DNA of 33,282 nucleotides, from IMG/VR virus record IMGVR_UViG_3300031688_000069, positions 1 to 33,282 of that record. One strand, written 5' to 3'. Below, one piece after another: positions 1 through 33,282 of this stretch. The translations under genes were made by a program, and so were the position numbers. The first letter of the stretch is position 1; each line of letters begins with the position of its first letter. Source of the DNA: a virus. The notes beneath the pieces were generated by a model. That model saw only the letters and a list, made by a program, of their open reading frames with translations. It did not search any database and was not told where the DNA came from.

Positions 1-1
1 C

Positions 2-133
2 TCAGAGGAAGTTGGACTTGGTTGGGGTTGGGAGTTTACGCCCTTAGCCACTGAGTCCCCTTCAATCTCTGTACCACCAATGAAACAACCAGCAACAGGG
101 ACTATCTATGGAGGATGGTATGGACCAATATAA
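2..133 (+). CDS. C-terminal end of an upstream protein (5' partial)
   Basis: The second reading frame is open from the window edge to a TAA at 131-133 and gives a 43-residue tail rich in Gly, Trp and Pro, ending GGWYGPI. It overlaps the start of the next gene by about 14 bases, as is usual for tightly packed phage genes. In T7-type genomes the gene before the lysis and terminase genes usually encodes a tail or tail-fibre component, so a virion protein is a reasonable guess, but the visible part has no diagnostic motif. Confidence 0.5.
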   Translation, partial: SEEVGLGWGWEFTPLATESPSISVPPMKQPATGTIYGGWYGPI

Positions 134-341
134 CGAAAGAGTCACTAAGATAGAGTGGAGAGTTGATGGTCATGAGAATGAAATCTCTATCCTCAAGCAA
201 ACCTCCACTGACTTAAAGACAACCCTTGAAATAATCACCATGACTCTCAAGCAAATCAAATGGATTGCTATGGGCGCAGGCGCTGTTGTGTTTGCGGACC
301 AATTAGGAATTATGGGTGTGCTTAAACTAGCGGCCCTATAA
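120..341 (+). CDS. Small membrane lysis protein, coiled coil plus one TM segment (XhlA/holin-like)
   Basis: The product is 73 residues. The first 45 are charged and heptad-like (VTKIEWRVDGHENEISILKQ), predicting an amphipathic helix or coiled coil, followed by one hydrophobic segment at about 47-69 (IAMGAGAVVFADQLGIMGVL). This is the layout of XhlA-type holin partners. The gene sits directly before a recognisable holin and the terminase genes, the usual lysis position in T7-type phages. The ATG at 120 is preferred because GGAGG at 110-114 lies 5 bases upstream; an ATG at 108 would add four residues. Function is inferred from topology and context. Confidence 0.6.
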   Translation: MDQYNERVTKIEWRVDGHENEISILKQTSTDLKTTLEIITMTLKQIKWIAMGAGAVVFADQLGIMGVLKLAAL

Positions 342-359
342 CAAACTAGGAAAAACAAC

Positions 360-755
360 ATGGCATCTCTCAATCCCTTCGCGGGGATTGCTGGGAGTGT
401 CATGGAAGGTCTTGATGACCTGTTCACGTCTGACGAAGAGAAAGCGAATGCTACCCTTCGACTGACCGAAGTCCTCCAGAAACCCCACAACTTACAAGCG
501 ATGGCAAACATCGAAGGCGCTAAGCATAGCTCCGTGTTTGTGGCTGGATGGCGTCCTGCAATAGGGTGGGTATGTGCAATTGGTCTTGGTTACCAGTTCC
601 TTATCCTCCCGTTTGCTGGACTCATCAACGCATTCCATGCATTACCGGCAGAACTCCCCGCTATCCAAGCGGCTGAACTCTCAACTCTCGTCATGTCCCT
701 CCTAGGATTAGGTGGACTAAGAAGCTACGAGAAAGCTAAAGGAATAACCCGATGA
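360..755 (+). CDS. Holin, three-TM holin family
   Basis: The 131-residue product has a hydrophilic N-terminal half and hydrophobic segments from about residue 58, with GWRPAIGWVCAIGLGYQF at 63-80. The GWRPxIGW signature followed by a membrane helix is characteristic of the phage Holin_3TMs family. It would sit in the inner membrane and time lysis by permeabilising it. An AGGA-type ribosome site precedes the ATG. The end overlaps the small terminase start (ATGA). No endolysin is visible in the window; it may be in the missing part of the genome. Confidence 0.75.
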   Translation: MASLNPFAGIAGSVMEGLDDLFTSDEEKANATLRLTEVLQKPHNLQAMANIEGAKHSSVFVAGWRPAIGWVCAIGLGYQFLILPFAGLINAFHALPAELPAIQAAELSTLVMSLLGLGGLRSYEKAKGITR

Positions 756-994
756 AAAAAACTAGTGCTGACCTCAAGGGTTCGCTACTTAAATCTTTAT
801 GTGACCGGGTAGAGAACGGTGAGTTAGACCCACGGTCTGGCGAGCAAATACCTGCACCCGCAAGCACACTTAACGCTGCTGTTAACTTTCTAAAGCAGTT
901 CCCACCTGAAGAGATGGTTGTCCAGACAGACAATAACCTGTCCGACACCCTTAAGAAGTACACCAACGTAATGCCTATCAAGGCAACTAACTAA
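752..994 (+). CDS. Small terminase subunit (T7 gp18-like)
   Basis: The 80-residue product is slightly shorter than T7 gp18 (89 residues). It has the pattern of podoviral small terminases: an N-terminal helix-rich part (SADLKGSLLKSLCDRVENGE), a central segment (STLNAAVNFLKQF) and a charged tail. It recognises concatemeric DNA and regulates the large terminase. The start codon overlaps the holin stop, so translation is probably coupled. The large terminase gene follows after 76 bases. Identification rests mainly on size, position and general resemblance. Confidence 0.75.
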   Translation: MKKTSADLKGSLLKSLCDRVENGELDPRSGEQIPAPASTLNAAVNFLKQFPPEEMVVQTDNNLSDTLKKYTNVMPIKATN

Positions 995-1036
995 TCGAGG
1001 AGGCTTCACAACCCCTTCGTTAATCGAGGAGGCTTC
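992..1036 (+). repeat. Tandem 16-bp direct repeat containing AGGAGG, between the terminase genes
   Basis: TAATCGAGGAGGCTTC occurs at 992-1007 and again at 1021-1036, a 29-base period. The second copy leads into a hairpin in which AGGAGGC (1027-1033) pairs with GCCTCTT around a TTCGT loop. Each copy carries a perfect Shine-Dalgarno core but neither precedes a convincing gene. Confidence 0.8.
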
Positions 1037-1070
1037 GTGCCTCTTCACTACCCATCATTAAGGCAAGCCT

Positions 1071-2966
1071 ATGCTCAACCCCTACATGATTGACGATAAG
1101 CCTCACTGGCAAGCCGCGTTCCCTGAAGAACTATGGCCTGCGTTTGATGACTTTCGTAACTTCCTAGCCATTGTGTGGCACCACCTCGGACTACCGCCCC
1201 CAACAGAGGCACAGTATGAGATAGCCCACCGTCTACAGTACGGTTACGACACAGCTGAAGCTATTGAGTTAGACAATCATCAACTAACCTCGCTGTATGA
1301 AAACCCTCGTGAAGACATTGTTCGATGCTTCCGTGGCGCAGGTAAATCTTATATCACATCAGCCTTCGCTATATGGCGGCTCATGCGTAACCCCCGTGAC
1401 GAGAAGATCCTAGTTGTATCTGCCGCAGGTAGTAAGGCTAAGGAGTTCGTATCGCAGACTAAAGGTATCATCTCATCGATGCCAATCCTCAAGTGGCTTA
1501 TAGAAGGCGCTCGTGAGAAAGGAGCTGCACGTAGAGATCAGGCTGACCAGTTCGATGTGTCAGGCAGTTCGTTGTCCCAGAGCTATTCCGTAGCTGCTAG
1601 GGGCATCACCTCCCAGATTACAGGTAGTCGTGCTACGTTACTGATCGCAGACGATATCGAGGTAGAGAAGAACTCCCTCACAGAGGAAGCCCGACAGAGA
1701 ATCGTTAGGGTCGTACAGTCTGACTTCGTGCCTATCACCAAGACAGAGCATGGTAAGGGTGACATCATCCTATTGGGTACACCACAGACCGAAGAGTCTA
1801 TCTACAACGTACTCGTTAAGGCCATGCAGTTCCGGACATTCACAATCCCAGTACGTTATCCCACAGTAGACAAGTTGAAGAACTACGTGCTACGTGACGA
1901 GTTAACAGGTGAGGATGTAAACATCTTAGCGCCTTACCTAAAGCGTAAGCATGCTAATGGTCTACTAGAGAATGGTCAGGTAACTGATACTCGCTTCGGT
2001 CATGACGAGATGGTCGCCATCGAGTCTAAGGGTAGAGCTACATACGCCCTACAGTACATGCTCGATACGAGTCTGTCTGATGCTGAGCGTTATCCATTAC
2101 GTCAGTTCGACTTGGTTGTGTTCTCTACTAACCCCGTCAAGGCACCCTTGCAGGTACAGTGGGGTCGTGACAGTGATAAGAAGAATCAGATCAGAGACAT
2201 TAGTAACCTAGGGTTCTCTGGTGACCACTTCTTAAGGCCTCTCTTCACTGATACTGAGTGGGAAGCTTATGACGGTACGGTGCTATTCGTTGACCCCGCA
2301 GGTCGTGGTAAGGATGAAACAGCATGGGCCATTGTGTCTACACTGAATGGCATCATGTACGTCCTCCATGTAGGTGGCCTTAAGGGTGACCCAGCAGAAG
2401 CCATGCAGCAGATCGCTATAGATGCTAAACGTTTCTCAGTTAACGTGGTAGAGGTAGAACCTAACTACGGACAGGGACTATGGGTTACTTCATTCGGTCC
2501 TATCCTTCAGAAGGTCTGGCCCGGCGGTTGTACTGTGCAGGAATCTGAATGGGCTAAGGGTCATAAGGAAGGGCGTATCATCGATACCCTTGAGCCTGTC
2601 ATGACGCAGCACCGTTTAGTGATGGATGAAGCTCTCATACGTTCCGATGTCAAGAATACAGACCATGTGTACTCCCTTATGTACCAGCTTACACACATCA
2701 CTCGTGACCGTGGATGCTTAAAGCATGACGATAGGGTGGATGCGTTAGCAGGTGCTGTTGCTTACTGGCAGAAGTCGATGGGTCAATCCGTAGATGAAGC
2801 TCGTCAAGGTGTCCTAGACTCCCGGTGGGAGCAGGAGATTGAAGACTTTATGGAGATGGCACAGGGTGGTTTCGCAGGCAGGGAACTAGGTAGCAACGTA
2901 GTGTCTATCAGAGGCCGTAGGAGGACGGATGGCAGTCGTTCAGTTATAACCCAACGCGATGTATAG
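1071..2966 (+). CDS. Large terminase subunit (T7 gp19-like packaging ATPase/nuclease)
   Basis: This 631-residue protein is the ATP-driven DNA packaging motor and concatemer-cutting nuclease. A Walker A motif is seen at about residues 87-93 (FRGAGKS). A Walker B-like strand LLIADDIE follows near 190. A C-terminal RNase H-type nuclease begins with FVDPAGRGKDETAWAIV and ends with HDDRVDALAGAVAYW. T7 gp19 is 586 residues. The gene follows the small terminase and is followed by a long gene-free region, as expected at the right end of a T7-type genome. The ATG has AAGG 8 bases upstream. Confidence 0.93.
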   Translation: MLNPYMIDDKPHWQAAFPEELWPAFDDFRNFLAIVWHHLGLPPPTEAQYEIAHRLQYGYDTAEAIELDNHQLTSLYENPREDIVRCFRGAGKSYITSAFAIWRLMRNPRDEKILVVSAAGSKAKEFVSQTKGIISSMPILKWLIEGAREKGAARRDQADQFDVSGSSLSQSYSVAARGITSQITGSRATLLIADDIEVEKNSLTEEARQRIVRVVQSDFVPITKTEHGKGDIILLGTPQTEESIYNVLVKAMQFRTFTIPVRYPTVDKLKNYVLRDELTGEDVNILAPYLKRKHANGLLENGQVTDTRFGHDEMVAIESKGRATYALQYMLDTSLSDAERYPLRQFDLVVFSTNPVKAPLQVQWGRDSDKKNQIRDISNLGFSGDHFLRPLFTDTEWEAYDGTVLFVDPAGRGKDETAWAIVSTLNGIMYVLHVGGLKGDPAEAMQQIAIDAKRFSVNVVEVEPNYGQGLWVTSFGPILQKVWPGGCTVQESEWAKGHKEGRIIDTLEPVMTQHRLVMDEALIRSDVKNTDHVYSLMYQLTHITRDRGCLKHDDRVDALAGAVAYWQKSMGQSVDEARQGVLDSRWEQEIEDFMEMAQGGFAGRELGSNVVSIRGRRRTDGSRSVITQRDV

Positions 2967-3398
2967 GTAGGGTGGACGGGGTGTTAGACGGTGCGTGAGG
3001 CGGTGGTGAGGCGGGAGGGTGCTTTCAATTTTACGGGAAGATTCGTAAGGTCATATATCCCCTCGCGCACACTAACGCTACCCCCCGCCTACCCCCTCGG
3101 CTTGGACACAACGATGGCTCAAATCGGATGGGTGGGGGTGGGCCTCAAGGCTTGCTAATTGCTCATCAAATCACTAGCTAACAGACATTAGACAGACAGT
3201 AACGCGCACCGTTAAGCGTATCGCCTGCTATTGGTGGGCTTTATCGTTACTAGCAGTGTTGTATATAGATTTAGTGTATTTAATTTGATACTCATTTGAT
3301 CGCTATTGTATGGGATGGAGGCGTTACGGCGTGGGCGTTTCGCTCTGATTCGGTTAGCTCAAACACTTGCACACCACTGTTTTTTCGTTTCGTGCACT
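2967..3398. other. Gene-free, strand-skewed region; likely genome-end junction
   Basis: No convincing gene lies here. 2967-3022 is extremely G-rich, 3058-3104 is C-rich and 3127-3143 is again G-rich (GGATGGGTGGGGGTGGG). The first two stretches form an imperfect inverted repeat, sharing GGTAGG, GTTAG, GTGCG and GAGG in the same order when one is reverse-complemented. In T7-type phages the direct terminal repeats lie between the large terminase and the early genes, so this is where the linear ends should be in a circularised assembly. The exact ends cannot be seen. Confidence 0.55.
3182..3200 (+). promoter_or_regulatory. CAGACA direct-repeat element, copy A
   Basis: CAGACATTAGACAGACAGT contains two CAGACA half-sites 11 bases apart. 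It closely matches elements at 8254-8272 and 8513-8530, which flank the region between the integrase and the RNA polymerase. It is probably a protein-binding site; the protein is unknown. Confidence 0.45.
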
Positions 3399-3399
3399 G

Positions 3400-3429
3400 T
3401 TGACAAAGGTTTACTGTATGCGCTCTAAT
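3400..3429 (+). promoter_or_regulatory. Candidate early host-type promoter
   Basis: TTGACA at 3400-3405 and TCTAAT at 3424-3429 are separated by 18 bases, a good sigma-70 arrangement about 125 bases before the first early gene. The spacer and the end of the -35 box contain the GTACAGTAAACCTTTGAC-like element in reverse orientation, so a protein bound there could block this promoter. Confidence 0.55.
3402..3418 (-). promoter_or_regulatory. Operator-like element, site 1
   Basis: On the minus strand this reads TACAGTAAACCTTTGTC. It matches sites at 6907, 8244, 8441 and 11142. It lies inside the candidate early promoter, between and partly over the -35 and -10 boxes, the position expected for a repressor site. 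Confidence 0.5.
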
Positions 3430-3471
3430 GGATTTCTCGCCGAAACGCGACCGCTCTTTGACAATAAACGA

Positions 3472-3513
3472 GTTTATCAGGCCGGCATTGCCTAACAGTG
3501 CCGCCGAGTAAAC
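3472..3513 (+). promoter_or_regulatory. Structured leader hairpin 1, upstream of the first early gene
   Basis: GTTTA (3472-3476) pairs with TAAAC (3509-3513). A TCA/GAG internal loop and GG/CC pairs follow, with one bulged C. The upper 8-bp stem CGGCATTG/CAGTGCCG (one G-U pair) has the loop CCTAA. The same architecture, with a different upper-stem sequence, occurs at 4631-4671. It ends 41 bases before the start codon and could be a protein-binding, processing or stability element in the mRNA leader. Confidence 0.6.
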
Positions 3514-3554
3514 CCGCAGTAACTAAACGTATCAAACTAAAAGGAAGCATAACC

Positions 3555-4406
3555 ATGTTAAAGAAAACTGACTTTTCAGCATTCGACACCTATAACCTAA
3601 TGACTAAAGCCGCTCTGATGCGCTTAGCTCGCGAGTATGAGGTTAAAGGGTCGCTCTTTGCAGATCCACTAAGCAATCCAAAGGTAGCAAAGAACGCCAA
3701 GGAAAACGGCGTGTTAACCTTCCCGTTACACTTAGCGCCATCTAATGTGAGTGGTTACAATACCTGTGCCATGGCTTCTGACGGCTGCAAAGAGGCATGC
3801 TTAAACACTGCAGGTAACCCAATGTATGCCGCAGGTAAAGAGGCCGCGAGAACGGCTAAGACGCGCTTATACTTCGAGAACCGCCCATTGTTTGTCGCTC
3901 TGCTAATCAAGGAAGTTATATCCGCTCGCACTAAAGCAGCCAAGCTAAACATGGCCCTAGCGTTTAGACCTAACGCAACTAGTGATATTAAATGGGAAGT
4001 GTCAAAGGTTAACCATGTGGGCGTTTTCATGACTGTTATTGAGCTAATCCATTCGGCAGCGCCAGAAGCTACCATCTACGACTATACAAAAGTGCCAAAC
4101 CGTAACGTGCCAGGTTATTACTCGTTAACGTTTAGTTTATCTGAAAACAACGATGCGTTAGCAGCTGGCGAACTGTCACGCGGTCGTAACGTGGCGGCAG
4201 TGTTCACCACTAAGCGCAACCAACCATTACCAACCCATTACACAATTAACGGCGTTACCGCCACTGTGATCGATGGGGATCTAACCGACTATAGGCCAGA
4301 AGATAAGCAGGGTGTTATTGTTGGGCTACGTGCCAAGGGTGACGCGATAGGCGACACCTCCGGTTTTGTACGTCCAGAACACCAAACCACTTTTCTAGCC
4401 GCTTAA
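3555..4406 (+). CDS. Phage Gp88-like protein of unknown function with a Cys cluster
   Basis: This 283-residue protein is the first gene of the early block. It resembles a family found in many phages (Gp88-like) with the signature LHLAPSNVSGYNTC...GC...ACLNTAGNP followed by RTAKTRLYFENRPLFVALL. Three cysteines at 71, 78 and 82 (C-x6-C-x3-C) could bind a metal or cluster; this is inference. The open frame extends back to a GTG at 3498, but AAGGAAG before the ATG at 3555 fixes the start. The extension would also run through leader hairpin 1. Position suggests host takeover or another early role, with no direct evidence. Confidence 0.7.
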   Translation: MLKKTDFSAFDTYNLMTKAALMRLAREYEVKGSLFADPLSNPKVAKNAKENGVLTFPLHLAPSNVSGYNTCAMASDGCKEACLNTAGNPMYAAGKEAARTAKTRLYFENRPLFVALLIKEVISARTKAAKLNMALAFRPNATSDIKWEVSKVNHVGVFMTVIELIHSAAPEATIYDYTKVPNRNVPGYYSLTFSLSENNDALAAGELSRGRNVAAVFTTKRNQPLPTHYTINGVTATVIDGDLTDYRPEDKQGVIVGLRAKGDAIGDTSGFVRPEHQTTFLAA

Positions 4407-4433
4407 ATCCAGTAAACATACGTTAAAGGAATC

Positions 4434-4580
4434 ATGACAATGAATCTACCAGACAGCATAACAATAGGATCTATTGAGTTTTTAGCCCATACGTGGCCCC
4501 TAGTGTTTGGCCTTCCGGCCTTCTTAATTCTATCTGCCTTCGTGGGTGTTCTCTACGAAGTCGCCAGCAGGGAGCAATAG
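4434..4580 (+). CDS. Small single-TM protein, unknown
   Basis: A 48-residue ORF opens at ATG 4434, with a second in-frame ATG at 4440. AAAGGA at 4425-4430 serves either start, and the spacing fits the second slightly better. One hydrophobic segment (WPLVFGLPAFLILSAFVGVLY) predicts a membrane helix, with a short charged C-terminus EVASREQ. It belongs to the run of small early genes. No family is recognised. An early inner-membrane protein could act in exclusion or host takeover, but this is only a guess. Confidence 0.55.
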   Translation: MTMNLPDSITIGSIEFLAHTWPLVFGLPAFLILSAFVGVLYEVASREQ

Positions 4581-4582
4581 CC

Positions 4583-4630
4583 ATGCAATTAGAATTATTT
4601 CCAGAGGCTGAACAACTAGAACTCTTTTGA
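4583..4630 (+). CDS. 15-residue ORF with two QLELF sliding-clamp-binding motifs
   Basis: The complete product is MQLELFPEAEQLELF. AGGGAG at 4569-4574 lies 8 bases before the ATG, ideal for ribosome binding, and the ORF begins 2 bases after the preceding stop. QLELF fits the established bacterial beta-clamp (DnaN) binding pentapeptide QL[S/D]LF, and here it occurs twice, the second ending exactly at the C-terminus. The two copies use different codons (CAA TTA GAA TTA TTT and CAA CTA GAA CTC TTT), so they are not simply a recent DNA duplication. A role blocking the host clamp is inferred. The ORF is short enough that chance remains possible. Confidence 0.5.
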   Translation: MQLELFPEAEQLELF

Positions 4631-4671
4631 GTTTATCAGGTGGTTTTCAGTACGAGAGCCACCGAGTAAAC
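4631..4671 (+). promoter_or_regulatory. Structured leader hairpin 2
   Basis: GTTTA (4631-4635) pairs with TAAAC (4667-4671). The same TCA/GAG internal loop as in leader hairpin 1 follows. A 10-bp upper stem GGTGGTTTTC/GAGAGCCACC (two G-U pairs) has the loop AGTAC. Lower stem and internal loop are identical to 3472-3513, while the upper stem differs but still pairs. It starts directly after the stop of the 15-residue ORF and ends 26 bases before the next start codon. Confidence 0.6.
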
Positions 4672-4692
4672 CAAACGTAAAACAAAAGGAAG
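4668..4692 (+). repeat. 25-bp leader repeat, copy 1 (contains the ribosome site)
   Basis: This 25-base sequence, running from AAACCAAACG to AAAAGGAAG, is identical to 4874-4898. It supplies the AAGGAAG ribosome site for the gene at 4698 and overlaps the 3' arm of leader hairpin 2. Confidence 0.85.
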
Positions 4693-4697
4693 CAATC

Positions 4698-4886
4698 ATG
4701 AGAGCTACAAGCATTAATGTGAGCTATTACAAAACTGTCGAGGCAATCACTCAGGCTATTCATTCTATCGAAAATGACAGTGCGAACTATCATGGGGATT
4801 GGTTAAGAGGTGGCCCCGATATAACGCTAAAAGAAGGGGCTAAAAAGAAATTAGCCGCACTGCATAAGAATCTAAACCAAACGTAA
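4698..4886 (+). CDS. Small early protein, 62 residues, unknown
   Basis: The ORF begins at ATG 4698 after AAAAGGAAGCAATC, a strong ribosome site. The product is soluble and mildly basic with a Lys-rich C-terminal part (KEGAKKKLAALHKNLNQT). No domain is recognised. It sits in the early small-gene block, downstream of leader hairpin 2. Its last codons and stop lie inside the second copy of the 25-base leader repeat, so the repeat serves as both the coding end of this gene and the ribosome site of the next. Confidence 0.65.
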   Translation: MRATSINVSYYKTVEAITQAIHSIENDSANYHGDWLRGGPDITLKEGAKKKLAALHKNLNQT

Positions 4887-4898
4887 AACAAAAGGAAG
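4874..4898 (+). repeat. 25-bp leader repeat, copy 2
   Basis: Identical to 4668-4692. It covers the last codons and stop of the gene ending at 4886 and provides the AAGGAAG ribosome site for the gene starting at 4906. Confidence 0.85.
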
Positions 4899-4905
4899 TA
4901 TAAAG

Positions 4906-5184
4906 ATGATCGTAATTACAGCCATCAACAAAACCCATCAAGCCACCGTTAACCGCATGTATATAGCGGATCGTAAATATTCGGACCTTGTGAATGCTAA
5001 CGATGTAATAGCGGATACCGGCGAGTTTGAATACCCAGAAGATAACAAGCTGTATCGCCAAGGCATGGTTAGGCAGGAGAGGGCTTTTGACACGTTTATA
5101 ACGCACTGGGACACATTGCCTAAGCGTGAACAAAAGAACGCTGAACGCCAGTACAAAGCCATCCACGGCTATTCAATGAACTAG
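4906..5184 (+). CDS. Small early protein, 92 residues, unknown
   Basis: The ORF starts at ATG 4906 after AAAAGGAAGTATAAAG. The product mixes acidic and basic segments, with an aromatic-rich middle (EFEYPEDNKLYRQG) and a helical, charged C-terminal half (LPKREQKNAERQYKAIHGYS). No signal peptide, membrane segment or known motif is visible. It is one of four consecutive small early genes with similar leaders; such genes in T7-type phages often encode host-takeover proteins, but nothing here identifies a target. Confidence 0.65.
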   Translation: MIVITAINKTHQATVNRMYIADRKYSDLVNANDVIADTGEFEYPEDNKLYRQGMVRQERAFDTFITHWDTLPKREQKNAERQYKAIHGYSMN

Positions 5185-5210
5185 ATAAATAACTAAAAGG
5201 AAGCAAAACA

Positions 5211-5417
5211 ATGAAGACTAAAACCCAAGTATACGCAAAAGCACAACGGTTAAGCGTCACGTTAAGGCACTCAATGCACAACCAAACCACAATTAATACA
5301 AACGAAAGGCCTTACTATTATGACAACGTACAAACAGCGTTGAGCGCGTCTACAGCTATACACTGGCAAGATGTTTGGGATAGTTTAGCCATACGTCAGT
5401 CACAACTAAAAGGATAA
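5211..5417 (+). CDS. Small early protein, 68 residues, unknown
   Basis: The ORF starts at ATG 5211 after AAAAGGAAGCAAAACA, again the early-block leader type. The product has a basic N-terminus (MKTKTQVYAKAQRLSVTLRHS) and a tyrosine/tryptophan-containing C-terminal half (ERPYYYDNVQTALSASTAIHWQ). No family is recognised. The stop is 7 bases before the next start, so the two are probably co-transcribed. Confidence 0.6.
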   Translation: MKTKTQVYAKAQRLSVTLRHSMHNQTTINTNERPYYYDNVQTALSASTAIHWQDVWDSLAIRQSQLKG

Positions 5418-5424
5418 TTACGCC

Positions 5425-5820
5425 ATGACCACTATTAAAAGCCCTAACGCTCTCGAATATCACCTAGGCTGGGAAAAGGCGGCTGTAAAGGCTCATTTTA
5501 AAGCCAACCTTAAGCCGGGCGACATCGTGTTAAGCGTTACAACAAGCCAATCCGGCCCAAACGTCACTGAATATCGTTTTATGACGGTTGAAAGTCTAAC
5601 CAACGTCAGGTTTAAGCTTACCGGGGCGACTGGTCACAACTACAAGTCGAGAACCTTCTACTTTACAGGCCAGAGCTGCACGGAACCACATGGTCAGGCT
5701 CGTATAATCCCATTTCATTGGGGTATGCGTCATTACCTATTCACTGATAAGCCAGTTAATACCTTGGCGTGTAACTTTGTACAAGATCACGTCATTAAAA
5801 TACTTGCTCATACCCATTAA
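5425..5820 (+). CDS. Early protein, 131 residues, unknown
   Basis: ATG 5425 follows AAAAGGATAATTACGCC. The protein looks globular with alternating hydrophobic strands (GDIVLSVTTSQSG, TEYRFMTVESLTNVRFKLTG, KSRTFYFTGQSC), suggesting a small beta-rich fold. The C-terminus is His-rich (HVIKILAHTH). No known domain is recognised. It is the last and largest of the small early genes, followed by two strong inverted repeats that may end the transcript. Confidence 0.65.
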   Translation: MTTIKSPNALEYHLGWEKAAVKAHFKANLKPGDIVLSVTTSQSGPNVTEYRFMTVESLTNVRFKLTGATGHNYKSRTFYFTGQSCTEPHGQARIIPFHWGMRHYLFTDKPVNTLACNFVQDHVIKILAHTH

Positions 5821-5835
5821 ACCAGAAGCATTGTC

Positions 5836-5878
5836 GTAGATCATGCCAGACGTGATCTACCGCAACTCTTTTGAGTTG
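5836..5878 (+). terminator. Two consecutive hairpins after the early gene block (possible terminator or operator)
   Basis: GTAGATCA (5836-5843) and TGATCTAC (5853-5860) form a perfect 8-bp stem with a 9-base loop. CAACTC (5863-5868) and GAGTTG (5873-5878) form a 6-bp stem around TTTT. Neither has a downstream T-run, so classic intrinsic termination is doubtful; RNA processing or operator function is equally possible. Confidence 0.4.
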
Positions 5879-5993
5879 ACTCAAGGCAGAAACTTTAAAT
5901 ATTTCATACTATTAGGCCTTGTTTTCCCGTACACTCTACCAACTCTTAGTAGTTGTTGGGCTGTACAACGCCAGTTAGGAGGAGTTATTCATT

Positions 5994-6077
5994 ATGTATA
6001 ATAATTATGGTTACCTAGTACCTGTTTTTTGGACACTAATTGCTATGGTTATAGGCACAATGAGATACTTCAGCTAA
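5994..6077 (+). CDS. 27-residue membrane peptide
   Basis: MYNNYGYLVPVFWTLIAMVI then GTMRYFS. AGGAGGAG lies about 9 bases before the ATG at 5994, one of the best ribosome sites in the window, which supports real translation despite the size. Most of the peptide is one hydrophobic segment. A small hairpin (GTTGT/ACAAC, about 5953-5970) lies just upstream. It could be a membrane-acting early peptide such as an exclusion factor; no homolog is recognised. Confidence 0.5.
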   Translation: MYNNYGYLVPVFWTLIAMVIGTMRYFS

Positions 6078-6105
6078 CGCATTGGCAAGCTAACCGGGGG
6101 CTAAA

Positions 6106-6165
6106 ATGACCATGTGTCAATACAAGGCCCTCTTGCTAAGAGCGGAAGATAAAGACCCTACTTAA
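6106..6165 (+). CDS. Possible 19-residue ORF (weak)
   Basis: MTMCQYKALLLRAEDKDPT is preceded by GGGGGCTAAA, a possible ribosome site. Part of the ORF overlaps a 13-base sequence (6129-6141) also found in non-coding DNA at 11185-11197, which argues that this stretch may be regulatory instead. Confidence 0.2.
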   Translation: MTMCQYKALLLRAEDKDPT

Positions 6166-6271
6166 AGACTACCCTAAGACCACAGTGAAGGAAGAAGACC
6201 ATAAAAAGAATAGATGGTAGACTTCCCCAACTGTAGACTTAAAGTAATCGTAGAGGTCTGCATCATATAGT

Positions 6272-6303
6272 CTGTCCTACATACGGAAACCGTAGGCTGA
6301 CAG
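6272..6303 (+). promoter_or_regulatory. Hairpin directly upstream of the XRE regulator
   Basis: CTGTCCTAC (6272-6280) pairs with GTAGG (6292-6296) and ACAG (6300-6303), with CTG bulged. The 3' arm runs into ACAGTAAAACC at 6300-6310, a variant of the recurring operator-like element. The position, 26 bases before the regulator gene, suggests autoregulation. Confidence 0.4.
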
Positions 6304-6310
6304 TAAAACC
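6300..6310 (+). promoter_or_regulatory. Operator-like element, variant site 2
   Basis: ACAGTAAAACC has one extra A relative to ACAGTAAACC and lacks the CTTTGAC tail. It lies just before the XRE gene. It is a weaker match than the other sites. Confidence 0.3.
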
Positions 6311-6328
6311 ACTCAGGAGGGATGTCCA

Positions 6329-6667
6329 ATGGCTTTACATCATAAAGCTACTGACAATAAGTCCAAAACTGCTAGAAAGCAAGGTGGCTTGGTCGTCAAA
6401 ACACTTAGAACTACGAACGAATACACCCAACGTGAGCTAGCTCATAAAGTGGGTTTAGAGTATTACACTTTTATCAGTCAGATCGAAGCAGGTGTAGGTA
6501 AAATACCACCGGCTAAGTACAAAGCTTTTGCAGATGCCTTTGGCGTTGATGTGAAACGTTTCGTACGTGAGCTGATGAAGTTTTATGACCCTGAAACGTT
6601 TGAAGTTCTGTTTGACGCTAAGCGTACTGAACCCACAGATTATGAAGCACTAAAGCAAGCCTTATAG
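6329..6667 (+). CDS. XRE-family helix-turn-helix regulator
   Basis: The 112-residue protein has an XRE/Cro-C1 type HTH at about residues 22-75: VKTLRTTNEYTQRELAHKVG, then LEYYTFISQIEAGVGKIPP, then FADAFGVDVKRFVREL. The C-terminal 35 residues have no recognised domain and no peptidase motif, so a RecA-cleavable LexA-type repressor is unlikely. A strong AGGAGGG precedes the ATG. It sits just upstream of an integrase, the classical place for a lysogeny regulator, and operator-like elements lie around it. Binding to those elements is inferred. Confidence 0.8.
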   Translation: MALHHKATDNKSKTARKQGGLVVKTLRTTNEYTQRELAHKVGLEYYTFISQIEAGVGKIPPAKYKAFADAFGVDVKRFVRELMKFYDPETFEVLFDAKRTEPTDYEALKQAL

Positions 6668-6675
6668 GAGGTAGA

Positions 6676-6906
6676 ATGAATCTAGAGCGTGGCATCAGAG
6701 AACTGTTCACGGAGTTATGTGGAAAACAGTCAGAGGTGGTTGTAGGTAGTACAGATGAGGGTGATAAATGGTACTCAAATGGACCATATCACCTTGCATT
6801 AAGCTCGTTTGACAATAATGTAGCTTTATTCAAGGATTGGAAGCTAGTAGCCATAGCTCCATCGCTAGTTCTTATGCTGACGGTGGTTTTAAGCAACCTT
6901 GAATAA
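6676..6906 (+). CDS. Small protein between regulator and integrase, unknown
   Basis: The 76-residue product starts at ATG 6676 with AGGAGGT 6 bases upstream and follows the XRE gene after 8 bases, so the two are probably one operon. It has a charged N-terminal half and a hydrophobic C-terminus (KLVAIAPSLVLMLTVVLSNLE) that could be a membrane segment or buried helix. No family is recognised. Position suggests a role with the regulator or integrase, for example as antirepressor or excision factor, but nothing in the sequence proves it. Confidence 0.55.
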   Translation: MNLERGIRELFTELCGKQSEVVVGSTDEGDKWYSNGPYHLALSSFDNNVALFKDWKLVAIAPSLVLMLTVVLSNLE

Positions 6907-6922
6907 ACAGCAAACCTTTGTC
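6907..6922 (+). promoter_or_regulatory. Operator-like element, site 3 (upstream of the integrase)
   Basis: ACAGCAAACCTTTGTC differs from the consensus ACAGTAAACCTTTGAC at two positions. It begins directly after the stop of the preceding gene and lies 54 bases before the integrase start. AGTATATACTTTAG just downstream has an AT-rich -10-like sequence. Confidence 0.5.
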
Positions 6923-6975
6923 GTGAATGACAGTATATACTTTAGTTATATGTCTACTAAAAGAAGGAGTAAATC

Positions 6976-8217
6976 ATGACTAAGTTATTCCGTAGGACGG
7001 ACAGCTCCGGTAAAGTTTTATCGCAGAACTGGAACTTCCACCTAAACGGTCAACGTAAGTCGACTGGATGTAAGACCAAACGCGAAGCTATGGAAATAGC
7101 CACGTTAATGGTTCAGAGAGAACTCTCACATAAACATGCCGGGTTAAATTCCGAGGCTTCTATAGATGAAGTTGTGGCGTTGTACGTTAAGCGTCAGACC
7201 CTTATGTCAGAGTCAGGTAAAGGACAGGCTGAGGCCTTCCAGAAGCGTATATGCGGACAGTTTCCGCTTGATGAGTTGTACCGGGTGCCTAACCGCATCG
7301 TCCCATACAGCCTCAAGACAAAGCGCCTCTGGTCTACCATAACTAATAGGGATTTAGATGCCATCATCATGCATCGCAAAGAAGAAGGATACGCTAATGC
7401 ATCGATCAACAAAGAGATCGACCAGCTACATGCTATCCAGAAGCAATGCAAGAAGTCATGGGGCATCAAGATCAACCACGAGCTGGACTTTGACGATCTG
7501 AAGTTAAAGGTTAAGAAGAAAAGACGTGCTGCTTCAGAAGTTGAGGAGCAAAGGTTAATCGATGCAATGAATCCTGTTACGAAGACTTACTTAAACAAGT
7601 GTACGTGGGAGCGAGCACCTCGCAACCAAAGGTTGTGGGCTGTGGACACCTTCCATTTGCTAATAACCTACCTCGATACTGGAGTCAGATCGTCTGAAGG
7701 CAGGAACATGCTTTGGGATGAGGTCGACACAGTGAACTGGTTAGGCGTTAAGGTCTATCGTTCTAAGACAGATCGCACGGACATGCTGCAGCTGACTGAC
7801 CGTCTACGTGAAGTGCTGCAGACTCGGTTTAAGTATCGTGATGTAAGGAACTCAAAGTTTGTGTTCCCACATGCCTTCGATAATGAAAAGTCTAAGACTG
7901 GATGCCTAGGTGCCTTACGCAAGGGTATCGACAGAGCAGGTCTAAACGACCCTGACACCGTCAAGCGTCACGGTAAGTTTACGGTTCACTCATTACGTGA
8001 TTCGTATGCCACCAGACTGACAGAGCAGGGCATCATACCTTCGGAACTAATGCATCTATTAGGTCACGCTAACGAGGAGATGAGTATGAAATACATTCAT
8101 ATGCGCCCCTCTGATGCTATTACCAAAGGTACTTTGTTGCGTAATGATGTAGCAGGTGTTCTACCAGAGGGTTTGGGAGGCACATTAGTAGATGCTTATA
8201 ATGAGAACCGTCTGTAA
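6976..8217 (+). CDS. int: Tyrosine-type integrase/recombinase
   Basis: The 413-residue protein has an N-terminal arm-binding and core-binding part and a C-terminal catalytic domain. The expected catalytic set is visible: Arg238 (DTGVRSSE), Lys264 (YRSKTDR), His338 and Arg341 (HSLRDSYATRL), His364 (LLGHANEE) and nucleophile Tyr373 (SMKYIH). It would integrate phage DNA into the host chromosome. AAGAAGGAG precedes the ATG. Integrases occur in some marine and cyanobacterial T7-type phages, placed as here just before the RNA polymerase. No copy of a tRNA 3' end was found next to it, so the attachment site is unresolved. Confidence 0.92.
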   Translation: MTKLFRRTDSSGKVLSQNWNFHLNGQRKSTGCKTKREAMEIATLMVQRELSHKHAGLNSEASIDEVVALYVKRQTLMSESGKGQAEAFQKRICGQFPLDELYRVPNRIVPYSLKTKRLWSTITNRDLDAIIMHRKEEGYANASINKEIDQLHAIQKQCKKSWGIKINHELDFDDLKLKVKKKRRAASEVEEQRLIDAMNPVTKTYLNKCTWERAPRNQRLWAVDTFHLLITYLDTGVRSSEGRNMLWDEVDTVNWLGVKVYRSKTDRTDMLQLTDRLREVLQTRFKYRDVRNSKFVFPHAFDNEKSKTGCLGALRKGIDRAGLNDPDTVKRHGKFTVHSLRDSYATRLTEQGIIPSELMHLLGHANEEMSMKYIHMRPSDAITKGTLLRNDVAGVLPEGLGGTLVDAYNENRL

Positions 8218-8243
8218 GTCTTTGATTTGACAGACATGATTAA

Positions 8244-8254
8244 GTTTACTGTAC
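8244..8254 (-). promoter_or_regulatory. Operator-like element, site 4
   Basis: The minus strand reads GTACAGTAAAC, identical to the first 11 bases of sites 5 and 6. It abuts the CAGACA element at 8254-8272. Confidence 0.45.
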
Positions 8255-8272
8255 AGACATAATGCAGACAGT
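8254..8272 (+). promoter_or_regulatory. CAGACA direct-repeat element, copy B
   Basis: CAGACATAATGCAGACAGT has two CAGACA half-sites 11 bases apart. A further ACAGACAT occurs at 8230-8237. It matches copies at 3182-3200 and 8513-8530. Confidence 0.45.
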
Positions 8273-8334
8273 TTACTAGTAGTAACCGGCAAAGCGTTGA
8301 TTTTATTAGATAATATCATTACACTCAGAGTCAT

Positions 8335-8389
8335 CCACAGGCCACGGGGATAAGTCTAGCACTATCTCTGTAACCCCCGTAGCCTGTGG
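8335..8389. repeat. Long imperfect inverted repeat
   Basis: CCACAGGC (8335-8342) and ACGGGG (8344-8349) pair with CCCCGT (8375-8380) and GCCTGTGG (8382-8389). This is 14 pairs interrupted by one C/A mismatch, around a loop of about 25 bases. There is no T-run after it. Possible roles are an integrase core site, a replication-related hairpin or a transcription block before the polymerase gene. Confidence 0.75.
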
Positions 8390-8440
8390 AATCCTCCCAA
8401 TTATGTACCCATTTGACCACCTCATTGGCGTGTGAAAGGG

Positions 8441-8458
8441 GTACAGTAAACCTATGAC
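8441..8458 (+). promoter_or_regulatory. Operator-like element, site 5 (upstream of RNA polymerase)
   Basis: GTACAGTAAACCTATGAC differs from site 6 at one base. It lies about 50 bases before the RNA polymerase N-terminal gene and could control its expression. Confidence 0.5.
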
Positions 8459-8508
8459 TAAGACCTTGTAACTAGTAGAGTTAAGGGCGATTTAAGGGGT
8501 TGTTGAAC

Positions 8509-9780
8509 GTGACAGACATAATACAGACAGAAAGTGCATCTGAGAATACTCTGCGTATAACTGAGAAGGAAAGAGAGATCTATTGGGAAGCCGCTGCCAT
8601 TGACAGGGGAAAAGACCGTTATAGAGGGACGTTTAGTACAGTAAAGGTTGGACGTGATGGAACTGTTAAACATGAATCAGCCGAGTTAGGGGACGTAGCG
8701 CCCGGTCAAATCATATTGAAGGAAATGATGCTTCATGCTGTTCCATACTTCCAAGCCGCCATCGAAGAAGCGAAGCGAGAAATCACTTCAGGACGCCGTG
8801 GTGCTCATAAAGAATGGTGGTGGTTGATCGGCTGGTTGACAGCTGAGGAGATTGCCTTAGTTACAGCCAGAACAATCCTAACTGAGAGAGCCAGTGGTGA
8901 TTCTTACCAAGGGCGTTCAGCCACAGGTTTGAACCTACGCATAGGCCAAGCCGTTAAGGAACAGATTGAATTCAACAGGTGGAAAAAGAACTCCAAGATC
9001 TTAGCAGCTGACCAAGGCGGCTTTGATTTTGCTGCTTGGCTAATCACTAAAGTGGGTGGCACGATTAACCGCCGCACATGGTCACGTTGGAAGGCTAAGA
9101 TGGACGCCATAGAGAACGAGGAATGGCCCTCAGACACGCGTGTTCAGATAGGGGCTAAGTTGTTGGACCTTATGATTAAACACGGTGGCGGGTGGTTTGA
9201 GGACCGCCTAGTCTACAAGACGGGAAAGACTGAGAGGCGGGTGTTTCTCAGCGAAGCAGCACAGCAGGCCATCACGGATATCAACGCACAATTGGAAGTG
9301 AATCGTCCTTATATGGTGCCGATGCGCTGCCAACCTAATCCTTGGGAGCATAAGTACAATGATGAGGGCAAGCTAACTGGGTTTACAGGCGGCTATGAGA
9401 TTATTCAGCACAAGATTATGCGGTCTGGTATGTACAAACACACAGCCAGCTACCCGGAAGCCTTGAGCGATAAGTTTCTAGACGCCATAAACGTGGTGCA
9501 GTCCACTGAGTGGCAAGTAAATGATTTCATTCTTGACACAATGTTAGTTATACGTGCAGAAGGTGGGGAGTTAGGTGGTATGCCTGCCCTTGAAAACGAT
9601 CCACTACCTGCCAAGCTCACAGATGAGGAATGGGATCTTATGGATCAGACTGAACGCACTGAATTGAAGCTTATGATAAGCCGAATTCACGAGGACAACG
9701 CTAAGATGCAATCCAAACGTGAATCACTAATCCGCAAACTTGATATGGCCCGTAGCTTACGCGGTGAAACTACTTATTAG
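8509..9780 (+). CDS. T7-like RNA polymerase, N-terminal half (split gene)
   Basis: The 423-residue product matches the N-terminal half of T7 RNA polymerase. Near the end, RPYMVPMRCQPNPW, the MYKHTASYPEALSDKFLDAI segment, STEWQVNDFILDTMLVI and PLPAKLTDEEWDLMDQTE correspond in order to T7 RPMLVPPKPW, the YMPEVYKAINIAQNTAWKIN segment and the ELPMKPEDID segment. It stops just before the conserved T7 motif FPYNMDWRGRVY, which opens the next gene. GTG 8509 is preferred since AAGGGG (8494-8499) lies 9 bases upstream; TTG at 8500 is too close. The start overlaps CAGACA copy C. It must act with the C-terminal subunit. Confidence 0.85.
   Translation: MTDIIQTESASENTLRITEKEREIYWEAAAIDRGKDRYRGTFSTVKVGRDGTVKHESAELGDVAPGQIILKEMMLHAVPYFQAAIEEAKREITSGRRGAHKEWWWLIGWLTAEEIALVTARTILTERASGDSYQGRSATGLNLRIGQAVKEQIEFNRWKKNSKILAADQGGFDFAAWLITKVGGTINRRTWSRWKAKMDAIENEEWPSDTRVQIGAKLLDLMIKHGGGWFEDRLVYKTGKTERRVFLSEAAQQAITDINAQLEVNRPYMVPMRCQPNPWEHKYNDEGKLTGFTGGYEIIQHKIMRSGMYKHTASYPEALSDKFLDAINVVQSTEWQVNDFILDTMLVIRAEGGELGGMPALENDPLPAKLTDEEWDLMDQTERTELKLMISRIHEDNAKMQSKRESLIRKLDMARSLRGETTY
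8513..8530 (+). promoter_or_regulatory. CAGACA direct-repeat element, copy C
   Basis: CAGACATAATACAGACAG differs from copy B at one base over 18. It overlaps the first codons of the RNA polymerase gene, so a bound protein could interfere with its transcription. Confidence 0.45.
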
Positions 9781-9802
9781 TTTATAAGAACCACTTATTA
9801 GT
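9772..9802 (+). repeat. 21-base-period direct repeat at the RNA polymerase split
   Basis: ACTTATTAGT occurs at 9772-9781 and 9793-9802, with further similarity around each copy. The first TAG ends the N-terminal gene. The second is in the same frame because 21 is divisible by 3, so the upstream gene is closed twice. Confidence 0.7.
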
Positions 9803-9818
9803 ACATGAGAACTAAAAC

Positions 9819-11138
9819 ATGACCAAACGAATTTCATCACGACACACATACCCACACTTTGCAGATTTCCGTACACGTTTATACCCTATGGCGCAGGACT
9901 TGAACCCACAGGGTGACCAGATCTGTAAGGGTCTGTTGCAATTCCACCACGCCAAGCCGTTAGGTGACCGAGGGCTTCACTGGTTGAAGGTTTCGTTAGC
10001 CAACACAGCAGGGCAGGATAAAGCCACATGGGCTGAGCGGATAGCTTGGGTAGATAAAAACCACGACTTAATCGTTGACTCAGGTCTAAACCCTCTGGAC
10101 GGTGACCGTTTGTGGGCAGATGAGTCCATCGATGAGCCATACGTTTTTCTAGCGACAGCCCGTGAGTATGCATTGGCTACAAGGCTTGATAATCCTGCAC
10201 ATTTCCTTAGCCGTACGGTCTGTGCCATGGACGGAGTATGTAATGGAATGCAAATCCTATCTCTATTAGGTAAGGACTCAGCCGGTGCGGTTAAGACCAA
10301 CTGTAGCAGCCTCCAGAAACGCTATGACCTGTACACAGAGGTAATGGATGCCGTGATTAAGCTTAATAATGATTGCGCTCTACAAGGCCGAGAGGAGGCC
10401 TTAGCGTGGATGGGAAACATCAAAAGGGTAACAGTGAAACGAGCAATAATGACAACGCCCTACGGCGTTACACCTCGTGGAATAGCCAGCCAGTTAGTGA
10501 AGGATGGCTTCTGTGATAACCTTGATGGTCGTAAAGGAACCAACGCTGCTTACATGCGTGACCTTATAGTTGAAGCTCTAAAGGATGTGGTGACTTCTGC
10601 CTCTACTATCATGGAATACTTCCAGCAATGTGCTAAAGCTCTCGCAGCACAGGAGATCCCGCTTAAGTGGGTGACGCCAACCGGTGTAGAATGCACACAG
10701 GCTTACCATAAGCTGCGTAAAACTAAGGTTACGACACTGATGGGACAGTTTTCTTTGTGGGATGAGGACTCAGACTTAGGCCTTGATGAGCGCAAGAACT
10801 ACCTAGCTGCCAGCCCTAACGTCATTCACAGCTTTGATGCTGGGTTACTCCAGAGTGTGGCACTTCGCCTCAAGAATGATTACGGAGTTAGCTCCACCGC
10901 CTTTATACACGACAGTTATGGTGTCCACCACGGACAGTTAGACTGCGGAGAGAATGCGGTTGATGTCCTCCATAAGGTAATCAGGGAAGAAGCGCACCGA
11001 ATCTTCAGCGGTAACTACCTGACTGAGTTCCGGGAGCACATCCATTCCTATGCACCACATGTAGAACTGCCTATGCCTCCAGCTCAAGGTGATTTTAACG
11101 TGGATGAACTATTAAACTCTCCTTACTTCTTCAGCTAG
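9819..11138 (+). CDS. T7-like RNA polymerase, C-terminal catalytic half (split gene)
   Basis: The 439-residue product carries the whole polymerase active site. The start (YPHFADFRTRLYPMAQDLNP then QGD) matches T7 FPYNMDWRGRVYAVSMFNPQG. Motif A has Asp138 (AMDGVCNGMQ), motif B has Arg203, Lys207 and Tyr215-Gly216 (RVTVKRAIMTTPYG), and motif C has His364-Asp365 (FIHDSYG). The C-terminus PYFFS resembles the T7 aromatic foot. A TAA at 9813-9815 is in frame directly upstream, so this cannot be read through from the first gene. The ribosome site is weak. Together the halves total about 862 residues versus 883 for T7, so nothing essential is missing. Confidence 0.9.
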   Translation: MTKRISSRHTYPHFADFRTRLYPMAQDLNPQGDQICKGLLQFHHAKPLGDRGLHWLKVSLANTAGQDKATWAERIAWVDKNHDLIVDSGLNPLDGDRLWADESIDEPYVFLATAREYALATRLDNPAHFLSRTVCAMDGVCNGMQILSLLGKDSAGAVKTNCSSLQKRYDLYTEVMDAVIKLNNDCALQGREEALAWMGNIKRVTVKRAIMTTPYGVTPRGIASQLVKDGFCDNLDGRKGTNAAYMRDLIVEALKDVVTSASTIMEYFQQCAKALAAQEIPLKWVTPTGVECTQAYHKLRKTKVTTLMGQFSLWDEDSDLGLDERKNYLAASPNVIHSFDAGLLQSVALRLKNDYGVSSTAFIHDSYGVHHGQLDCGENAVDVLHKVIREEAHRIFSGNYLTEFREHIHSYAPHVELPMPPAQGDFNVDELLNSPYFFS

Positions 11139-11141
11139 AAA

Positions 11142-11159
11142 GTACAGTAAACCTTTGAC
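11142..11159 (+). promoter_or_regulatory. Operator-like element, site 6 (upstream of the SSB operon)
   Basis: GTACAGTAAACCTTTGAC is the clearest copy of the recurring element. It overlaps CTTTGACAATAAA (11153-11165), which also occurs at 3456-3468 before the early genes. GGGG and AATAGGGGGG follow, plausible start sites for a T7-type polymerase, so this may be part of a phage promoter. Confidence 0.45.
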
Positions 11160-11218
11160 AATAAAGGGGTGGTCAATAGGGGGGCCTCTTGCTAAGAAAC
11201 GCGATTTGGAGGTTTCAA

Positions 11219-11371
11219 ATGCACGAACTATTAAGTCTAGGTGATAGCGAACTCTCTTCCGAGGTGCTCTATCACTTGATTCACGGTCAGCCATTCCCGG
11301 TTGACCTATCGATCAAGCTTAACGAACTGGGAATTGATCCCATCAAACTACAAAACCAATACGATATCTAA
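11219..11371 (+). CDS. Small protein before the SSB gene, unknown
   Basis: The 50-residue acidic product (MHELLSLGDSELSSEVLYHL...IKLNELGIDPIKLQ) starts at ATG 11219, with TTGGAGG 6 bases upstream; an upstream TTG would place the ribosome site inside the gene. It is predicted to be helical with no membrane segment. It is the first gene of the replication operon and precedes SSB by 13 bases. No family is recognised. Confidence 0.6.
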   Translation: MHELLSLGDSELSSEVLYHLIHGQPFPVDLSIKLNELGIDPIKLQNQYDI

Positions 11372-11384
11372 AGGATACAAAAGA

Positions 11385-11996
11385 ATGACTAAGAAGAATT
11401 TCATCAAAGTTCTAACACCAGTAGGCGTAGCAGCATACGCATGGATCGCTCGTCCTGACTCAGGTCACGAGTTCAGTGATGGCAAGTATAAGACAACACT
11501 TACTATGGACCCTTCACAACCCGGCGTTACTGAAGGCCTAGCTAAGCTTGAAGCTGCCGTTAAGGAAGCTGCCATCGCAGAGTGGGGCAAGCTACCTAAA
11601 GTATATCGTTCGCCTATTAAGAGCGGTGACGACATTGCTGATGAGAAGGAAGGCAAAGAAGATTTACGCGGTATGTTCCAGCTAACCAGTAAGTCTAAGT
11701 TCCAACCCGGCATGGTAGATGCTCAACGCAACGAGCTACCAGAAGATGTGTTTGTAAGTTCTGGCGATACCATCCGTATCTCAGCTGTACTAATCCCATA
11801 CACAGCAGGCGGTATGAAAGGTGTAGCCCTTCAACTACGAAACGTTCAGCTCCTAGAGCAACGCTCAGCATCATCAGGTGGTGACGAGTTCGATGATGAA
11901 GATGGTTACTCAACTGAGTTCTCAAGCTCCAACATCCCGCCCACACCAACTCCTAATGAAGGCTCAAATGACGAAGGCGAACCAGAAGACTTTTAA
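11385..11996 (+). CDS. Single-stranded DNA-binding protein (T7 gp2.5-type)
   Basis: The 203-residue protein has an N-terminal OB-fold-like region (FIKVLTPVGVAAYAWIARPD) and a strongly acidic C-terminal tail from about 163 on, ending EGEPEDF. The acidic tail with terminal Phe is the known hallmark of T7 gp2.5 and other SSBs, used to contact polymerase and helicase. T7 gp2.5 is 232 residues. The ATG at 11385 follows AAAGGA; a longer frame from 11301 would overlap the previous gene. The position before resolvase and primase-helicase matches T7 genes 2.5-3-4. Confidence 0.85.
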   Translation: MTKKNFIKVLTPVGVAAYAWIARPDSGHEFSDGKYKTTLTMDPSQPGVTEGLAKLEAAVKEAAIAEWGKLPKVYRSPIKSGDDIADEKEGKEDLRGMFQLTSKSKFQPGMVDAQRNELPEDVFVSSGDTIRISAVLIPYTAGGMKGVALQLRNVQLLEQRSASSGGDEFDDEDGYSTEFSSSNIPPTPTPNEGSNDEGEPEDF

Positions 11997-12402
11997 CATA
12001 CCCGCTAGTGCCTCTTATTTCCTCCTACCAGTTCAGCCAGTACCAGCCTCCCGTCCTCGGATCGGGCGGTTTGGTGCGTACTACGGCAAGAACTATGAGC
12101 AGTTCCGTAAGGAATCTCAGCCTATCTGTAACCAAGCTAAGTTCACGATCACTGACAGACCACTAAGACTGTGGATGGAGTGTGTCGTGCTTAAGCCTAA
12201 GCAGGGAAAGTTGAGATACCCAAGGGGAGATATTGATAACTATATCAAAGGCCCACTTGATGTCATGACCAAGGCTGAGAAGTTTTGGAATGATGATGAC
12301 CAGATAGTGGAATTACTAGCATCAAAACGATACTGCGTAGGCGATGAGCCTTGCGGCATTCATATCTACTTTGAACCCATTGAAGACCAACCATACAAAT
12401 AG
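11968..12402 (+). CDS. rusA-like: RusA-like Holliday junction resolvase
   Basis: The 144-residue protein has the RusA-family pattern: PVQPVPASRPRIGR near the N-terminus, then the metal-binding motif GDIDNYIKGPLD with Asp88, Asp90 and Lys94, then FWNDDDQIVEL with Asp110. These match E. coli RusA Asp70, Asp72, Lys76 and Asp91. It should cut branched replication and recombination intermediates before packaging, the job of T7 endonuclease I (gp3), which normally occupies this position. ATG 11968 has GAAGG upstream and overlaps the SSB end by 29 bases. The longer frame from 11878 is entirely out-of-frame SSB coding. Confidence 0.85.
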   Translation: MTKANQKTFNIPASASYFLLPVQPVPASRPRIGRFGAYYGKNYEQFRKESQPICNQAKFTITDRPLRLWMECVVLKPKQGKLRYPRGDIDNYIKGPLDVMTKAEKFWNDDDQIVELLASKRYCVGDEPCGIHIYFEPIEDQPYK

Positions 12403-12411
12403 GTACAGCTC

Positions 12412-14067
12412 ATGTCCGAATGGATAGACACCCATATTTCCTGCCCTCTATGCCCATCCAGTGATGGATACAGCGTGAACGATGAGGGTTGGGGTACATG
12501 TTTTAGCTGTGGCGGTAAGACTCCACCAGAAGACTCAACGAAGGCAACACGAATGACTAAAAGAACACCAAAGAAAGCACAATCCTTACTCGACACGGGT
12601 GTCTATAAGGCCCTAGTTAAACGAAACATTGACGACCATATCTGTAAGAAGTTTGGATACTCAATTGGAGAAGATAACCAAGGCAATACTGTTCAGATAG
12701 CAGCATATCGTGACAACAACGGGCAGATAATTGCTCAGAAATTACGCTATGCAGGCAAGAAGTTCCTTAGTACTGGTGATATGAAGAGCGCCCTTATGTT
12801 TGGGCAGCACCTTTGGAAGGCAGGCGGCAAGCGTTTGGTAATTACCGAAGGTGAGATCGACTGCCTTGCCTATGCCACCGTGACCAACGGTACGTGGGCT
12901 GTGGTATCTGTTAAATCAGGTGCCCAATCGGCCAAGGCTGATATCAAACAGCATCTTGAGTTCATTGAGAGCTATGAAAATGTCACCTTCCTGATGGATC
13001 AAGACGCACCGGGCATTGAGGCGGCGCATGAATGTGCTGCATTACTCAGTCCCGGCAAAGCTTTCATAGCTACACTGCCACTTAAAGACGCTGGTGAAAT
13101 GCTAGAGCAACATCGTGCTAAAGAATTAATGTCTGCAGTCTACGATGCTAAAGCGTTCAGACCTGATGGGATACTGTCCGGCGCGGACATCTCAATGGAA
13201 GACTTACTTGCGGTTGTAAAGCCGGGGTATTCAATTCCATATCCTGAATTAGGTAAGAAGTTACATGGTCTGCGTAAGCGTGAGCTAACCCTCATGACTG
13301 CCGGATCAGGCATTGGTAAGTCTACTCTCGCTAGGGAGATAGGCTACCACCTCGTTAAAGAGCACGGCCTTAAGATTGGCAACGTGTTCCTTGAAGAGTC
13401 CTACACCAAGACAGCACACGGTTACATTGCAATAGATAACAATGTTCCCTTGGGCCGCTTGCGTGAGGAGCCTAACTGCATCACACCAACTGCATACCAG
13501 AAGTCATTAGATGAAGTGGTTAAAACCCAATACTTCTATGACCACTTTGGCTCCATCGACTCAGCAAACCTCATATCAAAACTTAAGTACATGGCTACTA
13601 GCTTGGACTGTGACTTCCTTATTCTGGATCACATATCAATCGTTGTGTCTGGACAAAAGTCTAGTGGTGAGGGTGAGCGGAAGGACATTGACCTACTCAT
13701 GACCGCATTGCGTGGTCTGGTAGAACAAACAGGTGTTGGCTTAATTGCTATCACCCATCTTAAGCGTCCCGATGGTGGCCGTAAATCATATAACGAAGGT
13801 GGTCGAGTAACCCTGCAGGATCTGCGTGGTTCAGCATCACTGGAACAATTATCAGACAACATTATTGCCGTAGAGCGTGACCAACAAGGGGATAACCCTG
13901 ACCAATCACGCATCCGTGTCCTTAAGAACCGTGAATTCGGTGACCTTGGGGAGGCTGATCTCAACGAATACAACCTAGTTACTGGACGCCTACTACCCGC
14001 CCCGGAGAGTAAGGCTCCTACTAGCTTTGGTGACTTCGATGATGGGGGTGACGATGTTCCGTTCTAA
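12412..14067 (+). CDS. DNA primase-helicase (T7 gp4-like)
   Basis: The 551-residue protein unwinds DNA and makes primers at the fork. An N-terminal zinc site has Cys11, Cys14, Cys30 and Cys33. The TOPRIM primase domain shows EGEID (Glu146) and MDQDAPG (Asp196, Asp198). The RecA-like helicase has Walker A GSGIGKST (298-305), Walker B FLILDHI (Asp406), and LRGSASLEQLSDNIIAVERD. The C-terminal tail is acidic and ends in Phe, as in T7 gp4. An in-frame ATG at 12553 (Met48), with AAGG 8 bases upstream, lies just after the zinc domain and could yield a short helicase form like T7 gp4B. Confidence 0.95.
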   Translation: MSEWIDTHISCPLCPSSDGYSVNDEGWGTCFSCGGKTPPEDSTKATRMTKRTPKKAQSLLDTGVYKALVKRNIDDHICKKFGYSIGEDNQGNTVQIAAYRDNNGQIIAQKLRYAGKKFLSTGDMKSALMFGQHLWKAGGKRLVITEGEIDCLAYATVTNGTWAVVSVKSGAQSAKADIKQHLEFIESYENVTFLMDQDAPGIEAAHECAALLSPGKAFIATLPLKDAGEMLEQHRAKELMSAVYDAKAFRPDGILSGADISMEDLLAVVKPGYSIPYPELGKKLHGLRKRELTLMTAGSGIGKSTLAREIGYHLVKEHGLKIGNVFLEESYTKTAHGYIAIDNNVPLGRLREEPNCITPTAYQKSLDEVVKTQYFYDHFGSIDSANLISKLKYMATSLDCDFLILDHISIVVSGQKSSGEGERKDIDLLMTALRGLVEQTGVGLIAITHLKRPDGGRKSYNEGGRVTLQDLRGSASLEQLSDNIIAVERDQQGDNPDQSRIRVLKNREFGDLGEADLNEYNLVTGRLLPAPESKAPTSFGDFDDGGDDVPF

Positions 14068-14078
14068 AAGGATTCAAA

Positions 14079-15941
14079 ATGAAAGTACTTGTCGCAGATC
14101 TGGAGGCCAACGGCCTTCTTGACACTATTAATCGCCACTGGTGCCTATCAGTTGGCGACCCTAAGACCGAAGAAATTACATGTTATGCAGACCAGCCGGG
14201 CTTTCCTCCGCTAGCAGAAGGCTATGCGTTATTGGCTACGGCAGACCGCGTAGTATTTCATAACGGTCTAGGGTATGACCTTCATGCTATCAACATGATC
14301 GTCCCTAACACGTTACGGTTTGACCAAGTGTATGACACCTTGGTTCTATCGAAGATGCTCTTCCCTGACAGACGTTCCCACGCCTTAGCAGCGTGGGGTG
14401 AAGACCTTGGGTTCCCGAAGATGGACTTCTCTGACTTCTCCAAGTGGCATCCCATGATGGGAACCTATTGCAACCAAGATGTACTTGTCACCATGAAAGT
14501 ATACAAGCGTCTGCAGAAGGAGCTACTAGGGTGGTTCAAGCTGAAGCAAGTGGACTGGCGTCCCGCCGTCAAGCTGGAACACAAGGTCGCATTCTGTCTC
14601 CACCTACAGGAGCAGCACGGCTTTAAGTTAGACATGCCTAAGTTAACCGAACTCTACATTGAACTGTCAGGTGAGAAGTTTGACATTGAGCGGGGGCTAC
14701 AAGAGATGTTCACGCCTGTGATTATCCCTGAGAAGGGTACATGGGACTGGACGTTGAGACAGTGGAATCAAGTAGAAGTCACTGTACCGAAGGTTGGAAA
14801 CAAGGGAAGGGGAGTTACTAAAGGTGTTCCATACACCAAGATTACTCTTCAACCTTTCAACCCCGGCTCACGCCCACAGTGTACCTACCGTATCAGTAAG
14901 GCTCACCTAGATTGGCAACCCGTCAAGCTTACACCCTCTGGTATCCCTCAGATTAATGAGGCTACCTTGAAGAACCTTGAGTACCCAGAAGCTGCCATCC
15001 TTAATCGCTACTTACGAATCAGTAAGCAGCTCGGTCAGGTATCTGAGGGTGCTAATGCGTGGATGAAGCTAGAAAAGAATGGACGTATTCATGGTCGTGT
15101 TAACCAATGTGGCGCACGTACCCACCGTATGTCTCACTTCTCTCCTAACGTAGCTCAAGTGGACAAGAAGGACCTCCGAATGCGTGAGGTCTGGACTGCC
15201 AACACAGGCGATAAGCTTGTTGGTTGTGACGCTGAGGGTCTGGAGTTACGAGGATTAGCTAACAGACTATTCTTCTGGGACAAAGGTGCCTATGCCAAAG
15301 CCGTTATCTACGGTGACAAAGCGTTAGGTACGGATGCTCACAGTCGCACCATGAAGGCAGCAGGTATGCCCGACCGCGATTCTAGTAAGACACTAATTTA
15401 CGCCACGTTATATGGTTCAGGTAACCCTAACCTAGGGCAGATCTATGTGTCCGCGTGGAAGAAGCACGGTGTTATTAAGAAGGGTCGGTTGCCGGGAATT
15501 GGTAAGCGTATTCGTGATGACCTAGCCAAGGGTATCAAAGGCTTAGATAAGCTTACTGAGCTATGTAAGAAGCGTACCCGTGAGCAGAGTTACCTTAAGA
15601 GTGCTGATGGTAGAGCCATTATTTCAACCTCAGAACACTCATCATTAAATAGTTTGCTGCAGTCCGATGGAGCTGTAGTTATGAAGGAGGCTCTAGCCCA
15701 CTTTCACTTTGTCCTTTGTGTCCGTGAAGGACATGTAGACCCTACCACCTACTACCCTAAAACCTTCGACTACTGCGCCAACGTCCATGACGAAGTGCAG
15801 ATGTCGGTACGTCCCGCTCACGCTGATGCTATTGGCAAACTGTTTGCTCAAGGCATTAAAGAAGCTGGTGAAAATTTAAACATGAATTGTGAGCTTGCAG
15901 GAGCTTATGAAATTGGAAACAACTGGAAGGATACCCACTAA
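14079..15941 (+). CDS. T7-type family A DNA polymerase with 3'-5' exonuclease
   Basis: The 620-residue replicative polymerase shows exonuclease motifs Asp7/Glu9 (VADLEANG), Asp66 (FHNGLGYD) and Asp134 (YCNQDV), and polymerase motifs A Asp384 (GCDAEGLELRGLA), B Arg433/Lys437/Tyr441/Tyr445 (RDSSKTLIYATLYG) and C His570-Asp571-Glu572 (NVHDEVQ). T7 gp5 is 704 residues. The thumb insertion that binds thioredoxin in T7 appears as a shorter loop around residues 234-262 (VTVPKVGNKGRGVTKG then VPYTK). AAAGGA precedes the ATG. It follows primase-helicase by 11 bases. Confidence 0.96.
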   Translation: MKVLVADLEANGLLDTINRHWCLSVGDPKTEEITCYADQPGFPPLAEGYALLATADRVVFHNGLGYDLHAINMIVPNTLRFDQVYDTLVLSKMLFPDRRSHALAAWGEDLGFPKMDFSDFSKWHPMMGTYCNQDVLVTMKVYKRLQKELLGWFKLKQVDWRPAVKLEHKVAFCLHLQEQHGFKLDMPKLTELYIELSGEKFDIERGLQEMFTPVIIPEKGTWDWTLRQWNQVEVTVPKVGNKGRGVTKGVPYTKITLQPFNPGSRPQCTYRISKAHLDWQPVKLTPSGIPQINEATLKNLEYPEAAILNRYLRISKQLGQVSEGANAWMKLEKNGRIHGRVNQCGARTHRMSHFSPNVAQVDKKDLRMREVWTANTGDKLVGCDAEGLELRGLANRLFFWDKGAYAKAVIYGDKALGTDAHSRTMKAAGMPDRDSSKTLIYATLYGSGNPNLGQIYVSAWKKHGVIKKGRLPGIGKRIRDDLAKGIKGLDKLTELCKKRTREQSYLKSADGRAIISTSEHSSLNSLLQSDGAVVMKEALAHFHFVLCVREGHVDPTTYYPKTFDYCANVHDEVQMSVRPAHADAIGKLFAQGIKEAGENLNMNCELAGAYEIGNNWKDTH

Positions 15942-16115
15942 ATGAATACCTATAACGTAACAATCGAACTTAGCATCACTAAAGACATAGCAGTTTACGC
16001 CTCATCTAAAGACGAAGCAGTCGAGGGTGCTATGGCTATGTTCTTTGAAGCCCCTGAAGACGATGAGAACTTCAACATGAAAGTCCAAGATGTTTCTATC
16101 ATTGAGGATGAATAA
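15942..16115 (+). CDS. Small acidic protein between polymerase and exonuclease, unknown
   Basis: The 57-residue product begins directly after the polymerase stop and overlaps the exonuclease start (TAATG). The sequence is acidic with an apparent beta-alpha-beta pattern (NTYNVTIELSITKD, EAVEGAMAMFFE, NMKVQDVSIIEDE). No family is recognised. Tight coupling on both sides indicates it is translated with the replication genes. Confidence 0.6.
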   Translation: MNTYNVTIELSITKDIAVYASSKDEAVEGAMAMFFEAPEDDENFNMKVQDVSIIEDE

Positions 16116-16894
16116 TGTACGGATTAATTGACGGCGACATCATCGCCTTTCGCAGCGCAATCTCAGCTCAAGAGAACTGGGATGATGAAATAGTAGTTGA
16201 TAGTCGTAAGGCCTGTCGCAACGCAGACAAACTCATAGCTGAGTGGATGCATGGTGCTCGCGTTAAGAAACCTATCCTTTGTTTAAGCCCTAAGAATGGC
16301 GGTAACTTCCGTAAGGTTATCAACCCTGAGTACAAGGCCAATCGTAAGGGCGTGGACAAACCTGTTGTCTACAACAAAGTGATTGAGCATCTGGAAAAGA
16401 ACTACCGTGTAAGTCGTATCGAAGGACTAGAAGCTGACGATGTGATGGGTATCTACGGAAGCATGCCTAGGCTTAAGGGGTCTGTCGTTATCACAATTGA
16501 TAAAGACCTACTCACTATCCCATGTAAGTTGTTCAACCCCTACAAAATGAAACGCCCACAGCTTATCCGTCAGTTCAGTGCGGATCACGCGTGGATGGTT
16601 CAGACGCTTATGGGTGACAAGACAGATGGTTATGCCGGAGCAAAAGGCATAGGCCCTAAGAAAGCCGAAGCTGCTCTTGCTGACTGCAACAGTGTTGCTG
16701 AAATGTGGGAGGCAGTTATCTCACTGTACCGTCAGAAAGAACAGACCGTAGAAGAAGCCTTACTCAACACACGTATGGCCCGAATCCTAAGACACGATGA
16801 TTACGATTTAGAAAACCACCGCATCAAACTATGGGGACCTAATGGTCACGATTGGTTGGAGCTAGAAGGAGAAGCAGATGGAGCACTTGTTTAA
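16115..16894 (+). CDS. 5'-3' exonuclease (T7 gp6-like, FEN family)
   Basis: The 259-residue protein opens with GLIDGDIIAFRSA, has the metal-binding EGLEADDVMG, then VITIDKDLL, and the helix-hairpin-helix region MGDKTDGYAGAKGIGPKKA. These are the standard motifs of the phage 5'-3' exonuclease/flap nuclease family. T7 gp6 is 300 residues. It removes primers and degrades host DNA to feed phage synthesis. The position after DNA polymerase agrees with T7 order. Confidence 0.9.
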   Translation: MYGLIDGDIIAFRSAISAQENWDDEIVVDSRKACRNADKLIAEWMHGARVKKPILCLSPKNGGNFRKVINPEYKANRKGVDKPVVYNKVIEHLEKNYRVSRIEGLEADDVMGIYGSMPRLKGSVVITIDKDLLTIPCKLFNPYKMKRPQLIRQFSADHAWMVQTLMGDKTDGYAGAKGIGPKKAEAALADCNSVAEMWEAVISLYRQKEQTVEEALLNTRMARILRHDDYDLENHRIKLWGPNGHDWLELEGEADGALV

Positions 16895-17021
16895 CGCACT
16901 AGGTGATCTAGTACAGGCAGTCACATGGGCAGGCTTAACTCTGTTTGGCTTCTATCTGATGGACCTATTATTAAATCCTGGCATTGCCGAAACAGAAGAC
17001 GAGAAGGACGAAGAAAAATGA
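16878..17021 (+). CDS. Small membrane protein, unknown
   Basis: The 47-residue ORF overlaps the exonuclease end and the next start (ATGA), with AGAAGGAGAAG upstream of the ATG. It has one membrane segment (AVTWAGLTLFGFYLMDLLL) and an acidic, Lys-containing C-terminus (ETEDEKDEEK). Coupled overlaps on both sides support translation. Function is unknown. Confidence 0.6.
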   Translation: MEHLFNALGDLVQAVTWAGLTLFGFYLMDLLLNPGIAETEDEKDEEK

Positions 17022-17251
17022 TTATAAAATTTTATACCGAGGGGTGTTCCCCTTGTTACGCAATGTCTGTCCTCCTAGACAAGATGATGGTTGAGTACGA
17101 TGAAATTGATATTGGTAAAGATATGGAATCGGCTATTGACCACCGTGTTAGTAGCGTTCCTACACTTATTAATACTGCTGATGGTTCTCGGTTGGTTGGC
17201 TTCAAAGATAAGAAAACGGTGGAGGATTGGATAAATGCTAATCACGGTTGA
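17018..17251 (+). CDS. Thioredoxin/glutaredoxin-like protein
   Basis: The 77-residue protein has the redox-fold start IIKFYTEGCSPCYAMSVLLDK with active site Cys-Ser-Pro-Cys (10-13) and the cis-proline region VSSVPTLI, followed by GFKDKKTVEDWI. It probably reduces the neighbouring ribonucleotide reductase, whose gene it overlaps by 17 bases. A second possibility is binding the DNA polymerase thumb loop as thioredoxin does in T7; no evidence beyond context. The longer open frame from 16925 overlaps another gene and has no ribosome site. Confidence 0.8.
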   Translation: MIIKFYTEGCSPCYAMSVLLDKMMVEYDEIDIGKDMESAIDHRVSSVPTLINTADGSRLVGFKDKKTVEDWINANHG

Positions 17252-18998
17252 TTACTCACGCAACGAACTTCTCTCAGAGCAAGCTCATACCTTACTCACT
17301 GACTACTACTGTCGTGAGGGTGAGGACCCACAAGATGCATATGCCCGTGCCGCTACTGCATTCTGTCGTAACGACTACGAGTTAGCACAACGTATATATG
17401 ACTATGCCAGTAAAGGCTGGTTCATGTTTTCATCACCAATCTTATCTAATGCCCCAGCGCAAGGAGAGAAAGTCCGTGGACTACCTATTAGTTGTTTCCT
17501 TAGTTACGTGCCTGACAGCTTGGACGGTCTTATCGGACATAGCACCGAACTTAGATGGCTATCTGTTAAAGGTGGTGGAGTGGGCGGTCATTGGTCTGAC
17601 ATCCGCAGCGTTAGTGACGTTGCTCCTAGTCCGATACCTTTCCTGAAGACTGTCGATAGTGACATGACTGCCTACAGACAGGGCAAGACTCGCAAGGGTT
17701 CTTACGCTGCCTACATGGACATCAGCCACCCAGACATCATTGAGTTCATCAACATCCGTGTACCTACAGGTGGTGACCCTAACCGTAAGGCGTTCAATAT
17801 TCACAACGCAGTGAACATCCCTGATTCATTCATGGATGCTGTGAACGCTGGCGGTCAGTGGGATCTTGTAGACCCTAATGACCAAACAGTTCGGGACACA
17901 ATCCCTGCTCGTGACCTATGGGAACGTCTGATTGAAACGCGCTTCCGTACAGGTGAGCCTTACCTTAACTTCATTGATGAGGCTAACAGGCATCTACCAC
18001 CAGCTATGAAAGAGAAAGGCTTATCCATTCACGGTTCAAACCTGTGCAATGAGATACACCTACCTACTTCAGCAGAACGTACAGCAGTGTGTTGTTTGTC
18101 TAGTGTGAACCTAGAGCATTACGAACACTGGAAGAACACCACTATGGTGGCTGACCTAATCGAGATGCTTGATAACGTCATTAGCTTCTTCTGTTTCCAC
18201 GCACCTAAAGAACTCCGCAAGGCAGTCTTCAGTGCTACTCAGGAACGTAGCTTAGGCTTAGGTGCTATGGGTTTCCACTCAGCGTTACAACGTGCAGGCA
18301 TTCCTTGGGAATCTCCAATGGCTACCTCGTACAACACTGACATGTTCACTCATATCAAAGCACAGGCTAAGGCTGCCACAGTCCACCTTGCTGAAGAGCG
18401 TGGTGCATGTCCTGATGTTGAAGGTGTACGTAACTCTCACCTGATGGCTATAGCTCCTAATGCTAACTCTTCAATCATTGCTGGATGTTCAGCGTCCATA
18501 GAACCTTTGAAGTCCAACGCGTTTACTCACCGTACCCGTGTAGGTGCTCACCTTGTCCGTAACCCTTACCTTGATAAAGTCATTAAGAAACATGCTGAGT
18601 TATGGCATCTTAGTTCTAATGTCTGGGTGGAAGAACAGTGGACGTCAGTCATCTTAAATGAAGGCAGTGTACAGCACTTAAAGTGGATGGATGCTTGGGA
18701 TAAAGAAATATACAAGACAGCTTTCGAGCTAGACCAAAGATGGGTAGTAGACCATGCAGCAGAACGTCAACCATACATCTGCCAAGGTCAATCCGTGAAC
18801 CTATTCTTCCCAGCTGGGACAGATAAGGCTTACGTCAATGAGGTACACCTTCGTGCCTTCAACAAGAAACTTAAAGGACTCTATTACTTGCGTACAAGCG
18901 CAGGTGCTAAGGCTGATACTGTCAGCTTCAAGCCAACTCGTGTAGCTCTTACTGACTACGCTGTTGATGATGATGAGTGCCTGTCGTGTCAAGGGTAA
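17235..18998 (+). CDS. nrdA: Ribonucleotide reductase, class I large subunit
   Basis: The 587-residue protein reduces ribonucleotides to deoxyribonucleotides. Key residues are visible: Cys87 (PISCFLS) and Cys286 (AVCCLSS) for the redox pair, Asn269, Cys271 and Glu273 (GSNLCNEI) for the radical site, and a C-terminal Cys-x-x-Cys (DECLSCQG) that would be reduced by thioredoxin. It is much shorter than E. coli NrdA (761 residues). The N-terminus begins at the catalytic core, so the ATP-cone used for dATP inhibition is absent. GGAGG precedes the ATG. Confidence 0.95.
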   Translation: MLITVDYSRNELLSEQAHTLLTDYYCREGEDPQDAYARAATAFCRNDYELAQRIYDYASKGWFMFSSPILSNAPAQGEKVRGLPISCFLSYVPDSLDGLIGHSTELRWLSVKGGGVGGHWSDIRSVSDVAPSPIPFLKTVDSDMTAYRQGKTRKGSYAAYMDISHPDIIEFINIRVPTGGDPNRKAFNIHNAVNIPDSFMDAVNAGGQWDLVDPNDQTVRDTIPARDLWERLIETRFRTGEPYLNFIDEANRHLPPAMKEKGLSIHGSNLCNEIHLPTSAERTAVCCLSSVNLEHYEHWKNTTMVADLIEMLDNVISFFCFHAPKELRKAVFSATQERSLGLGAMGFHSALQRAGIPWESPMATSYNTDMFTHIKAQAKAATVHLAEERGACPDVEGVRNSHLMAIAPNANSSIIAGCSASIEPLKSNAFTHRTRVGAHLVRNPYLDKVIKKHAELWHLSSNVWVEEQWTSVILNEGSVQHLKWMDAWDKEIYKTAFELDQRWVVDHAAERQPYICQGQSVNLFFPAGTDKAYVNEVHLRAFNKKLKGLYYLRTSAGAKADTVSFKPTRVALTDYAVDDDECLSCQG

Positions 18999-19002
18999 TA
19001 TT

Positions 19003-19524
19003 ATGAGTAAATTCACAGCAGCACAGTTAGAAGAGCATTATGGTTATAGGGCTAGGGGCTATAAAGCAGAATACAATAGCGGTGCATGGTTCGATACTGA
19101 TGGTGGCCCTGATTTTAATTCTAATACCGAGAACTGGCGTATCAAACCAGCCAAGAAAATCATCGATATGTCTCACTTGATTAAGAGTGGGATTGATTGT
19201 GAGTTTAGTGATGATGCTAAGGTTTGGGGTATATCCCAGCTAGATGACGTAGTCCACGGAGGTGCTTTCTTGGACACTAGATGGATACCGTGGGAACACT
19301 GCCGCCCACGCATGAACCACAAGATGTTCCATGATGGTGGTGATTGTCCTTTGCCAGAAGGGTTTAAGGTAATGCCTATCTATCGTGACCCTGCGCTAAG
19401 TGTACTTCCTGTACATGCTAGTGAAGAGATTTGGGTTAGTTGTAACCTTCCCTATGAAGTCATAGGCTACGAAATCTTAGGGCTTGCTGATGGTTGGGCT
19501 TACCCTTGGGAGAATAATCAGTGA
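19003..19524 (+). CDS. Unknown 173-residue protein between the nrd genes
   Basis: ATG 19003 follows AAGGG; the longer frame from 18964 only overlaps nrdA. The protein is aromatic- and Gly-rich with several short motifs (GYRARGYKAEYNSGAWFDTD, NWRIKPAKK, TRWIPWEHCRPRM, GLADGWAYPWENNQ). It looks like a globular soluble protein with no membrane segment. The stop overlaps the nrdB start. Position suggests a nucleotide-metabolism accessory or a cargo gene; no known domain is recognised. Confidence 0.7.
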   Translation: MSKFTAAQLEEHYGYRARGYKAEYNSGAWFDTDGGPDFNSNTENWRIKPAKKIIDMSHLIKSGIDCEFSDDAKVWGISQLDDVVHGGAFLDTRWIPWEHCRPRMNHKMFHDGGDCPLPEGFKVMPIYRDPALSVLPVHASEEIWVSCNLPYEVIGYEILGLADGWAYPWENNQ

Positions 19525-20474
19525 GCCTACTAACCCCATCACTAGCATACAAACCCTTCTCCTATGCCAGCTTCGTCAATCAAGCAATTGAACATGACAA
19601 GCTCCATTGGGGTGAGTGGGAATGTGACTTAAATGAAGATGTAACTCAGTGGAAGTCTGGAAAGATTAGCCCGTCTGAGAAGAACTTCATCACCCAAATC
19701 CTTCGGCTATTCACGCAATCTGACGTGATAGTTGGAGGTAGTTATGTGGATGTATTCCTACCTCGTATTAAGAACAACGAAGCTAGGATGATGATGCTGT
19801 CCTTCGCCCAGCGAGAGACTATCCACATGCGCTCTTACGCTCTTCTCAACGACACCCTTGGATTCCCTGAATCTGAGTACACCGCATTCCTTGAATACGA
19901 TGCGATGGCTGAGAAGATTGAGTTCATGCAGAACTTCGACCCAGACACTAAGTCAGGCTTAGCTAAGGCTATTGCTCAGACAGTCTGTAATGAAGGGATG
20001 TCCTTGTTCTCTGCCTTCGTAATGCTCTTGAACTTCCAACGCTATGGAAAGCTTAAAGGCATGTGCGAAATAGTTGAATGGTCCATTCGAGACGAGACAA
20101 TTCATGTTGCTGGTATGACTGAATTGTTCCGTGTGTTTATCAATGAAAACCCAGAGGTAGTTACTGATGAGTTTAAACTTTCTATCTACGAGATGTACCG
20201 CACTGCCGTTGCGTTGGAGGATAAGGTTATTGATCTGGCATTTGAACTGGGTCCTATGGAAGGCCTCAATGCTAGTGAGGTTAAGGAATATATTAGGTTT
20301 ATCGCAGACAGGCGACTCGTAAATCTAGGACTCAAAGCTAACTGGGCTATTAAAGAGAACCCTCTACCTTGGTTAGATTGGGTATTAAATGGCGACAGCT
20401 TCAAGAACTTCTTTGAAGGTCGTGTAACTGACTACAGTGCAGATGGTATGACAGGTGAATCATGGGGATGGTAA
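19521..20474 (+). CDS. nrdB: Ribonucleotide reductase, class I small subunit
   Basis: The 317-residue protein holds the di-iron radical site. Asp68, Glu99, His102 and Tyr106 (RETIHMRSY) correspond to E. coli R2 Asp84, Glu115, His118 and the radical Tyr122. The second metal motif is EWSIRDETIH. Retention of the tyrosine indicates a tyrosyl-radical enzyme. The start is GTG, overlapping the TGA of the preceding gene, with GGGAG upstream. The nrdA and nrdB genes are separated by one unknown gene. Confidence 0.95.
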   Translation: MSLLTPSLAYKPFSYASFVNQAIEHDKLHWGEWECDLNEDVTQWKSGKISPSEKNFITQILRLFTQSDVIVGGSYVDVFLPRIKNNEARMMMLSFAQRETIHMRSYALLNDTLGFPESEYTAFLEYDAMAEKIEFMQNFDPDTKSGLAKAIAQTVCNEGMSLFSAFVMLLNFQRYGKLKGMCEIVEWSIRDETIHVAGMTELFRVFINENPEVVTDEFKLSIYEMYRTAVALEDKVIDLAFELGPMEGLNASEVKEYIRFIADRRLVNLGLKANWAIKENPLPWLDWVLNGDSFKNFFEGRVTDYSADGMTGESWGW

Positions 20475-21184
20475 TGCGAAAAGAACGTAAGGGTCGTAAG
20501 AAGCCTAATAGGGAAGTACAAGATAAGTTTCTAGATGAGAAGCGTCACGCGGTTCCACCACTAAGACCTCAGACGGATATGCAAGCTGACTATATGGCAG
20601 CTCTTATGACGGCTGAACAGGTTGTAGTGTTAGGCCCAGCAGGTACAGGTAAAACCTACATCGCCTCTACAGTAGCGGCTGATCTATATCGTCTAGGACA
20701 GATCGATAAGATTGTTCTCACCCGTCCAAACGTAACTGGATCTAAGTCATTGGGCTTTTTTCCGGGGACGATGGAGGAGAAGATCGGACCTTGGGTTGTT
20801 CCATTCACTGACATCATTCGTAAGCGATTAGGTGGAGGACAGTACGATGTGGCCCTGAAGCATAAGGCTATTGAGATTGTACCCTTTGAGGTTATGCGTG
20901 GTCGTACATTCGATAAGGCATTCGTCATTCTTGATGAAGCTCAGAACACTACCCCAGAAGAAATGAAGATGTTCCTAAGCCGTGTCGGTAAGGACTCGAC
21001 AGTTGTAATCAACGGCGACGTTAAGCAGCGTGATATCAAAGTCACATCCGGATTAGAAACAGTTATTAGATTGGTCAAAACCCAAGGGTTACCAGTGCCT
21101 GTTATCGAATTTGGAATGGACGATATTGTACGCTCAGATGCGTGTGCTATGTGGATTAGAGCATTTGACAGAGAAGGTTTATAG
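20474..21184 (+). CDS. phoH: PhoH-like ATPase
   Basis: The 236-residue protein has Walker A GPAGTGKT, Walker B FVILDEAQN, the PhoH-typical LTRPNVTGSKSLGFFPGTME and a later INGDVKQRD. PhoH-like proteins are very common in marine phages; their exact role, possibly RNA helicase/nuclease-related or linked to phosphate stress, is unsettled. The ATG at 20474 overlaps the nrdB stop (TAATG), a junction used repeatedly in this window, with GGGG as a possible ribosome site; in-frame ATGs at 20462 and 20468 would add 4 or 2 residues. Confidence 0.92.
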   Translation: MRKERKGRKKPNREVQDKFLDEKRHAVPPLRPQTDMQADYMAALMTAEQVVVLGPAGTGKTYIASTVAADLYRLGQIDKIVLTRPNVTGSKSLGFFPGTMEEKIGPWVVPFTDIIRKRLGGGQYDVALKHKAIEIVPFEVMRGRTFDKAFVILDEAQNTTPEEMKMFLSRVGKDSTVVINGDVKQRDIKVTSGLETVIRLVKTQGLPVPVIEFGMDDIVRSDACAMWIRAFDREGL

Positions 21185-21547
21185 ATGGCTATTAAGTATA
21201 AGTTCGGCTCGATAGAGCATAAGAAATCAATGTGGTCTAACGCCAAGTACCGGGCAGGTGGTTTAGGCATTCAGTTTTCCATAACTGCAGAGGATTTAAA
21301 CATCCCTGAATCGTGTCCTGTTCTGGGCATACCTTTATGTGCGGGTGGTACATCCGGTGGTACACACAACAGCGCAACGTTAGATCGTTTAGATCCAAGC
21401 AAGGGCTATACACCTGATAACACTGCCGTCATAAGCATGCGAGCTAATCGTATGAAGTCTGACTGTTCTCCTAGTGAGATCATGCAGGTTGCTATGTGGA
21501 CTCAACGCAAGATAGGACGAGCGGAGGCTCTCAATGGAACCCTCTAG
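21185..21547 (+). CDS. HNH/endonuclease VII-like small protein
   Basis: The 120-residue protein has the pattern CPVLGIPL, then NSATLDRLDPSKGYTPDNTAVI, then SMRANRMKSD. This is the core seen in small phage HNH/recombination-endonuclease-type proteins. Only one Cys of the usual zinc pair is obvious near the start, so metal binding and activity are uncertain. It could be a free-standing homing-type nuclease or a resolvase helper. It starts right after the phoH stop and overlaps the next gene by 14 bases. Confidence 0.65.
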   Translation: MAIKYKFGSIEHKKSMWSNAKYRAGGLGIQFSITAEDLNIPESCPVLGIPLCAGGTSGGTHNSATLDRLDPSKGYTPDNTAVISMRANRMKSDCSPSEIMQVAMWTQRKIGRAEALNGTL

Positions 21548-21812
21548 CGTAGAGCATACCGGTGGTAGCTCAAACTACTACCGGGCATTTGTAAGTAGTC
21601 CAACCACTCTACCTACAGGCTATACAGCTGAATGTAACGACATCATTGAATCCCTAAATATGACCTTCGCTGAAGGTAATGTATTCAAAGCGTTGTGGCG
21701 TTCAGCTGCCTCCCGTCAAGGTAAGGAGAAGAAGGGTAACAACGCTCGTTATGATGCCGAGAAGATGTGCTTCTTTTCTGAACGAATTCTAATTGCTAAT
21801 CAGGATAAGTAA
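21534..21812 (+). CDS. DUF3310-like small protein
   Basis: The 92-residue product contains SNYYRAFVSSP, YTAECNDIIESLNMTFAEGN, FKALWRSAASRQGK and YDAEKMCFFSERI. The succession of an Asn/Asp-Ile-Ile-Glu helix, an EGNxFK(A/Y) helix and a C-terminal Tyr-Asp-Ala-Glu-Lys helix recalls DUF3310 proteins common in phages, sometimes labelled nucleotide kinases without proof. GGAGG lies 6 bases before the ATG. It overlaps both neighbours and lies in the nucleotide-metabolism operon. Confidence 0.55.
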   Translation: MEPSSVEHTGGSSNYYRAFVSSPTTLPTGYTAECNDIIESLNMTFAEGNVFKALWRSAASRQGKEKKGNNARYDAEKMCFFSERILIANQDK

Positions 21813-22114
21813 TGACTAAGACTATAAGTGAAGCTACTGGCTTACCCATACAGACAGGCGTTCCTAGTGATGCCTATCGAACTGGTTGGGATGGCTTGTT
21901 CAAGGACAGAGTAAAGCTCGGAGTGAGTCCCTCAACTGAGGTGACTAACATCGACTGCCGCCCAAAGGTGACAACTATCAATAGCGCCTACTTGAACTCC
22001 ATACAGAAAGACAGTGAGTTCCTTGAGTGCTTGGATGCTTGTGGCGTCTGTGATTGGGAAGGCTATAAAGAGGCAGTTACCATGTACGAAGAAGAACAGG
22101 AACAGAACCGATGA
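21812..22114 (+). CDS. Unknown 100-residue protein before thyX
   Basis: The ORF overlaps its neighbours at both ends (TAATG and ATGA), so it is translated as part of the operon. The product is soluble with an acidic C-terminus (YKEAVTMYEEEQEQNR) and a LECLDACGVCDWEGY segment with two closely spaced cysteines. No known family is recognised. Confidence 0.6.
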   Translation: MTKTISEATGLPIQTGVPSDAYRTGWDGLFKDRVKLGVSPSTEVTNIDCRPKVTTINSAYLNSIQKDSEFLECLDACGVCDWEGYKEAVTMYEEEQEQNR

Positions 22115-22749
22115 ACACTGAGTACATAGACCACATGGGCAATGATGCCTCTGTTGTTAGAGCAGCGCGTGTATCCTTTGCAGCTGATGCAACTGAGTTT
22201 AACGCTGAGAATGATACAGGGTTAATAAACTACCTCGCTAATCACAATCACTGGACTCCCTTTGCTCACACCTCAGTGACCCTACGAATGAATGCACCTG
22301 TTCCTATTAGGACTCAGTGCTTCAAACATAAGGTTGGCTTCTCTGAGAATGAAGAGTCACGTAGGTATATCAGTTCTATGCCTAGCTTCTACACTCCTGA
22401 ACAGTTCCGTAAGGCTCCTGAAGGTAGCGTGAAACAAGGCTCTGGTGAGGATATGCATCCCATCGCTAATCGATACTGGCGTAGTAGTTTTAAGACTGTC
22501 TACACCATGTGTATGGACGCTTATGACACCGCTATCTCCGGTGGTATGTGTCCGGAACAAGCCCGCTTTATATTGCCGCAAGGTATGGAAGTGAGTTGGT
22601 ATTGGACAGGCTCCATTGCTGCCTACGCCCGGTTCTGTAAACAACGTCTTGACCCTCACGCTCAGAAAGAAATCCAAGAGCTGTCTCAAGAAGTATCCAA
22701 CATCATGGCTCAGCTGTTCCCTGTTAGTTGGGAAGCTTTGATGAGTTAA
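22111..22749 (+). CDS. thyX: Flavin-dependent thymidylate synthase
   Basis: The 212-residue protein makes dTMP from dUMP using FAD and methylene-THF. The signature lies at 72-86 (KHKVGFSENEESRRY), a variant of the canonical RHRxxSxNExSxRY with both arginines replaced by lysine and one extra residue before the Ser. ARFILPQGMEVSWYWTGS and the C-terminal RLDPHAQKEIQ complete the family pattern. It closes the nucleotide block with the reductase genes and is followed by a terminator. Confidence 0.93.
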   Translation: MNTEYIDHMGNDASVVRAARVSFAADATEFNAENDTGLINYLANHNHWTPFAHTSVTLRMNAPVPIRTQCFKHKVGFSENEESRRYISSMPSFYTPEQFRKAPEGSVKQGSGEDMHPIANRYWRSSFKTVYTMCMDAYDTAISGGMCPEQARFILPQGMEVSWYWTGSIAAYARFCKQRLDPHAQKEIQELSQEVSNIMAQLFPVSWEALMS

Positions 22750-22779
22750 AGATTTTGGGAGTGAACCTTCTAGTGGGCA

Positions 22780-22791
22780 AACTCTAGAGTT
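22780..22791. repeat. Perfect 12-bp palindrome AACTCTAGAGTT
   Basis: The sequence equals its own reverse complement and lies in the gap between thyX and the virion operon. It shares AACTC...GAGTT arms with palindromes at 4620-4633 and 5864-5877, so it could be a regulatory protein site. Confidence 0.5.
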
Positions 22792-22843
22792 AGGTAGCGA
22801 CTTACCGCATTCGTGATATGCACGGACACTTCCCCCCCCTTAT

Positions 22844-22881
22844 AGCACTATCGGAGATTCCCCCTTCGTTAGTGCTTTCTT
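22844..22881 (+). terminator. Terminator hairpin after thyX
   Basis: AGCACTA (22844-22850) pairs with TAGTGCT (22870-22876), and inside it CGGAG (22852-22856) pairs with CTTCG (22864-22868). TTCTTTAT follows. This is a 12-bp interrupted stem with a moderately T-rich tail, separating metabolism from virion genes. Confidence 0.6.
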
Positions 22882-22918
22882 TATGTCAATTGTCGGCGCT
22901 CATGCCAGAGGTATCAAA

Positions 22919-23134
22919 ATGAGTAACGAAAACGAAGAGTTAGATCTTCCATTATTCCCCCTATCTTCCCGCGAACTACTAGTTCTTCTACATGAACATT
23001 ACCCACCACGCTGTGTGGCTTACAACGAGTCTGAGATTAGTGCTCATCGTTATGCCGGTATGCGTGAGCTGATTGATGAACTAATGGTTTGGCAGGAGGA
23101 GGCTGATGAAACCCCAAGTACGCCTATGCATTAA
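22919..23134 (+). CDS. Small acidic protein at the start of the virion operon, unknown
   Basis: The 71-residue product starts at ATG 22919; a longer frame from 22883 would begin inside the end of the terminator region and has no ribosome site. It reads MSNENEELDLPLFPLSSREL, a Pro/Cys-containing YPPRCVAYNESE segment and an acidic C-terminus. Similar short proteins occur at this place in other T7-type marine phages, from general resemblance. The N-terminal ELDLPLF recalls the clamp-binding segment of the E. coli Hda protein. Function is unknown. Confidence 0.65.
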   Translation: MSNENEELDLPLFPLSSRELLVLLHEHYPPRCVAYNESEISAHRYAGMRELIDELMVWQEEADETPSTPMH

Positions 23135-23585
23135 GAACGACTTCGCTCCTATGCTCAGGATGGCTTCACTCATGCATCAAGAAAGTCCTGTCTATAAGGA
23201 CCTAACTCTAGATGAGGCGAAGCTTTTAGACCTATGCCACTTGGCAGTCGCACACCCCGAACTCGCAACAATACTCGTAGCTACACACTCAGATGGTCGT
23301 ATCATCGGCATGTTAGGAGCGGTAGCTACTCAAGAATACTTCGGCCCAGACACTACTACATGTGACCTATTCCTTTATGTTCTACCAGAGCATAGGGGAA
23401 GCATGGCTGCATTACGTCTCATTAAGAAATACCAGAAGTGGGCAGAAGATCTAGGTGCTACACGCATTAACTTAGGTATAACCACAGGTCTATTCTTAAA
23501 GGAGACAGGTAGGTTGTTTGAGGCAGCTGGCTTTACACACTCCGGTCATCAATATACAAGGATCAATTCTAATGGGAATTATTAA
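23106..23585 (+). CDS. GNAT-family acetyltransferase
   Basis: The 159-residue protein has the GNAT fold signature: ATILVATHSDGRIIGMLGAVAT strands, then DLFLYVLPEHRGSMAALRLI, where the HRGSMAA loop takes the place of the acetyl-CoA-binding R/QxxGxG/A, and a terminal FEAAGFTHSGHQYTR. GNAT genes just before the portal are common in T7-type podoviruses; the substrate is unknown. AGGAGGAGG precedes the ATG. It overlaps the preceding gene by 29 bases and the next by 14. Confidence 0.8.
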   Translation: MKPQVRLCIKNDFAPMLRMASLMHQESPVYKDLTLDEAKLLDLCHLAVAHPELATILVATHSDGRIIGMLGAVATQEYFGPDTTTCDLFLYVLPEHRGSMAALRLIKKYQKWAEDLGATRINLGITTGLFLKETGRLFEAAGFTHSGHQYTRINSNGNY

Positions 23586-23688
23586 ACACAGTCGTACAAA
23601 AGCTGAACAAGAGCGTAAAGCCGCTGCTGAACAAGCAATTAAGCAAGCTAAAGCAGCTAAGGCTAAGAAGAAAGAAGGGGACGAATAA
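23572..23688 (+). CDS. Small Lys/Ala-rich helical protein
   Basis: The 38-residue product (MGIIKHSRTKAEQERKAAAE then QAIKQAKAAKAKKKEGDE) is a single highly charged helix, strongly basic in the C-terminal half. It overlaps the end of the acetyltransferase gene and its stop overlaps the next start (TAATG). Position just before the portal recalls the small T7 genes 6.7-7.3. A minor virion or DNA-binding role is possible but not shown. Confidence 0.55.
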   Translation: MGIIKHSRTKAEQERKAAAEQAIKQAKAAKAKKKEGDE

Positions 23689-23921
23689 TGTGCTTCGGAT
23701 CTCCATCTGCACCGCCTAAGCCTAAAGAAGCTCCCAAGGCAATTCTTCAGAAGCCTGAAAAACTTAAATCAAAATCTCAACGTGATGCTGAAACAGCAGC
23801 GGTTGAAGGTAATAAATCATTAGCTAAACAAAAGAACCGCAAATCTTTCCGCATTCAGCTTGGCTCCTATCTAGGTGGTTCAGGTAAGTCTGGCGGTGGT
23901 GGCAGCGGTTTGAGTCTATAG
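23688..23921 (+). CDS. Small virion-region protein (T7 gp7.3-like position)
   Basis: The 77-residue product starts MCFGSPSAPPKPKEAPKAIL, has a basic middle (KSKSQRDAETAAVEGNKSLA then KQKNRKSFRI) and ends in a Gly/Ser-rich tail. The MCFG start with a basic body and Gly-rich end is seen in small proteins directly upstream of the portal in many T7-type marine phages, probably equivalent to T7 gp7.3, a tail-assembly/host-range factor. This is inferred from position and composition. Confidence 0.6.
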   Translation: MCFGSPSAPPKPKEAPKAILQKPEKLKSKSQRDAETAAVEGNKSLAKQKNRKSFRIQLGSYLGGSGKSGGGGSGLSL

Positions 23922-23930
23922 GGGTAGGGT

Positions 23931-25436
23931 ATGACTGAAACAACCCAAGCTCGTTATGAGTCTCTAAAGGGTAGGCGTGAGCCTTTCCTTACTCGTGCGC
24001 GAGAGTGTTCGGCTATTACAATACCAGCACTATTACCACCACAGGGTCACAACTCTCACACAGTATTGCCTGCGCCTTATCAAGGCCTAGGTGCTCGTGC
24101 CGTTGTGAGCTTAGCTTCCCGCTTAATGATTGCTATGTACCCACCGGGTATGAGTTCGTTTCGTTTACAAATTCCGTCTGAAATCCTAATCCAAGAAGGT
24201 CAGCTGGAAACCGATCAGGAAACTGAACGTGGTCTAGCCCTATCTGAAAAGGCAATCAGTAACGAGATTGAACGAAAACAGTGGCGTCAGCCTACACACC
24301 TTACTCTTCAGTATCTTATTACTACAGGTAACGCCTTAGAGCAGGTACTTCCTGATAACCGTATTCGCGTCTTCCGATTAGACCAGTACGTTGTTGTGCG
24401 TGACATGACAGGTGATGTGACTGAGATCATCATTGAAGAGTACTTCTCTCCTACTAACTTACCCGAATCTGTTCGCTCCATGTTGAAGGCTGAAGATGCC
24501 CCAACACAACGTGTTCCAATATTCACGTCTTGTAAGAAGACGAACGAAGGGTATGAAGTTCATCAGGAAGTTAGTGGCACAAAGGTTGCTGATTCTGTAG
24601 GCGTCTATGATGTGTGTCCGTTCAACGCATTACGTTGGACTGCTGTAATAGGTGAAGATTACGGACGAGGCAAGTGTGAAGAACACTTAGGCGACCTCAT
24701 GGCTGTAGACGGTTTGTCTAAGGCTATGCTTGACGGTGCAGCCTTGGCTTCACGACACATCATGATGATACGTCCTAACGCTGCTGGTGGTCTTAACCTA
24801 CGCAGGCGTATTGCTAAAGCTGAAAACGGTGAGTATGTAGTAGGCAACCCTGAAGATATAGGGATGCTTGCATATCAGAACGCACCGGGACTTCAAGTAG
24901 CTAAGGCTGAACTGGCTGAGAAGAAACAAGAGATTGCTTCGGCGTTCTTGATGAACTCTAGCGTCCAACGCCAAGGCGAACGCGTTACAGCTTATGAACT
25001 TAAGATGATGGCTGAAGAGTTAGAAGGTTCCCTAGGTGGAGCGTTCTCTATGCTATCTCGTGATATGCAATCAGCTCGTCTTAATCGTCTCATCACTCAA
25101 ATGCAGAAGCAGGGTAAGTTACCACCATGGCCTGAAGGCGTAGTTGAACCAACCGTTCTGACAGGATTAGAAAGTCTAGGTCGTGAGCAAGACGTTCAGC
25201 GTGTAGGCTCAGCTCTTCAATTCCTACAAGGACTACCTCCAGAAATCCTCGACTATGTACGTTGGGCGAAGCTGCTAGGTAAAGCCTTTAATGGTCTATC
25301 CCTTGAGGATGCTGTTAACACAGAAGAAGAAGTGGCTCAGAAGCGTCAAAGCCGACAGATGGAGCAGGGCTTAGGCTCAGCTGCTGAAGCTGGTGGTGCT
25401 GCAATGGCTCAACAAATGGTAGAACAGGGGGCGTAA
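23931..25436 (+). CDS. Portal (head-tail connector, T7 gp8-like)
   Basis: The 501-residue protein forms the dodecameric portal ring for DNA packaging and tail attachment. Typical T7-type portal segments are visible: RYESLKGRREPFLTRARECS, LGARAVVSLASRLMIAMYPP, a central YGRGKCEEHLGDL, MNSSVQRQGERVTAYELKMM, and a Gln/Glu-rich C-terminus. T7 gp8 is 536 residues. GGGGTAGGGT precedes the ATG. It is followed by scaffold and capsid genes as in T7. Confidence 0.95.
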   Translation: MTETTQARYESLKGRREPFLTRARECSAITIPALLPPQGHNSHTVLPAPYQGLGARAVVSLASRLMIAMYPPGMSSFRLQIPSEILIQEGQLETDQETERGLALSEKAISNEIERKQWRQPTHLTLQYLITTGNALEQVLPDNRIRVFRLDQYVVVRDMTGDVTEIIIEEYFSPTNLPESVRSMLKAEDAPTQRVPIFTSCKKTNEGYEVHQEVSGTKVADSVGVYDVCPFNALRWTAVIGEDYGRGKCEEHLGDLMAVDGLSKAMLDGAALASRHIMMIRPNAAGGLNLRRRIAKAENGEYVVGNPEDIGMLAYQNAPGLQVAKAELAEKKQEIASAFLMNSSVQRQGERVTAYELKMMAEELEGSLGGAFSMLSRDMQSARLNRLITQMQKQGKLPPWPEGVVEPTVLTGLESLGREQDVQRVGSALQFLQGLPPEILDYVRWAKLLGKAFNGLSLEDAVNTEEEVAQKRQSRQMEQGLGSAAEAGGAAMAQQMVEQGA

Positions 25437-25461
25437 GCCTCCTCGACTCACAGGATAATTA

Positions 25462-26277
25462 ATGACAGACACAACAACAAAACCCGTACCCGGCTCAGAT
25501 GAATACAATCAGCAAAAAGCTGACGAATTCAAACAGGGTCACGGAAAACCCTCAAGTGATAATGTAGACTCAGCCCCAACCGCTCCTAAACCGGATAACG
25601 GACAGGACAAGTTCTACAACGCTGAGACAGGTGAGTACAACTGGCAAGCACATGCGGCAGAACTTGAGTATCGCATGGGTCAAGGCAAAGATACGCCTCC
25701 AGCTGATGACGATAAAGGCACTGATCCTACTAAAGACGAACCTAGCGATCCTTCAGATGAAGCGGCAAAGGATGTCGTAAGTAAGGCAGGTCTGGACGTT
25801 GACTCATTAGTACAGCAAATCCAGCAAGACGGTAGTTTAAGCGATGATGCTAAAGCTGCTCTCGTTGCTCAAGGCGTAGACGCTAATCTTATTGACTCTT
25901 ATGTCGAGAACTTAAAGTTCCGTATGGAGCATGAATCCAAATCAGCCCTCGACTATGTGGGCGGTGAAGAAGAGTGGAATAAGGTTAACGCATGGGCTGA
26001 GAACAACCTTAATGCTGACGAGAAAACAGCGTACAACGATACGCTAAATGGAGCAAACTGGAAGATGGCTGTTGACGCTATTAAGTCCCGCATGGGGCAT
26101 ACATCAGAGCCTAACTTAATGGTAGGCAATGAAGTGGGTAACTCAGCTACGGGTTACCGTTCACGAGCAGAGATGAAGAAGGATATGGCTAACGCTGAAT
26201 ATCGTACCAATCCTACCTTCCGACAGACAGTCATCGACAAGATGTCTGTATCCACCTACGACCTAGATCACAGCTAG
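25462..26277 (+). CDS. Scaffolding/capsid assembly protein (T7 gp9-like)
   Basis: The 271-residue acidic protein has a low-complexity N-terminal half rich in Asp, Pro, Lys and Gln, then helical segments (VDSLVQQIQQDGSLSDDAKA, YVENLKFRMEHESK, EEEWNKVNAWAENNL, YRSRAEMKKDMANAEYRT). It guides procapsid assembly and leaves before maturation. T7 gp9 is 307 residues. Its place between portal and major capsid protein is diagnostic. AGGATAATTA precedes the ATG. Confidence 0.9.
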   Translation: MTDTTTKPVPGSDEYNQQKADEFKQGHGKPSSDNVDSAPTAPKPDNGQDKFYNAETGEYNWQAHAAELEYRMGQGKDTPPADDDKGTDPTKDEPSDPSDEAAKDVVSKAGLDVDSLVQQIQQDGSLSDDAKAALVAQGVDANLIDSYVENLKFRMEHESKSALDYVGGEEEWNKVNAWAENNLNADEKTAYNDTLNGANWKMAVDAIKSRMGHTSEPNLMVGNEVGNSATGYRSRAEMKKDMANAEYRTNPTFRQTVIDKMSVSTYDLDHS

Positions 26278-26285
26278 GTCATACC

Positions 26286-26301
26286 GCCTCCTTCGGGAGG
26301 C
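26286..26301 (+). terminator. UUCG hairpin after the scaffold gene
   Basis: GCCTCC (26286-26291) and GGAGGC (26296-26301) enclose TTCG, an extra-stable C(UUCG)G tetraloop. There is no T-run after it, so it may act as a partial terminator, a processing site or a 3' stabiliser. Confidence 0.5.
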
Positions 26302-26543
26302 ACCTATTCTAAGGTAGCGCCAAGCCAGCGTTGCCCCCGATACGGTCGCACACCCAACACCCTGACATGACTAGGCTAGTTTATGTGGGTTAATTCCGTG
26401 CGCTCGTGAGAAGTACCTATGCATTGACCTGTTACGACAGACAATCCTTGTAGCGGCTACAACCTTAAAACCTTTCTACACATCTATCTATATCGTCCCG
26501 TCTTGGGACACACATTAAATTCTATTTATTACAGGGCATTATC
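26302..26543. other. Gene-free leader before the major capsid gene
   Basis: No ORF is supported. Small stems are TTGTAG/CTACAA (26448-26462) and GTCCC/GGGAC (26495-26509). By analogy with T7 phi10, a strong phage-polymerase promoter should lie here, but no sequence in it clearly repeats at other gene starts. The capsid ribosome site is only a modest AGGG. Confidence 0.5.
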
Positions 26544-27521
26544 ATGGCTATTTCTAGCGTTACATCTGCACCATCACGCTTTGGTGCTGGACAAACTTCA
26601 CCCGCTGACAATCGCGGTTTATTCTTAGACGTATTTGGTGGTGAAGTACTTACTGCCTTCGACATGGCTACAGTTACTCTTGACAAGCATAACGTCAAAA
26701 CTGTAGGCGGCGGTCAGCGTTCATTCCGTTTCCCTAAGACTTGGAAAGCGACTGCTGAATACCATACTCCGGGTCAGGAGCTTATGGGTACTGACATCGA
26801 GACAGGCGAAATCGCCATCACTATCGATGACATCTTAGTATCTCACACTGCAATTGCTGACATCGATTCTATGTTGTCACACTTCGATGTGCGTTCTGAG
26901 TATTCTGCTCAGATGGGTCGTGCTTTGGCTCGCGTATTTGACAAGAACGTATTCCGTCAAATCATCAAAGCTGCTCGTACTGCTGGTGATGGTCCATTCC
27001 CCGGTGGTGACACTATTGTTGGTTTAGGCGCAGCCTCTACTGGCGCTGAGTGGATCGATGCGATCCGTCTAGCTAACCTTAAGTTCTTCAACTTGTCTGT
27101 TCCTGAAGAGCAGAAGCGTTACATGTCTGTATCTGCTGAAACCTTCAACAAGATCAAGTTCGCTAAAGACGCAAACGGTCAGTACTTAGTACTTGATGCC
27201 GATCTACGTCACAGTGGAGCTGGTGGTGTTGAAGGCCGTGCTGACTCTCTTACCATTGATGGTGTTGAGATCGTTAAGTCTTTGAACATGCCTAACTCTG
27301 ACGAAACTGCAGATACTAGCGTGTACGCAAAGTACCGCGAAAACTACAGCACTACTCAAGGTGTTATCTGGACTGCTGATGCTGTTGCGACAGTTAAGCT
27401 AATGGATATTGGCTTTGAATCAGAGCGTGATACTCGCCGTCTAGAAGACTTCTTGGTTGCCAAGATGTTGACAGGCCACGGTACTCTACGTCCAGAGTGC
27501 GCTATCGAATTAACTTCGTAG
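26544..27521 (+). CDS. Major capsid protein (T7 gp10-like)
   Basis: The 325-residue protein has the T7-type capsid pattern: SPADNRGLFLDVFGGEVLTA, RSFRFPKTWKATAEYHTPGQ, ITIDDILVSHTAIADIDSML and SEYSAQMGRALARVFDKNVF. T7 gp10A is 345 residues. It builds the icosahedral shell. It follows the scaffold gene and is followed by a strong terminator, as in T7. No frameshift extension is apparent: the C-run lies after the stop codon. Confidence 0.95.
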   Translation: MAISSVTSAPSRFGAGQTSPADNRGLFLDVFGGEVLTAFDMATVTLDKHNVKTVGGGQRSFRFPKTWKATAEYHTPGQELMGTDIETGEIAITIDDILVSHTAIADIDSMLSHFDVRSEYSAQMGRALARVFDKNVFRQIIKAARTAGDGPFPGGDTIVGLGAASTGAEWIDAIRLANLKFFNLSVPEEQKRYMSVSAETFNKIKFAKDANGQYLVLDADLRHSGAGGVEGRADSLTIDGVEIVKSLNMPNSDETADTSVYAKYRENYSTTQGVIWTADAVATVKLMDIGFESERDTRRLEDFLVAKMLTGHGTLRPECAIELTS

Positions 27522-27555
27522 TCCACCCCCCAGGTTCTAATTAGTTAGAGCTATA

Positions 27556-27583
27556 AGCCTCACCTTCGGGTGGGGCTTTTTTT
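27556..27583 (+). terminator. Strong intrinsic terminator after the capsid gene
   Basis: AGCCTCACC (27556-27564) pairs with GGTGGGGCT (27569-27577) around TTCG (9 bp, one G-U), followed by TTTTTT and C. It is the positional equivalent of the T7 T-phi terminator after gene 10. Confidence 0.9.
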
Positions 27584-27599
27584 CTTATATGAGGTTCTT

Positions 27600-28196
27600 A
27601 TGTTCACGAAACTCGATGCCGTCAATCAGATCCTCGAATCAATTGGCGAAGATCCAGTATCATCTTTAAGTTCTGGCCTGCCTGATGCAGAAGCAGCAGA
27701 ACGTATTCTCAACAGAGTGTCCCGCGAAGTACAAGCCAAAGGTTGGCTGTGTAACCTTGAACGCGATTACTCTATGGCAATTACTGCCAACCAAACTATT
27801 CCCTTGTCGTCAGACATTTTACGGATTGATACCGTAGGTAAGGACAGAGCGATAAACGTCACCGTCCGTAAGTATCTAAATCAATCTCACCTTTACAATA
27901 TTGCAGATCACACATTCATCTTCACTGGCTCAGTCACCGTAGACATTGTGTGGGAGCGAGACATCGGGGACTTAACTCCCGAACTTCAACTGTACATCAC
28001 AGCTAAAGGCGCAAGACGCTTTCAAGAATCTGAACTAGGTTCCGTAGCTGCTGACCAATTTGCCGTACGTGCTGAGCAAGAAGCTTATGCTTCCTTAATG
28101 GATTCTGAGGCTGAAGCTGAAGATTCTAATGCCTTAACTGATAGCGCCTATTGTCGTTACATCATAGGCCGTAACCATCCACTAGCTGGGAGATAA
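27600..28196 (+). CDS. Tail tubular protein A (T7 gp11-like)
   Basis: The 198-residue protein (T7 gp11 is 196) starts FTKLDAVNQILESIGEDPVS and contains ILNRVSREVQAKGWLCNLER, the well-conserved start and helix of T7-type adaptor proteins, with the later LQLYITAKGARRFQESELGS. It forms the ring between portal and nozzle. ATG 27600 is chosen with GAGGT just upstream; a frame opening at 27570 starts inside the terminator. Confidence 0.93.
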   Translation: MFTKLDAVNQILESIGEDPVSSLSSGLPDAEAAERILNRVSREVQAKGWLCNLERDYSMAITANQTIPLSSDILRIDTVGKDRAINVTVRKYLNQSHLYNIADHTFIFTGSVTVDIVWERDIGDLTPELQLYITAKGARRFQESELGSVAADQFAVRAEQEAYASLMDSEAEAEDSNALTDSAYCRYIIGRNHPLAGR

Positions 28197-28198
28197 TC

Positions 28199-30436
28199 AT
28201 GGGTAAACTGGTCGAACAAACCCTCCGCACTATGTACCAAGGCGTAAGTCGTCAACCAAGTACTGTACGCTTACCCGGTCAGGTAGAGGAAGCTGAGAAT
28301 GTACTTTTCTCTGTAGTCTCAGGCGGGTTCTCTAAGAGGCCGGGTACTCAGCACTTAAAAAACACAGTAGTAAATGATAGTGACATCGCACTCTATGGCT
28401 ACGAAAGAGACGCTGCCGAAAAGTATCTAGTCATGGTGGGTAACGGAACTATCTACGTCTATGATGTAGCAGGCAATCAGATGGTTGTAACAACCCCTTC
28501 AGGTACAACTTACCTAGAGGCTGCTACACCTTCTCAAGACTTTTCCTTCACTACTATCGCTGACCACACCCTTATAGCTAACAAGCAGGTAACTGTAGCT
28601 ATGTCAGACGATGGTGTGTTTGATGCAACCACTATGCCTCACGTATTGGTGCGCGAGGCTGACGCAACCTTCACCTTTAAACCTTCAACTCTATACACTA
28701 AACGTCCTACCATAGATCCAGATTATTATTCCTCACCAAACGTGACTTACAGTTTGACGGATAATGCTGGTGGTCGGTTTGCTATCGATGCAGCTACCGG
28801 TTTAGTTACTGTTGCTGACCCGGCTTTATTCAATGCCACTACAAATGTTTCACACCCAATAACAGCTAGCGCGGTTAGTGTTGACGGAACAACCAACAGT
28901 CAGACTTTCAACATTTATGTGTACGCTTCATCTGTAGGAACTATTAGTGATGATGACCCTGACTTAGACTCTCCAGATGTTAATGGTATGGTGTTTGAAG
29001 GAGCACAAGTAGGCGATCTAGTAGGCCTTACGGTCTTTGCTGAAGACAGGGTAAAGAATGCCCAACCTAAAGTGGCAATCTTACCAGCTGATTTAATACC
29101 TACGCCTGATTTCGTAGGACATAAAATATCAGACATTACTTTCTTCCGTAACCGACTAGGTCTTGTAGCTGACGAGACAGTGTTCTTCTCACAGGCTAGT
29201 GACTATACAAACTTCTGGCCTAAGACCGTAGCGCAAGTTATAGACTCTGATGCTTTTGGTCGAACAGCTTCTAGCTCACAGGTTAACCTAATCCGTTTTG
29301 TTGTTCCTTTCCGCAAGGCTTTATTCTGTTCTGCAGACACCGCTCAGTTTGAACTATCCGCTAATGCAGCCTTAACCCCTTCAGCTACAACTATAGATAT
29401 CGCAACAATGTACACCGCTGAATCACTATGCAGGCCTATAGGCTTTAGAGATGAGCTGTACTTTGCTTCGCGTAGTGGTAGTAGCGCCGTTCTATTTGAG
29501 TATTACTACAGTGATACCTCGGTAGGTCATACAGCTAACGATGTCTTAATACATGCCTCTGGTTATGTACCAGCTCCTATCACCCATTTAGTTGGGGATA
29601 CTGTAACTGGAACCATTCTAGCTTTGAGTGGTGCAGATCGTTCCTCCATCTATGTCTATAAGACCTTTTGGTCCGGTGATGAAAAGGCCCAATCGGCTTG
29701 GTGTAAGTGGACGTTTGGTGAGAATACGGTAATACATAGTGTTACTACTCTAGGTGGCGATCTATTCCTTGTGCTATCCCGTAATGGTGTAGTGGCTATT
29801 GAGAAGATGTCACTTAACGGTGACGAGAAACCTGAGCACTTTAAGTATCCTCTACGTTTGGATTCGTTACAGCACATCACAGGTACTTATGATTCTGTCG
29901 CTAATACCACCAGCTATGTTAGTCAGTATCCCATAACTGAAAACACGGTAGCTATTGTTGATACAGCGAATGCAGCTAGTAACCTGAAAGGTCGTTTAAT
30001 TACAACCACAGGTGTTAGCGGTAATACGCTTATATCAACTGGGGATCAAACCGGTAACCCTATCTACATAGGTAATAACTACCTCATGTCGGTTGAACTA
30101 TCCAAACAGTTTATCCGAGAAGGTAATGACGACACTACAGTTACGACAGGTAGGCTACAGCTCAAACGTATCTACTTCGATTATAAGGACTCAGCGTTCT
30201 TGCAGGTTGAAGTAACACCCCACAAACGTACACCCCGAACGTTTACGTTTAATGGCTCAACCGTGGGTGGTTTAATCCAAGCCTCTCCTAATCTATTAAG
30301 CGGTGTTTTTGATGCCCCTGTTAGATCACAAGGCAGTACAGCAATTATTAAAATCCTTAACCCAACATATCTGCCATGCACAATTACAAGCGCAAAGTGG
30401 AAAGGGTTCTTTAACGAGATGACTCGACAGGAGTAA
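28199..30436 (+). CDS. Tail tubular protein B/nozzle (T7 gp12-like) with an apparent cadherin-like insertion
   Basis: The 745-residue protein (T7 gp12 is 794) starts EQTLRTMYQGVSRQPSTVRL and later has ISDITFFRNRLGLVADETVF and a C-terminal region typical of T7-type nozzles. Between about residues 171 and 249 (roughly 28709-28945) is YSLTDNAGGRFAIDAATGLV, then TVADPALF and a strand ending SQTFNIYVYAS. This is the pattern of cadherin-like repeats of bacterial adhesins and has no counterpart I recall in T7 gp12. The insertion could bind surface sugars or proteins. GGGAGA precedes the ATG. Confidence 0.93.
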   Translation: MGKLVEQTLRTMYQGVSRQPSTVRLPGQVEEAENVLFSVVSGGFSKRPGTQHLKNTVVNDSDIALYGYERDAAEKYLVMVGNGTIYVYDVAGNQMVVTTPSGTTYLEAATPSQDFSFTTIADHTLIANKQVTVAMSDDGVFDATTMPHVLVREADATFTFKPSTLYTKRPTIDPDYYSSPNVTYSLTDNAGGRFAIDAATGLVTVADPALFNATTNVSHPITASAVSVDGTTNSQTFNIYVYASSVGTISDDDPDLDSPDVNGMVFEGAQVGDLVGLTVFAEDRVKNAQPKVAILPADLIPTPDFVGHKISDITFFRNRLGLVADETVFFSQASDYTNFWPKTVAQVIDSDAFGRTASSSQVNLIRFVVPFRKALFCSADTAQFELSANAALTPSATTIDIATMYTAESLCRPIGFRDELYFASRSGSSAVLFEYYYSDTSVGHTANDVLIHASGYVPAPITHLVGDTVTGTILALSGADRSSIYVYKTFWSGDEKAQSAWCKWTFGENTVIHSVTTLGGDLFLVLSRNGVVAIEKMSLNGDEKPEHFKYPLRLDSLQHITGTYDSVANTTSYVSQYPITENTVAIVDTANAASNLKGRLITTTGVSGNTLISTGDQTGNPIYIGNNYLMSVELSKQFIREGNDDTTVTTGRLQLKRIYFDYKDSAFLQVEVTPHKRTPRTFTFNGSTVGGLIQASPNLLSGVFDAPVRSQGSTAIIKILNPTYLPCTITSAKWKGFFNEMTRQE

Positions 30437-30438
30437 CT

Positions 30439-30993
30439 ATGTGCATCACAGCAATTATAGCCTCGGCAGTAGCAGGCTTAGCCTCAGCCGCTCAACAGGC
30501 AAAGATAGCTAGTGAGTCTACGGAACGTGCTTATGCGGCAGAAGAGAAAAACCTTGATCTTGTTTATCTAGAGAACAACCGTTTACAGCGGGAGTCTCAT
30601 GAGATTTACGACTCGGAGGTACACGATAGAGTGCGTCAAGCTAATAGAGAGCTTGGTGCGCTGACTGTACTAATGGGTGAGACAGGTGCTTCTTCTTCTT
30701 CCATAGCAGGTCTTTCAATTGACTCAGCTTATACAACAGGTATGGATGTATCACGCATCAATACGAGTAGAGGTAACCAAATCGAATCACTGCAGGCTAA
30801 CAAGCGAGCAGGGAAGATGGGGTACCTAAATCAAACAACACTCGCTTATAACCAAGGTGCAGCTGCGGTAGCTAACGCTAACTCAAATGCTATTGGATCT
30901 ATAACAGGCGGGATGTCTAGCTATGGTAAAGCCACTGCTAAGACAAAACAATATAACAATCAGCTTAACGGCTTAAACAACGACTTATCATAG
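30439..30993 (+). CDS. Internal virion protein (T7 gp14-like)
   Basis: The 184-residue protein (T7 gp14 is 196) has a hydrophobic Ala-rich N-terminus (MCITAIIASAVAGLASAAQQ), a long central helix with many Glu/Arg residues (YLENNRLQRESHEIYDSEVH) and a Gly/Ser/Asn-rich end. Order, size and the LTVLMGETGASSSSIAGL segment fit the inner-core protein ejected into the host envelope to form the DNA channel. AGGAG precedes the ATG, 3 bases after the gp12-like stop. Confidence 0.85.
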   Translation: MCITAIIASAVAGLASAAQQAKIASESTERAYAAEEKNLDLVYLENNRLQRESHEIYDSEVHDRVRQANRELGALTVLMGETGASSSSIAGLSIDSAYTTGMDVSRINTSRGNQIESLQANKRAGKMGYLNQTTLAYNQGAAAVANANSNAIGSITGGMSSYGKATAKTKQYNNQLNGLNNDLS

Positions 30994-31003
30994 GAGGCGG
31001 TAG

Positions 31004-33282
31004 ATGCCTGAATTATCAAACACTGGTTCTGGTGCTCGCACGACTCGTTCTGGACGCAGTAACAACCAGCTTCAAACACGAGCAGGGGCTACAGCCAAAG
31101 TACAAATCAAGGGACGTGCTCTTGCAACAGAGAATAGCCAATCAATCATGAGTGGTGGATTAGCCCAAGCTAGTGCCGTGGGTAATCTTGGAGCATCCAT
31201 CAGTAGCTTCTTTGGCGCTGTTGAGCAGATTGATTCTGATCTAACACAAGTGGAACGGGCTGAAGAGCTTCGCGTAGCTAGTGAGGCTAGGAACGAGCGT
31301 GACAAGTTAAAAGAAGCTAGTCATATAAACATAATTAACAATTCATCCAACAGTCTATTTACAGGAGCTAAGACCTCGGTCATTGATACTCATAATGTGA
31401 TGGATGGTTCTAGCTTAGCCTCTGGGCTTGATGAATATTATGATGTCAATAACGAGGACACAGGTGATGATTTATTAGAGCAGCGTAAAAAGAACGCTTA
31501 TGATAATAAGGTTATGCCTCACCTAACTCTGGCGGCTGAAGGTCGCGCTAAGGAGATAAGGGTACAAGCCCTCCAAGACGTAACCTCTTCTATAATGTCC
31601 CGAACAACTCCTATGACTACGGCGTCCTTTGCGAACGACTTCGATATGCTTAGTGCTATAGCTCCTGAAAAATCAGATTCTGTACTGTCAGCTAGTTTAC
31701 TATCGACCTACATAGAAGCAGCTAAGAAGAATGGCAAGATGCCTCAGCTTTCAAAGTTTGTTTCTGAAGCAGCTGTCATTAAGAAGGGTGAAGAGTTCCA
31801 GACGTTTGCTGAACGTTTCCCTATTAAGTCCGCAGAAATGTTGGCACGGGGTTGGTCTGAACACCAAGCAAATCAAACCCAAGAGTCTAATGAAGCAGCT
31901 AATGATTTACGCACCGCAATAGGCTCTCTAGAGCTAAACGCGTATAGTGATGAAGACCTCGCTGCAGCCACGTTACAAGCTCAGCAGTTTACCAATCTAT
32001 ACGGTGACCGTTCTAACTTCAATAGCATACTGGCTGTCCTTGATGAGAAGGCAGTACAGTTAGGTAAGCAACAAGCAGAACTAACACGGTGGGGTCTTTT
32101 ACACCTAGGTAAGCCTAGTAATATGAAGATGGAAGATTACAATCAGAATCAACTATCTAAGTTTCTGTTGGACCCTACTACTAACTTCCTAGACGCTGAC
32201 TTAGATGATGCTACTTTCTCAACGGTGTCTTCCACCTTAGCTATGGCAATTAATAATCACGAAGGGATGATGGGTTCTGTATCTAAGAAGGTTAAGTCTT
32301 CTATCTCTGGCATGGTTGCTTCTAAAGACAAGCACACTCAGCTGCGAGGCTTTCAAATATTACAGAAGCTCAATAAGTTAGACCCGGAAATGTCAGCACG
32401 TATGCTATCCGGCAACCCAATTGCGGGTGCTATATATGATGGCCTAGCTAATGACAACGGAGCGGCTAATCTTCAGTTAGGTATAGATGTTGAGAATGAG
32501 GTTTTATTTAACGCACTGACTGATAAGGATACCTTAGAACGTCATAGGGCTGAGCTGATTGCGGACGTTGATGTGGAATCTTTAGATCAGGTTTTCTCAT
32601 CTATGAATTCTGATAGCTTCTTCTGGGACAACGGTAACATGGAGAAAGTCGCGGACTTCTTAGGACAAAGTGATGACGATATTTTCGTTGTTCCCGGCGG
32701 TCCTGTGGAGAAAGCTTGGATGAACCAGTTCCTTGCTCTACGCATAGCCTCTGAACACAGCGATGTTAGCTTAGATAGTGACGATCTTGCAAGTAAAACT
32801 TGGGACTTAATACGTCCTACCTTAACTGCTGAAAGGGTGAGTGATAATAGCTATCGTGTATCCATAGGTAATAACGTTAAACCAATAAACCACCTAGCTT
32901 CCGTACAAGCGGATGGGTCGTTGCATAACCAACTGGCTGATGGCACAAGTATTACTAATCCCTATCAACCTAACGAAACAGTTAACACTAGTGCGAACAT
33001 GGATAATACCGTTCAAACTATCTCTAGCTGGAGCATCTTTGGTGATGGTGAAGTCGGTTACCGGGCTATTGATGACGGTAGTGGTAAGTCGCTTGTTACA
33101 CATACGAATGCTTTAGGTTTACCTGAAGATATTCAGTTTGGTGTAGGAGCTTCATATGACTTAACTGGTGATTGGGTGCTGGGTGAATACCTTATACCTG
33201 AACGAAAGCCTGTTCATTTGGAACTTACAGGTGACGTAGCGTTAGACCAGTTATCTCTACAAGCTATCCAAGGTGATCTTCC
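31004..33282 (+). CDS. Internal virion protein (T7 gp15-like), 3' partial
   Basis: An open frame starts at ATG 31004 with AGGAGGCGG upstream and continues without a stop to the window edge, giving at least 759 residues (T7 gp15 is 747). The N-terminus is Ser/Thr/Arg-rich, followed by a long helical region (EQIDSDLTQVERAEELRVAS) with many charged residues. Later parts are mixed alpha/beta (YRVSIGNNVKPINHLASVQA, GDGEVGYRAIDDGSG). It follows the gp14-like gene, matching T7 14-15-16 order. It should be part of the ejected core that builds the trans-periplasmic channel. The end is outside the window. Confidence 0.85.
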   Translation, partial: MPELSNTGSGARTTRSGRSNNQLQTRAGATAKVQIKGRALATENSQSIMSGGLAQASAVGNLGASISSFFGAVEQIDSDLTQVERAEELRVASEARNERDKLKEASHINIINNSSNSLFTGAKTSVIDTHNVMDGSSLASGLDEYYDVNNEDTGDDLLEQRKKNAYDNKVMPHLTLAAEGRAKEIRVQALQDVTSSIMSRTTPMTTASFANDFDMLSAIAPEKSDSVLSASLLSTYIEAAKKNGKMPQLSKFVSEAAVIKKGEEFQTFAERFPIKSAEMLARGWSEHQANQTQESNEAANDLRTAIGSLELNAYSDEDLAAATLQAQQFTNLYGDRSNFNSILAVLDEKAVQLGKQQAELTRWGLLHLGKPSNMKMEDYNQNQLSKFLLDPTTNFLDADLDDATFSTVSSTLAMAINNHEGMMGSVSKKVKSSISGMVASKDKHTQLRGFQILQKLNKLDPEMSARMLSGNPIAGAIYDGLANDNGAANLQLGIDVENEVLFNALTDKDTLERHRAELIADVDVESLDQVFSSMNSDSFFWDNGNMEKVADFLGQSDDDIFVVPGGPVEKAWMNQFLALRIASEHSDVSLDSDDLASKTWDLIRPTLTAERVSDNSYRVSIGNNVKPINHLASVQADGSLHNQLADGTSITNPYQPNETVNTSANMDNTVQTISSWSIFGDGEVGYRAIDDGSGKSLVTHTNALGLPEDIQFGVGASYDLTGDWVLGEYLIPERKPVHLELTGDVALDQLSLQAIQGDL

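Follow-up and report, generated by a model that had tools for sequence, protein, structure and literature searches.

A 15-codon early phage ORF with two putative DnaN clamp-binding motifs, resembling the N-terminal tail of gp82-family proteins

Introduction

The canonical bacterial clamp-binding motif follows the pattern Q-phi-x-[L/M]-[F/L], of which QLxLF gives the highest affinities, and the known clients of the DnaN sliding clamp all share one pocket (PMC11139829). A C-terminal carboxylate or an acidic residue after the motif helps binding, and several motifs in one ligand can raise the apparent affinity or avidity (PMC11139829). Free clamp-motif (CBM) peptides are micromolar binders, and growth arrest has not been demonstrated on their outside application (PMC11139829). 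Among bacterial proteins, Pol II, Pol IV, Pol V UmuC and Hda carry such motifs (QLxLF or QLxLxF) in terminal, disordered tails (PMC11139829).

Proteins that target DnaN have been described in bacteria and in phages. The toxins SocB of Caulobacter and RipA of Streptococcus pneumoniae stop replication by acting on the hydrophobic DnaN pocket (PMC9690074; PMC12795458), and SocB does so via a clamp-binding motif (PMC9690074). The Staphylococcus phage proteins Twort Gp168 and G1 gp240 target DnaN (PMC3594737). Gp168 is a folded protein; it sits in the DNA channel of the clamp and not in the canonical pocket (PMC11139829). In eukaryotes, a small disordered protein of the Spd1 type with tandem PCNA clamp motifs has been described as a competition-based system (Olsen et al. 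2024, cited by PMC11139829).

Here we describe a 15-codon ORF with two QLELF motifs in a viral DNA record, IMGVR_UViG_3300031688_000069; the whole stretch analysed, 33,282 nt, is called the window. The ORF shares with the bacterial clamp tails the pentapeptide consensus and the terminal, disordered position, and like Pol II and Pol IV it has a free C-terminal carboxylate after the motif (PMC11139829). The known bacterial clients are domains recruited by a motif, whereas this ORF is the motif alone, twice, in 15 residues. Action through a clamp-binding motif, as in SocB, is predicted for the peptide; SocB and RipA, however, belong to bacterial toxin-antitoxin systems, are of ordinary protein size and have antitoxins. 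Gp168 does not share the motif logic, and the motif of the window predicts the canonical pocket. The Spd1 type differs in being eukaryotic, larger and directed at PCNA, and serves as an analogy only. A further likeness is to tailed members of the L5 gp82 family (PF25735, phrog_586), which share the early locus and an N-terminal QLELFP tail with the ORF; the ORF lacks the whole gp82 domain, and a typical member of that family has no such tail. A free peptide of two clamp motifs was not described in the literature searched.

Results

Sequence of the ORF and its ribosome-binding site

The ORF at 4583-4630 (ATGCAATTAGAATTATTTCCAGAGGCTGAACAACTAGAACTCTTTTGA) was read directly and gave MQLELFPEAEQLELF followed by the stop. 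After the ATG, copy 1 is written CAA TTA GAA TTA TTT, the spacer CCA GAG GCT GAA, and copy 2 CAA CTA GAA CTC TTT, ending at TGA (features in Table 1). The spacing from AGGGAG to the ATG is 8 nt, and the anti-SD pairing ranks in the best 4.3% of the + strand ATGs of the window; the early neighbours starting at 3555, 4434, 4698, 4906, 5211 and 5425 all pair more weakly. This bore out the earlier note, which had reported two QLELF motifs at 4583-4630 with AGGGAG 8 nt upstream and had taken them for the beta-clamp consensus; QLELF fits the highest-affinity form, QLxLF (PMC11139829). No QLxLF beyond the two ORF copies was found in the three + strand frames of the window. The stop of the upstream small hydrophobic gene lies 2 nt before the ORF (TAGCCATG), and translational coupling of the two is possible. 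A longer reading of 45 codons that opens upstream, at 4493, was considered and rejected: its frame is a different one, it falls within the conserved small gene and it lacks a ribosome site.

Table 1. Positions of the ORF and neighbouring features in the window
Feature	Position	Strand	Remarks
GP88-family gene (PF17338)	3555..4406	+	Pfam E 3.3e-32; anchors the locus in relatives
Small hydrophobic protein gene	4434..4580	+	48 aa from ATG 4434, 46 aa from ATG 4440; homologues in L084, L011, L205-L211
Ribosome-binding site AGGGAG	4569..4574	+	within the last codons of the upstream gene; anti-SD pairing -7.4 kcal/mol
15-codon ORF	4583..4630	+	translation MQLELFPEAEQLELF
QLELF copy 1, putative clamp-binding motif (CAATTAGAATTATTT)	4586..4600	+	homologue, by sequence and by position, of the N-terminal tail that gp82-family proteins carry in L013, L082, L083, L084
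QLELF copy 2, putative clamp-binding motif (CAACTAGAACTCTTT)	4613..4627	+	extreme C-terminus; differs from copy 1 at 3 of 15 nt, 3 of 3 synonymous
14-nt palindrome AACTCTTTTGAGTT	4620..4633	.	overlaps the stop codon and the last bases of copy 2; 25-nt repeat D3
Intergenic hairpin element GTTTATC...GAGTAAACC	4631..4672	+	directly 3' of the ORF; stable fold of 4560-4715, z -2.9

Chance was modelled by order-2 Markov simulations of the window (n = 1500). The strict motif QL[SDENGTA]LF was expected 0.31 times per simulated window, so that a single motif means little. Not one of the 1500 simulated windows had a pair of strict motifs in the same frame within a span of 20 residues, and the same pairing of a looser motif occurred 0.013 times per window. 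Among variants of copy 1 with three substitutions, between 0.4% (uniform) and 2.6% (kappa 4) still encode QLELF.

The phage and its replication genes

The window encodes a T7-type terminase, a T7-like primase-helicase, a family A DNA polymerase and a T7/Enc34-type SSB, together with a thioredoxin-like protein, ribonucleotide reductase, PhoH, ThyX and a T7-type RNA polymerase. The proposal that the phage replicates in the T7 manner is thus matched by a phage-own family A polymerase, T7-like primase-helicase, T7-type SSB and thioredoxin-like protein. A tyrosine integrase and an HTH regulator are also encoded. From its gene content the phage is T7-like with its own replisome and, because an integrase gene is present, probably temperate and not of the plain lytic T7 type. 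A DNA-level search of the annotated phage collection gave no match to the window; isolated phages match at the protein level only, via the RNA polymerase and GP88, with at most about 43% identity.

Two other metagenomic contigs represent the same phage and are 99.9% identical to the window over a shared 4.9 kb; both carry an identical ORF. One of these two, 43.8 kb long, begins at window position 4760 and finishes at 4922. With an overlap of about 160 nt between its two ends, though not a letter-perfect one, it probably represents a nearly complete circle.

A QL[ED]LF tail on gp82-family proteins of relatives

Relatives were gathered by anchoring on GP88, the terminase and the small protein; no further copy of the 15-codon ORF was found among them, many of these contigs stopping before or at the locus. 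In L013 (terminase 94% and GP88 66% identical), the order is GP88, a hairpin element, a small hydrophobic gene and then a protein of at least 148 residues beginning MIRQLELFPQLDATIIRAYRNLHTGQ..., which matched PF25735 Phage_L5_gp82 (E 9.6e-19) and phrog_586. The gp82 domain begins only at about residue 16, so QLELF forms an N-terminal extension. Similar tails were found in L082 and L083 (MLKQLELFPQLDA) and in L084 (MTNQLDLFSNTPA, 51% overall identity). All four gp82 genes found in this phage group (51-74% overall identity) lie in the early region and carry the QL[ED]LF N-terminus, reading MIRQLELFP, MLKQLELFP (twice) and MTNQLDLFS. Across the six motif copies, the differences are synonymous changes and one E/D exchange.

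We then compared other members of the gp82 family. None of 48 (8 from isolate phages, namely Roseobacter, Mycobacterium, Bacillus-like, Microcystis and Rhodobacter phages, and 40 metagenomic, several of them near-duplicates) had a QLxLF tail; they begin at the domain or just before it. As these members lack the motif, QL[ED]LF is an addition specific to this phage group. Judged by its single copies on a larger early protein of relatives, the tag looks to be under selection. The earlier note had argued from the synonymous codons that the protein sequence was preserved, and the retention of the tail on these early proteins upholds that claim. Its proposed check, a search of related phages for short ORFs with the repeated motif, came out otherwise: outside this phage population the doubled form of 15 residues is not conserved, and the relative with an 84% identical GP88 lacks both the ORF and the small hydrophobic gene.

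Among the marks of a clamp ligand, the locus thus shows a QLxLF motif twice, an exposed or disordered stretch (the 15-residue peptide and the L082 tail) and conservation of the motif among homologues in 4 of 4 tail-bearing relatives, the doubled form occurring in one population only. In the AlphaFold (AF2) model of the L082 protein the domain is predicted with confidence (mean pLDDT 90.9); residues 1-6 score below 50 and are predicted to form a disordered tail. A fold search of the QLELF-gp82 model against the PDB gave nothing significant, and the literature on L5 gp82 held nothing assigning it a function.

Absence of the gp82 domain and uniqueness of the doubled peptide

A gp82 profile search recovered all four tail-bearing contigs as positive controls and found no domain in the ORF, in G000, in the near-complete genome G001 or in G003. 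No decayed gp82 relic was found after the ORF, where only QLELFP itself matched. With the domain absent from the window phage and no relic left, the 15-mer is best described, from sequence, as the tail of a gp82-family protein without its protein and with a second motif added. It is not assigned to the PF25735 gp82 family, whose domain was tested for and is absent, nor to the Gp168 kind.

A tandem scan used the pattern M..QLxLF..QLxLF-stop; the viral gap pattern needed an ATGA start and the genome pattern ATGCA, and the viral ATGCA search was of fixed length. It returned 21 stretches in viral contigs and 30 in genome contigs, and 0 of these were clean in-frame peptides preceded by a plausible ribosome site. 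IMG/VR and about 85,000 species genomes thus gave no other clean doubled peptide within the start contexts that the scans covered. The closest candidate, MQLDLFQQLNFF in L198, was rejected because its second motif is altered and it has no ribosome site. The doubled peptide belongs to one phage population of near-identical contigs, so selection on it is not directly measurable.

The palindrome, the hairpin and the upstream small gene

The palindrome AACTCTTTTGAGTT takes in the end of copy 2, from the last two bases of GAA through CTC TTT TGA, and its sole other copy in the phage (5864-5877) lies outside any called gene. Because the end of copy 2 falls in this repeated palindrome, a DNA-level constraint may contribute to part of copy 2, and not to copy 1.

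The family of the small hydrophobic gene at 4434 has a conserved HTWPL[VL]FG core in L084, L011 and L205-L211. It adjoins a QLELF ORF only in the window phage and is found elsewhere without one. Its protein had no Pfam or PHROG match and was not recognised as an antitoxin.

Discussion

We tentatively favour, at somewhat less than an even chance, a reading that makes the ORF a small early gene for a clamp-binding peptide, one with no domain, which competes for the host DnaN pocket. In the relatives, the disordered QL[ED]LF tail would dock the gp82-family protein onto DnaN, the sliding clamp of the host. The window phage would have kept the tail alone (QLELFP...), with a second QLELF at the C-terminus; once translated, the peptide would fill DnaN's canonical hydrophobic pocket in competition with the clamp loader, Pol III and repair proteins. 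Host replication or repair would then be slowed or mis-regulated early in infection, which could benefit the phage at little cost, as its DNA would be copied by its own T7-type replisome. By our estimate, the nine residues between the motif starts reach about 30 A at most, too few to bridge both pockets of one clamp dimer, so that any bivalent gain would come from rebinding or avidity. High expression would be needed, because free clamp-motif peptides bind in the micromolar range. As an integrase is present, the peptide could also reasonably affect clamp clients only mildly or selectively, instead of halting host replication altogether.

The main rival, which we think unlikely yet well worth weighing, is that a QLELF-gp82 gene lost its domain by deletion and left only its N-terminus behind as the ORF; copy 2 would have arisen by accident or by slippage at the deletion point with the help of AACTCTTTTGAGTT, and the peptide would be inert. 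In L013 the locus runs in the same order, from GP88 through the small hydrophobic gene to QLELFPQLD..., and there is a match over nine residues from the start of the motif (QLELFPQLD in L013 vs QLELFPEAE in the window ORF); the gp82 domain is gone from the window phage, and copy 2 overlaps the palindrome. However, a second perfect motif that differs only silently and ends exactly at the stop would be an unlikely accident, and the strong ribosome site is retained while no gp82 relic is left.

The other two alternatives both appear improbable. The peptide could be a clamp-docking modulator, whose weak binding to DnaN shifts replication or repair (e.g. clamp-dependent DnaA inactivation or mismatch repair) toward lysogeny or recombination while host replication goes on; a single CBM peptide binds in the micromolar range, and a phage with an integrase and an HTH regulator need not kill its host at once, but nothing specific indicates one clamp client. 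Or the stretch may be no protein gene at all but a DNA or RNA control element of palindrome and hairpin, in which the motifs are coincidental and which perhaps regulates the 4698 gene as an upstream ORF. That the ORF ends in the palindrome and abuts a stable hairpin repeated in the region and in relatives fits such an element, yet it leaves unexplained both the motif doubling (0/1500) and the protein tail in relatives, and the other hairpin copies (window 3472, L011, L013 and L082) are not preceded by a QLELF ORF.

Returning to the competing peptide, the fuller proposal is that the phage reduced a clamp-docking early protein to a doubled motif, that the 15-residue peptide is an encoded competitive inhibitor directed, unlike Gp168, at the pocket, and that the tailed gp82 proteins of relatives are clamp-recruited host-takeover proteins. 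Taken as a whole, this is a doubtful proposal. If real, it would mean that the QLxLF peptides studied in drug design against DnaN have a natural, phage-encoded counterpart in the form of a free two-motif micro-peptide, and that gene finders that ignore very short ORFs miss host-takeover genes. We know of no smaller phage replication inhibitor, should the peptide be one. Independently of the peptide, the tail gives a candidate partner, DnaN, for a widespread early gp82 family (Mycobacterium, Bacillus and Roseobacter phages).

Further observations on the early region

Hairpins with the fixed flanks GTTTATC...GAGTAAACC and variable stems form a family that precedes early genes, at 3472-3514 and 4631-4672 in the window, at 4126 in L013, at 1192 in L011 and at 5208 in L082. 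Paired stem changes were seen between the hairpins at window 4631 and L082 5208, and the family might be an RNA processing or stability element. The sequence GCTCTTTRACAA occurs exactly once in the window (3453-3464), within the leader that precedes the first early gene. Leaders of relatives have it too, sometimes twice (L010 3811; L013 2093 and 2244; L141 8881 and 9032; L207 264). It looks like the boxA antitermination signal of rRNA leaders, which points to antitermination of the early transcript through Nus factors.

A second small hydrophobic early family was found at 4242-4442 in L013 and 5898-6104 in L082, starting MNDMTQEQLDLLKAM and MNNMTQDQLNALIKT, respectively; the former contains QLDLL, a weak clamp-like motif that is absent from the latter. 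In L010 (6677-6844), a relative without the ORF, a 56-residue early protein ends in ...PQMELCFEPVTETLHNLMFDE. Its QMELCF is a loose fit to the hexameric clamp motif QLxLxF, possibly marking another clamp-motif early protein or arising by chance, and it carries no weight in the case made above.

The T7-type RNA polymerase of the window is split into two ORFs, 8500-9780 (N-terminal half, PF14700) and 9819-11138 (C-terminal half, PF00940), in different frames and 38 nt apart. The related 44.6-kb phage G003 (L214, L219) has the same split, with open frames of 431 and 440 codons, so a sequencing error is unlikely. The arrangement recalls the two-subunit RNAP II of phage N4.
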